Source: Candidatus Poseidoniales archaeon
GTDB taxonomy: Archaea; Thermoplasmatota; Poseidoniia; Poseidoniales; Thalassarchaeaceae
DNA length: 52,210 nucleotides
Direction: 5' to 3'
Assembly: GCA_012959435.1 (NCBI GenBank)
Contig: DUDF01000196.1
Span: 1-52,210, forward strand
Made by a program: the position numbers and the translations under genes. This document shows, one piece after another, positions 1 through 52,210 of the stretch. Position 1 is the first letter of the stretch. Each line of letters begins with the position of its first letter. The notes under the pieces are model-generated. The model had not been told where the DNA came from. It did no database searches and worked only from the letters and a program-made list of their open reading frames with translations.

Positions 1-680
1 TACTTTCACATATAGTTAATCAAAACCGCCCCAATAGAAGAAGAGTGGCCTTGACTTTAGGGGCGACCCGTAGTGCAATTGATTCTGTAAGATGGATTCA
101 AAATACATCAAGCGGCAAGACCGGTTTTGACATTGCAGATTACCTCTATAGAATGGGGCATAAGATAATAATATTGAAAGGACTAGTAACTATCAAATCA
201 ACTTTAACTCATACAGACATAAGAGATTGCAAAGAACCAGAATCCATGCTTTCTCAACTTTTAGACATCAGTAAAAGTGATGACTCGCCAGACGCGTGGA
301 TATTTTCTGCTGCTGTACTTGACTACACAGTAGTAAATCCAAGTATGGATAAAATAAAATCCGGCCAAGAAAATTTCTCAATAGAATTGGCGAAAACAGA
401 GAAACATATTGACATAATTAGTAAATTGTGTAAAGATGATTTGAAAATTGGATTCAAACTAGAATCAGGATTTACCCAACAGGAATTGATCCAATCAGCT
501 CGAATCTCATTGAATAATAATGGTTTAGATGCGGTCATTGCTAACCACTTGGAAAGTGTGAAGGATAGTGTAGTTCGCGCGTTCTGGGTTGATGCAAAGG
601 GTCCATTAATCGACTTGAAAGATAATTTATCTATGGCAAAACTAATTGAGAAGCAATTATCACAAGCAAGAGATGACTGA
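1..680 (+). CDS. coaBC: Phosphopantothenoylcysteine synthetase (CoaB) domain, 5' end outside window
   Basis: C-terminal part of the enzyme that joins cysteine to 4'-phosphopantothenate in coenzyme A synthesis. The frame is open from base 3 to the TGA at 678-680, so the gene begins upstream of the window. A GTG at base 45 is probably internal, because the residues before it (NRPNRRR) look like the linker seen between CoaC and CoaB domains. The nucleotide-binding signature GATRSAID followed by VRWIQNTSSGKTG is clear, and the later KIGFKLE segment also fits the family. Its stop overlaps the next start (ATGACTGA), suggesting translational coupling. I cannot tell from the window whether a CoaC flavoprotein domain precedes it, although a CoaBC fusion is usual in archaea. 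Confidence 0.88.
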   Translation, partial: LSHIVNQNRPNRRRVALTLGATRSAIDSVRWIQNTSSGKTGFDIADYLYRMGHKIIILKGLVTIKSTLTHTDIRDCKEPESMLSQLLDISKSDDSPDAWIFSAAVLDYTVVNPSMDKIKSGQENFSIELAKTEKHIDIISKLCKDDLKIGFKLESGFTQQELIQSARISLNNNGLDAVIANHLESVKDSVVRAFWVDAKGPLIDLKDNLSMAKLIEKQLSQARDD

Positions 681-963
681 ATCAACGATTGCCTTTGCTA
701 GCCTAGAACCGATTACGAGTATGGCGTCATTTATTGGAATGCTGTGTATTCTTATGGCCTTTATTTTAGAAACTAGGGGTTACCTCAATAGTCGGGGTTT
801 GAAATATCTAGTTTTAATGGCTGTTGGCTCCGCTATCTTGGGGGTTAGAGCACTGCACACTGGTGAATGGGCATTTGTAGTTCTAGAATTAGTTTGGATG
901 CTTGCAGCGGTTCTAGCGATATTCAACCCAACTCGGCCTCCTAACACCGATTTAGTAGCGTAG
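673..963 (+). CDS. Small membrane protein, CBU_0592-like domain
   Basis: A 96-residue protein with about three hydrophobic segments: SMASFIGMLCILMAFILE, the stretch around YLVLMAVGSAILGV, and WAFVVLELVWMLAAVLAIF. The order matches the CBU_0592-like family: a first helix, a short basic/polar turn (RGYLNSRGLKY), a second helix, and a third ending in a VxLExVW motif. Function is unknown in that family. I chose the ATG at 673 because it overlaps the CoaB stop and gives a normal short N-terminus; the frame stays open further upstream inside CoaB. It lies between CoaB and proS on the same strand, with 32 bases to proS. Confidence 0.72.
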   Translation: MTESTIAFASLEPITSMASFIGMLCILMAFILETRGYLNSRGLKYLVLMAVGSAILGVRALHTGEWAFVVLELVWMLAAVLAIFNPTRPPNTDLVA

Positions 964-995
964 TATTCAAGCCGGATGGGTAGACCGGCGACCAC

Positions 996-2489
996 ATGGG
1001 CAACCAGGGCAAAGCAAAGCGGGGAATCCCAGCCAAGGCTGATTTCAATGCTTGGTACCCTGCAATAGTTGAAATTGCTGACCTTGTGGATAAGAGATAT
1101 CCGATCAAAGGAATGGATGTTTGGCGGCCGTATGGTTGGAAGGCAATGAAGTTCATTGATGCGTTGACACATGCTGAAATGGAAAGGACTGGGCATGATG
1201 AAGTCCACTTCCCACTATTGATCCCTGAGGACCTATTGGAAAAAGAAAATCAACTTGTGGCTAGGTTACAAGCAGCACGTGAGGCTGGCGTTGATGTCAG
1301 TGAACTCAGATTTGATGAGGAAGTTGAAGGGTTTAGCAAGGAAGTCTATTGGGTAAAGCACGCAGGTGAGACCGAACTAGATGTCCCGATGTTTCTCAGG
1401 CCTACCTCGGAGACTGCAATGTACACCTTGTTTCCTTTGTGGATTAGGAGTCATTCAGACCTACCGTTAAAGACCTACCAAATAGTCAACACCTTTCGTT
1501 ATGAGACCAAACAAACGCGAACATTTATCCGAGTAAGAGAAATACACTTCTTTGAAGCACATACCGCACATAAAGATGAAGCTGATGCCTCGGCTCAAAT
1601 CCAAGAGGATTTAGAAATTGTTGATAGTATCATGTCAGACCTTTGTTTACCGGTCATTGTTTCTAAACGCCCAGTATGGGATACTTTTCCTGGTGCTTGG
1701 TACACTATTGCAATTGATGTGATTATGCCTAACGGCAGAACTCTTCAGGTCGCTTCCTGTCATCATTATCGTGACCAGTGGGCAGAAGCCTTTGGAATGA
1801 CATACGAAGACGTAGATGGCAAACACAAAAATTGTCATCAGACAACTTACGGCATGTCTGAAAGATTACTAGGCGCGGTTGTTGGTACCCACGGCGATGA
1901 TAATGGGTTAATTTTCCCACCCAAATCTGCTCCAATTCATGTGGTGCTGATTCCTGTTGCTGCACATAAGAGTGATGCTGTGATGGAGACAGTAAATTCC
2001 ATAGCTGATAAACTAAGATCTTCAGGACTAAGGGCTCATATTGATGACCGCGACAAAAGAGCAGGTCAGAAATTCTATGATTGGGAAATTAAAGGTGTCC
2101 CATTAAGATTGGAGATTGGCCCACGAGATATTGAAAATGGTACCGCATTTGCAGCCAGAAGAACTGGTGGGAAACAACCAATCAAAATAGAAAATATTGT
2201 TGATGAAGTTACTAATGAATTGAAAGCCATTGAAACTGAATTAGAGTCGAGAACATCCTCAATCATGAATGAAATGGTAACTCCTTTGACATCTCTAGAT
2301 ACCCAAATAGAAGAATGCATGATTTACGAAATAGCCTTTGATGGAAGTGATGCTGATGCAGAAGTTCTAGAGAAAACAACTGGATTAACAATACTTGGGG
2401 AATGTATCACTCCATTTGAAGATGAAAAACCCTGTATCATTAGTGGTAAAATGACTACAAAGAGAAACCACATTGCAAGAATGTATTGA
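996..2489 (+). CDS. proS: Prolyl-tRNA synthetase, archaeal/eukaryotic type
   Basis: Charges tRNA-Pro with proline in the cytoplasm. At 497 residues it is the short archaeal/eukaryotic-type enzyme without the bacterial editing insertion. Class II features are visible: motif 1 region near residues 40-75, the proline/ATP pocket RPTSE at 135-139, motif 2 from FRYE (167-170) to REIHFFEAH (181-189), and motif 3 around GMSERLLGAVVGTHGD (286-301). An anticodon-binding domain follows from about 312 to 410. The extra C-terminal domain ends in Tyr, a family trait in which the terminal carboxylate reaches the active site. Only three cysteines lie in that domain, so a four-cysteine zinc site is not obvious. 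ATG 996 is the first start giving the usual N-terminus. Confidence 0.97.
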   Translation: MGNQGKAKRGIPAKADFNAWYPAIVEIADLVDKRYPIKGMDVWRPYGWKAMKFIDALTHAEMERTGHDEVHFPLLIPEDLLEKENQLVARLQAAREAGVDVSELRFDEEVEGFSKEVYWVKHAGETELDVPMFLRPTSETAMYTLFPLWIRSHSDLPLKTYQIVNTFRYETKQTRTFIRVREIHFFEAHTAHKDEADASAQIQEDLEIVDSIMSDLCLPVIVSKRPVWDTFPGAWYTIAIDVIMPNGRTLQVASCHHYRDQWAEAFGMTYEDVDGKHKNCHQTTYGMSERLLGAVVGTHGDDNGLIFPPKSAPIHVVLIPVAAHKSDAVMETVNSIADKLRSSGLRAHIDDRDKRAGQKFYDWEIKGVPLRLEIGPRDIENGTAFAARRTGGKQPIKIENIVDEVTNELKAIETELESRTSSIMNEMVTPLTSLDTQIEECMIYEIAFDGSDADAEVLEKTTGLTILGECITPFEDEKPCIISGKMTTKRNHIARMY

Positions 2490-2508
2490 ACAACATTTTT
2501 GTCTGGTT

Positions 2509-3063
2509 TTATCTTTTCAAGTATGTCCAAACTAATGCAATGAGTCCTATTCCTAATACTGTGATGTCAGGCACCCCAATACTTCCCTCTAGAACAGGTG
2601 GAGACCAACCCCATCCAGTTTCAAGGTGACCAATACTTGCCCAGTTGATTCTCGTGTGCCCATCTGTAGGGCAACCACCGCCAGTACAATCATTGCCTAA
2701 GAATGATAACATCCCGAATAGGTTAGAAAGACCTGTTAGTAAGATTGTCAAACCAATAACTAATCCAGACTTACTCATCCCTGCTGTTTCTGATTTGATA
2801 GGTGAAGATGTGGGTGCCTCAAATGGCTCTATGTCTGATTCAAAAGGAGGTATGATTTCTATCAACAAATCATCACCGTCATCATCAGAAAGAGTTTCTG
2901 AAAGAGCACGTTTTGATTCCCCTCTAGATAGACCCATGTTCTCAAGGAATTCCTCGCCGTAAATTCTCTCGGCTAATTTAGCAAGAATTGGGTCTTCTTC
3001 TAAAGCCTCAGGGCCTAATTCGCCATCTAGCAACTTCTTTAATTTCTCAGAATTGTCGCTCAT
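2509..3063 (-). CDS. Acidic protein with a two-helix membrane hairpin and cysteine-pair loop
   Basis: Unrecognised 184-residue protein. The N-terminal half (1-95) is soluble, acidic and mostly helical (EKLKKLLDGELGPEALEED). Two membrane helices follow, about residues 102-121 and 167-181. They are joined by a loop holding two cysteines (126, 131), an HTRIN segment at 136-140 and GSIGVPDI at 160-167. The same order (GLT, cysteine pair, HT, GxxGxPDI, helix) occurs in the EF-hand protein at 33039-35018, so this hairpin may be a recurring module of the lineage. I chose ATG 3063 over the upstream GTG at 3078. It is convergent with proS and 20 bases from it. Confidence 0.6.
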   Translation of the reverse strand: MSDNSEKLKKLLDGELGPEALEEDPILAKLAERIYGEEFLENMGLSRGESKRALSETLSDDDGDDLLIEIIPPFESDIEPFEAPTSSPIKSETAGMSKSGLVIGLTILLTGLSNLFGMLSFLGNDCTGGGCPTDGHTRINWASIGHLETGWGWSPPVLEGSIGVPDITVLGIGLIALVWTYLKR

Positions 3064-3138
3064 GGATACCACTCCCACCCCTGTGGGAATGCTATTTGTT
3101 CATCAAAGCATTGATTGAACGGTTTTTGAAATAACTAC

Positions 3139-4074
3139 TTATTTACGTTGAATAACCCGTTGTGCAGCCGCAATAATATGGCTGATTCCCATTGAAAATT
3201 CTTCCAATAATTCATCTCCATCACCTGATTGTCCGAAATGGTCTGCAACTCCTATTCGTTCAAGTGGAGAGGGGCAATTTTCACCTAAATGTTCAGCCAC
3301 TGCTCCGCCAAGCCCACCAATTATTGAGTGATCTTCTGCGGTAACAAAACACCCGCATTGTTCTGCTAGTGAAGAAATTAGTTTGCCATCTAGTGGTTTT
3401 ATTGTATGCATATCAACTACTGTTGCATTTATTCCGTTACTAGAAAGTGATTCTGCAGCTTCAAGTGCTTTCGAAACCATGACTCCACAAGCAATAATGG
3501 CCACATCCCCACCTTCTGTCAACATTTCTCCTTTACCTATTTGCAATTTTGATGCTGCCTTCTCATCATAAATCACAGGTGTTTTATTGCGTGCTGTGCG
3601 TGTATAGGATGGGGAATTGGTGTTTGCTAATTGTATTGTTAGTTGTTCAGTACTGTTGAAATCACTTGGATGTAATACCACCATATTTGGTAAACTACGG
3701 TAGATAGCAAGATCTTCAATTGATTGTGCCGAAGAACCATCAGTTCCAGTGTGTATCCCACCATGGCTGCCGCAAATATGAACAGGAATATTTGGTCTAG
3801 CAATGCCATTACGAACTTGTTCAAATGCTCTTTCAGTAAATATTGCGAATGTTGACGCAAATGGTTTGTATCCACTTGTTGCTAAACCAGCCGATACTAG
3901 CATCATATTCTGTTCTGCTATTCCCAATGAGATGGTCCTTTCAGGGTACAATTTTCTGAAGTTCTGGCTCTTTGTTGATTTCCCTAAATCAGCCTCTACC
4001 ACGATTACTTCAGGGTCTGAAGCAAGTTTAACCAATGCCGACCCATAACCATCTCTGGATGCAGCTAATGTCAT
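3139..4074 (-). CDS. Transketolase, C-terminal subunit
   Basis: Pyrimidine-binding plus C-terminal part of a split transketolase, the two-gene form common in archaea and some bacteria. With the adjacent N-terminal subunit it moves two-carbon ketol units between sugar phosphates, supplying pentose and erythrose 4-phosphate. It has 311 residues. The family's catalytic glutamate segment for the TPP aminopyrimidine is visible as SLGIAEQNM near residue 50, followed by GYKPFASTFAIF and the THTGTDG-like region (IHTGTDGSSAQSIEDL). The C-terminal transketolase domain includes TVVDMHTIKPLD. Its start overlaps the stop of the N-terminal subunit by four bases (ATGA), which supports coupled translation and equal amounts of the two chains. 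Confidence 0.95.
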   Translation of the reverse strand: MTLAASRDGYGSALVKLASDPEVIVVEADLGKSTKSQNFRKLYPERTISLGIAEQNMMLVSAGLATSGYKPFASTFAIFTERAFEQVRNGIARPNIPVHICGSHGGIHTGTDGSSAQSIEDLAIYRSLPNMVVLHPSDFNSTEQLTIQLANTNSPSYTRTARNKTPVIYDEKAASKLQIGKGEMLTEGGDVAIIACGVMVSKALEAAESLSSNGINATVVDMHTIKPLDGKLISSLAEQCGCFVTAEDHSIIGGLGGAVAEHLGENCPSPLERIGVADHFGQSGDGDELLEEFSMGISHIIAAAQRVIQRK

Positions 4075-4913
4075 TCTAATTCCTCCATCGCAAGTATGAG
4101 TTGCTCGTCATTGGGTGCCGCTCCATGGAATGAAGGGTTATCTTCCATGAAAGATACACCCTTGCCTTTGATTGTATGTGCTACAACTACCGCTGGCCCA
4201 TCTGTAATGGTATCCATCCATTCAATTGCTTCCACTACTGCATTCATATCATGGCCATCACATTCATGCACAGCCCAACCAAATCCAGACCACTTTTCAG
4301 CGACATCAAACATTCTCATTTGCTTTTCACAAAAGTCATCATTTTGGATTCGGTTTCTGTCAACGAACACTTTGAGATTCCCAACTTCATGGTGTACAGC
4401 AGCCATAGCAGCTTCCCAAACTTGTCCCTCTTGTAATTCCCCATCACCTAACATCACATACGAAGTTCGAGATGAACCATCTAGAGTGGCTGCAAGAGCG
4501 GTTCCTAGGCCAAATGAAAGGCCCATGCCTAGGCTGCCTGCAGAAAAGTCAACACCTGGCGTCCATTTCATATCTACATGGCCTTGACAAACACCACCCA
4601 TAACTCGGTATGTAGTCAAATCTTCACTGGAGAGAAAACCCATTTCATGTAAAATTGAGTAAACTGCTGGTGATGCATGCCCTTTACTCATAATGAATCG
4701 ATCTCGGTCAGGATCATCAGGATTAGAAGGGTCAACATTCAATCTTGTTTTGTATAATGCTACAAGCATATCGATCGCTGAAAGTGAACCACCCGGATGT
4801 CCAGCATTAGCGCGGTGGACCATCTGCACTATGTTTCTACGACATTTTTTAGCAGTTTCCAGAAGTTCACCTATAGACGAATATTTTTCTTCCGCTCCAT
4901 TTTCTGTACTCAT
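4071..4913 (-). CDS. Transketolase, N-terminal subunit
   Basis: TPP-binding half of the split transketolase, 280 residues. Visible family features are AGHPGGSLSAIDMLVALY near the N-terminus, the SKGHASPA segment, the GSLGMGLSFGLGTA motif, and the thiamine diphosphate/Mg motif beginning GDGELQEGQVWEA and ending with the Asn of DRNRIQND. The start is taken as the ATG at 4913, because MSTENGAEE gives a normal N-terminus; upstream in-frame codons to 4940 add only a basic stretch. It is the first gene of a two-gene operon with the C-terminal subunit, transcribed away from the OPT transporter stop at 4987. Confidence 0.95.
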   Translation of the reverse strand: MSTENGAEEKYSSIGELLETAKKCRRNIVQMVHRANAGHPGGSLSAIDMLVALYKTRLNVDPSNPDDPDRDRFIMSKGHASPAVYSILHEMGFLSSEDLTTYRVMGGVCQGHVDMKWTPGVDFSAGSLGMGLSFGLGTALAATLDGSSRTSYVMLGDGELQEGQVWEAAMAAVHHEVGNLKVFVDRNRIQNDDFCEKQMRMFDVAEKWSGFGWAVHECDGHDMNAVVEAIEWMDTITDGPAVVVAHTIKGKGVSFMEDNPSFHGAAPNDEQLILAMEELE

Positions 4914-4986
4914 CACGGTCTTTCCCCATCGGGGTTGCATTTCCGTAAGCCTTTGATGGTTTCTAATATAAACATAATTTAGAGAA

Positions 4987-7074
4987 TCAAGGAACCATGA
5001 CTTTGTTAATTATTCGTCGAGCCCCATCTACTACCACAGCACCCCAATTAAACAGTAATGAAAATGGCCTTTTAGCAGGAGGGAGGCTTCTAGTTACAAG
5101 CCAAGTAAATACACCGAAGAACCATAGGAAGAACACCGTTGATAGGACTGGCCCAAGAGTACCTAAGAACGGTAACCAATTATCTGGCCGAGGTAAAGAT
5201 GAAAATGATGCTAATACGATGAAAGCAGCGACAACAACTCCCATTAGAGCTTCTCCGGCAATTAAACCAGCAGAGAGTAGAGTACCTCTGCTAACCAGTT
5301 CTTTTCCAGATTTAATTGCTATTTCAGATGGTTGGCCAGTAAGGGTGCCATCTACGCGCAAATGTGCTGTTCTAGTAACCAAGTGGTTGAGCACTCCACC
5401 CAAAAATATGGTGGACGAGAGATAGAATGGTAGGTACATTCCTATTGCAATTGACATTATAGGTAATGTTGGGCCACTTTTTCCTAGATACCATCGGGAA
5501 CCGATAATTAGAACTGCAACAACAACACCCAAACCAAGCATTGGTGTGTTTACAGTCCCCCCAAATATCCCCTCAATCAATGTACCAATTATTTCAGCTT
5601 GAGGGGCTTCTAATACATTTGAGCAACCTGATACAGGATGTGGATTTGCTGCACAATAGGTTGGCGTGATCCTAAAAGCCTCATTCAGAACAGTTAGGGT
5701 AAGTGGGGCAACAACAGCGCCAACAATAACTCCAATTAATTCAGCAGTTTGTTGTTTCCAGGGTGTAGCACCAACTAAGTGACCAGTTTTCAAATCCTGC
5801 ATTACATCTCCTGCAATCGCGGCATTAACAGCAACAACTGACGCAATAATCAAAGTTGCATACATCAATTCATCTTGTTCCATATTCAGGAATACACCAC
5901 CAACAATCCAAACAACAAGAGATGTAGCCATCAATGTTGCAATAGTCATACCTGACACAGGAGAATTTGACGAACCGACAACTCCAGCAATATATCCAGC
6001 AACTGCTGAAAAGAAAAACGCGGTAATAGCCAAGAATATTGCACCAACAATTGCTAATGTTAGAGAACCTGTTTTCCACCAATAGAATAGAAAAGTCAAG
6101 ACTGCAATTACTGCAAGGCCGATGAAAGCCCGATTCATAGGAATATCCTGTTCAGTTCTGATGGTAGAAATTTCTGAATCGGTTAGTCCTGAACTGAGTG
6201 CTTTTTTCAGACCACTAGAAATCGTTTTTCTCATATCAATAAGAGTCCAAAGGCCACCTACAACCATACAACCTACACCGACGAAACGAATATGTGTGGC
6301 CCAGAGTGTTTTGAATCCATGAGCTAAATCGGCGTCAACTGGCCAACCATAAGTCATACCGTAAATCGGTGTTAGAATGAACACACCTAGCACTGCGCCA
6401 AAAAAGATGTAGGAAGCAATATTCAAGCCAACAATCCATCCAACTGCAACTAATGAAAGGGAATAGTCTAGGGCTGAATATATTCTCACGCCAACAACTT
6501 CTACAGCGACTTCAACTTTGGCTTGTGTCAACTGGAATCCTTTCACCATCCACCCGTAAAGTGCTCCTAACCCTAAGGCGTAAAGGATCACGATGAGTTG
6601 CGACCCTCCTTTTTCACCCGCCACAAGAACTTCTTCGCATGCGATCCCCTCAGGATAAAGAAGTGCTTCTTCAACAATGAACACTCTCCGTAATGTAATT
6701 GTAAAGATTGTGCCGAGTATACCCCCTAGGATTGCTACAATGAATGTAGTTAATGTGTCCATTTCTCTACCCATTACAAGTAGTGCTGGCATAGTGAAAA
6801 TTATTCCAGCAGCCAAACTTTCACCAGCAGAGGTCATGGTTTGAACGATATTGTTTTCTAGAATACTAACATCTTTGAAACGGAACATACGTAGAAGCAA
6901 CATGGACATAACTGCGGCCGGAATAGATGCGGAAACTGTCATTCCAATGTAAAGACCAAGATATGTATTTGCGGCAGTCATTAATGCCCCTAAAACAAGT
7001 CCAAGAATAATTGCCCGTACTGTTAATTCGGGTAGAGATTCCGACGCTGGTACATATGGCTGGAACTCGCCCAT
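4987..7074 (-). CDS. OPT family oligopeptide transporter
   Basis: Polytopic membrane protein of 695 residues, very hydrophobic throughout with about 14-16 predicted helices. It matches the OPT (oligopeptide/YSL) superfamily: the N-terminal block LTVRAIILGLVLGALMTAAN then TYLGLYIGMTVSASIPAAV is characteristic, and the GEALMGVVVAAF region near the C-terminus also fits. Members import small peptides or metal chelates with protons; the substrate cannot be read from the sequence. A loop between helices in the C-terminal half holds two cysteines (YCAANPHPVSGC). It is divergent from the P-type ATPase at 7147 with 72 bases between starts. A peptide importer fits the amino-acid catabolism genes elsewhere in the window. 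Confidence 0.92.
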   Translation of the reverse strand: MGEFQPYVPASESLPELTVRAIILGLVLGALMTAANTYLGLYIGMTVSASIPAAVMSMLLLRMFRFKDVSILENNIVQTMTSAGESLAAGIIFTMPALLVMGREMDTLTTFIVAILGGILGTIFTITLRRVFIVEEALLYPEGIACEEVLVAGEKGGSQLIVILYALGLGALYGWMVKGFQLTQAKVEVAVEVVGVRIYSALDYSLSLVAVGWIVGLNIASYIFFGAVLGVFILTPIYGMTYGWPVDADLAHGFKTLWATHIRFVGVGCMVVGGLWTLIDMRKTISSGLKKALSSGLTDSEISTIRTEQDIPMNRAFIGLAVIAVLTFLFYWWKTGSLTLAIVGAIFLAITAFFFSAVAGYIAGVVGSSNSPVSGMTIATLMATSLVVWIVGGVFLNMEQDELMYATLIIASVVAVNAAIAGDVMQDLKTGHLVGATPWKQQTAELIGVIVGAVVAPLTLTVLNEAFRITPTYCAANPHPVSGCSNVLEAPQAEIIGTLIEGIFGGTVNTPMLGLGVVVAVLIIGSRWYLGKSGPTLPIMSIAIGMYLPFYLSSTIFLGGVLNHLVTRTAHLRVDGTLTGQPSEIAIKSGKELVSRGTLLSAGLIAGEALMGVVVAAFIVLASFSSLPRPDNWLPFLGTLGPVLSTVFFLWFFGVFTWLVTRSLPPAKRPFSLLFNWGAVVVDGARRIINKVMVP

Positions 7075-7146
7075 GCACTTCGCAGGGGGAGTAGTTAGTC
7101 AATGCTACGGATGAAACTGTTATGTTTTACGATTCAAATTTGACCC

Positions 7147-10113
7147 GTGTCTACAAATAGGACTCCGAATGTGCTCTCGATGGGCGAGCGGATGCCATCT
7201 CTAGATTCAACAGGAAAACAAGATAGTGGCTTAGTAGAGCCACTTTGGCATTCTATCCCATTGGATGATGTATTCTCTAAATTGAATAGTACATCGGATG
7301 GACTTTCTACAGAGGAAGTAATAAGGAGACGGGAAACTTATGGTGAAAACAAACTAGAAGGGAAAAAACCGCGCCATCCTCTCCTCAAATTATTAGATCA
7401 CTTTAGAGACCCCATGGTCTACCTTTTACTATTTGCAGCAATAATCGCTTTTCTTGCTGACAGGGAGGACCTTGGCACACCGATTTTTATCTGTATAGCC
7501 TTGACATTAAACGCTGTATTATCATATATCCAAGAGGCGAAGGCCGAGAAAGCAATGGATTCGCTAAAGAAAATGCTTGTATGCCATTGTATTGTATTAC
7601 GTGATGGTGTAGAGCACCGTTTATCAATAGAAGAAGTGGTTCCAGGTGATATCGTTTGGTTAGAAGATGGTCTTAATGTACCAGCTGATATTAGATTGAT
7701 TGAAGTACATCAACTTTCAATAAATGAATCATCATTAACTGGCGAATCAGATGTAGTATACAAAGCAATAGAAACTTGTGATGAAAAATCAATACTTCAA
7801 GAAATGATAAACATGGTATTTATGGGTACAGTAGTATCATCTGGACGAGGATTAGGGATTGTAGTAAAAACAGGAATGGGCACTAGAGTCGGAGATATCG
7901 CCACAGGTATAAGTGAAGTTGAAACACCTAAAACACCTTTAGAAATTAAACTTGGTTCATTAGGTAGATATCTTGGGATGATTGCAATAATTTCGGCTGT
8001 TGCTATAGTTGGATTTAATATTATTATAGCTATGGTCGATGGTGTTTCAGGTGCCGGTTTAAAGGAAGTCGTCGCCAAGCAATTTTTAATTGCAGTTGCA
8101 ATATTTGTCGCAATAGTTCCCGAAGGATTACCAATTATTTTGGTAATAACATTAGCAATAGGTATGCAAAATATGTCGGCTAAGAATGCTATTGTATCTA
8201 GGATGAAGGTCGTAGAAACATTAGGTTCTGCAACTATAATATGTACTGATAAAACAGGCACATTAACTCGTAATGAAATGTCTGTACGTTCATTTTTCTG
8301 TGGTGATGAATTATATTCTGTTTCGGGTTCTGGATTTGATCCAACTTATGGTAAATTAAGAATCGGCAAGAAAGAAATCAATGAACAAGATTTTGCTGAA
8401 TTAAAGGTTCAAAAAGGGTTCAAATTAGCCATGGCTTGTTCTCTACTTTGCCAAAACAGTAACATTCGTAAAGTTGACAATGAGTGGAAAGGTATTGGTA
8501 ATCCAACAGACATAGCATCTGCAGTATTTGGTTGGAAAATGATGGAGTCTGTCGACACATTCCGTAGAAACCACCCTAGATTCAAAGAGTATACATTTGA
8601 TAGAGATCGCAAAAGAATGACCACAATTCATGAATATGAAGGAGAAAGGTGGGTATTTTCCAAGGGTGCAATTGGGCCTTATCTATCAAGGATTAGCCAT
8701 GTTGTTGAAAACGGACGTGTAAGCCCTATTGGGGATGTTCACAGAGATAGGATTGGAGAAGTCAATCTACAAATGGCAACTCGGGCGCTTAGGGTAATTG
8801 CATTAACTGCTCGCCCATTGAGTGGTGAAGAGGATATGGAAGATATTGATTCTGTTGAATCCGGTTTAATTTTCCTTGGGTTAATTGGAATCATGGATCC
8901 ACCTAGACAAGAAGTTGCGGATGCGATTTCTATGTGCGATTCAGCTGGGGTCAGGGTAATGATGATTACAGGGGATCAACAAATGACTGCAATGGCTATT
9001 GGTGATGAAATAGGCATTATCAAAGATGACTCGGAATTTCTTACTGGTAAACAGCTTCGAGAATTATCTGATGATGAATTAGATTCAAAACTTGAAAAAG
9101 TGGTTATGTTTTCTCGAGTCACCCCAGATCAGAAGTTAAGGATTGTAACTAGGCTACAATCTATCGGCCATGTCGTCGCTATGACTGGAGATGGTGACAA
9201 TGATGCTCCTGCCTTGTCACGCGCGAACATAGGTATAGCAATGGGTATTGCTGGAACCGATGTTGCTAGAGATGCCGCTGATATGGTATTGAAGGATGAT
9301 AACTTTTCCTCAATTGTTGATTCTATTGAAGAAGGTAGGAAAATTTACCTCAACATTAGAAATTTCGTCCGATATCAAATATCAACAAATGTGGCTGCAG
9401 TTCTACTAATTATTATCGCTACTTTTGTTTTAGGTTGGAGATTGCCAATGACTGCAACTCAACTGCTGGTCATTAATATTCTAATGGATGGTCCACCTGC
9501 TCTGGCTTTAGGTATTGAGAAACGGCATGGGGACGTAATGAATGAACCTCCGCGGGCCTTATCAGAATCATTACCAAACTCCATGGATAAACGGGTAATT
9601 GGCTTCCTTGGCATAGTAATGGTATTGGGAACACTTTCAATTTTCTCTCTTGCAGGAGGTGGACTAGTTACAGGTGATGCATGCGATGGAGTGAACCCTG
9701 AATCGTCTCCTGAATTTTTCTTAGAGTCTGGTGAATGTAATTCAGAGAAGTGGGATAATCATGCGGAATCCAAGTTCGAATACGCCCGTACGATGGCCTT
9801 TGCAGCATTTATTATGTTCCAATTATTCAATGTAGTAAATAGCAGAAGTATAGACCATTCAGCATTCGAATTGGGTATATTCCAGAATATATTCATTAGT
9901 GCATCTTTTGCTATTAGTCTTGTTTTACTTGTTTCTATTGTTCAAAGTTCGTTTGCTTTTGTGCCAATGGTAGGCATTTCAGTTGGTAGTTTCTTATCCA
10001 CGATTCCGCTGGAATTCACTGATTGGGCAGTAGTATTCTTAATTGCATCATCGGTGTTTTGGATAGAAGAATTTAGAAAATTTATGTTAAAATTTAAACG
10101 CACGAATAATTGA
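7147..10113 (+). CDS. P-type (P2) cation-transporting ATPase
   Basis: A 988-residue ion pump. It has an N-terminal cation-ATPase domain, actuator motif TGES at 198-201, M4 motif PEGLP from 325, phosphorylated Asp368 in DKTGTLT, and the hinge GDGDNDAP from 681. The M4 PEGLP resembles the SERCA/P2A group, whereas the M6 motif Asn777-Ile-Leu-Met-Asp781 followed by GPPALALG resembles plasma-membrane Ca-ATPases and many prokaryotic P2 pumps. Glu326 in M4 plus Asn777/Asp781 in M6 is consistent with one Ca-type site, but Na or another cation is possible. Start: GTG 7147; an ATG at codon 12 (7180) is an alternative. A cysteine-containing loop (DACDG, GECNSE) lies between late helices. Confidence 0.93.
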   Translation: MSTNRTPNVLSMGERMPSLDSTGKQDSGLVEPLWHSIPLDDVFSKLNSTSDGLSTEEVIRRRETYGENKLEGKKPRHPLLKLLDHFRDPMVYLLLFAAIIAFLADREDLGTPIFICIALTLNAVLSYIQEAKAEKAMDSLKKMLVCHCIVLRDGVEHRLSIEEVVPGDIVWLEDGLNVPADIRLIEVHQLSINESSLTGESDVVYKAIETCDEKSILQEMINMVFMGTVVSSGRGLGIVVKTGMGTRVGDIATGISEVETPKTPLEIKLGSLGRYLGMIAIISAVAIVGFNIIIAMVDGVSGAGLKEVVAKQFLIAVAIFVAIVPEGLPIILVITLAIGMQNMSAKNAIVSRMKVVETLGSATIICTDKTGTLTRNEMSVRSFFCGDELYSVSGSGFDPTYGKLRIGKKEINEQDFAELKVQKGFKLAMACSLLCQNSNIRKVDNEWKGIGNPTDIASAVFGWKMMESVDTFRRNHPRFKEYTFDRDRKRMTTIHEYEGERWVFSKGAIGPYLSRISHVVENGRVSPIGDVHRDRIGEVNLQMATRALRVIALTARPLSGEEDMEDIDSVESGLIFLGLIGIMDPPRQEVADAISMCDSAGVRVMMITGDQQMTAMAIGDEIGIIKDDSEFLTGKQLRELSDDELDSKLEKVVMFSRVTPDQKLRIVTRLQSIGHVVAMTGDGDNDAPALSRANIGIAMGIAGTDVARDAADMVLKDDNFSSIVDSIEEGRKIYLNIRNFVRYQISTNVAAVLLIIIATFVLGWRLPMTATQLLVINILMDGPPALALGIEKRHGDVMNEPPRALSESLPNSMDKRVIGFLGIVMVLGTLSIFSLAGGGLVTGDACDGVNPESSPEFFLESGECNSEKWDNHAESKFEYARTMAFAAFIMFQLFNVVNSRSIDHSAFELGIFQNIFISASFAISLVLLVSIVQSSFAFVPMVGISVGSFLSTIPLEFTDWAVVFLIASSVFWIEEFRKFMLKFKRTNN

Positions 10114-10167
10114 ACATAGTGGCTGACAGCCATTAAAGCAGGTGACTTGTGCGGTTAACTGGGAGAT

Positions 10168-11397
10168 ATGCATTTGGAGTCACCTTTCCAATGGCGGGGT
10201 ACCGCGAATATCTCCACTAACGAACTAGTAATTGATGGACATCCTAGTACTTCCCCAGCATTACCAAAATCACTGAGTGTCGAGGTCAAACACATTCTCA
10301 ATAAAGTACTATCAGGGCAACGGATTTCTTGTCAAGAAGGTGTGATATTACATGATAAGTGCGATCTACCAACCCTCTCAAGTGTTGCTTACTTCTTAAA
10401 ACAAAAAAGGTATGGGGACTTCGTTTTCTACAATAGAAACTTACATGTTAACCAAACAAATGTTTGTGTTTTGGCGTGTAAATTTTGTGCTTTCAGGAGA
10501 GGGATGAAAGCCACTGATGCGTATTCATTATCAGTTCAAGAATACCTAGGTAGAATTGAACCCTTTTCAGAAATTATTACCGAAGTACATACTGTAGGTG
10601 GATTACATCCAGAATGGGATATTGAATTTTATGAGGGACTGTTTACAGCATTCAAAAATCGTTATCCAAATATTACCCTTAAGGCTTTGACTGCTGTAGA
10701 AATTAAACATCTTGCTGAGATATCTAACCTATCAATATCAGACACAATCTCTAGACTAAATAAGGCTGGATTAGATTCCATACCTGGTGGGGGTGCAGAA
10801 ATTCTTGTTGATGAAATTAGGGATATAATTTGCAAAGGAAAAGAATCTTCTGAAGAGTATTTAGAAATTCATAAAATAGCCCATCAACTTGAAATTCCTA
10901 CTAATTGTACTATGTTATTTGGCACGGTTGAAACTACATTACAAAGGATGATCCACCTTGATAAATTACGGACATTACAAGATGAAACGATGGGTTTCCA
11001 ATGTTTTGTTCCTTATCCATATTTACCAGATTCTTCAAGATTACCAGAAGCACAATTAGCAACCGCTAATGAAATTTTGAGAATGATATCACTGGCTCGA
11101 ATAATGTTAGACAATATACCTCACATCAAGGCTTATCGAATGAACATTGGCGACCATATATCCGCACTTGCTTTACTTAGTGGGGCCGATGATATTGATG
11201 GAACTGTTAGTCATGAAGAAATCATGCATCTTGCCGGCTCAAACACACCACTGGATAATCTAGATATTGACTTAGCAACCCTAGTTGAGTCTGTTGGAGG
11301 TATTGCAGTGGAAAGAAATACTGATTATACACAATTCAGAAATTACCGTCGGCAAAACCCACCCGACAATAACGGATTGCCAATGGTACCCATTTAG
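10168..11397 (+). CDS. mqnE: Aminofutalosine synthase, radical SAM
   Basis: Radical SAM enzyme of the futalosine route to menaquinone, which couples 3-[(1-carboxyvinyl)oxy]benzoate with an adenosine radical from SAM to give aminofutalosine. The [4Fe-4S] cysteines are C100, C104 and C107 (TNVCVLACKFCAF). GGLHPEW, ALTAVEI and SIPGGGAEIL segments match the MqnE/MqnC/CofH group. I favour MqnE over MqnC because of the TNVC...CKFCAF context and because chorismate dehydratase MqnA follows 13 bases downstream, producing MqnE's substrate. 409 residues is a normal length. The other dehypoxanthine futalosine cyclase gene (mqnC) is not in the window. Confidence 0.88.
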   Translation: MHLESPFQWRGTANISTNELVIDGHPSTSPALPKSLSVEVKHILNKVLSGQRISCQEGVILHDKCDLPTLSSVAYFLKQKRYGDFVFYNRNLHVNQTNVCVLACKFCAFRRGMKATDAYSLSVQEYLGRIEPFSEIITEVHTVGGLHPEWDIEFYEGLFTAFKNRYPNITLKALTAVEIKHLAEISNLSISDTISRLNKAGLDSIPGGGAEILVDEIRDIICKGKESSEEYLEIHKIAHQLEIPTNCTMLFGTVETTLQRMIHLDKLRTLQDETMGFQCFVPYPYLPDSSRLPEAQLATANEILRMISLARIMLDNIPHIKAYRMNIGDHISALALLSGADDIDGTVSHEEIMHLAGSNTPLDNLDIDLATLVESVGGIAVERNTDYTQFRNYRRQNPPDNNGLPMVPI

Positions 11398-11410
11398 AGA
11401 GGTGTTTGCA

Positions 11411-12205
11411 ATGGTTAAGTGGTCAGAAATTATCGGGCGGGTATCCTTTGTAAATTGTGACCCATTATTTCATAACTTGTCTAAACGATGGTCTATCTTA
11501 CCTGCTCCACCTGCTTGGTTAACTGGACACCTACTTCGAAAGGATTGCCTTGTCGCACCTATCCCTGCTGCAGATTATGCTGCGAATTCATCCAAATTAA
11601 TTTTACTTCCAGGTATAGGAATAGCATCCGAAGGGGCTGTTGGAAGTGTGTTGTTATTCAGTAAAAGAGAACTAACACAAATCAGAGATATAGCATTACC
11701 AACTGATTCATCCACTTCTAAAATATTAGTGTTATACATCCTGTCCCAATTGGGTTTAGATCCTAAAACAATAGATATGGGGCCAGATTTAGATGAGATG
11801 CTATCTGAATGTGATGCCGCATTATTAATCGGAGATAGGGCGCTTGATGAAGCACAGAGGTATCCTGATTTAGTAAAAATGGACCTCGGTGAAGAATGGC
11901 AGAAACAAACTGGTTTACCAATGGTATTTGGGGTGTTTGCTGCACCTATTTCGGCACCAGTGGATAAATTAAAACAAGCCCATCATGATTTGTTGAATAA
12001 TGCAATAAAATTCCGAGACAACCAACAAATAAAAGACGAGGTAATTAGAAACACTGTAATTAGAAGTGGTTTTTCAAAAGACCGAATCAGTGAATACTTC
12101 AATGAAGTAACAAATATCCTTACAGATGATTCGGTACAGGGTTTAGAGTTCTTCCTAACAGAGGTATGTGGATTAGAAACAGATATTCAATGGCTAGAAA
12201 TCTAA
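11411..12205 (+). CDS. mqnA: Chorismate dehydratase
   Basis: First enzyme of the futalosine menaquinone pathway: removes water from chorismate to form 3-[(1-carboxyvinyl)oxy]benzoate. The 264-residue protein has the periplasmic-binding-protein-like fold features of MqnA: IIGRVSFVNCDPLFHNL at the N-terminus (family pattern I.Y.N..P), the stretch LVAPIPAADYAAN, the LLIGDRALDEA segment, and FGVFAAP. ATG 11411 is chosen over upstream in-frame codons that lie inside mqnE; GAGAGGTG stands about ten bases before it. Its TAA stop (12203-12205) overlaps the TAG stop of the convergent gene. Confidence 0.88.
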   Translation: MVKWSEIIGRVSFVNCDPLFHNLSKRWSILPAPPAWLTGHLLRKDCLVAPIPAADYAANSSKLILLPGIGIASEGAVGSVLLFSKRELTQIRDIALPTDSSTSKILVLYILSQLGLDPKTIDMGPDLDEMLSECDAALLIGDRALDEAQRYPDLVKMDLGEEWQKQTGLPMVFGVFAAPISAPVDKLKQAHHDLLNNAIKFRDNQQIKDEVIRNTVIRSGFSKDRISEYFNEVTNILTDDSVQGLEFFLTEVCGLETDIQWLEI

Positions 12206-14601
12206 TTTGATTTACGCCGTTTTACTTTTCTTCTTTTCTTCTTTGGCTTCTCTGATTCACCTTCTGAACTTTTAGTGGATTTATGTGATTTAGATTTAGA
12301 AGGTTTTGTAATCATAGAAAGTGCAGCATCTATTTCTGATTCCATTTTTTCTTTGTTTGTTGCATCTTCTTTTTCATCCGTCTCGGAAGCGACCTCTTGA
12401 GCGATCTCTAGAATAGCTTTTTCTTCATTGTGGAAATCTTTTGCTTCCCCATATGGGTCCGCTGAATCAGGGTCATCCTTATCCCAGTATGCACCATGGT
12501 CGGAATAATCCCATTCTTCACCATCTGGTGCATCTCCAGTTTGATAAATAGAGCCGGGAGCCTTCTTGACCCGCCTAATTGCTGGTTCAATTGATGGAGG
12601 TTTCGCAGGTTGTTTCCGGTGGGTGGTTACTTCTTGTTGTGGGGGTTGTATTGGTTGTGGTCTACCAGTAGAAGAAATATTCTCTGGGATATGCCCCCTA
12701 TTGGATGACCTTCTCCTAGATGTTACTTCAAGTAAATCATCTTCATCTATTTCGAATAACATTCTGTTCTTTCTTCGAATTCCGATAATTACCACGAATC
12801 CCAAAACAACAAATACACTTAATGGTATCAAAAAATTGATCTTTAACCATGATAATGATATATCGATAAAAGTTGGATCAGGGGGAGTTGGTACTTGTAC
12901 AATTATTGACATTTCTGGGCTGGCAGAGTGAATGGGTGTTTGGTAGTATACTGTGTCACCATCGTGAATTAATCTTAATGTAAATGGTGATGTTGGTGTG
13001 ATTTGAACAACTGTATGTAAAGGCGGGGAAACTGATGGGTTAAAGGACATATTGAATGGCCTAGCGACATTATTTGCCAATGTTATTTCAATAAATAAAC
13101 GGAGATGAATGCGCGTGCGCGAATCATATTTTTCAGTGTCAATTAAACCTAATTTAGCGTCACATTGAACTGTTGTTTCAATTATTGCAGAATTGTCAAT
13201 TTTTATTGCCTCATTCCAATCTGAACTAATTTGATTGACATTTATCCCACTACACAGCATTCTTTCCATTTTAGTCGCTTCACCTTGACTCACAAATCCA
13301 TCAGACGATACAGAAGATGCGGCTAGTTCTCTTATTGGTGCACTAATACTAGAATTCAACTGATAACTATCTTGAATGGTGATTATGTTTCCATTAATGG
13401 TTATTGACACTTGCCTAATTAAATCAGGGTCTGGGTGAGTATGGCAATTACTACCTTCCTCGCATGAATATTCAAAATCATCACCTAAACCATCACCGTC
13501 ATCGTCCCCATCATAACTATCAGGTATACCATCTCCATCTAAGTCACCACCTGGTAATCCATAGTAAGGATTCCAAGCATCCTCGCGAAAAACAGAGAGA
13601 ATTCCTGTATTTGTTGTGACAATAAATTCTGAGATTGTTGGTGACTTTGCAAATTTTGTAACTTGATGGCCTAATTCAAATGTTTTGATTGTTGAATAGT
13701 CCGCAGTGTTGAAAATACTGATCAGTTTTGTTGATGATTCAATTAATACCCATAATTCTTCACTATTCTCAGCCCACTCTAATTGAAAGGCACTACCAAC
13801 CAAGTTTAGAGATGTAACGTACTCACCCCCAGGGACTGAACGAACCTGAAGAAGGGAATTCGTAATCCAAGCTAACTGGGTCCCATCAGGGGATATCGAA
13901 CAATCAGTAATACTGAAACCTACCTGCCAATCAACATCAACCGTTGTAGATGTTCTATTCCATAGGAAAATGTTTCCATCTTTACCTCCTGTAACTAGTT
14001 GTTGACCGTTAGGAGAATAATCCAAACATGTGACATCAGTAGTATGTTGCCCATCGTAATTTGCGATTGAATGGGTTGAATCATTGATGTAATACTCTGA
14101 AACTCCATTGTTTTCATTAGCAGAAGCAAATATTTGGTGACCTAGTAAGATACCAATGTCACTTACTTCTTTCCCATCCTCATTAACCCCTATTCTTTGC
14201 CAAGTTGTAGTATCATAGATAGCCATGGCCAAGGTACTCATGTATGGACTTTCTAGTCCAACAAGAAGTGAAGAATCATCTTCAGAAAATTCAAGAGATA
14301 ATATCTTATTTCCTATACTAATTTCTTTGATGAAAGTACGGTACTGGGAGTTGATGATTACAACATTTGAATTAAAAGCAGCAGCAATCAAACTTCCATC
14401 AGTTGAATATGTTATTTCAGAAGAACCAGATAACGAATATGGGTTTTGAAGACTACCACTGAAGGGATAGTTTTCTTCAGTTCCCGCGCTCACCTCTGAT
14501 ATCATTGGAATAGAAGAGAGCAACAGTACGAGACTGATGAAAAGGCCAATGAAAGTTCCCGAGGCTGTCCTCATCACTACTGCGAATACGGATTCAGCCA
14601 A
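12202..14601 (-). CDS. Membrane-anchored surface protein with beta-propeller-like repeats and a calcium-binding Asp-rich loop
   Basis: Unrecognised 799-residue protein (790 if started at the second ATG, 14574). An N-terminal signal segment (IGLFISLVLLLSS) ends near VSAG. Residues about 40-340 hold WD40-like repeats with blocks such as VTCLDYSPNGQQLVTGGKDG and FSITDCSISPDGTQLAW, suggesting a beta-propeller outside the cell. Next is a thrombospondin-3-like calcium loop, DLDGDGIPDSYDGDDDGDG, with a nearby cysteine pair (YSCEEGSNC). A membrane helix (IPLSVFVVLGFVVIIGI) lies near 605-625, followed by a long charged cytoplasmic tail ending in a Lys/Arg-rich stretch. It is wedged between mqnA and mqnD on the opposite strand to mqnA. 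Partner unknown. Confidence 0.75.
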   Translation of the reverse strand: MAESVFAVVMRTASGTFIGLFISLVLLLSSIPMISEVSAGTEENYPFSGSLQNPYSLSGSSEITYSTDGSLIAAAFNSNVVIINSQYRTFIKEISIGNKILSLEFSEDDSSLLVGLESPYMSTLAMAIYDTTTWQRIGVNEDGKEVSDIGILLGHQIFASANENNGVSEYYINDSTHSIANYDGQHTTDVTCLDYSPNGQQLVTGGKDGNIFLWNRTSTTVDVDWQVGFSITDCSISPDGTQLAWITNSLLQVRSVPGGEYVTSLNLVGSAFQLEWAENSEELWVLIESSTKLISIFNTADYSTIKTFELGHQVTKFAKSPTISEFIVTTNTGILSVFREDAWNPYYGLPGGDLDGDGIPDSYDGDDDGDGLGDDFEYSCEEGSNCHTHPDPDLIRQVSITINGNIITIQDSYQLNSSISAPIRELAASSVSSDGFVSQGEATKMERMLCSGINVNQISSDWNEAIKIDNSAIIETTVQCDAKLGLIDTEKYDSRTRIHLRLFIEITLANNVARPFNMSFNPSVSPPLHTVVQITPTSPFTLRLIHDGDTVYYQTPIHSASPEMSIIVQVPTPPDPTFIDISLSWLKINFLIPLSVFVVLGFVVIIGIRRKNRMLFEIDEDDLLEVTSRRRSSNRGHIPENISSTGRPQPIQPPQQEVTTHRKQPAKPPSIEPAIRRVKKAPGSIYQTGDAPDGEEWDYSDHGAYWDKDDPDSADPYGEAKDFHNEEKAILEIAQEVASETDEKEDATNKEKMESEIDAALSMITKPSKSKSHKSTKSSEGESEKPKKKRRKVKRRKSN

Positions 14602-14684
14602 AGAATTATCCTATTAAATGTGTGATTTACACTCATAATGTTTATCTGTGGCTAATTGGCCATCATCACCTTGTATTGACATAG

Positions 14685-15542
14685 TTAAGCACCAATAAAT
14701 TCTATTGAATTAGGGTTGAAGTCTTGGTTAATCATTCCAATGTCTTGGCCTTCTATTAGGAATTTCATGACACTCGCCCTTCCATCATCACCAAAATCAA
14801 TAGTTCTTGAATTGACATACATTTGTACAAATTTTGAATTGGTTTCATCATCTATTCCTCTACCCCATTGCTTTGCAAATTCTAAAGCTTCATCAGGGTT
14901 TGATATTGCAACCTCAATACTTTGTTTAACCCAATCAGTAATTTGTTCACACAATTGTGGGCCAAGATCTTTTCTTACTACGTTCCCACCCAATGGGAGA
15001 GGGAGACCATTTGTTCTTTCATTCCACCACACCCCTAGGTCTAAAATAAGGTTCATCCCATGGGATTTCCAAGTCAACTGTCCTTCATGGATAATAACAC
15101 CACTAGCAAATTCACCATTTTGAATTCGGGGCATAATTTCATCAAATGGAACAATCACTGTCTCAACATTGCCAAGCGCCATTTTCAAAGCTAAATGTGC
15201 CGAGGTCTTTTGTCCTGGTATTGCAATTGGTTTAGAACAAACTTCATCCAATGTCATTGAATTAGAACTGACAAGCATTGGCCCGTATCCTTCACCCATG
15301 CTAGCTCCACAATTCATCAATGAATATTTGTCGGCAATTTCTGGAAAGGCGTGAATACTTACCGCACTCACTTCATACTCTTCTGCAATTGCTTTCTCGT
15401 TGAGTGTTTCAATATCCAATAGAACATGCTCAAACCTAAAACCAGGGGTATCAATTAATCCAGTTGTTAATGCATGGAACATAAATGCATCATCAGGGTC
15501 AGGTGAATGCCCCACGCGTACAACCCGTTCATCATTGCTCAT
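14685..15542 (-). CDS. mqnD: 1,4-dihydroxy-6-naphthoate synthase
   Basis: Last dedicated futalosine-pathway enzyme before the shared late steps: converts cyclic dehypoxanthine futalosine to 1,4-dihydroxy-6-naphthoate. The 285-residue protein starts with RVGHSPDPDDAFMFHA, the MqnD signature (SPCPNDTF in many homologues). It continues with the SAVSIHAFPEIADKY and IAIPGQKTSAHLAL segments and the IHEGQLTW motif holding the family's catalytic His. I placed the start at ATG 15542, since the open frame upstream to 15707 is unlike the family. It is co-directional with the surface protein at 12202, and opposite mqnE and mqnA. Confidence 0.9.
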   Translation of the reverse strand: MSNDERVVRVGHSPDPDDAFMFHALTTGLIDTPGFRFEHVLLDIETLNEKAIAEEYEVSAVSIHAFPEIADKYSLMNCGASMGEGYGPMLVSSNSMTLDEVCSKPIAIPGQKTSAHLALKMALGNVETVIVPFDEIMPRIQNGEFASGVIIHEGQLTWKSHGMNLILDLGVWWNERTNGLPLPLGGNVVRKDLGPQLCEQITDWVKQSIEVAISNPDEALEFAKQWGRGIDDETNSKFVQMYVNSRTIDFGDDGRASVMKFLIEGQDIGMINQDFNPNSIEFIGA

Positions 15543-15658
15543 ATGTTGGCGCGACAGTAATATGGTTGTGAACTTTATGCTTGAAATGATTGTTATTTGA
15601 AATCGCTTAATGAACAGGCTCAAAGACTTGACACTACCGCCAATGTTTGAGTGGTAAC

Positions 15659-15853
15659 ATGCCAGATATCTCAAGGTTAGGAATTCATCAAGGGGAAATT
15701 GGACCAATTTGTGACTTCTGTGGTGCTAGGCTAACATTTGGTCAATCGTTGCCTATTGATGATAAATTTTCATGTTTCGATTGCTATAAGTCCAAAACCG
15801 GTATTACGCCGTCATCAGATGGAAAGGCCGTGCCAGGATTACCAATGGAATAA
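15659..15853 (+). CDS. Small zinc-ribbon protein
   Basis: A 64-residue protein with one treble-clef or ribbon-like zinc site: C18-x2-C21 (CDFCGARL) and C39-x2-C42 (CFDC). No family name recognised. ATG 15659 is preferred over the upstream in-frame TTG. It precedes priS by 45 bases on the same strand, so the two may be transcribed together; a role with nucleic acids is only a guess from the fold and neighbour. Confidence 0.62.
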   Translation: MPDISRLGIHQGEIGPICDFCGARLTFGQSLPIDDKFSCFDCYKSKTGITPSSDGKAVPGLPME

Positions 15854-15898
15854 TCGCGTCGTTCAAATGCCGTGGTGCTTTAGGGCGTTCTGATATAG

Positions 15899-17104
15899 AT
15901 GGTAGAGAGTAATTGGGCCCGCGCTGCTCACCGCTTTTCAAAGTGGTATTCTCAAATCGGAGAAGCGAACTACTGGTTCCCACCAAGGCTACGAACAAGA
16001 GAGTGTATGTTCCAGATGTGGTCATCTAATTTGTTTGACCGTCACATTAATTTTGACACACCAAAGCATGTATTGAATTACTTGCACCAAAGAGCCCCGA
16101 AAAGTTGCTTTTACTCAACTGCTTATTATGGCAAGCCTTTGGAGAGAAAAATGGCAGATAAAGAGTGGAAAGGGGCGGATTTAATCTTTGATTTAGATGG
16201 TGATCACCTAGACCATGTTGACCCATATAATTTCCCAGAAATGCTAGAAATTATTCAATTACAAGCTTACAATCTATGGGATGAATTTCTATCATCGGAA
16301 TTTGGATTTAAAGAAGAGTTTCTTCATGTAACATTCTCAGGCCACAGGGGTTTCCACCTCCACTATAGAGATCCTAGCATTTTGGGTTTGGATAGTTCTG
16401 CTAGGAGAGAATTGGTAAATCATATTCGTGGAGAAGGTGTTGAGGTTAGCGCGCTGATGAATAATAGTGGCCAAGGAGGTTGGAAAGCAAGATTAGAAGA
16501 TGGGACAATCAATATTCTTAACAAATTAGATATTGCAAATCAAGATGGTTCAGAAGGAAAAAAAATGACCAAAGACCTCTGTGGTATAATCGAATTAAGA
16601 TCGAAATCACCCAGTAGCCAAGTAACAAAGTGTGGCCCTGCAAAAATGAAAAAACTTGCTGAAAAGGTTCAACATCCGCAGCGTCGAGATACTATCTTAA
16701 GTGGGAATTTTAGCGTATTAAATCAAAATGCCCATTTATTTCTTGAACTTGTGAAAGGAGACCGTTCACTTATCGTTGGTAAAGCAGGAGAAACTGACGA
16801 GGCTGTTACGGTTGATATCAAAAGGCAAATTCGTTGGCCAAACAGTCTAAATGGCAAATGTGGATTAAAAGTTGTAACCTTGCCACTCGACCGTTTACAT
16901 CCAGAAGGAACTAATGCATTTGATGCTCTTAATGAGGCGTTACCTAAGTTTGATGATAAAACTAGAGAATTACAAATTACTGCTGAAAGGTGTGTATTGA
17001 GAATGGGTGGGGATGAGAAAGAATTCAGCCAAGGAGATACATTGGTTGCAGAATCGAATATTGATACTTTTTTGACACTAAAAGGCTGGGCGAAGCCAAT
17101 TTGA
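15899..17104 (+). CDS. priS: DNA primase small (catalytic) subunit
   Basis: Catalytic subunit of the archaeal/eukaryotic two-subunit primase, which makes primers at the replication fork. The metal-binding motif FDLDGDHLD carries D98, D100 and D102. The nucleotide-binding motif FSGHRGFH lies at 146-153 (family SGxRG.H). A later block, RWPNSLNGKCGLKV, matches the conserved C-terminal part (R.P.SLhgktGl.v). 401 residues is normal. The large subunit PriL is not in the window. The zinc-ribbon gene lies just upstream. Confidence 0.96.
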   Translation: MVESNWARAAHRFSKWYSQIGEANYWFPPRLRTRECMFQMWSSNLFDRHINFDTPKHVLNYLHQRAPKSCFYSTAYYGKPLERKMADKEWKGADLIFDLDGDHLDHVDPYNFPEMLEIIQLQAYNLWDEFLSSEFGFKEEFLHVTFSGHRGFHLHYRDPSILGLDSSARRELVNHIRGEGVEVSALMNNSGQGGWKARLEDGTINILNKLDIANQDGSEGKKMTKDLCGIIELRSKSPSSQVTKCGPAKMKKLAEKVQHPQRRDTILSGNFSVLNQNAHLFLELVKGDRSLIVGKAGETDEAVTVDIKRQIRWPNSLNGKCGLKVVTLPLDRLHPEGTNAFDALNEALPKFDDKTRELQITAERCVLRMGGDEKEFSQGDTLVAESNIDTFLTLKGWAKPI

Positions 17105-17192
17105 CATAGTAAATCTGTGTAGTCAGAGTTTTACACATTAAGCCAATGTTAAAGGCAGATTGTTTGTCACCAAGTATCAACAGGGTGACGGC

Positions 17193-18185
17193 ATGGCGTT
17201 TCGCAAGCGAAAGAAGAACGATACTACATCACCAGTGTCTCTCCCATTACCCCCACCACCTGGTGGTTTACCACCCCCTCCATCACCTGAGATGGAATTA
17301 CCACTTCCCCCTGCCCCTACTCCACCAACTGAACCACTATCTGTGAGTGCCCTAGAGCCTTCTGATGACGATACAGAAATAGATGTGGTTGAGGTCATTG
17401 TTGAAGATGAAGAAGACCCGAATTATGCTGATATGTGGCAAAACAGAACCGACAAATCATTACAGCAAATGTATGGTCACATAGATCGATTAGGATCTAG
17501 TGATGTAGGCAGTCTGCTTGAACGATATGCAGACCGATTTGGTCACGACCTCGACAGAGAAATAATCGTGATGAGAAAATCTGAAAAAGAAACAACAAGA
17601 GATTCTGCACCTGTTGTTGAATTATTATCTGTTCCAGAAGAATCTTCGGATGAGGATGACGGTGGAATGGAAGAAGTGCAAGAACGACTCTCTGATTTGG
17701 AATCAGAAATGCGTCCTTTAAAACAGAAATTCGATGCTGCTAAATCCAAGAAGAAGCAGGCAGCAATAGCCAAATTTGGTAATCTTTTGAAACCCATGGT
17801 TGATGAGCGAAAATTACTGAAAGGAATCCTTGCTGGTGAAATTGATTATTCTGAACTTGAAGAATATGATGCTCAAGAAGAGATTGAAGACGATGAAGAG
17901 GAAGATGACGCCGATCAGAATTTCAGTGACTTTTTCGATGTCGTGAATAACTTACTAGGTGATATGCCAGAAGATTTCATCAATAATTTCATTTCATCTA
18001 AAAACTTCAAACTGTTTGAGAAAGTGGGGGAAGGTGCTGGTTCAACGACAACTTCAACTCGTAAGAAATTCTTCAATATGGTGAATCAAGAATTAGGGAC
18101 CATTCCTGATGACAAACTTCAGGAATTTATGGCAACCCCTGGATTTCAACTATTCATTGAGATGAGTGAGATATATGGAGAGTGA
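17193..18185 (+). CDS. Unknown protein: proline-rich N-terminus, acidic coiled-coil middle
   Basis: Unrecognised, 330 residues from ATG 17193 (MAFRKRKKND); an ATG-less extension to 17160 is possible but less likely. The order is: a short basic head, a proline-rich segment (about 17-50, runs such as LPLPPPPGGLPPPP), an acidic linker, a helical segment around 90-130, a charged coiled-coil-like stretch (VQERLSDLESEMRPLKQKFD) near 170-200, an acidic cluster (EEIEDDEEEDDADQ), and a conserved-looking pair of helical repeats at the C-terminus (DFINNFISSKNFKLFEKV and DKLQEFMATPGFQLFIEM). The last two blocks resemble each other, which suggests an internal duplication. The next gene starts six bases beyond the stop, so they are probably co-transcribed. 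Confidence 0.66.
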   Translation: MAFRKRKKNDTTSPVSLPLPPPPGGLPPPPSPEMELPLPPAPTPPTEPLSVSALEPSDDDTEIDVVEVIVEDEEDPNYADMWQNRTDKSLQQMYGHIDRLGSSDVGSLLERYADRFGHDLDREIIVMRKSEKETTRDSAPVVELLSVPEESSDEDDGGMEEVQERLSDLESEMRPLKQKFDAAKSKKKQAAIAKFGNLLKPMVDERKLLKGILAGEIDYSELEEYDAQEEIEDDEEEDDADQNFSDFFDVVNNLLGDMPEDFINNFISSKNFKLFEKVGEGAGSTTTSTRKKFFNMVNQELGTIPDDKLQEFMATPGFQLFIEMSEIYGE

Positions 18186-18190
18186 TACTA

Positions 18191-18973
18191 ATGGGATTAC
18201 TTGAAAAAGCTGGGAAAATGCAAAATGATGAAGTGGCTAAGCCTGCTAAAAAGAGTAAACCGAAGACGGTAGTTGTTTCAAAGCCTGCAAAGAAAGCCAA
18301 ACCAAGACGCGCTACAAAGAAGTCTTCTGATGATTTAGATAATATTGAAGTAACGCCGAAGGTTGCAAAGACACTACCTGATGAATACGTCATATCCAAG
18401 AGACCAGCAAGGTTTGCTCGAAGTTTAGTTGATTTTATTGTAACATTTGGATGGGCTGTTCCGGTCGTAGGATTACTTGGATTTGGTGGTTCTAATTCGG
18501 ATCCAACTTTCTTCATATTTGGAGGGGCGTTTCTTTCAATCTTTAATTTAGTAGCAATGCCGTTTATGACCAATCGCACAGTTGGAAATTATGCTTCATT
18601 AACACAGTATGTGACATACAAAGGTAAACCCCCTGTTTTCATTCACCAGACATTGAAAGCCATGACAATGCTCTACATTGCACTGGGGTTATTCCTAGTT
18701 CTCTCTGCAGGATTAGGAACAAGTTCTGGGGCAAACACAACTAATCTAGGCATTGGCCTTGCAATTCTTGCAATTCCTCTGTCTGATTGGATTATTGCTA
18801 AGGTGAGGCACGAAACAAAACAAGGCCTGTGGGATTCTATTTTCTTTGCATATATGGTAAGCCACACACGTCCGGATGATGCTGAAACAACCGGTTTCTT
18901 TGGGAAGTTAGAATCTTCTGGAGATTGGTTGAAAGACAAAGGTTGGCTTGGAGACGAAAAATCAGAAGATTAA
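18191..18973 (+). CDS. RDD-like membrane protein with Lys-rich N-terminus
   Basis: A 260-residue protein. Residues 1-60 are Lys/Ala/Pro-rich (KPAKKSKPK and KPAKKAKPRR blocks, histone-tail-like). The rest has about four membrane helices with an RDD-type opening: an Arg before a helix containing Asp (RPARFARSLVDFIVTFGWAVP), and later KPPVFIHQTLKAMTMLYIALG. Assignment to RDD is tentative. Start ATG 18191 (MGLLEKAG); a GTG at 18182 would overlap the previous stop by four bases. It follows the proline-rich unknown closely, so the pair may work together at the membrane. Confidence 0.66.
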   Translation: MGLLEKAGKMQNDEVAKPAKKSKPKTVVVSKPAKKAKPRRATKKSSDDLDNIEVTPKVAKTLPDEYVISKRPARFARSLVDFIVTFGWAVPVVGLLGFGGSNSDPTFFIFGGAFLSIFNLVAMPFMTNRTVGNYASLTQYVTYKGKPPVFIHQTLKAMTMLYIALGLFLVLSAGLGTSSGANTTNLGIGLAILAIPLSDWIIAKVRHETKQGLWDSIFFAYMVSHTRPDDAETTGFFGKLESSGDWLKDKGWLGDEKSED

Positions 18974-19040
18974 GGGTTAAGAAGGGCATGAAAGATAATC
19001 TTTCTGCTCTGACAACTTTGGTATCCGAATAATTTCAAAA

Positions 19041-20099
19041 TTATTCATCAACTTTTTGTTTTGCAAATTCTCGCATGTCTTCAGCTGTAGTTCCTTCAGC
19101 AATACCTTCCTGGTCTGTTTCATCTACAATTTCCCTACCAAGTAGGGTTTCGATAATATCCTCCATTGTGATTATTCCAGTTGTACCACCGAATTCATCT
19201 TTGACGATTAGTATCTGTTCTTTGTGATCTAAAAGAATGTCCAATGCTTCATCTACTGACTGACTTGGTCCTACTGGCTGCATAGTGAGCATCAATTGTT
19301 CCATTGTTACATCATGCTCATCATTAGCAGCCTTCATCAAAATTTGGTTTCTCAACACATATCCCTTAACATCATCTATTGTTTCGCCTTGTACTGGAAG
19401 TCTGCCGTGAACCATAATGGGCATTTCATCCAATACTTGTTGTACAGTATGAGTGTCAATAACAGAGGAAAGTACTACTCTTGGAGTCATCACATCACTA
19501 ACGGTAATATCCCTGAGTCTCAAGAGGTTATGAATTACCTTTTCTTCATCTGCTTCTATTGTCTTTTCTTCCTCGGCAACATCAACAAGAGCAACTAATT
19601 CATCTCTTGTGACTGTTTCTTGCTCCGGTGTAGGGAATAATTTCTTGGCCCATTGAATAGGGATAACAATCCATATCAATCCATAAATTAAGATTTGCAG
19701 GATGAACGCTGCAGGGGTTGTTAAACGCTTAGAATAGAGGGTTCCAAGAGTTTTAGGCAATATTTCTGAAAATAATAATACCCCTAGAGTAAGAATTGCA
19801 GAAGCCACCCCAACAAACAAATCTAATTTAGGACTGCCAGCATATAATTTTGCAACTTCAGTACCCACACCAATAGCACCCACTGTATGTGCAATTGTGT
19901 TGAGCGTGAGGATAGCAGTTAACGGGCGCTCAGGGTCAGTTTTGAACATCTTCCATAAATTAGCAAAACGTTGTTTTTTTGCTTCCATCATAGCAACATG
20001 AGAGACAGATGTGGAAAGAAGTACGGCTTCTAAAATACTGCATAAAAACGAGACACCAATTGCCAAAACAGCATAGGTGACGAGTAAGGTGGAACTCAT
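19041..20099 (-). CDS. CNNM/CorC-type membrane protein with CBS pair
   Basis: 352 residues. The first about 150 form a DUF21 (CNNM) transmembrane domain with three to four helices and the conserved block AILTLNTIAHTVGAIGVG, then LLFSEILPKTLG. A CBS pair follows (about 195-320: SDVMTPRVV and the FGGTTGIITMEDIIETLLG block). Family members are linked to magnesium or other cation export or sensing. The C-terminal CorC_HlyC domain found in longer homologues is missing; the protein ends soon after the second CBS motif. Start ATG 20099 (MSSTLLV) is favoured over the frame open to 20216, whose first 39 codons are unlike the family. Divergent from metG. Confidence 0.9.
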   Translation of the reverse strand: MSSTLLVTYAVLAIGVSFLCSILEAVLLSTSVSHVAMMEAKKQRFANLWKMFKTDPERPLTAILTLNTIAHTVGAIGVGTEVAKLYAGSPKLDLFVGVASAILTLGVLLFSEILPKTLGTLYSKRLTTPAAFILQILIYGLIWIVIPIQWAKKLFPTPEQETVTRDELVALVDVAEEEKTIEADEEKVIHNLLRLRDITVSDVMTPRVVLSSVIDTHTVQQVLDEMPIMVHGRLPVQGETIDDVKGYVLRNQILMKAANDEHDVTMEQLMLTMQPVGPSQSVDEALDILLDHKEQILIVKDEFGGTTGIITMEDIIETLLGREIVDETDQEGIAEGTTAEDMREFAKQKVDE

Positions 20100-20261
20100 T
20101 AGATTTCTATTCTCCACCGGCTTATGTTGTGCACGACAGTATTCCCATGTGCCAATAGCCTTTGAAACTACCTTTTCACACATTGAAAAATCTATCAAAT
20201 TAAGTGTGTCCAACAATTAGGATAGGTAATTGCCATTAACGACCTGTTCCGCCCCGAATCT

Positions 20262-22544
20262 ATGGAGGAGCCCGAGTATGTGCTTATCTGCGTCGCTTGG
20301 CCCTATGCTAATGGCCCCTTACACCTTGGCCATGTAGCAGGATGTTACCTACCTCCAGACATTCATCTCCGTTTTGAAAGAGCTCTAGGCAACAAGGTAT
20401 TACTTGTCAGTGGTAGTGATGAACATGGTACCCCAATCACAGTTACTGCTGAGCAAGAAGGGGTCAAACCACAAGATATTGTTGATAAATATCATAAAAT
20501 CAACAAACAAGCACTCCTCAATCTTGGATGTGCTTGGGAACCAAATATTGACCCGAGGGGGATTGAATATGGAGGGGCATTATTCAATCGTACTTCAGAC
20601 CCAAGGCATAAAAAATACGTTCAAGAGAATTTTTTGGCACTACATGAGGCTGGAATGTTTGAGAAAAAGACCATGCAGCAATATTACGAAATCCGAAAAG
20701 ATGGGGGTGGACGATTTTTACCTGATCGATATATTGAAGGAACGTGCCCAAATTGTGAATATGATTCTGCCCGCGGTGACCAATGTGATGAATGTGGGAC
20801 AACCTACGAAGCATCAGAATTATCCTCACCCCATTCAAAGATGAATCCAAATGCTGAAATTGAAATCAGAGATACCGAACACTTCTTTTTCCGTTTAGAT
20901 TTATTTCAAAAATCGTTAGAACTTCATTCTAAAGATAATTGGGATAGTTGGAAAACCAATGTTAAGGCAATGACAAAGAATTGGTTAGACATGGGATTAC
21001 GCCCTCGTGCGGTAACTAGAGACCTAGAGTGGGGTATTGATTTACCACTTGATGGGGACGAGTGGAATGGTAAGTGTGTATATGTGTGGTTTGAGGCAGT
21101 TCAAGGATACTATACGTGCGCTCGTATCTGGTCAGAAGAATTTGCTGAACAGACCCACCCAGACGGAGATGCTGCTTGGGAGAAATGGTGGAAAAACCCC
21201 GAAACAGGACCTCAACCACGCCATCTATATTTCCTAGGGAAGGATAATATTCCTTTCCACACCGTAATATGGCCGGCATTAATTATGGGTTTGAATAATA
21301 CTGATAAAGAGGTCTCGCCTGAATCAGATTTGCGCCCAGGCATAGGTGATCTGCATCTTGAAGATAATGTTCCAGCAATGGAATACTTGATGTTAGCTGG
21401 CGGCCAATTCTCTAAGAGCCGTAAACACGCTATCTGGTTACCTGCATTCCTTGAAAAATTCCAACCTGATACACTGCGCTACTATTTATCAATAAATATG
21501 CCCGAAAATCATGATACTGATTTTAATTGGCCTGATTTTGTTGAAAAAGTTAACAATGAACTAATTGGGACATATGGCAATTTCGTCCATAGAGTAATGA
21601 CTTTAGCCGCTCGTTTAGATGATGGCACTGGCGATAATCCACTAACTAAATACAATGATTTATCATTTATGGAAAATGAAATTGATAAGATTACTGAACT
21701 ACATTCAAAAGTTACTTCAAGCCTTCAAAAGCACCGCTATAAAGAGGCGTTGCGTAGTGCGATGAACATGGCTCAATTAGGAAACCAAATGTTGCAGGAA
21801 GCGACACCATGGAAATTCCTCAAAGAACCTGAAATTGCTGATGAGGAATGGTACTCCCAGAAAAGTCATTCATTGGCAAAACTTGCATTTGGTTGGAGAA
21901 TTGCCCGAACCCTAGCAATAGTCACGCAACCTTTCATACCATTTAGTGCCCAACAATCATGGGATAATCTTGGCCTTTCAGGTCAAGTATCTCATATGTC
22001 ATGGGACGATGCTTTGGACTGGGATATTGAAATGACTTGGAGCGGAGTAATCCCTGGCCCATTATTTACTAAACTAGATTTAGATGAAATATTAGGCGGC
22101 GAAAAATTACTTGCAGAGCAATCATCAACATCTGATTCACAAGACCCAACCCACGGGGTAAAAGGTGGGAAGAAAAAGGAGAATGAAAAAATGAATAAAG
22201 AACTAGAAGGAATAATTTATCTTGATTTTGATACCTTCATGAAGGTAGAATTGAGAACCGGACTGATTACTAAAGTTGAAGAACACCCGAATGCTGACAA
22301 ATTATATGTTGTTTCAGTTGATGATGGTAGTTCCGAAGGAAGGATCGTTTGCGCTGGATTGAAACCATATTATTCGATAGAAGAGATGGAGGGCAAATCC
22401 GTTGTATTCGTGGCTAATCTTGAACCAAGAAAGTTACGTGGTGTAATGAGTGAAGGGATGTTATTGGCTGCTGATGATGGTGAGGGAAACGTAAAATTAA
22501 TTTCAATTGATGGTGAAATTTCAGTCGGTTCTCTTGTTAGGTGA
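20262..22544 (+). CDS. metG: Methionyl-tRNA synthetase with fused C-terminal tRNA-binding domain
   Basis: Charges tRNA-Met. Class I motif HLGH at 21-24 sits in PYANGPLHLGH. The KMSKS loop is FSKSRK (383-388), so the usual Lys-Met is replaced by Gln-Phe before Ser-Lys-Ser. A zinc knuckle has C162, C165, C175 and C178. An anticodon-binding helical domain follows to about 610. After a charged linker (KGGKKKENEKMNK) comes the OB-fold tRNA-binding domain (about 650-760: FMKVELRTGLI, HPNADKLYV, EPRKLRGVMSEGM). In several archaea that domain is a separate small protein; here it is fused, giving 760 residues. ATG 20262 gives the expected N-terminus. Confidence 0.97.
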   Translation: MEEPEYVLICVAWPYANGPLHLGHVAGCYLPPDIHLRFERALGNKVLLVSGSDEHGTPITVTAEQEGVKPQDIVDKYHKINKQALLNLGCAWEPNIDPRGIEYGGALFNRTSDPRHKKYVQENFLALHEAGMFEKKTMQQYYEIRKDGGGRFLPDRYIEGTCPNCEYDSARGDQCDECGTTYEASELSSPHSKMNPNAEIEIRDTEHFFFRLDLFQKSLELHSKDNWDSWKTNVKAMTKNWLDMGLRPRAVTRDLEWGIDLPLDGDEWNGKCVYVWFEAVQGYYTCARIWSEEFAEQTHPDGDAAWEKWWKNPETGPQPRHLYFLGKDNIPFHTVIWPALIMGLNNTDKEVSPESDLRPGIGDLHLEDNVPAMEYLMLAGGQFSKSRKHAIWLPAFLEKFQPDTLRYYLSINMPENHDTDFNWPDFVEKVNNELIGTYGNFVHRVMTLAARLDDGTGDNPLTKYNDLSFMENEIDKITELHSKVTSSLQKHRYKEALRSAMNMAQLGNQMLQEATPWKFLKEPEIADEEWYSQKSHSLAKLAFGWRIARTLAIVTQPFIPFSAQQSWDNLGLSGQVSHMSWDDALDWDIEMTWSGVIPGPLFTKLDLDEILGGEKLLAEQSSTSDSQDPTHGVKGGKKKENEKMNKELEGIIYLDFDTFMKVELRTGLITKVEEHPNADKLYVVSVDDGSSEGRIVCAGLKPYYSIEEMEGKSVVFVANLEPRKLRGVMSEGMLLAADDGEGNVKLISIDGEISVGSLVR

Positions 22545-22548
22545 TACA

Positions 22549-22875
22549 GTGAAGTTGTATCATAACCCTAGATGTTCAAAGAGCCGGCAAACTTTAGATT
22601 TAGTTCACAAAGAATCACCTGAGGTTGTTCTATATTTGAAAAACCCATTACCTAGAAAACAAATTGAGGATTTACTCACTCGTCTAAAAGACCCGATTTC
22701 GGAACTAATTAGATGGGGTGACAAAGAAGCCCCTAACAAACCCGAACATATTGATAGCCAGATAATTATTGACATACTTGTTGAAAATCCTAAATTAATG
22801 CAAAGACCAATACTTGATGATGGAAAAGTTGCTATTATCTGCAGGCCACCAGAAAAAGCCCTAGGTTTGATTTAG
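22549..22875 (+). CDS. ArsC/Spx-family thioredoxin-fold protein
   Basis: A 108-residue ArsC-family protein. The N-terminal LYHNPRCSKSR places the catalytic Cys at residue 9. Later blocks LIRWGDKEAPN, LMQRPIL and ICRPPEKAL match the arginines that bind the oxyanion in glutaredoxin-coupled arsenate reductases, including the cis-proline after the RP motif. The enzyme could reduce arsenate, but Spx-type and YffB-type relatives have other roles. The start is GTG 22549, four bases after the metG stop; the frame upstream lies inside metG. Likely co-transcribed with metG. Confidence 0.82.
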   Translation: MKLYHNPRCSKSRQTLDLVHKESPEVVLYLKNPLPRKQIEDLLTRLKDPISELIRWGDKEAPNKPEHIDSQIIIDILVENPKLMQRPILDDGKVAIICRPPEKALGLI

Positions 22876-22879
22876 ATAC

Positions 22880-23419
22880 TCATGATTCGGGTTTATCAAA
22901 AAATTCCCATTGTATCTCTATTAATTCAGCATTGCTTTTTGCTTCTGAATACGCTTCTAGTGGCTCTTTGTTTAGTTTCAAGAATTCGCCTCCAAACTTG
23001 AATGGTTGAAGGATATCTTTTGCTTGTTCCCACTCATTAAGTAAAATAAGGCACACTGCCAAGGCTTCAACTGTTGATAATCTACCTGGTTTACCCCAAG
23101 AAACTTCATTTGCGGCTAATACTAAGGGTAATGTCCTAGGTTTTAATTTTGGAGATTTGTGTTTTACATCATCAAAAGAGACATCACACTTTTTCCATGA
23201 ACAATCTAGGGCTACTATTGAAGCACCGCGCTTAATTTCGGGGATGTCATCAGGACCTAAGATTTCACCAGCCAATGGATCTAGCAAGAATCCTCGTCTT
23301 GGGGGTCGTTTTAATGAATTATGAACTATTGCTAAATCAAGGCGCTCTAATTTCCTTGCAGTACATTTCTTCGGATCGTCTTGAGAAAGATGGATGATGT
23401 GTAAAGGAACTAAGGGGAT
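22880..23419 (-). CDS. tsr3: Tsr3-type rRNA aminocarboxypropyltransferase (no canonical start codon)
   Basis: Transfers the 3-amino-3-carboxypropyl group of SAM to a uridine derivative of the small-subunit rRNA (Tsr3/DUF367). The N-terminal signature LSQDDPKKCTARKLERLD, then FLLDPLAGEILGPDD and VALDCSWKKCD, match the family, as does LVAANEVSWGKPGRLST (LPLVLAANEVSWGKP). The signature begins near 23395, yet no ATG, GTG or TTG is in frame between the TAA at 23423-23425 and it. The first TTG (23287) would remove the SAM-binding N-terminus. The coordinate given uses the ATC at 23419; the true start may be ATC, GTT or another rare codon, or an error in the sequence. The in-frame stop just upstream is that of MBF1. 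Confidence 0.85.
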   Translation of the reverse strand: MPLVPLHIIHLSQDDPKKCTARKLERLDLAIVHNSLKRPPRRGFLLDPLAGEILGPDDIPEIKRGASIVALDCSWKKCDVSFDDVKHKSPKLKPRTLPLVLAANEVSWGKPGRLSTVEALAVCLILLNEWEQAKDILQPFKFGGEFLKLNKEPLEAYSEAKSNAELIEIQWEFFDKPES

Positions 23420-23422
23420 AGA

Positions 23423-23944
23423 TTACTCCCCCTCTTTACGAGCCATTTTGATTAAATCACCAAGGTTTAGTGAGCGGGATTCTTTATTTCCAACTGTACG
23501 TTCAACATCTAGGTCTGATAAATCAATTAATAATGAAATTTTTAATATTTTTTCAAATTTTCTTATGACAGAATCCCCGGGTCGTTTTCCCCCCTCTGTT
23601 CGTTGGACTATGTTGATTTTCTCTTTCATTTTCAATGCTAGAGTTCGTTGGTCCCACCCTCTCTTTTCACGTGCATCTCGTATGATTGATGGGAAATCAT
23701 CGGCTAATTCCTTACCATCTCGGACCATGATGTCCTTACCTGCAGTGCCAAGGCCTCCATAACCACCAGAAGTAGCCGCGGATGTCTTCTTGTTCACCCT
23801 AGCTACATTCTCGGCAGCTTGGTCCGTATCGGGATTATAACCCATTTTTTCTTGACAACTTTTGCATCCTTCAACAAAAGTGCCGTGCATAGACATACGC
23901 TTAGTTGAAACACTAACGGCTCCACATAACTCGCAACTACCCAT
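23423..23944 (-). CDS. Multiprotein bridging factor 1 (MBF1) homologue
   Basis: 173-residue transcription-associated protein. An N-terminal zinc ribbon has C4, C7, C27 and C30 (CELCGA...GCKSCQ). A flexible Gly/Ala linker leads to a Cro/XRE-type helix-turn-helix (IIRDAREKRGWDQRTLALKM through VIRKFEKILKI). This is the archaeal MBF1 layout; the eukaryotic protein bridges TBP and activators, and archaeal ones are tied to translation and growth. ATG 23944 gives the standard MGSCELCGA start; the frame upstream to 24151 is unrelated. Divergent from pan. The downstream tsr3 frame begins immediately after the stop in the same reading frame. Confidence 0.93.
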   Translation of the reverse strand: MGSCELCGAVSVSTKRMSMHGTFVEGCKSCQEKMGYNPDTDQAAENVARVNKKTSAATSGGYGGLGTAGKDIMVRDGKELADDFPSIIRDAREKRGWDQRTLALKMKEKINIVQRTEGGKRPGDSVIRKFEKILKISLLIDLSDLDVERTVGNKESRSLNLGDLIKMARKEGE

Positions 23945-24050
23945 AAGCCTCGGTTGGACGTAAGGCCAACTGTATTTTAGTCCATCTTCGCGCCTATAAC
24001 ATAACCAAGATTTTAAGAGGCAAGAATACCCCAATGAATTAGGAATTAGT

Positions 24051-25295
24051 ATGGTATCTGACGCCGACGCAATTTCGCCTACAGATGATGACCAACCTTT
24101 GCATAAGGTCGGGACAATAGCAGAAAGGACTCTTACAAACTTAGAAGACAAGTTTGAAGAATTACGACAACAGACTCAACAATTATTATCAGATAGAATA
24201 GATTTAGAAAACCGTGTGGCAAAACAAAAATCAAAAATTGGTCGATTAAGTGAAGAAGTACGTCTAATGCGTATGCCACCACATGTAATTGGAAATATCC
24301 AAGATATTCTAGACAAAGAACGGGCAGTTGTACGGTCAAGTAACGGTACAGTATTCCTAGTCACATATAATCAAGGAATTGATGCGGACCTCTTGAAACC
24401 GGGTGCAAGAGTGGCTTTGAACCAAGACACACTATCAATAATTGATGTGTTGAATGATGCTTGGGACCCACTAGTAATGGGGGCTGAAATGATTGAAAAA
24501 CCCGAAACATCTTTTTCCGACCTAGGTGGTTTAGAAGAACAAATCTCCCTCATCAAAGAATCAATTGAATTGCCACTGACAAACCCTGAAGCTTTCACTA
24601 GATTTGGCATTGATCCACCTGGCGGGGTTATCCTAGTTGGGCCACCTGGTTGTGGTAAAACAATGCTTGCAAAGGCAGTTGCAAATAGTACTGAATGCAC
24701 CTTTATTCGATTAGTTGCTAGTGAATTGGCCCAAAAATATATTGGAGAGGGCGGAAGAATGGTTAGAGAATTATTTGACCTTGCAAGAGAACGCTCTCCA
24801 TCAATCGTGTTCATAGATGAAATAGATGCGATTGGGGCAAAACGTCTGGATTCAGCCACTAGTGGAGATAGAGAAGTACAAAGAACACTCATGCAACTGC
24901 TCGCTGAATTGGATGGGTTTGACTCGTTAGCAGATGTAAAACTAATTGCTGCAACAAATAGACCCGATATACTTGATGAAGCACTTCTTCGTCCAGGTAG
25001 ATTTGATAGAATAATAGAGATCCCATTACCAAAAGAAGAAGCTAGATTAGCAATTTTGAAAATCCACATGAAAGATATGCCGATTACCAAAGGTGTTAGC
25101 ATCAACAATATGGTATCATCTACTGAAGGATTATCAGGTGCTGAATTAAAGGCCCTAGTTGTGGAAGCAGGTATGTGTGCTATTCGTCAAAATAAAAACA
25201 AAACCACCAAATCAGATTTCGCTTCAGCCTTAGAAACGATTCTAAAGAAACGATCAGAAAATAAGGGTGGAGCACCTGACTCTTTGTGGTCCTGA
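24051..25295 (+). CDS. pan: Proteasome-activating nucleotidase (PAN), AAA+ ATPase
   Basis: Hexameric ATPase that unfolds proteins and feeds them to the 20S proteasome. Residues about 25-75 form the N-terminal coiled coil (LEDKFEELRQQTQQLLSDR). An OB domain follows (about 85-135: VRSSNGTVFLV). The AAA module has Walker A GPPGCGKT (197-204), pore loop KYIGEG, Walker B FIDEID (254-259) and arginine finger region LLRPGRFDR. 414 residues is usual. The C-terminus is DSLWS; the canonical HbYX (hydrophobic-Tyr-any) that opens the proteasome gate is here Leu-Trp-Ser. No proteasome genes lie in the window. Confidence 0.95.
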   Translation: MVSDADAISPTDDDQPLHKVGTIAERTLTNLEDKFEELRQQTQQLLSDRIDLENRVAKQKSKIGRLSEEVRLMRMPPHVIGNIQDILDKERAVVRSSNGTVFLVTYNQGIDADLLKPGARVALNQDTLSIIDVLNDAWDPLVMGAEMIEKPETSFSDLGGLEEQISLIKESIELPLTNPEAFTRFGIDPPGGVILVGPPGCGKTMLAKAVANSTECTFIRLVASELAQKYIGEGGRMVRELFDLARERSPSIVFIDEIDAIGAKRLDSATSGDREVQRTLMQLLAELDGFDSLADVKLIAATNRPDILDEALLRPGRFDRIIEIPLPKEEARLAILKIHMKDMPITKGVSINNMVSSTEGLSGAELKALVVEAGMCAIRQNKNKTTKSDFASALETILKKRSENKGGAPDSLWS

Positions 25296-25336
25296 TTGCG
25301 AAATTGTATTCACCCCTCTACTCTGGAGTAATTAAC

Positions 25337-26362
25337 ATGGAAGACCAATTAGTTGAGTGTGTACCAAATTTTTCAGAAGGAAAAGACAAAAAAATAATTG
25401 ATGCTATTACATCAGCGATGCTAACAGTCAATGATGTACGATTATTGGACGTTGATATGGGTGCAGATTTCAATCGAACTGTAGTTACAATTGTTGGCCC
25501 ACCAAAATCTGTAGTAGAATCGGCACTTAGAGGAACTGAAGTTGCACTAGAATCTATAGACATGAGGGTGCACGCTGGAGAACACGCACGTATGGGGGCA
25601 ATTGATGTTGTGCCATTTATCCCTGTAAGTAACATTTCTATGGATGAATGTATTGGTCTTGCAGAGAAATACGGGGCAGAAGCAGCTAAACGATTTAATT
25701 TATCAGTTTACCTTTATGCAAAGGCTGCTAGGAGGGATGATCGGATTAATCTCCCGGATATTCGACGAGGAGAGTATGAATCATTTGAGGAAAAATTAGG
25801 TGATTCAAATTGGACACCCGATTATGGCCCTTCTAAATTCAATTCAAAAAGCGGAGTGACTGCTACTGGTGCGCGAACAATTCTTATAGCATACAATGTC
25901 AATTTAGATACCAATAATAAAAGTATAACAAACAAAATTGCTGGGAGATTACGTTCTAGTGGAATCCTAAAAAAAGACACACAGGGAGAGAAAATAATTG
26001 GTGAAGACGGGAAAGCAGAACGAATACCTGGGCGTTTTGAATCTTTACAAGGGGCTGGTTGGATGTACGATGATACTACAGCTCAAGTCTCAATGAACTT
26101 ACTAGATTACACAATTACTGGTCTGCATGATGTAACAGATGCGATACGAGAATTAGCATCTGAAACTGATAATTGCACCACTGCTGGGGAATTAGTTGGA
26201 CTAGTACCATTACAAGCAATCTTGGATTCAGGACGCCATTATTTGGGGCGCGATGATGAGGAAGCAATACTCATTCAAAATGCAGTAGAAGGATTACAAC
26301 TTGATCAATTAGGAGATTTCATAATTGAACAACGTATCATTGAGTACGCGGCGGGTGTTTAG
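25337..26362 (+). CDS. ftcD: Glutamate formimidoyltransferase
   Basis: Moves the formimino group of N-formimino-L-glutamate to tetrahydrofolate, releasing glutamate: the fifth step of the hut route used here. 341 residues, both the N and C subdomains present. Visible blocks: ECVPNFSEGKD at the start, DVDMGADFNRTVVT, the MRVHAGEHARMGAIDVVPF segment with the catalytic His, and LYAKAARR. The single-domain form is followed at once by a separate cyclodeaminase (fchA), whereas vertebrates fuse the two. ATG 25337 is chosen because the upstream open frame overlaps pan. Probably co-transcribed with fchA. Confidence 0.95.
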   Translation: MEDQLVECVPNFSEGKDKKIIDAITSAMLTVNDVRLLDVDMGADFNRTVVTIVGPPKSVVESALRGTEVALESIDMRVHAGEHARMGAIDVVPFIPVSNISMDECIGLAEKYGAEAAKRFNLSVYLYAKAARRDDRINLPDIRRGEYESFEEKLGDSNWTPDYGPSKFNSKSGVTATGARTILIAYNVNLDTNNKSITNKIAGRLRSSGILKKDTQGEKIIGEDGKAERIPGRFESLQGAGWMYDDTTAQVSMNLLDYTITGLHDVTDAIRELASETDNCTTAGELVGLVPLQAILDSGRHYLGRDDEEAILIQNAVEGLQLDQLGDFIIEQRIIEYAAGV

Positions 26363-26381
26363 TCTGACTAATTTCGAAGAA

Positions 26382-26996
26382 ATGAGTCTGCAGGATTTCT
26401 CTGATGCATTAGCATCAACTAACCCAACACCGGGAGGTGGTTCGGCTGCTGCAGTAGCACTTTCTCAAGCGGCCGCACTCACAGTGATGGTTTCAGATAT
26501 CACAATTGGACGTGAAAAATGGGAATTAGGATGGAAAGCATCTGAGGCAGCCAAATTAGTTGCAACGCCTTTAGTAAGTGATGGTTTTTCATTGGCTAAT
26601 GATGATACTGATTCTTTTGTTTCGGTAATGGATTCATTCAAACTTCCAAAAGAGACCACAGAACAGAAAGAGGCTCGGAGTTTAGCAATTCAAGATGCAA
26701 CATACCAAGCAGCATTGGTACCACTTCAAACTGCTAAAGATGCACTTCAACTTTTACTTTGTCAAGAAGAATTAGCCGTAACTGGGAACGCAAATGCAGT
26801 TACTGATGTAGGAGTTGCAAGTCTATTGGCCAGTGCTGCATGCAAAGGAGCACTGTTTAATGTACACATTAATGCAATTTCACTCCCTAATGACTTATCT
26901 GAGCCATTATTGGAACAAGTTACTGAAATTAGGAATATATCAAAAGACGCGAGCAGAGCAGTAATGAAGGCAGTATATACAAGACTCGAACAATAA
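26382..26996 (+). CDS. fchA: Formiminotetrahydrofolate cyclodeaminase
   Basis: Releases ammonia from 5-formiminotetrahydrofolate to give 5,10-methenyltetrahydrofolate, the partner reaction of FtcD. 204 all-helical residues. The family's folate-binding loop is at the N-terminus: MSLQDFSDALAS then TPGGGSAAAV. A second block AVTGNANAVTDVGVAS (family pattern with GN.n..SD...A) is also present. I chose ATG 26382; a GTG at 26355 overlaps the ftcD stop and could also be used. Convergent with the aminotransferase, 17 bases away. Confidence 0.93.
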   Translation: MSLQDFSDALASTNPTPGGGSAAAVALSQAAALTVMVSDITIGREKWELGWKASEAAKLVATPLVSDGFSLANDDTDSFVSVMDSFKLPKETTEQKEARSLAIQDATYQAALVPLQTAKDALQLLLCQEELAVTGNANAVTDVGVASLLASAACKGALFNVHINAISLPNDLSEPLLEQVTEIRNISKDASRAVMKAVYTRLEQ

Positions 26997-27013
26997 TTTG
27001 GGATAGAAGTATT

Positions 27014-28279
27014 CTAATGAATACTTTGTAAAGCATTTTCTAAGCGAACCATGGCATCTGAAACTTCATCGACTGAAACAGCACCGATAGATATCCTGAA
27101 CCAACCACTTTCATCTTCTAATCCAAAGGCTTGGAAAGGTATGACTGCTATGCCTGCTTCTTTTAGGAGCCACAGACGTATCTCTTCGTTTGTATTTACT
27201 CCTAATGCACTAAACAAGTTAAAGCGGGTAGAAAGGTAAATTCCACCTTGCGGTGGGATAAAATCAACAGGTAAACCAGAATCCCTCATCTGCGTTAAAC
27301 TTGTAAATAAAATTTCCATTCTATCTGAAATGCGAGAGTCGAGGTCTTCAAAATACAACTCTAATTTCTTTGGATCTGAGTAGGTTTCAGCTGCTGCTTG
27401 TTGTATAGGTCTTGCAGGCCAAGAACCCATGTGACCAATTAGAGCAATTACTGGTGCAGCAAGTTTTGGTGGCAGCGCCATCCATCCTAATCTCAATCCA
27501 GTAGCTGTTAGTGATTTGGAAATAGCATCAAGAGTTATTGTGAATTCAAACATATCTGGCCTAACTTGTACGGGGTGGACATGTTCAATCCCTTTCACAG
27601 TCATTGTAGAATAAACTTGGTCATACACCAACATTACCGGTTTCTGCCCGGTTTTTCTTCGCTTGTGGTTTTCTTCTAATACCACATCACAAATAGCACC
27701 TAATTCGTCAGCCGTAAAACAAGTACCAGTTGGATTTAGTGGTGAATTTAAGATTAATACTCTAATCTCTGAAATGCGTTCTTTGACGCCATCAGCAGTA
27801 GGAAGAAACCTACTATCAGAATCCCCTTCTATTGCTATATCTTTAGCTGAATTAAGATGGACATAGTAGTGATTATTCCATGCGGGGACACCATGTGCAA
27901 GCCCTTCACCTGGTTCAAGAAAGAGTTTGAAGGACGCGAACAAAACTGGTCTAGCACCACTACCAACAATGATTCCTTCAGAACCAACATTGAGACCGTA
28001 TTTGTAAATCATCCAATTTGACAAACTTTCTCTAAGTTCGGGAAGTCCTGCTGCTGGTGGGTAATTTGTTTGGTTTTGATGCACCACAGATGCTAATGCT
28101 TCAGTAAAAGAAAGGGGGACTTGAAACTGTTCTGGTGAGAAATCACCGACAGTGAAGGCAGTCACCTGTTTACCTTCATCCTTCATTTTTTTGACTTGGG
28201 TTGCTATTGAAAGAATTCTACTTCGCTCAATCCCATTCGCCAGTTCTGACAGGTACCACTCACCATCTGGCCCCGTCAT
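27014..28279 (-). CDS. PLP-dependent aminotransferase, class I/II
   Basis: 421 residues with the fold-type I pattern: YPPAAGLPELRESL, LNSPLNPTGTCF (substrate/PLP Asn182), D220 and Y223 (YDQVYS), Schiff-base Lys255 in ISKSLTATGLRLGW, and a C-terminal RISIGA arginine. This places it with aspartate/aromatic aminotransferases; the amino acid used cannot be read from the sequence. It lies inside the histidine pathway genes and is divergent from hutU, so it could act on histidine-derived or glutamate-linked amino groups, but that is inference from position only. Confidence 0.9.
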   Translation of the reverse strand: MTGPDGEWYLSELANGIERSRILSIATQVKKMKDEGKQVTAFTVGDFSPEQFQVPLSFTEALASVVHQNQTNYPPAAGLPELRESLSNWMIYKYGLNVGSEGIIVGSGARPVLFASFKLFLEPGEGLAHGVPAWNNHYYVHLNSAKDIAIEGDSDSRFLPTADGVKERISEIRVLILNSPLNPTGTCFTADELGAICDVVLEENHKRRKTGQKPVMLVYDQVYSTMTVKGIEHVHPVQVRPDMFEFTITLDAISKSLTATGLRLGWMALPPKLAAPVIALIGHMGSWPARPIQQAAAETYSDPKKLELYFEDLDSRISDRMEILFTSLTQMRDSGLPVDFIPPQGGIYLSTRFNLFSALGVNTNEEIRLWLLKEAGIAVIPFQAFGLEDESGWFRISIGAVSVDEVSDAMVRLENALQSIH

Positions 28280-28299
28280 AACACTCTTGAAACTGATAC

Positions 28300-28311
28300 A
28301 GTCTTTAGACT
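28300..28311. promoter_or_regulatory. Short inverted repeat in the hutU/aminotransferase divergent region
   Basis: AGTCT-TT-AGACT lies between the two divergent starts (28279 and 28357). The position suits a shared operator, but a stem of five bases is short and could be chance. Confidence 0.3.
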
Positions 28312-28356
28312 AAACCATCGGGAATACTGAAATCAATCATTCGCTCCGACACTATC

Positions 28357-30381
28357 ATGGGTCAGTGGGATGCGCTTCAGACTAGCATTCTAGAGGGAAT
28401 TCCCGAAACCCTTCCTGAATACCCAGAATTTGATAAAAATGTTGACCATGCGCCTAATCGTAGAGATATTCTAACACCAAAAGAAAAGCAATTAGCGTTG
28501 AAAAATGCATTACGTTACTTCCCTTCATCACAACATGAAGTACTCGCACCCGAATTTGCTAGCGAGTTAGAGACTTATGGCCGTATCTATATGTACAGAT
28601 TTCGACCAAGTCATATCAAAATTAGAGCATATCCGATTTCAGCATATCCAGCAAAGTCTCAACATGCCGCCGCCATTATGTTAATGATACAAAATAATCT
28701 CGATGAACAGGTTGCACAATTTCCTCATGAATTGATTACCTACGGTGGTAATGGCTCTGTTTTTCAAAATTGGGCGCAGTATCGATTGGCAATGAAATAT
28801 TTGTCTCAAATGACAAATTCTCAAACATTAGTTATGTATTCTGGCCACCCTTTGGGATTATTTCCTTCAAGTGAAGAATCTCCAAGAGTTGTCGTAACAA
28901 ATGGAATGGTAATTCCAAATTATTCTTCCCAAGAAAATTATGAGAAATATAACGCTCTTGGAGTTAGTCAATATGGGCAGATGACTGCTGGCTCCTACAT
29001 GTACATTGGTCCTCAAGGTATTGTCCATGGCACAACGATAACTTTACTCAATGCTGGGAGAAAGTATCTCAACCTCACTGGAAATGATGGTATTTCAGGC
29101 AGAACCTATGTCACAAGTGGATTAGGTGGTATGAGTGGCGCTCAGGCCAAAGCAGCGGTTATCGCTGGGGCTTCATGCATCATTGCTGAAATCAATCCCG
29201 CAGCAGCCAATAAACGGCATGAACAAGGGTGGCTTGATGTAGTTGTACAAGATATTGATGTTGCAATTGATAAAATGGTGGAAGCCGCTGCGAATAAACT
29301 AGCAATTAGTATTGGTTATGTGGGCAATATTGTAACCCTATGGGAACGACTTTGTGAAAGAGGAATTAAAGTGGACTTAGGTAGTGACCAAACTTCACTT
29401 CATAATCCATGGCAAGGTGGTTATTATCCAATACAAATCGGTTTTGATGAGGCTAATGTTATGATGGTAGAAGAACCAACAAAATTCAAGCAACTTGTCA
29501 AAGAATCGCTATGTAGGCATACACTAGCAATCAATGAAATGTGTTCTAATGGAATGCGATTCTGGGATTATGGAAATGCATTTTTACTTGAGGCCAGTAA
29601 AGCAGGAGCAGATATTCTAGAGTCAGATGGTTCGTTCAGATACCCATCTTATGTTGAAGATATCATGGGCCCAATGTGTTTTGACTATGGCTTTGGCCCA
29701 TTCAGATGGGTTTGTACCTCTGGAGACTCAAAAGACCTAAATGAAAGTGATTTAATTGCTAAGAATATTCTTTCGGATATGGCTAAAAATAGCCCTGATG
29801 ACATACAGCAACAAATGTTGGATAATGTAAAATGGATTAAAGAAGCAGATGCGAATAAAATGGTTGTAGGTTCTCAAGCTAGAATCCTATATGCCGATGA
29901 ACAAGGAAGAAGGAGGATAGCAGAAGCATTCAACGATGCTATTTCAACCGGACTGATATCAGCACCTATTGTCCTAGGGCGTGATCATCATGATGTCTCT
30001 GGAACTGATTCACCTTACCGCGAAACCGCGAACATCAAAGATGGGTCTATGTTTAGTGCGGACATGGCCGTACAGAATTTTGTTGGAGACTCATTCAGAG
30101 GAGCGACTTGGGTAAGTTTACACAATGGCGGAGGAGTTGGTTGGGGAGAAGTCATTAACGGTGGATTCGGTCTTGTTCTAGACGGTACAGAACAGGCTTC
30201 AATAAGGTTGAATTCCATGCTTAATTGGGATGTAAATAACGGAATTGCTAGAAGGGCTTGGGCAAGGAACTCTGGTGCATTGACTGCAGCACAAAGGGCT
30301 ATGGCAAGAGACACAACGCTAGATATAACTATCCCAAATATAGCGGATGATGATTTAATTTCTAGATTCTTTATAGATTAA
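28357..30381 (+). CDS. hutU: Urocanate hydratase, long form
   Basis: Adds water to urocanate with NAD+ as an electrophile, giving 4-imidazolone-5-propionate. The core is clear: YGGNGSVFQNWAQY, then GQMTAGSYMYIGPQGIVHG near residue 207, SGLGGMSGAQAKAA, KRHEQGWLD, and the C-terminal LGRDHHDVSGTDSPYRET and HNGGGVGWGEVINGG blocks. 674 residues is about 120 longer than the E. coli/Pseudomonas/Bacillus enzyme (about 550), the size found in a second bacterial clade (for example Bacteroidetes and myxobacteria), which suggests a bacterial origin by transfer. hutH follows 54 bases downstream on the same strand. Confidence 0.96.
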   Translation: MGQWDALQTSILEGIPETLPEYPEFDKNVDHAPNRRDILTPKEKQLALKNALRYFPSSQHEVLAPEFASELETYGRIYMYRFRPSHIKIRAYPISAYPAKSQHAAAIMLMIQNNLDEQVAQFPHELITYGGNGSVFQNWAQYRLAMKYLSQMTNSQTLVMYSGHPLGLFPSSEESPRVVVTNGMVIPNYSSQENYEKYNALGVSQYGQMTAGSYMYIGPQGIVHGTTITLLNAGRKYLNLTGNDGISGRTYVTSGLGGMSGAQAKAAVIAGASCIIAEINPAAANKRHEQGWLDVVVQDIDVAIDKMVEAAANKLAISIGYVGNIVTLWERLCERGIKVDLGSDQTSLHNPWQGGYYPIQIGFDEANVMMVEEPTKFKQLVKESLCRHTLAINEMCSNGMRFWDYGNAFLLEASKAGADILESDGSFRYPSYVEDIMGPMCFDYGFGPFRWVCTSGDSKDLNESDLIAKNILSDMAKNSPDDIQQQMLDNVKWIKEADANKMVVGSQARILYADEQGRRRIAEAFNDAISTGLISAPIVLGRDHHDVSGTDSPYRETANIKDGSMFSADMAVQNFVGDSFRGATWVSLHNGGGVGWGEVINGGFGLVLDGTEQASIRLNSMLNWDVNNGIARRAWARNSGALTAAQRAMARDTTLDITIPNIADDDLISRFFID

Positions 30382-30435
30382 TTGTACAGTAATCCTTTGA
30401 GTAGAATTATTACCACAAGCGAGGTCGGGTAAAAC

Positions 30436-31956
30436 ATGGATTTAGTGCTAGATGGTGACCATCTGTCTATTGCAGATGTTGAATCTGTTGCGAGAGGAAA
30501 TGTCAAAGTTTCTGTTAGTGATGATGCCTGGCAAAGAATACATAATTGTAGAAAGATGATTCAGAAGAAAATTGATGCCCATGAAGTAATGTATGGGGTC
30601 ACCACAGGTATTGGAGAATTTAGTGAGGTCGTATTATCACCTGACAAAATAAAATCATTTCAAAAATTCTTAGTTTACTCTCATGCAGCTGGTATTGGAG
30701 AACCAATGCCAATCGAGGTAGTTCGTGGGGCTATGCTAGGGCGCATTAACGTACACTGCCATGGTAATTCAGGCGGCAGGGCTGAAGTAACTCAATTACT
30801 AATTGATATGCTCAATCAAGGGGTCACACCTGTTGTTGCTAGCAAAGGGTCGGTTGGTGCGTGTGGTGATCTATCTCCAATGTCACAAATTGCAATGACT
30901 ATGATGGGTGATGGAGATGCCTTCTATGAAGGGGAAAGAATGGCAGCTACTGAGGCTTTGAAATCTGCAGGTCTAGAGCCCATTACCCTAGAAGCACGAG
31001 ATGGGTTAGCAATAATCAACGGCAGTAACATGCTAACGGCGATGGCGGCATTGACATTATGTGATGCCATTAGGTGGTTGAAATACCACGATATCTCAGC
31101 CGCAATGACTCTTGAAGCCTTGAATGCAAATATGACTCCCTATGACAATCGACTTCACGAATTACGTGGTTTTACAGGTTCAATTGACACTGCTGATAAT
31201 TTACTTCGATTGACTGCTGATTCCGATATTCTTGCATCTGCAGGTAAGAAAGTTCAGGATGCATATTCATTAAGGTCTACACCACAAGTAATTGGTTCAC
31301 TTAAGGATGCGATAAAATATGCCACATCCCAAGTGGAAATTGAATTAAATGGTGTAGGAGATAATCCGGTTTTTCTTGTAGATGAAGAGAGAGTTATCAC
31401 AGGGGCAAATTTCCAAGGCTCTCCTGTTGCCCTCCCTATGGAAATGGTAGGAATAGGACTCTCAATGGGCGCAGTTCTGTCAGAGAGAAGAATGAACCGA
31501 TTAACAAACCCAGCCCTGTCTGGAGGATTACCACCGTTCCTAACTGAACAACCAGGATTACATTCTGGATTAATGGTAGCACAATATACTGCTTGCGCAC
31601 TTGTAGCAGAAACAAGGATTCTCTCCCACCCTGCAGCAAATCAGAGTATTCCTGCTGCTGCTGACCAAGAAGACTTCGTCAGCATGGGCATGACGACCAC
31701 CCAAAAAACAAGACAAATTATGGAAAATTGTTTTGGTGTTTTGGCAATTGAAATGATTGCTTCATCGCAAGCTATCGACATCCGAGGTGGCGAGCCAGGC
31801 AAAGGAACAGGCATTGCCCACAAAATTATTCGTCAAAGTATTGACCATCTAGATGACGATAGGCCCCTCTTCCCTGACCATGATACAATGGTTACAATTC
31901 TTCAATCTGGTTCAATGATAAATGCTGTAGAAGATGAAATTGGAACCATTAATTGA
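30436..31956 (+). CDS. hutH: Histidine ammonia-lyase with Ala-Cys-Gly cofactor triad
   Basis: Removes ammonia from L-histidine to give urocanate. 506 residues, usual length. Family residues: Y53 (VMYGVTTGIG), H83 (YSHAAG), N195 (IINGSN), Y277 and R280 (QDAYSLR), F326 (ANFQG) and the Glu of DQEDFVSMG. The MIO cofactor normally forms from Ala-Ser-Gly in GSVGASGDL; here residues 142-144 are Ala-Cys-Gly (codons GCG TGT GGT at 30859-30867), in the context GSVGACGDLSP. In Pseudomonas putida HAL a Ser143Cys change has been reported to keep activity, so this natural variant could be functional. Substrate assignment rests on the hutU, hutI and ftcD neighbours; other aromatic lyases share the fold. Confidence 0.93.
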   Translation: MDLVLDGDHLSIADVESVARGNVKVSVSDDAWQRIHNCRKMIQKKIDAHEVMYGVTTGIGEFSEVVLSPDKIKSFQKFLVYSHAAGIGEPMPIEVVRGAMLGRINVHCHGNSGGRAEVTQLLIDMLNQGVTPVVASKGSVGACGDLSPMSQIAMTMMGDGDAFYEGERMAATEALKSAGLEPITLEARDGLAIINGSNMLTAMAALTLCDAIRWLKYHDISAAMTLEALNANMTPYDNRLHELRGFTGSIDTADNLLRLTADSDILASAGKKVQDAYSLRSTPQVIGSLKDAIKYATSQVEIELNGVGDNPVFLVDEERVITGANFQGSPVALPMEMVGIGLSMGAVLSERRMNRLTNPALSGGLPPFLTEQPGLHSGLMVAQYTACALVAETRILSHPAANQSIPAAADQEDFVSMGMTTTQKTRQIMENCFGVLAIEMIASSQAIDIRGGEPGKGTGIAHKIIRQSIDHLDDDRPLFPDHDTMVTILQSGSMINAVEDEIGTIN

Positions 31957-31959
31957 GAA

Positions 31960-32895
31960 TTATCTGGCCTCGGCCAATAATTTCTGGATTTCAGTTTCAA
32001 CTTCATCCAACCCTGTTAATTGCATAATACGAAAATGAAGTTTAGTTGCTGAAGTAGTAAATCCTAACTGTTCTAATTCCTTAATTCTTCTTTCACACTC
32101 AGTTGCTCGGCGTACTTTTTCTTCGAAGGCAAAATACCTTTGATGCCTAACTACTCTATCGTCAACGAGAACCACGGGTTCTAACTCGCTAACATCAAAG
32201 CCCATCCCTTTCCATTGTTCAAGGCGCCGTTGAAGGATTGCCCTTGACAGACTTTTTTCAGGAATACGACTCAATACAACAAATCCCGGCTCTACTTCTA
32301 CAGCCAGGCTATCATCAATTTGACCGCTGATGGTACTCTCATCATCAATTTCTTCCAGTCCTATTGTTGAATTGTCTTCAGGCTCAGCATCTACTATAGG
32401 AACTGCATTTTCTTCAGATGTGTTCTGTTCAATTAAAGTGAAATTAGGTGCTTCACGTCTAATCTTTGCTACTTGTGTAGATTCAAATGCTAAAGGCGAA
32501 TATGGTAGAACCAAAGTCCAATTTGTATCCACCAATGCATCAGCAAGAGATTGGACAAAATGGATTAATGAATCAAAACCATGTAAATCTGATAAGTATT
32601 CCACGGCATCTAGCCAAATAATACCAGAACCTGATGAAATGGTGGAATTTAAGAAGTGATTAATTTTCTCTAAAGCCGGATCTATTGCATATTTATCTTG
32701 ACGGCTAGTTATCCAATGAAATCTGATGGATTGCAAATTAATCCAGCGTGATAACCGAGTTGGTGCGAGACGAGATAAAACCAGTAACGTGCGGTCAGCG
32801 GTGGCCATCTGTTGTAACCACACATAACCCTCTCTTGGGTCATCTAACTGGATACCATATACTCGCGATGAACCAGGTGGCCATGTGTCTGTCAT
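31960..32895 (-). CDS. DUF835-type protein with C-terminal helical region
   Basis: 311 residues. The N-terminal two-thirds match DUF835, common in Thermoplasmata and related archaea: GYVWLQQMATADRTLLVLSR, then a Trp-containing strand, SGSGIIWLDAVEYLSDLHGF, and LVLPYSPLAF. Function is unknown; the domain often occurs with signalling domains. An acidic linker (about 170-205) leads to a helical C-terminus rich in Arg and Glu (LEQWKGMGFDVSELEP, VRRATECERRIKELEQLGF). Start ATG 32895 (MTDTW) is preferred over an upstream codon. Its stop lies three bases from the hutH stop, convergent. Confidence 0.72.
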   Translation of the reverse strand: MTDTWPPGSSRVYGIQLDDPREGYVWLQQMATADRTLLVLSRLAPTRLSRWINLQSIRFHWITSRQDKYAIDPALEKINHFLNSTISSGSGIIWLDAVEYLSDLHGFDSLIHFVQSLADALVDTNWTLVLPYSPLAFESTQVAKIRREAPNFTLIEQNTSEENAVPIVDAEPEDNSTIGLEEIDDESTISGQIDDSLAVEVEPGFVVLSRIPEKSLSRAILQRRLEQWKGMGFDVSELEPVVLVDDRVVRHQRYFAFEEKVRRATECERRIKELEQLGFTTSATKLHFRIMQLTGLDEVETEIQKLLAEAR

Positions 32896-33038
32896 CTTCC
32901 CCAATACGACACTCCGCACTACCTGTTATTGACGCCTTCGGCGTATCCACCAAATTATCTACTGATAGGGAATAAATCAATATTATCTCATGAACCATTA
33001 TATCATCAATTAGTTTGGAAAGTTTGAAGGCGAGAGCA

Positions 33039-35018
33039 ATGTCCAGTGAAGAAGGTGAATCAACAGAGCATATTGATACCGCCCAATGCGGTGCGTGTCA
33101 AGAAGAAATTCCAGCAGATTCGGAAAGTTGCCCCAAGTGCGGAGTATCTTTTTCCGGTGTAAAAGAAGTTAATATGGGAGAATGTGGTTCTTGTAAAACA
33201 ATTGTACCTCTTGATTCCAAATCTTGCCCAAATTGCTCCATTGCATTTGTACTGGATGATTTGCTACAATCGGTAAATTCTTGGATGAAATCTGAGGGTT
33301 TATCTGTTGATGATGTATTCGGAAAATGGGATCACAACGACGATGGTGTACTATCTGGTTATGAGATTAAAAAGGGATTAATTGAGGCGGAAATCGCTGT
33401 TCTGCCAAAAAATGAGATTGAGCGATTCATTCACCAATTAGATTTGGATAATGATTCAATGATTTCCCTTACCGAATTAAACATAGCATTAATGCTTGAT
33501 GATGATGATTCTAGTGGGAAAACGGATCCCTCAGATGATTCAAGTGGCGTAGAATCTGATGATGATGATGATTCAGAAGATGAAAATGAGAAAAACGTAG
33601 GATATTCTGAAAACGTGTTGGCTCGTATCATGAAAAAACATGGTATTGAAGATGAAGAAGCCTTCCTTAAGTTTGCTATTTCTATAGATGAAGATGAAAA
33701 TTCCTACCTAAAGGAGTCTGAATTGAAAATGGCTGCTGATGCTTGGGATTTGGAGCATTCAACGGAAGGCGGCGATTCGAGCGACCTGAGTGAATCTGAC
33801 AGTGATGACGAAGAAGAATCTAGCCAAGATGATGATTCAGAAGATGATTCTGATAAACAAGAAGATGAAACAGAAGAACCTGATGATGAAGCAGACGAGG
33901 AAGAATCTGGCCAAGATGATGATTCTGATACACTAGAAGATGAAACAGAAGAACCTGATGATGAAGTAGACGAGGAAGAATCTGGCCAAGATGATGATTC
34001 AGAAGATGGCGAATCCGATGGTGAACCTACACTAATTGACCAACTTTCAAAACTTGTAAGAGAATCTGATGATAATATCAGATCTAGTTTTAATGAATTT
34101 GATTCTAATAAAGATAAGCGTATTTCTGGGAAAGAATTCAGAGAGACCGTTGAAAAATATTTTAGTGATTCCTTTAATGAAGAAAACATCGACGAATTGA
34201 TGCAAGCACTAGACGAAGATGAAGATGGAATGATTGACCTAATTGAATTCGTTGATGGCATTGAATCCCCTGATACAGTGAATGAAACTATTGAAGAAAA
34301 TAAAAAATCTGATGGCCCTACAGAGGCACAAATCTGGTTAATGAGGAACGAAGAAAACATTTTCCCAATTGGTTGGAGTTTAGTGGGGTTAACACTAGGT
34401 ATGGCTATTATCAACATTTATGGGTTCTTTTCGACCTTATTTGGCTGTAATGAAGGAGATAATGCATACCTCTTGAATAATGAATGGTGTGCTAATCATA
34501 CGAAACTGAATATACTCAATATATTCTCTCCAAGTGATCCAGCTTCTTGGAGTGAAAAGGGAACTTGGGGTATTCCAGACATATTGCTGGTGTTAATTTT
34601 AGTAGCATTAATAGGGGGCTCTATTTGGTTCCGTTCAATTGTAAAGGGTTGGAAACTTGAGCATCGAAAGAAGAAGACTACTGATGGTTCAGATGAAGAA
34701 GTCGATGATGAACCCGAAGAGGATGAGGACACAGGGGATGAAGAATCTGATGACCAAGATGACGACTCAGATGATGAAGAATCAGATGACGATGATTCTG
34801 ATGATGATGAAGATTCAGAAACAGATGACGAGTTAGACGATGAAGATGACGACGATGCTGAAATTGAAGTGGGTTCTAAGGTTGGAGTTGACCACGAAGG
34901 AGAGGAATGGCATGGTGAAATTATCGAATTTGATGAAGATGATGATGAAGTCCTAGTCAAGGATGACGATTCAGAGGAAGAGTACTGGGTACCATTTGAT
35001 GCATTATTCATGGATTGA
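33039..35018 (+). CDS. Membrane protein with two zinc ribbons, five EF-hands, acidic repeats and a C-terminal SH3/Tudor-like domain
   Basis: 659 residues, not recognised as a whole. Two zinc ribbons open it: C17/C20/C31/C34 and C49/C52/C63/C66. Five EF-hand loops follow: D98-E109 (DHNDDGVLSGYE), D135-E146 (DLDNDSMISLTE), D217-E228, D355-E366 (DSNKDKRISGKE) and D392-E403 (DEDEDGMIDLIE); each has acidic or polar residues at positions 1, 3, 5 and Glu at 12. Long Asp/Glu/Ser stretches separate them, including a tandem duplication. Two membrane helices (about 446-466 and 514-532) enclose a loop with C470 and C484. After a second acidic stretch comes a small beta-rich domain (KVGVDHEGEEWHGEIIEF, EEYWVPFDALF). 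Calcium sensing at the membrane is inference. Confidence 0.8.
   Translation: MSSEEGESTEHIDTAQCGACQEEIPADSESCPKCGVSFSGVKEVNMGECGSCKTIVPLDSKSCPNCSIAFVLDDLLQSVNSWMKSEGLSVDDVFGKWDHNDDGVLSGYEIKKGLIEAEIAVLPKNEIERFIHQLDLDNDSMISLTELNIALMLDDDDSSGKTDPSDDSSGVESDDDDDSEDENEKNVGYSENVLARIMKKHGIEDEEAFLKFAISIDEDENSYLKESELKMAADAWDLEHSTEGGDSSDLSESDSDDEEESSQDDDSEDDSDKQEDETEEPDDEADEEESGQDDDSDTLEDETEEPDDEVDEEESGQDDDSEDGESDGEPTLIDQLSKLVRESDDNIRSSFNEFDSNKDKRISGKEFRETVEKYFSDSFNEENIDELMQALDEDEDGMIDLIEFVDGIESPDTVNETIEENKKSDGPTEAQIWLMRNEENIFPIGWSLVGLTLGMAIINIYGFFSTLFGCNEGDNAYLLNNEWCANHTKLNILNIFSPSDPASWSEKGTWGIPDILLVLILVALIGGSIWFRSIVKGWKLEHRKKKTTDGSDEEVDDEPEEDEDTGDEESDDQDDDSDDEESDDDDSDDDEDSETDDELDDEDDDDAEIEVGSKVGVDHEGEEWHGEIIEFDEDDDEVLVKDDDSEEEYWVPFDALFMD
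33861..34000 (+). repeat. 75-bp tandem repeat inside the EF-hand protein gene
   Basis: Two nearly identical 65-base units start at 33861 and 33936, exactly 75 bases (25 codons) apart, and differ in one base (GCAGAC versus GTAGAC). Each encodes EDETEEPDDEADEEESGQDD or its A-to-V version. A partial, diverged copy lies just upstream (33810-33845). The near identity points to a recent duplication, and the unit keeps the frame, so copy number could vary between strains. Confidence 0.85.
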
Positions 35019-35022
35019 TGTT

Positions 35023-35388
35023 ATGGCAGACGCACTATCGAAATTTGACAATTTAGTGCAGTGCCCTGACTGCGGATGCCTCACTGAGAACACTGTATTA
35101 AGGTGCCCAGAATGTGGTCTATTCCATTATAATTTAGAAGAATTAGGGGAAAGAGAAACACCGACAATTGAACAGATAGTAGTAGAAAAACCGGACCTCA
35201 ATCCGGCACTATATAGCCTAAATCCAAATTCCCCACTTCCAATTTCTGACTTAGAAGAGGAAGAACACCCTGACCCAACAATAATTTGGTCCGATTCAAA
35301 TAATGACTTTGTGTTCGAATCTGATGATAGGCCTTTGAACATTGAAAATACCGATTGCCCAATTGATCGGAGCGATAAAGATGAATGA
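35023..35388 (+). CDS. Small zinc-ribbon protein with acidic tail
   Basis: 121 residues from ATG 35023, four bases after the previous stop. The ribbon is near the N-terminus: CPDCGC (residues about 12-17) and CPECGLF. The rest is acidic and proline-rich without a recognisable domain. Its stop (TGA 35386-35388) overlaps the alaX start (ATG 35381), so the EF-hand gene, this gene and alaX look like one operon. Function unknown. Confidence 0.68.
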   Translation: MADALSKFDNLVQCPDCGCLTENTVLRCPECGLFHYNLEELGERETPTIEQIVVEKPDLNPALYSLNPNSPLPISDLEEEEHPDPTIIWSDSNNDFVFESDDRPLNIENTDCPIDRSDKDE

Positions 35389-36112
35389 ATTACTGCATTT
35401 AAAGCAGCATCCAGGGACTAATCCTAAATCATTTACATCAACAATTTGTTCAGCAGAAGTGGTAGATGGCGACACTTGGGTCGAACTATCAGATTCTTAC
35501 TTTTATCCATCTGGTGGAGGGCAACCAGCAGATCATGGGTATCTAGAAAATGAAAGTTTTTCAATTCCTATTCAAGATGTGAAAAAACGTGCTAAACTAC
35601 TACATAACATAGGTATTATTGACAGTGATTTATTACTATTTGAAGGAACTGTTTCGGCCTCTATAGATATTAAAAGACGTAATATTTTGAGCAGAATGCA
35701 TACAGCCCAGCACCTTATATCGGCAGCAGCAGATGAACTATTTTCAGGCAGAACAATAGGCAACCAGATAGGATTAGATAAAACTAGAATTGATATTGGA
35801 ATCGAAGACCGATCAAAATTCGATAAAGAACTCTTAGAACAATTAGTTAATGATGGGATAGAACAGCAAATTTCTGTCACTATGGGTCTAGAACATCGTT
35901 CAAGCCTCACCTCTAATCCATTGGTCAGAGTCAATCTAGACTTACTACCTAAGAATGTAGAAGAATTACGAGTAATAACTATTGAAGGGAGAGATATTTG
36001 CCCATGTGCTGGAACTCATGTATCTAATACGAAGGAAATCGGTGAAATTCAAATCAATAAAGTAAAGTCAAAGGGTGCAGGAAAGTTGAGAGTTGAATAC
36101 TCATTATTGTAA
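35381..36112 (+). CDS. alaX: Alanyl-tRNA editing protein AlaX
   Basis: Free-standing editing domain that removes wrongly attached serine or glycine from tRNA-Ala. 243 residues, medium size (AlaX-M like). The zinc ligands are H107 and H111 (MHTAQH) with C209 and H213 (CPCAGTH), the family's HxxxH and CxxxH. The N-terminal strand domain contains SDSYFYPSGGGQPAD, shared with the AlaRS editing region. ATG 35381 overlaps the previous gene's end. Confidence 0.93.
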   Translation: MNELLHLKQHPGTNPKSFTSTICSAEVVDGDTWVELSDSYFYPSGGGQPADHGYLENESFSIPIQDVKKRAKLLHNIGIIDSDLLLFEGTVSASIDIKRRNILSRMHTAQHLISAAADELFSGRTIGNQIGLDKTRIDIGIEDRSKFDKELLEQLVNDGIEQQISVTMGLEHRSSLTSNPLVRVNLDLLPKNVEELRVITIEGRDICPCAGTHVSNTKEIGEIQINKVKSKGAGKLRVEYSLL

Positions 36113-36160
36113 TTCATTATTTCCCAACCAACGAGAAAGTTCGGTATTGTTGAATTAAAT

Positions 36161-36232
36161 GGGCCCGGGCGGATTTGAACCGCCGATCTTCGCCATGTCA
36201 AGGCGACGTCATAGCCCCTAGACCACGAGCCC
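36161..36232 (-). tRNA. tRNA-Val (anticodon GAC)
   Basis: 72-base cloverleaf read on the reverse strand. The acceptor arm is GGGCTCG with CGGGCCC (one T-G pair), the anticodon stem is TCGCC/GGCGA with loop TTGACAT, so the anticodon is GAC (valine). The T arm is GGCGG-TTCAAAT-CCGCC. The D stem is short (GTC/GAC). No intron is seen and the 3' CCA is not encoded, since the next bases read ATTTAA. Confidence 0.95.
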
Positions 36233-36254
36233 GATTATTTTGATTGCAGAGAGT

Positions 36255-36407
36255 TCATCCGATGATTTTGGATATTTTACCAGTACAACCTTCCGCTGAA
36301 CAGTGACCAGCTACCCTAGTTCGTCCATTACTCATTTTGATGAGTTTCCCGTCACGAACAGGACCATATGTCTTACACTTCAAACAGAAGCCTTCGTATT
36401 CCGCCAT
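36255..36407 (-). CDS. Small zinc-binding protein (DUF5679-like)
   Basis: 50-residue gene, easily missed because of its size. It encodes MAEYEGFCLKCKTYGPVRDG onward, with cysteines at 8, 11, 36 and 41 (CLKC and CSAEGC). The pattern FCxKC...NGR...GxC fits small archaeal zinc-ribbon proteins of the DUF5679 kind, for which no clear role is known. The ATG is at 36407. It sits 22 bases upstream of tRNA-Val on the same strand, so it may share a transcript with it. An AT-rich stretch (CATATTTG near 36432-36440) could be its promoter. Confidence 0.72.
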   Translation of the reverse strand: MAEYEGFCLKCKTYGPVRDGKLIKMSNGRTRVAGHCSAEGCTGKISKIIG

Positions 36408-36789
36408 TGCAACTGACCTTTCCAATAGAGACACAAATATGAATCCTCCGCGCGATAACTATTCTGGGATGAATGGATTCTTGACGAAAACAAAATCTAA
36501 AATTGATACCTCCACCCCCTAGGCTCTAAAGGTCAAATGTTGATTTCTTTCAAAATCACAGCATCGATTTTGCTACTAAACGTGACACTGCTCTAATATA
36601 AGTGCCACCCACTCATCTAAGGTGGATATTTGAATGACTGATAATGTATATTATCAGCCCTTACGGGGTGCGGGTTTTCCCCTATCTTTGTTGATTGGTT
36701 TTTGAAAGTCACTTCATTGAAAAATTTTGAAATCTAAAAAGCATTGAAGTTTTACAACAAGGATACACAGTAATACTTATGGGGGATAA
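36408..36789. other. Intergenic region with several hairpin-forming segments, no gene found
   Basis: 382 bases between the small zinc protein (reverse) and the 3' end of hutI (reverse). I find no ORF of convincing length; an ATG at 36634 opens only 23 codons. Structured segments cluster at 36605-36690: CCACC (36605-36609) with GGTGG (36621-36625), a perfect 8-bp stem CTGATAAT/ATTATCAG with a four-base loop (36638-36657), and GGGG...CCCC beginning near 36665. A TATA-like CTAATATAAG lies at about 36593-36602. This could be a small RNA, the terminator of hutI, or an operator region; sequence alone does not decide. Confidence 0.4.
36638..36657. terminator. Perfect 8-bp inverted repeat downstream of hutI
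   Basis: CTGATAAT, four-base spacer, ATTATCAG. The stem is AT-rich, and there is a run of T (TGGTTTTTG) about 40 bases further along the forward strand, outside the direction of hutI. Terminator, processing site or regulator-binding site are all possible; the terminator label is the weakest part of the call. Confidence 0.35.
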
Positions 36790-38097
36790 TCAATATTTGT
36801 GGTTGACCCACCCGCCATTTGACAAAGTCCCGAAAAATGGTTGATCGGAATTAGACCCATACCATCCTTCGATATTATCATCTTGAAGTATGTTTAGAGA
36901 TGCAGGGCCTCCCTCACTAATTGTACCTAACTTACTGTTTCTTCCTTCAAGTAATGAGCATGCGCTGTTTCTTGATGCTGCTACCAGGGCAGCCAATGGT
37001 GGAATACCTGATTGTTCAATAGCAATTTTTGAGATGAATGGTAGTGAAAGACTTGGGCAATTAGGATTAAAGTCAGTAGCTAAGGACCAAGCCCACCCAT
37101 TATCCAAGCATTGTTGGAAAGGAGGCCAATGGTCAAGCCCCAACACATGGGGGGTTGCGGGAAGGAAACCTTGGATTACCCCCGCCTTATGGCACGCATC
37201 TCTTGCATCGTCTGTACTCCATCCAGCGTGGTCCGCGGTTAATGCACCTAATTCTGCAGCAAGTTGTGCCCCTCCGCAATCTGAAAATTCATCAACGTGT
37301 AATCTTATTTCCAATCCTTGGGATTTTGCTTCTTTACAGATATCTTCTGTTTCTTCAATTGTAAACCAGCCATTTTCACAAAATACATCAGCATAGGTTG
37401 CAATACCCTGTTCAATGACTGCTGGTAACTGTTCAGACAATATTTCTTCAACATATTGAGATTGTGTCAATTCCTTAGGAACTGAATGCGCACCTAACCA
37501 AGTTGATGTTGTTTCTATCTGAAAATCATGCCCTGCTTGATTAGACGCAATAAGTAATTTCAATTCATCTTGTGTAGTTAATCCATAACCACTCTTAGTT
37601 TCTAAGAAAGTGGTACCAAAGTTCTCTGCATTTGTTACTCTCTCTCTTGCTGATAACAATAATTCTTGGAGTGGGGCGATTCTAGTCTCTCCAACTGTTT
37701 TGTTTATTCCCCCACCCATTTCCGATATTTGTTGGTAAGTATAACCCTGCTCACGCAAAGCAACTTCACCTGAACGGTCACCTGTCCAAACAAGATGTGA
37801 ATGGCCATCTACTAAACCAGGTATTACGGCTTTACCGGCTAAATCCCATACCTCAACATCACCTGTTTGAACTAGAGATGGAACACTTGAATCTAACTTC
37901 ATTTGATGGAAGTATTCAAGTTGTAATTCTTCAGAAAAACCAATTTTTTCTATTTCCTTATCGTTGGATAAGATAGCCAACCCAGCAGGATGAATGAGTA
38001 GCTCCTCATCGTACATAGTATTGCCAACAAGAGGGCCTTGGACCCCATTAGGAGAGAGGTGGGCAATAGGCCCGACGTTGAGCAACAGGCGCCGCAT
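36790..38097 (-). CDS. hutI: Imidazolonepropionase
   Basis: Amidohydrolase that opens imidazolone-5-propionate to N-formimino-L-glutamate, the step before FtcD. 435 residues. Metal ligands are in PGLVDGHSHLVWTGDR (H99 and H101), with a further His in IRLHVDEFSDCGGAQLA and an Asp in the ATDFNPNCPS block; SGYGLTTQDELKLL is also typical. ATG 38097 (MRRLLLNV) is chosen; a GTG at 38112 would add five residues. It is transcribed opposite to hutH and hutU and 4.8 kb from hutH, divergent from kae1. Confidence 0.95.
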   Translation of the reverse strand: MRRLLLNVGPIAHLSPNGVQGPLVGNTMYDEELLIHPAGLAILSNDKEIEKIGFSEELQLEYFHQMKLDSSVPSLVQTGDVEVWDLAGKAVIPGLVDGHSHLVWTGDRSGEVALREQGYTYQQISEMGGGINKTVGETRIAPLQELLLSARERVTNAENFGTTFLETKSGYGLTTQDELKLLIASNQAGHDFQIETTSTWLGAHSVPKELTQSQYVEEILSEQLPAVIEQGIATYADVFCENGWFTIEETEDICKEAKSQGLEIRLHVDEFSDCGGAQLAAELGALTADHAGWSTDDARDACHKAGVIQGFLPATPHVLGLDHWPPFQQCLDNGWAWSLATDFNPNCPSLSLPFISKIAIEQSGIPPLAALVAASRNSACSLLEGRNSKLGTISEGGPASLNILQDDNIEGWYGSNSDQPFFGTLSNGGWVNHKY

Positions 38098-38161
38098 GGT
38101 TCCCCCGGACACACTACAGGCTTGAAATGATGTGGCCTACCCGCAATGCTTGTTGAGAACT

Positions 38162-39172
38162 ATGGATGGGGGCGTAGTTGTAGGAATTGAGTCTACAGCC
38201 CACACCCTGTCAATTGGTAGTGTAGATGACAAAGGCTCCCCTGCGGCATCGTTTTCAGCATTTTACAGACCTGATGAAGGAGGAATTCATCCACGCGAAG
38301 CAGCAGACCATCATGCCGAACAAGCATCTTCACTAGTAAAACAACTATTACAATCGGGAATTACTCCCGATTTGGTATCTGCAATAGCCTTTAGCCAGGG
38401 CCCTGGGCTTGGTCCCTGTCTCAGAGTTGGAGCTAGTGTTGCAAGGGCACTAGCCAGTAAATGGGGCGTCCCTTTAGTGGGGGTAAATCATTGCGTTGCT
38501 CACATTGAAATTGGTCGTCAGCAATGCCAAATGGACGACCCAGTTTTACTATACGTTTCTGGAGGAAATACCCAAGTTATTGCTCGGATGGGAGATCGAT
38601 ATCGAGTACTTGGGGAAACCCTAGACATTGGTATTGGAAATATGCTAGATAAGTTTGCTAGAGGTCAAGACCTGCCCTTCCCTGGAGGGCCGAAAATTGA
38701 AAAATTAGCAACTTCTTGGAGGGAAGAAAATATGGATGCGAGTCTTGATGACTATTCATTACCTTATGCTGTACATGGGATGGATTTGGCGTTTTCAGGA
38801 TTACTTACGGCCGCCTCTAGATTAGTGAAAAGAGGGGCGCAATTAGGTGCCGTTTGTTGGAGTTTACAAGAACATGCATTTGCGGCTTGCATTGAAGTTG
38901 CAGAGAGAGCCATGGCTCATACTGGAAAAACCGAATTACTGTTTGGCGGTGGTGTGGCTTGCAACCAGAGAATTAAGCAAATGGGCGAAATAATGGCTAT
39001 AGAGAGAGGGGCTAAATCTAATGCACCGGCACCTCAATTCTGTGTTGACAATGGCTCAATGATTGCCACATTAGGCCGATTACAGGTACTAAATGATGGC
39101 GGTATTTCATATGAATCTTCAGCAGTTAATCAGGCACTTAGGACTGATGAGACACCAATTTCTTGGTCTTAG
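38162..39172 (+). CDS. kae1: Kae1 (tRNA threonylcarbamoyladenosine synthesis protein)
   Basis: Catalytic subunit of the KEOPS complex making t6A at position 37 of ANN-decoding tRNAs. 336 residues, ASKHA/TsaD fold. The metal-binding histidines are H110 and H114 (VNHCVAHIEIG). Other family blocks: VVGIESTAHT at the start, SQGPGLGPCLRVG, LYVSGGNTQVI, and the phosphate-binding LLFGGGVACNQRI. ATG 38162 (MDGGVVVGIEST) gives the usual archaeal N-terminus. No Bud32 kinase is fused or adjacent; the next gene is an unknown. Confidence 0.96.
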   Translation: MDGGVVVGIESTAHTLSIGSVDDKGSPAASFSAFYRPDEGGIHPREAADHHAEQASSLVKQLLQSGITPDLVSAIAFSQGPGLGPCLRVGASVARALASKWGVPLVGVNHCVAHIEIGRQQCQMDDPVLLYVSGGNTQVIARMGDRYRVLGETLDIGIGNMLDKFARGQDLPFPGGPKIEKLATSWREENMDASLDDYSLPYAVHGMDLAFSGLLTAASRLVKRGAQLGAVCWSLQEHAFAACIEVAERAMAHTGKTELLFGGGVACNQRIKQMGEIMAIERGAKSNAPAPQFCVDNGSMIATLGRLQVLNDGGISYESSAVNQALRTDETPISWS

Positions 39173-39255
39173 TTGATATTGAATACTAGCCACTCAACAC
39201 TGTAAGAGTTATGAGGGGTCGGCAGTAGGCCGCACCACAGAAGGGGTGTAACTGG

Positions 39256-40179
39256 TTGGCAAGAAAGAAACAGAAACCATTTAATCCATTTGATAAAGGC
39301 GCAGCCTCAAAGAGAAAAAAACCAACTTACCAAAAATCTAGAGAGCCTCAAAAAGAGGTCCCTACGCGTCATTCCCCTGCAACTTTAGGACCTGCTCCTT
39401 CGGCAATAAAAGACCAGGCCTCAAAGCCCGCGATACCGCAATCTCACCTACAACCCAAATCTACTTCTGAACCTGTCCTTAAAAAAGAAGAGAAAGCACT
39501 CGTAACTAAGGATGAAATTATTAATGATGACACTATTGAAGAATCTACACCGATTGAATCAGTAGAAGAAGAATCTGACGATATTGAAATCAAAGATGCA
39601 ACTACCCCTGATGGTCCTGCTGCAGCAGTAGGGAAAGTCAGAAGTCGTGGGTTGCAACAAAAACAACAACAAAAAGAAACTGACGATAATAATGATTCTG
39701 ATAAAGATAGAGTCAGCGAATTAATTGCTGAAAGTAGAGCATTAGCAGTTGATTCTGGAATAGTCATTGAAGGGGAGTCAAAGGATAAAGAAAATCCGAT
39801 CACAAAAGCGGCAGAAGCCGCCAGAACTGCCATGGTTAAATCAAAATCAACAAGTGAGAAAGCCTACGAAAAGCGTAGTAAAATGATTGCAAAAAAACGT
39901 AAGACTAGGGCCTCATCTGCCCCTTCAAAAAGGATTGTTAAATTGAATCGCCGTAAATACATGGAATTCAAAGTTGATGTTAGAGAAATCATGGAAGAAG
40001 AAAATGTCGATGAAGAGCACAGAGCAAATCTCCTTGGCTCTACTTGGGCAAAGGGAGAGCGCCAAGGTATTGATGCAGCAATAGAATTCGTAGAAGAAAA
40101 ATTAGAAGATCAAATAATCTCTGATAAAACTGCGGAAAGAATTATCAAAGTCCTGAAAGGATATAGGAAAGTGAGATGA
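39256..40179 (+). CDS. Unknown charged protein, basic head and helical C-terminus
   Basis: 307 residues with a TTG start at 39256. The first 230 are low-complexity: basic N-terminus (MARKKQKPFNPFDKG), Pro/Ser/Lys-rich middle, then an acidic Glu/Asp segment, and a basic stretch (KRSKMIAKKRKTRASSAPSKR). The final 75 are predicted helical and look conserved (MEFKVDVREIMEEENVDEEHRANLLGSTWA onwards). Not recognised. The FKBP start follows its stop directly with no gap, so they are likely translated together. RNA binding or ribosome association is only a guess from the charge pattern. Confidence 0.68.
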   Translation: MARKKQKPFNPFDKGAASKRKKPTYQKSREPQKEVPTRHSPATLGPAPSAIKDQASKPAIPQSHLQPKSTSEPVLKKEEKALVTKDEIINDDTIEESTPIESVEEESDDIEIKDATTPDGPAAAVGKVRSRGLQQKQQQKETDDNNDSDKDRVSELIAESRALAVDSGIVIEGESKDKENPITKAAEAARTAMVKSKSTSEKAYEKRSKMIAKKRKTRASSAPSKRIVKLNRRKYMEFKVDVREIMEEENVDEEHRANLLGSTWAKGERQGIDAAIEFVEEKLEDQIISDKTAERIIKVLKGYRKVR

Positions 40180-40665
40180 ATGACAACAATAGATAACGAT
40201 AAAGTAGCAATGGTACACTATAGAGGGACTTTCCCTGAAGATGGTGAAGAATTTGATTCAAGTCATGAGGGGGAGCCTTTAGGATACCTAGTGGGTGCAA
40301 CTCCTCCAAACATGATCCCTGGCTTTGAAAGAGAAATGATGGGAGCAAAAGTTGGTGAAAAAAGGGAATTCACCTTGATGGCAGAAGATGCTTATGGGGA
40401 AGAAACAGAGGAAGCAGTAATGGAAATCCCAGCAGCAGAATTCCCTGAAGACATGGAAATGGACCTAGGGATGACTTTGATGTCTGCTATGGGGCCATTC
40501 CGCGTTGTAGGAATTACTGATACTACAATAAAATGTGACTTTAACCACCCATTATCAGGACGTGCATTAAAGTTTGAAGTAGAGGTTGTTGATGTCAGAG
40601 ATGCCTCTGAAGAAGAATTGGAACATGGGCATGTTCATGGTGAAGGCGGGCATCAGCACGATTGA
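40180..40665 (+). CDS. FKBP-type peptidyl-prolyl isomerase, SlyD-like
   Basis: 161 residues. The FKBP core carries VAMVHYRGTFPEDGEEFDSS, PPNMIPGFEREMMGAKVGEK and the conserved catalytic-pocket residues; an insert-in-flap type domain (EDAYGEETEEAVMEIPAAEF onwards) marks the SlyD group. The tail HGHVHGEGGHQHD is His-rich and could bind nickel or other divalent metals, as in SlyD. Folding helper in the cytoplasm. Start abuts the previous gene's stop. Confidence 0.93.
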   Translation: MTTIDNDKVAMVHYRGTFPEDGEEFDSSHEGEPLGYLVGATPPNMIPGFEREMMGAKVGEKREFTLMAEDAYGEETEEAVMEIPAAEFPEDMEMDLGMTLMSAMGPFRVVGITDTTIKCDFNHPLSGRALKFEVEVVDVRDASEEELEHGHVHGEGGHQHD

Positions 40666-40714
40666 CCAAAAATAATGACCCTTGTCAACCCCTCCGGGAT
40701 AACGAGGGCGGCCT

Positions 40715-42301
40715 ATGGTGGATGAAAACAAAGTGTTCAAAACGCGCGCAGGCATCCCTATCCCTGAAGTACCTGACCGTGATTTCGGCGGAGAACTGCA
40801 AACCAGTGAGCCAGGTAGCCCACCATATACAAGGGGTATTCACAAATCAATGTATAGAGAAAAAACTTGGACTATGCGACAATATGCTGGTTTTAGTTCT
40901 GCAAAAGAAACGAATGAAAGATTCATCACTCTACTTGAGAAAGGACAATCCGGTCTTTCTGTTGCATTTGATCTGCCAACCCAATTAGGATTAGATTCTG
41001 ATGATGAAATGTCTTTGGGAGAGGTAGGTAAGGTCGGAGTCGCTATTGATAGCATACATGACATGAGATTATTATTTGATAAAATTGACATGGCATCCGT
41101 TTCTACCTCAATGACAATAAATGCCCCGGCATCTATTTTATTCGCAATGTATGTCGCAGTCGCTCAAGAAAGAGGTACTGATATATCATCATTAAAGGGA
41201 ACAATTCAGAATGATATACTGAAGGAATATATCGCTAGAGGAACATATGTTTTCCCACCAAATGAGTCTCTGAGATTAATTACAGATGTAATGCACTGGT
41301 GTAAAGAGAATACCCCACGTTGGAATACAATCAGTATTTCAGGATACCATATCCGTGAGGCTGGAGCTACAGCCGTAGAAGAATTAGCGTTTACTCTATC
41401 CAACGCATTGGCTTATGTCCAAGCGGCAGTAGATTCAGGATTGGATGTTGATGAGTTTGCGCCAAGATTATCATTTTTCTTTGGTTGTCATAATGACTTT
41501 TTTGAAGAAGTTTCAAAATTTAGGGCTGCAAGAAAACTATGGTATCACCTGATGAACGATAGATTCTCCCCAAGCAACCCCAAATCGTCAATACTTCGGT
41601 TCCATACCCAGACCGCTGGAGTCACCCTAACTGCACAACAACCACTCAATAATATCGTTCGTGTATCTTATCAGGCACTTTCTTCTGTGTTAGGTGGGAC
41701 CCAATCCCTTCACACAAATTCATTTGATGAGGCAATCGGACTGCCTACAGATGAGTCGTCAACCATCGCCTTAAGGACTCAACAAATTTTGGCAAATGAG
41801 ACTGGGATTGCTGATGTTGTAGACCCATTAGGCGGCTCATGGTACATCGAGGGACTCACAACTAAACTTTACGAACAATCTAAAAAACTAATTGAAGAAA
41901 TTGATGCATGTGGTGGTGCCCTAACTGCTATTGAAAATGGATTCCAACAACGCCACATCCATGAGTCTGCTTGGGCTGAGCAGGTAGCACAAGACAAGGG
42001 TGAATTACTGGTTATTGGAGTTAATCATGCTCTTGAATCCCAAGTAGAATCTGATTTGAAAGGTCAATCACTAGACCCTTCATTAGGTGAAGCACAGTGT
42101 AATTTACTCACTAGTATCCGCGCCAATAGAAATTCGGAAGCAGTATCAGAAGCATTAGCAAATGTACACGATATCGCCCAGAATGGAGGGAATACGATGC
42201 AGGCAATTTTAGATGCTGTAAAAGTAGAGTGCACCATAGGTGAAATAATGAATGCACTCAAGGAATCATTTGGTACATGGATGGCACCAAGTGGAGTATG
42301 A
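40715..42301 (+). CDS. mcmA: Methylmalonyl-CoA mutase, large (catalytic) subunit
   Basis: Adenosylcobalamin-dependent isomerase that converts methylmalonyl-CoA to succinyl-CoA. 528 residues: only the substrate-binding TIM-barrel part, so the B12-binding domain must be a separate gene outside the window. Family blocks: YREKTWTMRQYAGFSSA (Tyr and Arg of the pocket), SVAFDLPTQ, NDILKEYIARGTYVFPP, and the active-site RFHTQTAG. ATG 40715. The epimerase gene follows nine bases downstream, a common archaeal and bacterial pairing. Confidence 0.96.
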   Translation: MVDENKVFKTRAGIPIPEVPDRDFGGELQTSEPGSPPYTRGIHKSMYREKTWTMRQYAGFSSAKETNERFITLLEKGQSGLSVAFDLPTQLGLDSDDEMSLGEVGKVGVAIDSIHDMRLLFDKIDMASVSTSMTINAPASILFAMYVAVAQERGTDISSLKGTIQNDILKEYIARGTYVFPPNESLRLITDVMHWCKENTPRWNTISISGYHIREAGATAVEELAFTLSNALAYVQAAVDSGLDVDEFAPRLSFFFGCHNDFFEEVSKFRAARKLWYHLMNDRFSPSNPKSSILRFHTQTAGVTLTAQQPLNNIVRVSYQALSSVLGGTQSLHTNSFDEAIGLPTDESSTIALRTQQILANETGIADVVDPLGGSWYIEGLTTKLYEQSKKLIEEIDACGGALTAIENGFQQRHIHESAWAEQVAQDKGELLVIGVNHALESQVESDLKGQSLDPSLGEAQCNLLTSIRANRNSEAVSEALANVHDIAQNGGNTMQAILDAVKVECTIGEIMNALKESFGTWMAPSGV

Positions 42302-42310
42302 GGTGATTAA

Positions 42311-42718
42311 ATGGGTATCAGATTGGATCACATCGGGATTGCTGTCAATGATTTACAACAGGGAGCAAAGTTCTGGGAATTATTAGGATTAATTCCTTCA
42401 AAAGAAACGGAAACTAATGAAGAACAGGGCGTCAAAATCCTTTTTCTTTCAACAGAACAAGGACCAACACCCAATATAGAATTGTTAGAACCAACTGGAC
42501 CAAATACACCAATTGGACAATTCATCAACAAACGCGGAACTGGTATCCAACAATTGGCTTTTGAAGTTGATGACATCGCTCAAATGATATCACATCTACA
42601 ATCCAACGGAATAGAAATGATTGATGAAATACCCAAAACTGGTGCCGGTGGAAATAAAATTGCTTTTGTCCATCCAAAATCAACGGGTGGCGTCTTAGTA
42701 GAACTTGTTGAGAAGTAG
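42311..42718 (+). CDS. mce: Methylmalonyl-CoA epimerase
   Basis: 135-residue glyoxalase-fold enzyme that interconverts the R and S forms of methylmalonyl-CoA for the mutase upstream. Metal-ligand and family segments: LDHIGIAVNDL at the N-terminus, GTGIQQLAFEVDDI (central), and KIAFVHPKSTGGVLVELVE at the C-terminus with the glutamate ligand. The length matches the family. Directly after mcmA and co-directional. Confidence 0.93.
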   Translation: MGIRLDHIGIAVNDLQQGAKFWELLGLIPSKETETNEEQGVKILFLSTEQGPTPNIELLEPTGPNTPIGQFINKRGTGIQQLAFEVDDIAQMISHLQSNGIEMIDEIPKTGAGGNKIAFVHPKSTGGVLVELVEK

Positions 42719-42749
42719 CAACGCCACGTTGGGTAACGGTCAAAACAGG

Positions 42750-43067
42750 ATGGCTAGTCGGCCAACTATGCAATCCTGTATCAACAACCTAATGAATGCT
42801 AACAACCTTACTTTAGAGATGGTACAACAAGAGGTAGAATTCCTTCAAAAAACCCTTGAGAACCTACGATTTAATGGGACGATTTCTAATGATTCTTACT
42901 TACATGCAGGCGCTGTAGAAGGAGGGCTTTCAATGCTAGCAAATCTAATTGAGTTAGGGATTTCTTCTGATGAGGTCGGTGACCATCTTCGCCAACTTCA
43001 TGAACGTGCAGGAAGAATTGATGAAGCACACCCGGCCCTTGGCCCAAGTGTGGCGGCAAGCCGCTAG
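42750..43067 (+). CDS. Small helical unknown protein
   Basis: 105 residues from ATG 42750 (MASRPTMQS), two-thirds alpha-helical in appearance, no recognised domain. It lies between the epimerase and an ABC ATPase on the same strand with short gaps (31 and 11 bases), so it may be part of either transcript. It contains a single cysteine (MQSCINNLM) and no metal motif. Confidence 0.6.
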   Translation: MASRPTMQSCINNLMNANNLTLEMVQQEVEFLQKTLENLRFNGTISNDSYLHAGAVEGGLSMLANLIELGISSDEVGDHLRQLHERAGRIDEAHPALGPSVAASR

Positions 43068-43078
43068 AGAATGGTCGC

Positions 43079-43936
43079 ATGACTCGAACCCTCCTTTCTG
43101 TTCGTGAAGTATCAAAGAACTTCGGCGATGTTGAAGCACTGAAAACAATTTCACTAGACCTAAACAAAGGGGACATTGTCGGTTTAGTTGGTGGTAATGG
43201 AGCAGGTAAAACAACCCTACTAAGACTTCTATGTGGTTTATACAAACCAAGTACTGGAAAGGTTGTTTTCGTTGATGATGGTGGAGTAGAGCACCCAATT
43301 CACAAAGTAAGAAGTAACCTTGGTGTCGTGCCAGAAGCCACCGGACTTTACGCACGACTTACAGCATGGGAGAACATACGTTATCATTCAAGATTGAACA
43401 ATATTGATGATAAACAAGCATGGAATAGAACGTTAAGATTAGCCCAAGCATTAGAAATGGAAGATGATTTACAACGTCAGACCCGTGGTTTCTCTAGGGG
43501 TATGCGGCAGAAAACGGCCTTACTACGTGCATTATCTCATGACCCTGATATTCTTCTTTTAGACGAACCAACAGGTGGATTAGATGTTACTTCAGCACGT
43601 AGAGTTAGAGACTTGGTCAGAAAATTAGGAGATGAAGGACGGACTGTAATTTATAGTACACATCAACTTAATGAGGCGCAACAAGTATGCGATCGAATCG
43701 TAATTATTCACAATGGGACATTGAGAGCTGATGGAAGCCCATCCAATTTAATGAAACTAACAAATACAGATTCTCTTGAAGATGCTTTCGTTGAACTTAC
43801 TCAAGATGAAAGTAGAGAAGTGGAAACACCTGAACCTGAATCTAAATTCCAACGATTTTGGTCACGCTTGACTACAGGAAGGAAACAACCACCATCTGGT
43901 GAATCACCACCCAGTGGGGGTGAAGTAGATGCGTAA
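43079..43936 (+). CDS. ABC transporter ATP-binding protein (NatA-like)
   Basis: 285 residues. Walker A GGNGAGKT at 38-45 (GLVGGNGAGKTTLLRLLCGL), signature-type block RGFSRGMRQKTALLRAL, Walker B ILLLDEPTGGLD, and H-loop IYSTHQLNEAQ. It is the single-ATPase type used with ABC-2 permeases such as the NatAB sodium exporter or drug exporters. The C-terminal 50 residues are charged and Pro/Gly-rich. It overlaps the permease start by eight bases. Confidence 0.94.
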   Translation: MTRTLLSVREVSKNFGDVEALKTISLDLNKGDIVGLVGGNGAGKTTLLRLLCGLYKPSTGKVVFVDDGGVEHPIHKVRSNLGVVPEATGLYARLTAWENIRYHSRLNNIDDKQAWNRTLRLAQALEMEDDLQRQTRGFSRGMRQKTALLRALSHDPDILLLDEPTGGLDVTSARRVRDLVRKLGDEGRTVIYSTHQLNEAQQVCDRIVIIHNGTLRADGSPSNLMKLTNTDSLEDAFVELTQDESREVETPEPESKFQRFWSRLTTGRKQPPSGESPPSGGEVDA

Positions 43937-45170
43937 TGGATTATCCAGAGTTTGGACCGTTGCAAGTAAAGAATTGCTTGATTTTATCAGAGATTGGCGT
44001 ACACTAGTGGCATTAGTATTGATTCCCTTACTCATCTTCCCATTATTCTTTATTGCCTTACCTATTTTTCTCCAGGGAGAAATGTCGGAATTGGATTATT
44101 ATAGCCTAAATCTAGAAGTACAAATTGCTGAAGGGGATGAATTCCCAGAACAATTAATTCAACCCTTCATTGACAACAATCTAAATTATACAATAGAAAA
44201 TCTGGACGATGGACTTACTAACCTTTCAGTCAGCGGCCCAGATGCAATTAGATTAAGAGAAGGAACTCCTCATGTGATTCTACGATTACAACAGACTAAT
44301 ACAAATTCTTCAGAATCTTGGAACTATGCTATTCTTTATGATGCAACATCTGAACTTTCATCAGAAGGGAACAGTAGAATGAAAGGTATCATATTTGACT
44401 GGGAACAGAAAATTATCGGACTTACCCTCGCTGAGGTAAATCTTACCAAACAAGAGGCTTTAGATCCAATCCATTGGGATGGCGATGTTTCCAATGCTAA
44501 TGTAGCAACATCAGCACAATCTGCTGGTTTTGCATTGTCTATGTTCATTCCAATGATAGTCGCTATTTGGACTGCTACATCAGCAATTCAACCATCAATT
44601 GACCTCACTGCAGGTGAACGTGAGAGAGGGACCATGGAAGCCCTATTGTGTACACCGGCAAATCGTGTAGAGTTACTATACGGCAAATGGGTGGCTGTAG
44701 GTGTTGTAGCTGGGACTAGTGTGTTATTCCAACTAGCAGGATTGCTGTTTGCAGTCGCTTTCCTAATCCCATCAGACATTTTTGGAATGCCAACACTTTC
44801 AATTTGGTCAATGGCGAGTTTGTTGTTATCAGTACTGCTATTTGCAGTATTTGTCGTTGCTGTTGAACTTGCATTAGCTGTGCGGGCCCACTCAGTAAAA
44901 GAGGCAGGTACAGTACTCGGGCCAATCGTCATCGCATTCATTGTGCCTGCAATGTTTGCACAATTTGTAAATCTAGAGGGAATTGAATGGTGGTGGTTTG
45001 TTGCTCCAATTTTTAATGTCTGTTTAGCAATGAGAGAAGCTCTTCTCAATATTACGGATTTGAGTCATATCGCATTATGGCTCGGCTCTTCTTTGTTCTA
45101 CGCATTCATCGCAGTAACTTGGGCTGCAAGGCAATTTCAAAGAGAAGATTTGGTGGAAAGTATTAGTTAG
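43929..45170 (+). CDS. ABC-2 type transporter permease (NatB-like)
   Basis: 413 residues. A first membrane helix follows the N-terminus (TLVALVLIPLLIFPLFFIA), then a large extracytoplasmic domain (about 45-195), then five or six helices. The ERERGTMEALLCTP block (GERERGTMEALL) marks ABC-2 permeases of the NatB family. Substrate unknown; sodium or drug export are the family options. Overlaps the ATPase gene. Confidence 0.93.
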   Translation: MRNGLSRVWTVASKELLDFIRDWRTLVALVLIPLLIFPLFFIALPIFLQGEMSELDYYSLNLEVQIAEGDEFPEQLIQPFIDNNLNYTIENLDDGLTNLSVSGPDAIRLREGTPHVILRLQQTNTNSSESWNYAILYDATSELSSEGNSRMKGIIFDWEQKIIGLTLAEVNLTKQEALDPIHWDGDVSNANVATSAQSAGFALSMFIPMIVAIWTATSAIQPSIDLTAGERERGTMEALLCTPANRVELLYGKWVAVGVVAGTSVLFQLAGLLFAVAFLIPSDIFGMPTLSIWSMASLLLSVLLFAVFVVAVELALAVRAHSVKEAGTVLGPIVIAFIVPAMFAQFVNLEGIEWWWFVAPIFNVCLAMREALLNITDLSHIALWLGSSLFYAFIAVTWAARQFQREDLVESIS

Positions 45171-45183
45171 TACACAATCACCC

Positions 45184-45218
45184 AGTATTCACAGAGTATT
45201 ACTATACGAATACTTAAG
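45184..45218 (+). promoter_or_regulatory. Repeat cluster over a likely promoter of the RHH-folE operon
   Basis: Direct copies AGTATTC (45184-45190) and AGTATTA (45195-45201), and an inverted copy GAATACT (45208-45214) that runs into a TATA-like TACTTAAG (45211-45218). Spacings are 11 and 13 bases, about one turn of DNA. The TATA-like box lies about 29 bases before the ATG at 45243, which would give a leaderless or near-leaderless transcript. Repeats overlapping the box are what an autoregulating ribbon-helix-helix repressor would bind. Not tested. Confidence 0.45.
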
Positions 45219-45242
45219 AACTGGTGTTGCCCCCTAAAACTA

Positions 45243-45416
45243 ATGCCAAAGATTAGCCTTGACATGCCGAATGAATTACTTGAGGACCTGAGAGTCCACG
45301 TTGGTGACGACAAAAAGTTCGTCAGTGTAGCGGATGCTGTGAGAACTGCATGCAGAAAAATGTTAGACCAACTGGACTCAATTGATGCAAGGCATGGAAG
45401 AATAAAGGGTGAATAG
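45243..45416 (+). CDS. Ribbon-helix-helix (CopG/Arc-type) DNA-binding protein
   Basis: 57-residue gene missed by size cut-offs. It opens MPKISLDMPNELLEDLRVH, a beta strand plus helix typical of RHH proteins, followed by a turn and the helix FVSVADAVRTACRKMLDQLD. The pattern (strand with alternating residues, S-x-A-D-A-hydrophobic-R) fits the CopG/MetJ/Arc class, which binds DNA as a dimer at inverted or direct repeats. Its stop (TAG 45414-45416) is one base from the folE start, so it is probably the first gene of the folE-queE-queC-msrB-queD transcript. Confidence 0.72.
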   Translation: MPKISLDMPNELLEDLRVHVGDDKKFVSVADAVRTACRKMLDQLDSIDARHGRIKGE

Positions 45417-45417
45417 A

Positions 45418-45993
45418 ATGGTAGAAAAGGAACAAGCAAAAGCAGCAGTTGAAACAATTATTCGTTACATTGAGGGGGCTGATGGCACCCTTAGAGAAGG
45501 ATTATCTAGAACTCCAGAACGAGTAATTGAATCTTTTTCAGAAATATTTAATGGATATTCAGAAAAGCCATCCGAGGTGTTAGATGCGACTTTTAATGCC
45601 GAAGGATACGATGGTATCGTTTTACTTCGAGACATCGAATTCCACTCCACGTGTGAACACCATTTACAACCATTTCATGGGAGAGGGCATGTTGCATACA
45701 TCCCCACTGATAGAATAGTAGGCATCAGTAAATTAGCCCGTATACTTGAGACACACGCTAGGCGCTTGCAGAACCAAGAACGGATTACTAAAGGGGTAGC
45801 AGATGATTTAGAAGCACACCTAAAACCACTTGGTTGCGCCGTCATACTCGAAGCATCGCATGGATGTATGCAATGCCGCGGAGTTAAGAAACAGAACTCT
45901 ATCATGACTACATCTCAAATGCGCGGTGTTTTCTTTGATAAATCAGAAGCACGTACTGAATTGATGCAACTCATTCGCAGTGCGCCATTATAA
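45418..45993 (+). CDS. folE: GTP cyclohydrolase I (FolE)
   Basis: Makes 7,8-dihydroneopterin triphosphate from GTP, the entry to the preQ0/archaeosine branch and to folate. 191 residues with the tunnel-fold type IA pattern: RTPERVIESF, zinc ligands C and H in EFHSTCEHHLQPFHG, SKLARILETHARRLQ, and the third zinc Cys in HGCMQCRGVKKQNS. Most archaea use the MptA or FolE2-like alternative, so this bacterial-type enzyme suggests transfer. ATG 45418 is preferred to an in-frame ATG three codons upstream. Next gene queE starts 39 bases on. Confidence 0.95.
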   Translation: MVEKEQAKAAVETIIRYIEGADGTLREGLSRTPERVIESFSEIFNGYSEKPSEVLDATFNAEGYDGIVLLRDIEFHSTCEHHLQPFHGRGHVAYIPTDRIVGISKLARILETHARRLQNQERITKGVADDLEAHLKPLGCAVILEASHGCMQCRGVKKQNSIMTTSQMRGVFFDKSEARTELMQLIRSAPL

Positions 45994-46032
45994 AATTAAG
46001 AAAAAATCCATCTTTTACAGTGAGGGGAAAAA

Positions 46033-46731
46033 ATGGAAGATGAAACACCACAACTAATTGCACTCCCTTTAGTTCCAATTATTGATGAATCAATAATTCC
46101 AGAAAAATCTCCATCCCCCAGTGACCCATTAGATCAACAATTTCCAATTGTAGAAATATTTTACTCGGTACAAGGTGAGGGGTTCCATACAGGTGTACCA
46201 TCAATTTTCATCCGGTTTGGAGGATGTAACCTAGCTTGCGAATGGTGTGATACCTCTTTTGATGAATGGGAAAATTTGACCATGAGACAAATCATTAGAG
46301 AAATGGGACCATGGGATTGTAACCGTATTGTGCTAACAGGTGGAGAACCTGCTCTTCAAGATTTATCTACTCTTTCTAAAATTCTTAGGCCTATGGGTTA
46401 TGAGTTGGCTATTGAGACAAACGGTACCATTGAGATACCAGAAGATGTGGTTGACTGGATTTGTGTTTCTCCAAAAGACCAATTGTACAGTTCTGTTAAG
46501 ATTCGTCAACAGAAAGGAAATGAACTCAAAGTAGTTTGGGTTGGTCAAACATTAGACATGTACGATGAATTACTTGGTGGATTCGAACATCATTTTTTAC
46601 AGCCATGTTATGATGAAAACAAAGATGCTGGGTGGAATGGGAAAAATTTCCATTCAACTTTTGAAATGGTTCGGAATAATCCGGGATGGAATCTTAGTTT
46701 ACAAACTCACAAATGGATGGGTGTTGACTGA
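46033..46731 (+). CDS. queE: 7-carboxy-7-deazaguanine synthase (radical SAM)
   Basis: Converts 6-carboxytetrahydropterin to 7-carboxy-7-deazaguanine. 232 residues. C65, C69 and C72 (GCNLACEWCDT) bind the cluster, FYSVQGEGFHTG precedes them, and LTGGEPALQ and the IETNGT block follow. The first about 35 residues are an extra Pro/acid-rich extension, not needed by the family. The start ATG is at 46033 with GAGGGGAAAAA just before it (about 46021-46031). Its stop overlaps the queC start by one base. Confidence 0.95.
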   Translation: MEDETPQLIALPLVPIIDESIIPEKSPSPSDPLDQQFPIVEIFYSVQGEGFHTGVPSIFIRFGGCNLACEWCDTSFDEWENLTMRQIIREMGPWDCNRIVLTGGEPALQDLSTLSKILRPMGYELAIETNGTIEIPEDVVDWICVSPKDQLYSSVKIRQQKGNELKVVWVGQTLDMYDELLGGFEHHFLQPCYDENKDAGWNGKNFHSTFEMVRNNPGWNLSLQTHKWMGVD

Positions 46732-47522
46732 TGTCAAGTAAAGTAGCCGTTATGGCATTGAGTGGGGGAATGGATTCCACTGCACTTTTGGTGCGACTAC
46801 TTGCTGATGGATACGATGTACATGCAATTTCGTATAACTATGGTCAAAAACATTTGATTGAAGTTCAGAGAGCACAAACAAATCTCAACTATCTTTCAGA
46901 AAATGGCTATCAGATAAATCATCAAGTTATTGACTTGACTTCAGCGATGTCTTCCTTCCATTCCGCACTTACGGATGACTCAATTGATATCCCAGAGGGA
47001 CATTATGAGGAGGAACAAATGAAGCAAACAGTTGTCCCAAATCGCAACGCTATTTTTGCATCAATATTGTATGGATACGCACTTTCTATAGCAATTAAAG
47101 ACGATGTGAATGTTGAGATTACACTAGGGGTTCATTCGGGAGACCACGCTATTTATCCCGATTGCCGACCAGAATTCTACAGTGCTCTTGAACATGCTTT
47201 TGAAGTAGGGAACTGGGAATCAGAAAATGTGACTTTCAAACTACCATATATTGATGGCGATAAAGAGACAATTCTTAGAGATGCTGAAACAGCAATTTCA
47301 CAACTAGGGCTTGATTTTGACACTATTTTTGCCAATACTATTACTTCATACAATCCCGATAAACAAGGGCGTTCCTCGGGTACCTCTGGTTCAGATGTAG
47401 AACGGATACTAGCTTTTCATGCAATTGGCAGAAGTGACCCTGTTCAATATGTCAAACCATGGGACGATGTTCTTCGCAATGCCCTGGCTGTTGAGATGGA
47501 ATATAAGGAGATGAGCGCATGA
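46731..47522 (+). CDS. queC: QueC-type 7-cyano-7-deazaguanine synthase lacking the zinc cysteines
   Basis: ATP-dependent conversion of 7-carboxy-7-deazaguanine to preQ0. 263 residues. The PP-loop is SGGMDS (11-16); VVPNRNAIFASI, the GVHSGDHAIYPDC block and LPYIDGDKETIL also match. Canonical QueC binds zinc with four cysteines near the C-terminus (pattern SCY...CGxCxxC). Here the aligned residues are S206, S216, S219 and D222 (TSYN ... SSGTSGSDVER), spacing preserved. The only Cys in the protein is C145. The protein is otherwise intact, so a structural zinc appears lost, or replaced. It overlaps queE and msrB. Confidence 0.9.
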   Translation: MSSKVAVMALSGGMDSTALLVRLLADGYDVHAISYNYGQKHLIEVQRAQTNLNYLSENGYQINHQVIDLTSAMSSFHSALTDDSIDIPEGHYEEEQMKQTVVPNRNAIFASILYGYALSIAIKDDVNVEITLGVHSGDHAIYPDCRPEFYSALEHAFEVGNWESENVTFKLPYIDGDKETILRDAETAISQLGLDFDTIFANTITSYNPDKQGRSSGTSGSDVERILAFHAIGRSDPVQYVKPWDDVLRNALAVEMEYKEMSA

Positions 47523-47920
47523 ACGAAACTGATGAAATCAATAATTTAGATCTGAAATCAAAATTGAGTGAACTTCAGTATCATGTCACACAAGAATTTG
47601 GTACTGAGCCTGCTTTCACTGGCATCTATTGGAATGAAAAAAGAGATGGGGATTATTATTGTGTGTGCTGCGGCCACCTATTGTTTACTTCAAAGATGAA
47701 ATACGATTCAGGATGTGGGTGGCCATCCTTCCACCACGAAGACCCTAAGGCAGGCATCAAGCGATTACCAGACCTAACTATGGGTGGAGTAAGAGTTGAG
47801 GTGAGATGTGGCTCCTGTGATGCACATTTAGGACATGTGTTTGAAGACGGGCCTAAAGATGAAGGGGGAGAGCGTTATTGCATAAATTCCGCAAGTATTC
47901 AATTTGAAGGTGACGTTTGA
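47519..47920 (+). CDS. msrB: Peptide methionine (R)-S-oxide reductase
   Basis: Repairs methionine-R-sulfoxide in proteins. 133 residues. Family blocks: VTQEFGTEPAFTGIYW, the zinc pair YYCVCCGHLLF, SGCGWPSF, EVRCGSCDAHLGHVF, and catalytic Cys in RYCINSASI. Embedded between queC and queD with four-base and one-base overlaps, so it is co-translated with the preQ0 genes. Why a repair enzyme sits there is unclear. Confidence 0.96.
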   Translation: MNETDEINNLDLKSKLSELQYHVTQEFGTEPAFTGIYWNEKRDGDYYCVCCGHLLFTSKMKYDSGCGWPSFHHEDPKAGIKRLPDLTMGGVRVEVRCGSCDAHLGHVFEDGPKDEGGERYCINSASIQFEGDV

Positions 47921-48369
47921 TGACTACAAGTATACGAAGATGGGTTGAGACTGATACTGGGCATCGAGTTCCTAATCACAAAAGTAAGTGTAAACACTTC
48001 CATGGACATCGGTATCGCTGGGAAGCAGAGGTTGAAGGGGATGTCGTGACTGAATCAGGCACCTCGGAAGAGGGTATGTTAATTGATTTCTCAGATATTT
48101 CAAAAATTCTTAATGAACATATTCATGATATTGTTGACCACGCCTTTGTTGTCTATGAGCTTGATGACGTTGCTAAAAATGCCTTATCTGAAATGGGTGA
48201 TGAACATCGAACAGTATTAGTACCGTTTATCCCTACAGCAGAGAATTTAGCCAAATGGGCTTACGAACAAGTATCACCTCACATAAAAACAGCATATGGG
48301 AATTCCTTGCGATTAGCAGCATTTCATGTTCGAGAGACGCCCAAATCTTGGGCCACATGGAGACCATAA
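47920..48369 (+). CDS. queD: 6-carboxytetrahydropterin synthase (QueD/PTPS family)
   Basis: Turns dihydroneopterin triphosphate into 6-carboxytetrahydropterin, the step between FolE and QueE. 149 residues. Zinc histidines H15, H28 and H30 (TDTGHRV and KHFHGHRYR), catalytic C24 (KSKCKH), and a C-terminal acidic motif VRETPKSWATW (family E-T.....W). ATG 47920 overlaps the msrB stop. Its TAA ends at 48369, directly abutting the stop of the convergent trmJ at 48370. Confidence 0.93.
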   Translation: MTTSIRRWVETDTGHRVPNHKSKCKHFHGHRYRWEAEVEGDVVTESGTSEEGMLIDFSDISKILNEHIHDIVDHAFVVYELDDVAKNALSEMGDEHRTVLVPFIPTAENLAKWAYEQVSPHIKTAYGNSLRLAAFHVRETPKSWATWRP

Positions 48370-49164
48370 TTACTCTTCTTCAGAGTGTTTTTCTTTTAGT
48401 GCATCTCGTGATTGTTTCATGACCCCTAGAATTCTATGCGCCTCATCATCCAAAGGCATACTACGCATCAGTACTCGCTTTAGAGTCTCAGCAATCCCTG
48501 GCCTCTTGTGTTCTTGAACATCTACAACCTGTGCTAATTCTCCACTAAGGGTATGAATCATCCTTCTTAACTCAGGGTTGAGCACACGTGTATCTCTGGT
48601 GGTCCTTGGTAATCCTTCTTGGGAGCCCAATTCTTCAGAAATTAATGCCATGTGCATCTCATAAAGAAGAATGGTCACTGCATGACTGAGGTTCAATATT
48701 GGATAACCTTCCCACGTTGGAATGGTCACAAGAATATCGCACATCTGTAATTCTTCAGTCAATATCCCCACACCCTCACGCCCGAACACAAGTGCTACTT
48801 TCCCCTCCACATTGTGTATACGTTGAGCAACTTCGTTAGGCATAACAAAATGTCTGAAAGCAATTCTCTCACCCATTTCTCTTTTACCCGAAGAACCTAC
48901 AACAATTGAGATATCTTTCATACAAGAATCCCAATCGGGGAATATCTCGGCATTTTCTAGAACGATTTTTGCATGTTTAGAGCGTGCTAATGCTTCATCT
49001 TCAAATTCGTAACCTGATTTCGAAATTAGCCTTAGATTATCAAATCCAAAATTTCTCATTGACCTAGCTACTGCGCCAACATTCCCTTGAATTTCTGGTT
49101 CAATCAATACCACAAAAACTTCTGCCTTCCTTTCGGGAAGTGGAATTGGTAAATTCATACCCAA
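48370..49164 (-). CDS. trmJ: tRNA/rRNA 2'-O-methyltransferase, TrmJ/SpoU family
   Basis: SPOUT-fold methyltransferase, 264 residues. Motifs: EPEIQGNVGAVARSMRNFG (motif 1 with the catalytic Arg), LVFGREGVGILTEEL (motif 2), and IPTWEGYPILNLSHAV (motif 3 with the SAM-binding Ser/Asn). The order fits TrmJ, which methylates position 32 of tRNAs in several archaea and bacteria, but other SpoU targets cannot be excluded. It ends the reverse-strand ribosomal operon. The GTP/ATG at 49158 is an alternative start. Confidence 0.92.
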   Translation of the reverse strand: MGMNLPIPLPERKAEVFVVLIEPEIQGNVGAVARSMRNFGFDNLRLISKSGYEFEDEALARSKHAKIVLENAEIFPDWDSCMKDISIVVGSSGKREMGERIAFRHFVMPNEVAQRIHNVEGKVALVFGREGVGILTEELQMCDILVTIPTWEGYPILNLSHAVTILLYEMHMALISEELGSQEGLPRTTRDTRVLNPELRRMIHTLSGELAQVVDVQEHKRPGIAETLKRVLMRSMPLDDEAHRILGVMKQSRDALKEKHSEEE

Positions 49165-49166
49165 AA

Positions 49167-49394
49167 TTAACCCTCCTGTTTACTTGGCACCCATGCTTCT
49201 AATGCGTCCCGATCTGCGTGTTGATAAATGAATAATATCCACTGACCAGTTTCACGGTCTGGAATAGGAATGCTTCTTTTGGCTACTCCTTGTTCACGAA
49301 GCCAATCAAAGAATTCATCCAATACATCTGGTGATGGGTGCCGTACAAATGGAGGCTCATGACTCCAGAAAAACTCGAGTGGCTGGACGACCAA
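49167..49394 (-). CDS. Small unknown protein in the ribosomal operon
   Basis: 75 residues from a TTG start at 49394, 14 bases after the eS17 stop; no ATG is in frame. Features: aromatic-rich (EFFWSHEPPF, EFFDWLREQG, WILFIYQHAD), one short helix, no metal motif. Two bases before trmJ, so it is co-transcribed with the ribosomal genes. No family recognised; a ribosome- or tRNA-linked role is inferred only from position. Confidence 0.58.
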   Translation of the reverse strand: MVVQPLEFFWSHEPPFVRHPSPDVLDEFFDWLREQGVAKRSIPIPDRETGQWILFIYQHADRDALEAWVPSKQEG

Positions 49395-49408
49395 GCGCCC
49401 ACCTCTGA

Positions 49409-49621
49409 TTAATCAACGCGGCGCTGTTTGTAGGTTGTAATGTAACCTGCAATCCAATTACGCATCCGCTTGTTGACAAGTCTTCCATCCTCACCAACAA
49501 GGTCGGTGTATTCTTCAACCAACTTCTTGTTAGTATCAAAATCTGCCCCAAACTTGTCAGGATATTCTTCACAAAGTGCAATTGCTCTAATTTTAATAAA
49601 TGATGGCCTAATATTTCCCAT
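49409..49621 (-). CDS. rps17e: Ribosomal protein eS17
   Basis: 70-residue small-subunit protein of archaea and eukaryotes. The block [36 protein letters not shown] and [14 protein letters not shown] match the eS17 pattern, with NKxLVEE as the best-conserved part. Preceded by a GAGGTGA ribosome-binding site. The order eL31-eS17 is co-directional. Confidence 0.95.
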
Positions 49622-49625
49622 TTAA

Positions 49626-49632
49626 TCACCTC
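49626..49632 (-). promoter_or_regulatory. Ribosome-binding site of eS17
   Basis: GAGGTGA on the reverse strand (TCACCTC forward), four bases before the ATG at 49621. It overlaps the TGA stop of eL31, so ribosomes ending eL31 can start on eS17. Confidence 0.8.
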
Positions 49633-49921
49633 AGTACTTCGCCTCATCAAGTAGAATCTGAATTCTATCGTCACCATCAACTCGGTCAACAACTATGTGG
49701 ACCCGGCGAGGAGGCTTCTGAATTCCACGTGACCAGATTTCTTGATTTACACCCTCATCAATCCAAATGTTCTCATCGTCCTGAACCTTCATGTGACGGC
49801 GAACGAATCTCTTGAGAACCTCAATTGCTCTTTTTGCCCTCTTTGTTCGAGGACAAGCCCATGCCGCTCGTAGAGGCACAGTATAGTGGCGGCTACCATG
49901 GAATAATTTTGCATCTGCCAT
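49631..49921 (-). CDS. rpl31e: Ribosomal protein eL31
   Basis: 96-residue large-subunit protein at the tunnel exit. Start chosen at ATG 49921 (MADAKLFHGSRHYTVPLR). Family blocks: RHYTVPLRAAW, RAIEVLKRFVRRHMK and WSRGIQKPPRRVHIVV. Follows eL39 with a five-base gap, a pairing common in archaea (rpl39e-rpl31e). Confidence 0.95.
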   Translation of the reverse strand: MADAKLFHGSRHYTVPLRAAWACPRTKRAKRAIEVLKRFVRRHMKVQDDENIWIDEGVNQEIWSRGIQKPPRRVHIVVDRVDGDDRIQILLDEAKY

Positions 49922-49926
49922 AATCA

Positions 49927-49933
49927 TCACCTC
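49927..49933 (-). promoter_or_regulatory. Ribosome-binding site of eL31
   Basis: GAGGTGA, overlapping the TGA stop of eL39 and five bases before the ATG at 49921. Same coupling pattern as at 49626. Confidence 0.8.
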
Positions 49934-50082
49934 TGCAACTTGCTCCTGCGCCAATGATGGCGTTTGTTGTGAGATGTGAAATTACGTCCTGTCCTCTGCA
50001 TAACCCAAACAGGTACCCTGCGGTTTGTTTTGGTAACTTTATTCAGGCGCTTCTTTTTTGGAGCTGGTTTATTTCGTGCCAT
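49927..50082 (-). CDS. rpl39e: Ribosomal protein eL39
   Basis: 51-residue, highly basic large-subunit protein, too short for common ORF cut-offs. It begins [20 protein letters not shown] and ends in a basic tail with [10 protein letters not shown]; the [12 protein letters not shown] block is typical of eL39. ATG at 50082, GAGGTGA at 50087-50093. Downstream of PDCD5. Confidence 0.95.
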
Positions 50083-50086
50083 ATTT

Positions 50087-50093
50087 TCACCTC
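50087..50093 (-). promoter_or_regulatory. Ribosome-binding site of eL39
   Basis: GAGGTGA, four bases before the ATG at 50082; it overlaps the end of the PDCD5 gene (stop at 50092). Confidence 0.8.
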
Positions 50094-50448
50094 AGATTCT
50101 TCGGATTGACGATTCTCGACGGTTTGAATTTAGTTGTGTAAGAACAGATTTCAAAGTGTTGTCATCAACAGGGATCTGTAAACTCCCTTCATTATGAAGA
50201 TTTACAAGATGGCGCTTAACTCCAAGGGCAATGTCAGGACGTGTTAATTCAACTCTCCCTAATCTCTCTCTAGATTCGGGTGTTAGAATAGTTCGCATTG
50301 CTTCATTGAGTGCAGTTACTTCTTGGTTTGCCACAGCCTGTTGTTCTTCTGCTTGCATCTGTTGTTCTGCCTGACTCTCAATCTGATTCTGAACTTCGGC
50401 TAACCGAGCAGCGCGCATCCTCTCAAGTTCACTGTCATCAATTGACAT
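50092..50448 (-). CDS. PDCD5-family DNA-binding protein
   Basis: 118-residue helical protein of the archaeal PDCD5 family. The N-terminal MSIDDSELERMRAARLAEVQ, a Gln/Glu-rich helix, then ILTPESRERLGRVELTRPD and an OB-like C-terminal part match. Archaeal members bind DNA weakly; the role is not settled. ATG 50448 is chosen over a codon at 50460. Its place between eS19 and eL39 is a conserved archaeal arrangement. Confidence 0.92.
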   Translation of the reverse strand: MSIDDSELERMRAARLAEVQNQIESQAEQQMQAEEQQAVANQEVTALNEAMRTILTPESRERLGRVELTRPDIALGVKRHLVNLHNEGSLQIPVDDNTLKSVLTQLNSNRRESSIRRI

Positions 50449-50479
50449 TACCTGTGACACCTACCCCACCTACATCCAA

Positions 50480-50950
50480 TCAGTACTTTGTCAATCCAGG
50501 CGCTGCTGCTTCTGCTGTTGGCCTAACTTCATGGGCAACTTCATTGATTAATTTGTGACCTGCTGGTGTTAATACTCTTCCAAGAGTGATTGTACCTGCA
50601 AGATTTTTCTTTGTTTCTACAAGACCTGCTTCTTCTAATTGCTGTAAAACAGTACGGATAATATGCCGTGAACCAGACTTTGCCCTACTAGGAGCGCTAC
50701 CTCTGTCACGTGCACCACCGTACATTTGCGAAAGATGATTAACTCCAATTGGAGAATGTATTGCGACCTTTCGAAGGACCGCTGCAGATCTGATTTCCCA
50801 CCAGTTATCCTGGGTTGGTGGTCTTTCTCGATGAACACCTGTCTTCACATGAAGTGCCCATTCTGGCCTAGAAATCGCATCGTAAGACACCATTCTTTCC
50901 GCCAATACTGGCAAAACCAAATTTGTTGGAACATCGTGGAATGTCGTCAT
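50480..50950 (-). CDS. rps19e: Ribosomal protein eS19
   Basis: 156-residue small-subunit protein. Family blocks: MTTFHDVPTNLVLPVLAER, RPEWALHVKTGVHRERPP, NWWEIRSAAVLRKVAI and QLEEAGLVETK. First gene of the reverse-strand operon eS19-PDCD5-eL39-eL31-eS17-unknown-trmJ. ATG 50950 has GGTG at a short distance upstream. Confidence 0.96.
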   Translation of the reverse strand: MTTFHDVPTNLVLPVLAERMVSYDAISRPEWALHVKTGVHRERPPTQDNWWEIRSAAVLRKVAIHSPIGVNHLSQMYGGARDRGSAPSRAKSGSRHIIRTVLQQLEEAGLVETKKNLAGTITLGRVLTPAGHKLINEVAHEVRPTAEAAAPGLTKY

Positions 50951-50985
50951 GTCAACACCTAAGCATCCCGCCGACCGACCGTCCG

Positions 50986-50992
50986 TATATAA
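50986..50992 (-). promoter_or_regulatory. Candidate TATA box of the ribosomal operon
   Basis: TTATATA on the reverse strand (TATATAA forward), centred about 39 bases before the eS19 ATG. A TATA box usually lies about 26 bases before the start of transcription, so this predicts a leader of roughly 12 bases that still contains AGGTG. The same site reads TATATAA on the forward strand and could also serve the divergent gene at 51088. Confidence 0.55.
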
Positions 50993-50999
50993 CGCAATC

Positions 51000-51019
51000 G
51001 TCCCCCCTATGGGGGGGAC
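51000..51019. promoter_or_regulatory. GC-rich inverted repeat between divergent genes
   Basis: GTCCCCCC, spacer TAT, then GGGGGGGAC (six C against seven G). It is sharply GC-rich in an AT-rich genome. It sits eight bases from the candidate TATA box, between eS19 and the exported protein at 51088. Possible operator or hairpin; nothing more can be said. Confidence 0.5.
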
Positions 51020-51087
51020 TGCTTCGCATGCCCACTATTAGCAACCACTACATCAAGTTCAAACAGGGTGGGTAGGTCGGCAGGTCA

Positions 51088-51897
51088 ATGGAGAAAGCAC
51101 TGGCTCGGAACCCAAACCTATTGCGCACACTGCTCGGTTTGTCAACGACTCTTATTCTTGTTTTGGGCTATTCGGTTTATTCTGCATCTCTAGACTCTGA
51201 ATATTATATTCACGAATCAAGTTTGGAGCAAAGTGCCCTTACCCTAACCCCTATTGAACAAGATAACAATTCACTATCATGGAGTGCTACCTCTGAAGGT
51301 CCCATATCTTGGGTAAATTTCACCTTAACAGGAGCCCCCCAAGATTCTATCCTCACCATTACCAGTGGAGGTGAAATGTGGTGGAGTCACCCCATGCTTG
51401 GTAGTGACGATGCTGACAACTTCAATTGTCTTCAAGGAAATACTGATTTTCAACTTGAAAATCACTGTGAGTTGTCTTTTACCCACTCGATTACAGTAGA
51501 CAGTAATGGGAATGCTAGTTTACGAGGTTTGCTTTCTGATCAACTACCCCTATCTGGAAAAGGGACGATAAGAGCAACAAATTTATCGACAGCCACAATC
51601 GAAGCAGAGGGAATTATTGATTCAGCAAATAACACTGTTTCTTGGCTAATTGAAATATCCTCAAGTTCATCTATAGATGATGAAACTGTCGACCTACAGC
51701 AAACGGTAGTCACCCATCAATTAAACGATATTTACCAATTTCATCTAAACCCATTTATTGAATCAGTTTGGTCACTAACAGCCCTTCTGAGTTGCTTCGT
51801 TATGGTTCTAGCATTACCATTGGGAATTTACTATGCAAGTATCAAGCGGGAACAACGAATAAATTTGACTCGCGGTGACGATAGCGAATCGGAATAA
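51088..51897 (+). CDS. Exported/membrane protein of unknown function
   Basis: 269 residues. A first hydrophobic segment (LLGLSTTLILVLGYSVY, about 15-33), a polar exterior domain with a cysteine pair (FNCLQGNTD and NHCELSF), and a second membrane helix near 230-250 (LLSCFVMVLALPLGIYYASI) before a charged tail. The topology suggests an external domain held by two helices. Not recognised. Divergent from the ribosomal operon. Confidence 0.68.
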   Translation: MEKALARNPNLLRTLLGLSTTLILVLGYSVYSASLDSEYYIHESSLEQSALTLTPIEQDNNSLSWSATSEGPISWVNFTLTGAPQDSILTITSGGEMWWSHPMLGSDDADNFNCLQGNTDFQLENHCELSFTHSITVDSNGNASLRGLLSDQLPLSGKGTIRATNLSTATIEAEGIIDSANNTVSWLIEISSSSSIDDETVDLQQTVVTHQLNDIYQFHLNPFIESVWSLTALLSCFVMVLALPLGIYYASIKREQRINLTRGDDSESE

Positions 51898-51977
51898 GCC
51901 CCTATGTGGGAATCTATGATTCCCTTCCTAAAGACCGACGACTTCAAATAAGCAAGAGAGGGTTTGCAAGAGAGGAC

Positions 51978-52210
51978 ATGTCATCTAACTCCGTCAGGTC
52001 GGCTCTTCTTGCTGTTGCCCTTTTATTGGCAATGAGTGCAACTAACCTTGCTCCTTTACTGTTGGTTCAAGAAGCAGAAGCGGCGAGCGGTATAGATGTG
52101 AGACCTACAAATTTTGATATCACATACACAAATTCAGCTGACCAAAGCAGGTATCGATTGCTCTCTAGTGCCGACCCATCTGGAGGTAATTTCAACCGCC
52201 CAATTAGTCT
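51978..52210 (+). CDS. Exported protein, 3' end outside window
   Basis: Start ATG 51978 with AGAGAGGAC just before it. The first about 38 residues form a signal peptide (SALLAVALLLAMSATNLAPLL) ending near QEAEAAS. The visible 77 residues then turn polar (IDVRPTNFDITYTNSADQ), as in surface or beta-rich proteins. The gene runs past the window edge; nothing more can be said. Confidence 0.72.
   Translation, partial: MSSNSVRSALLAVALLLAMSATNLAPLLLVQEAEAASGIDVRPTNFDITYTNSADQSRYRLLSSADPSGGNFNRPIS

Follow-up and report, generated by a model that had tools for sequence, protein, structure and literature searches.

An archaeal HutH with a natural Ala-Cys-Gly triad belongs to a widespread Cys/Ser subfamily of predicted histidine ammonia-lyases

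Introduction

The histidine ammonia-lyase (HAL, HutH) of Pseudomonas putida forms its methylidene-imidazolone cofactor (MIO) from the triad Ala142-Ser143-Gly144. During MIO formation the amide of the glycine attacks the carbonyl of the alanine, water is lost, and elimination of the central residue's side chain leaves the exocyclic methylidene. A variant of this enzyme with cysteine in place of the central serine, S143C, was reportedly found by Langer, Lieber and Retey in 1994 to mature to active enzyme. Ala-Ser-Gly has been described as strictly conserved (PMC3903478), and variation of the triad has been described at its first residue only (PMC9002059). MIO-forming residues are also the subject of a paper by Brack, Sun, Yi and Bornscheuer (ChemBioChem, 2024), cited in PMC11432326 and PMC12535398. 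In the open-access literature that we searched, no mention of Ala-Cys-Gly together with an ammonia-lyase was found, and S143C gave no match. Here, we describe a HutH with cysteine at this site, encoded in a stretch of 52,210 nucleotides (referred to in its entirety as the window) from a Poseidoniia-like archaeal metagenome-assembled genome (MAG).

Results

The gene for this HutH lies at 30436..31956 on the forward strand and encodes 506 amino acids; PF00221, PRK09367 and an AlphaFold model identify the product as a HAL-type lyase, here assigned to a Cys143 subfamily. The original prediction placed the codons GCG TGT GGT at 30859..30867, and they were found exactly there, on the forward strand and in frame within an intact open reading frame. 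The encoded Ala142-Cys143-Gly144 sits in SKGSVGACGDLSPM, as had been claimed, and aligns with Ala142-Ser143-Gly144 of P. putida HAL, the MIO-forming site, with identical residue numbers. Alignment also bears out the proposed retention of Y53, H83, N195, Y277, R280, F326 and Glu412 of the DQEDF motif, and shows that Q274 and M380 are retained as well. The window protein therefore has all of the active-site residues expected of a canonical HAL (Y53, H83, N195, Q277, Y280, R283, F329, M382 and E414 in P. putida numbering), together with the Ser-His substrate-switch dyad (in SHAAG) and a histidine-degradation gene context; its triad is Ala-Cys-Gly (ACG) and not the canonical Ala-Ser-Gly (ASG).

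Profile searches gave 557.8 bits against PF00221, the aromatic amino acid lyase superfamily (gathering cut-off 27.3), and 552.6 bits against PRK09367, the NCBIfam HAL subfamily (curated cut-off 524). The score against the TIGR01225 hutH equivalog was 527.1 bits, below the cut-off of 539.15, and the clade proteins tested, including the Ser and Cys members L020 and L043, all scored between 506 and 527 bits. Cys and Ser proteins alike thus fall below this cut-off, which makes the clade sister to the trusted equivalog. The AlphaFold model has a mean pLDDT of 85.9, and its nearest PDB structures are those of P. putida HAL (TM 0.92). However, the triad falls within a stretch modeled at low confidence (residues 139-143), so the model is uninformative on cofactor geometry.

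As the window comes from a draft MAG, a sequencing error or a decaying gene might be invoked to explain the cysteine. Against this, the reading frame is intact, the active site is invariant, and Cys is specified by different codons in independent assemblies. Three genomes of the same genus (G005, G006 and G007) carry Cys, as does a fragmentary copy in a fourth (G001). Cys is likewise present in relatives at 93, 92, 87, 76, 75, 72 and 71% identity, in independent codon contexts such as GCGTGTGGT, GCATGTGGA, GCTTGTGGA and GCATGTGGG, and in all relatives down to 64% identity, with differing synonymous codons. We therefore reject error or pseudogene decay, which is almost certainly wrong as an explanation: the cysteine at the triad of the window HutH is genuine.

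A search for homologues with Cys at this position had been suggested, to see whether they mark a clade. Cys143 does mark one lyase subfamily, whose members are approximately 56-93% identical to the window HutH and which also contains Ser proteins. Most of the 80 nearest relatives among GTDB genomes have Cys, and their records are labeled archaea, Bacteroidota, Chloroflexota, Marinimicrobia, Cloacimonadota, Kapabacteria, Krumholzibacteriia, Elusimicrobia and others. When compared with the window protein, scores drop from approximately 600 to approximately 425 bits with none found in between, a gap that sets the subfamily apart. Among the distinct sequences sampled, the subfamily comprises 91 ACG and 28 ASG proteins, counts that are not prevalence figures because sampling began from an ACG query. 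None of the 75 lyases fetched from outside the subfamily has ACG (74 ASG and one Ser-Ser-Gly).

A survey with a DNA pattern, counted by hand among the matches listed, gave approximately 43 ACG of approximately 149 in the phylum of the window, seven ACG including the center genome in the phylum of a Bacteroidetes MAG (G263), three including the center genome in that of a Chloroflexota genome (G265), and ACG in the center genome only in that of G283. One Chloroflexota pattern match outside the clade (L177) was discarded as a chance match that is not a lyase. How widespread the Cys form is had originally been left open; it extends over archaea and many bacterial phyla. From these sequences, Cys appears to be the standard state in a branch of the lyase family that is widespread among bacteria and archaea, and in which the MIO-forming residue would normally be Cys and sometimes Ser.

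In a tree built with the trait column masked, the subfamily forms one clade with support of 100, and its basal branches are Cys. Within the clade, this tree implies 14 changes between Cys and Ser, of which well-supported branches force eight; the state at the root and the direction of change come from parsimony, with distant Ser lyases as outgroups. Both TCN and AGY codons occur among the Ser members, and each set includes members one base from TGY, which fits repeated change from Cys to Ser. In the clade alignment of 107 rows the central triad residue is Cys in 85 and Ser in 22, whereas A142, G144, Y53, H83, N195, Q277, Y280, R283, F329, M382 and E414 (P. putida numbering) are invariant in all 107. 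An exchange confined to Cys and Ser, with the rest of the active site fixed, would be expected if both residues give the same functional group. Among the columns listed, no residue co-varied significantly with the Cys/Ser state, in a comparison that is underpowered at eight independent pairs. These observations bear on the idea that Cys143 stays a free thiol and that the enzyme works without MIO, for which there may be precedent in MIO-less relatives, reportedly including some ergothioneine lyases. The many Cys/Ser interchanges, with the other active-site residues unchanged and no significant co-varying column among those listed, argue against a free thiol, as does the P. putida S143C variant, which is said to be active, and we regard it as very unlikely.

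The window encodes further enzymes of histidine degradation. On the forward strand are FtcD, a glutamate formimidoyltransferase (25286..26362; TIGR02024, 329.7 bits; PF07837 and PF02971), a formiminotetrahydrofolate cyclodeaminase of the FTCD_C type (26325..26996; PF04961, 165.8 bits) and, directly upstream of HutH, a HutU urocanase of the long, 674-residue type (28357..30381; TIGR01228, 416.6 bits against a cut-off of 375; three urocanase Pfam domains). A class I/II aminotransferase (PF00155) is encoded on the reverse strand in the interval that separates the cyclodeaminase gene from that of HutU (27014-28279), and imidazolonepropionase, HutI, is also encoded on the reverse strand (36790..38112; TIGR01224, 299.0 bits, barely above the cut-off of 298.15). 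Together, FtcD, the cyclodeaminase, HutU, HutH and HutI are predicted to take histidine all the way to glutamate and a one-carbon unit. Urocanases fall into two types by length and TIGR01228 score: one has approximately 550 amino acids and approximately 850-980 bits, and the other, long and divergent, has approximately 680 amino acids and approximately 410-440 bits. The long type is found in the window and in some genomes of Bacteroidota, Cloacimonadota and Deltaproteobacteria.

No second PF00221 protein was found in the source genome, which is 77% complete, so that a second lyase could be missing from it. Nineteen genomes in which the ACG protein is the only PF00221 match were taken from 43 genomes with clade members. 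HutU was detected in all 19 (18 above cut-off), as was HutI (17 above cut-off); in the same searches, 4 of 14 control genomes were above cut-off. One of the 19, G265 (CP070764.1), is a single-contig chromosome of 4.5 Mb, and it is unlikely that a second lyase was overlooked there.

Related Poseidoniia-type archaea retain the hut cluster and have a HutU orthologous to that of the window (62-71% identity). In eight of these loci (L151, L152 and L154-L159) the slot after HutU is occupied by a canonical ASG HutH, approximately 30-36% identical to the window protein, and in L153 by an ACG HutH of 75% identity. In a tree of HutU the ACG-type operons fall on one side, moderately supported, a topology that is compatible with a single displacement of HutH. 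This exchange within one operon slot argues strongly, if circumstantially, that the Cys protein serves as HutH.

At P. putida position 82, most clade members have Asn-His (NHAAG) as opposed to the Ser-His of HAL, although the subclade of the window has Ser-His. In several genomes a second lyase, of the Ser type and approximately 35-42% identical, is located close to the Cys-clade lyase or in tandem with it (L027, L028, L030, L031, L033, L043, L054 and L169); the second lyase of L028 has the triad Ser-Ser-Gly. A gene that reads as histidyl-tRNA synthetase is found just upstream of the clade lyase in 11 Bacteroidota-type loci (L030, L032, L033, L040, L056, L057, L058, L061, L063, L064 and L075), and in places a second lyase or another gene intervenes.

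The prevailing Asn-His dyad and the presence of a canonical ASG HAL alongside in some genomes suggest that some clade members may use another substrate. Extended to the clade as a whole, this would make it a separate kind of lyase with some other histidine-like or aromatic substrate, its proximity to hut genes being partly coincidental, and the sub-threshold TIGR01225 scores would fit as well. Nevertheless, the HAL-specific residues are all conserved, HutU and HutI are detected in all 19 genomes whose sole lyase is the ACG protein, the ACG protein replaces canonical HutH next to orthologous HutU, and the window HutH retains Ser-His. We consider a different substrate for the whole clade distinctly unlikely. 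The case that the protein works like HAL is strong for the window HutH, with its Ser-His dyad, and is weaker for clade members that adjoin a second canonical HAL.

Discussion

The interchange of Cys and Ser, the invariant active site, the sole-lyase genomes with hut genes and the equivalence of operon slot with a Ser HAL together support a working HAL with Cys143. We conclude that the window HutH is very probably a HAL of a Cys/Ser subfamily whose MIO most likely arises from Ala142-Cys143-Gly144; from sequence, we infer MIO formation, loss of H2S and histidine as the substrate. The backbone of the triad would cyclize autocatalytically with loss of water, and Cys143 would then shed its side chain as H2S in place of water, yielding the same methylidene-imidazolone; H2S is the better leaving group. 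The original suggestion, of a natural route from a thiol to this cofactor, is thus supported at the level of sequence, with MIO formation from Cys as the predicted step.

Cys could also be kept for a function of its own, such as easier self-activation through loss of sulfide, or a thiol that holds an inactive pre-MIO form until conditions suit. We think this unlikely, but if true it would explain why Cys is preferred across multiple phyla even though a single mutation gives Ser, which does recur. As a HAL subfamily that prefers Cys, has swapped Cys and Ser many times and is otherwise unchanged in its active site, the clade would offer a set of natural mutants for studying the chemistry by which MIO forms. 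Rules for annotation that require Ser would misjudge proteins of this clade, and marine archaeal hut pathways would seem broken.

Compared with known systems, the window HutH shares its fold (TM 0.92; 36% identity in the structural alignment) and its active-site residues with P. putida HAL (PDB 1B8F), but has Cys in place of Ser at 143 and belongs to a separate subfamily. The canonical archaeal ASG HutH proteins (L152, L154 and L158) share with it the operon slot beside orthologous HutU, but have a Ser triad and are approximately 33-35% identical to it; L152, unlike the window HutH, scores above the TIGR01225 cut-off. The reported P. putida S143C variant has the same Ala-Cys-Gly triad, but is engineered, whereas the window HutH is a natural Cys enzyme. 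Finally, the abstract of Brack et al. reportedly describes clusters of ACG sequences and the characterization of two ACG HALs. If so, ACG lyases are already known, and the additions made here are an archaeal example, the wide taxonomic spread of the clade, its repeated interchange of Cys and Ser, and the operon-slot swap.
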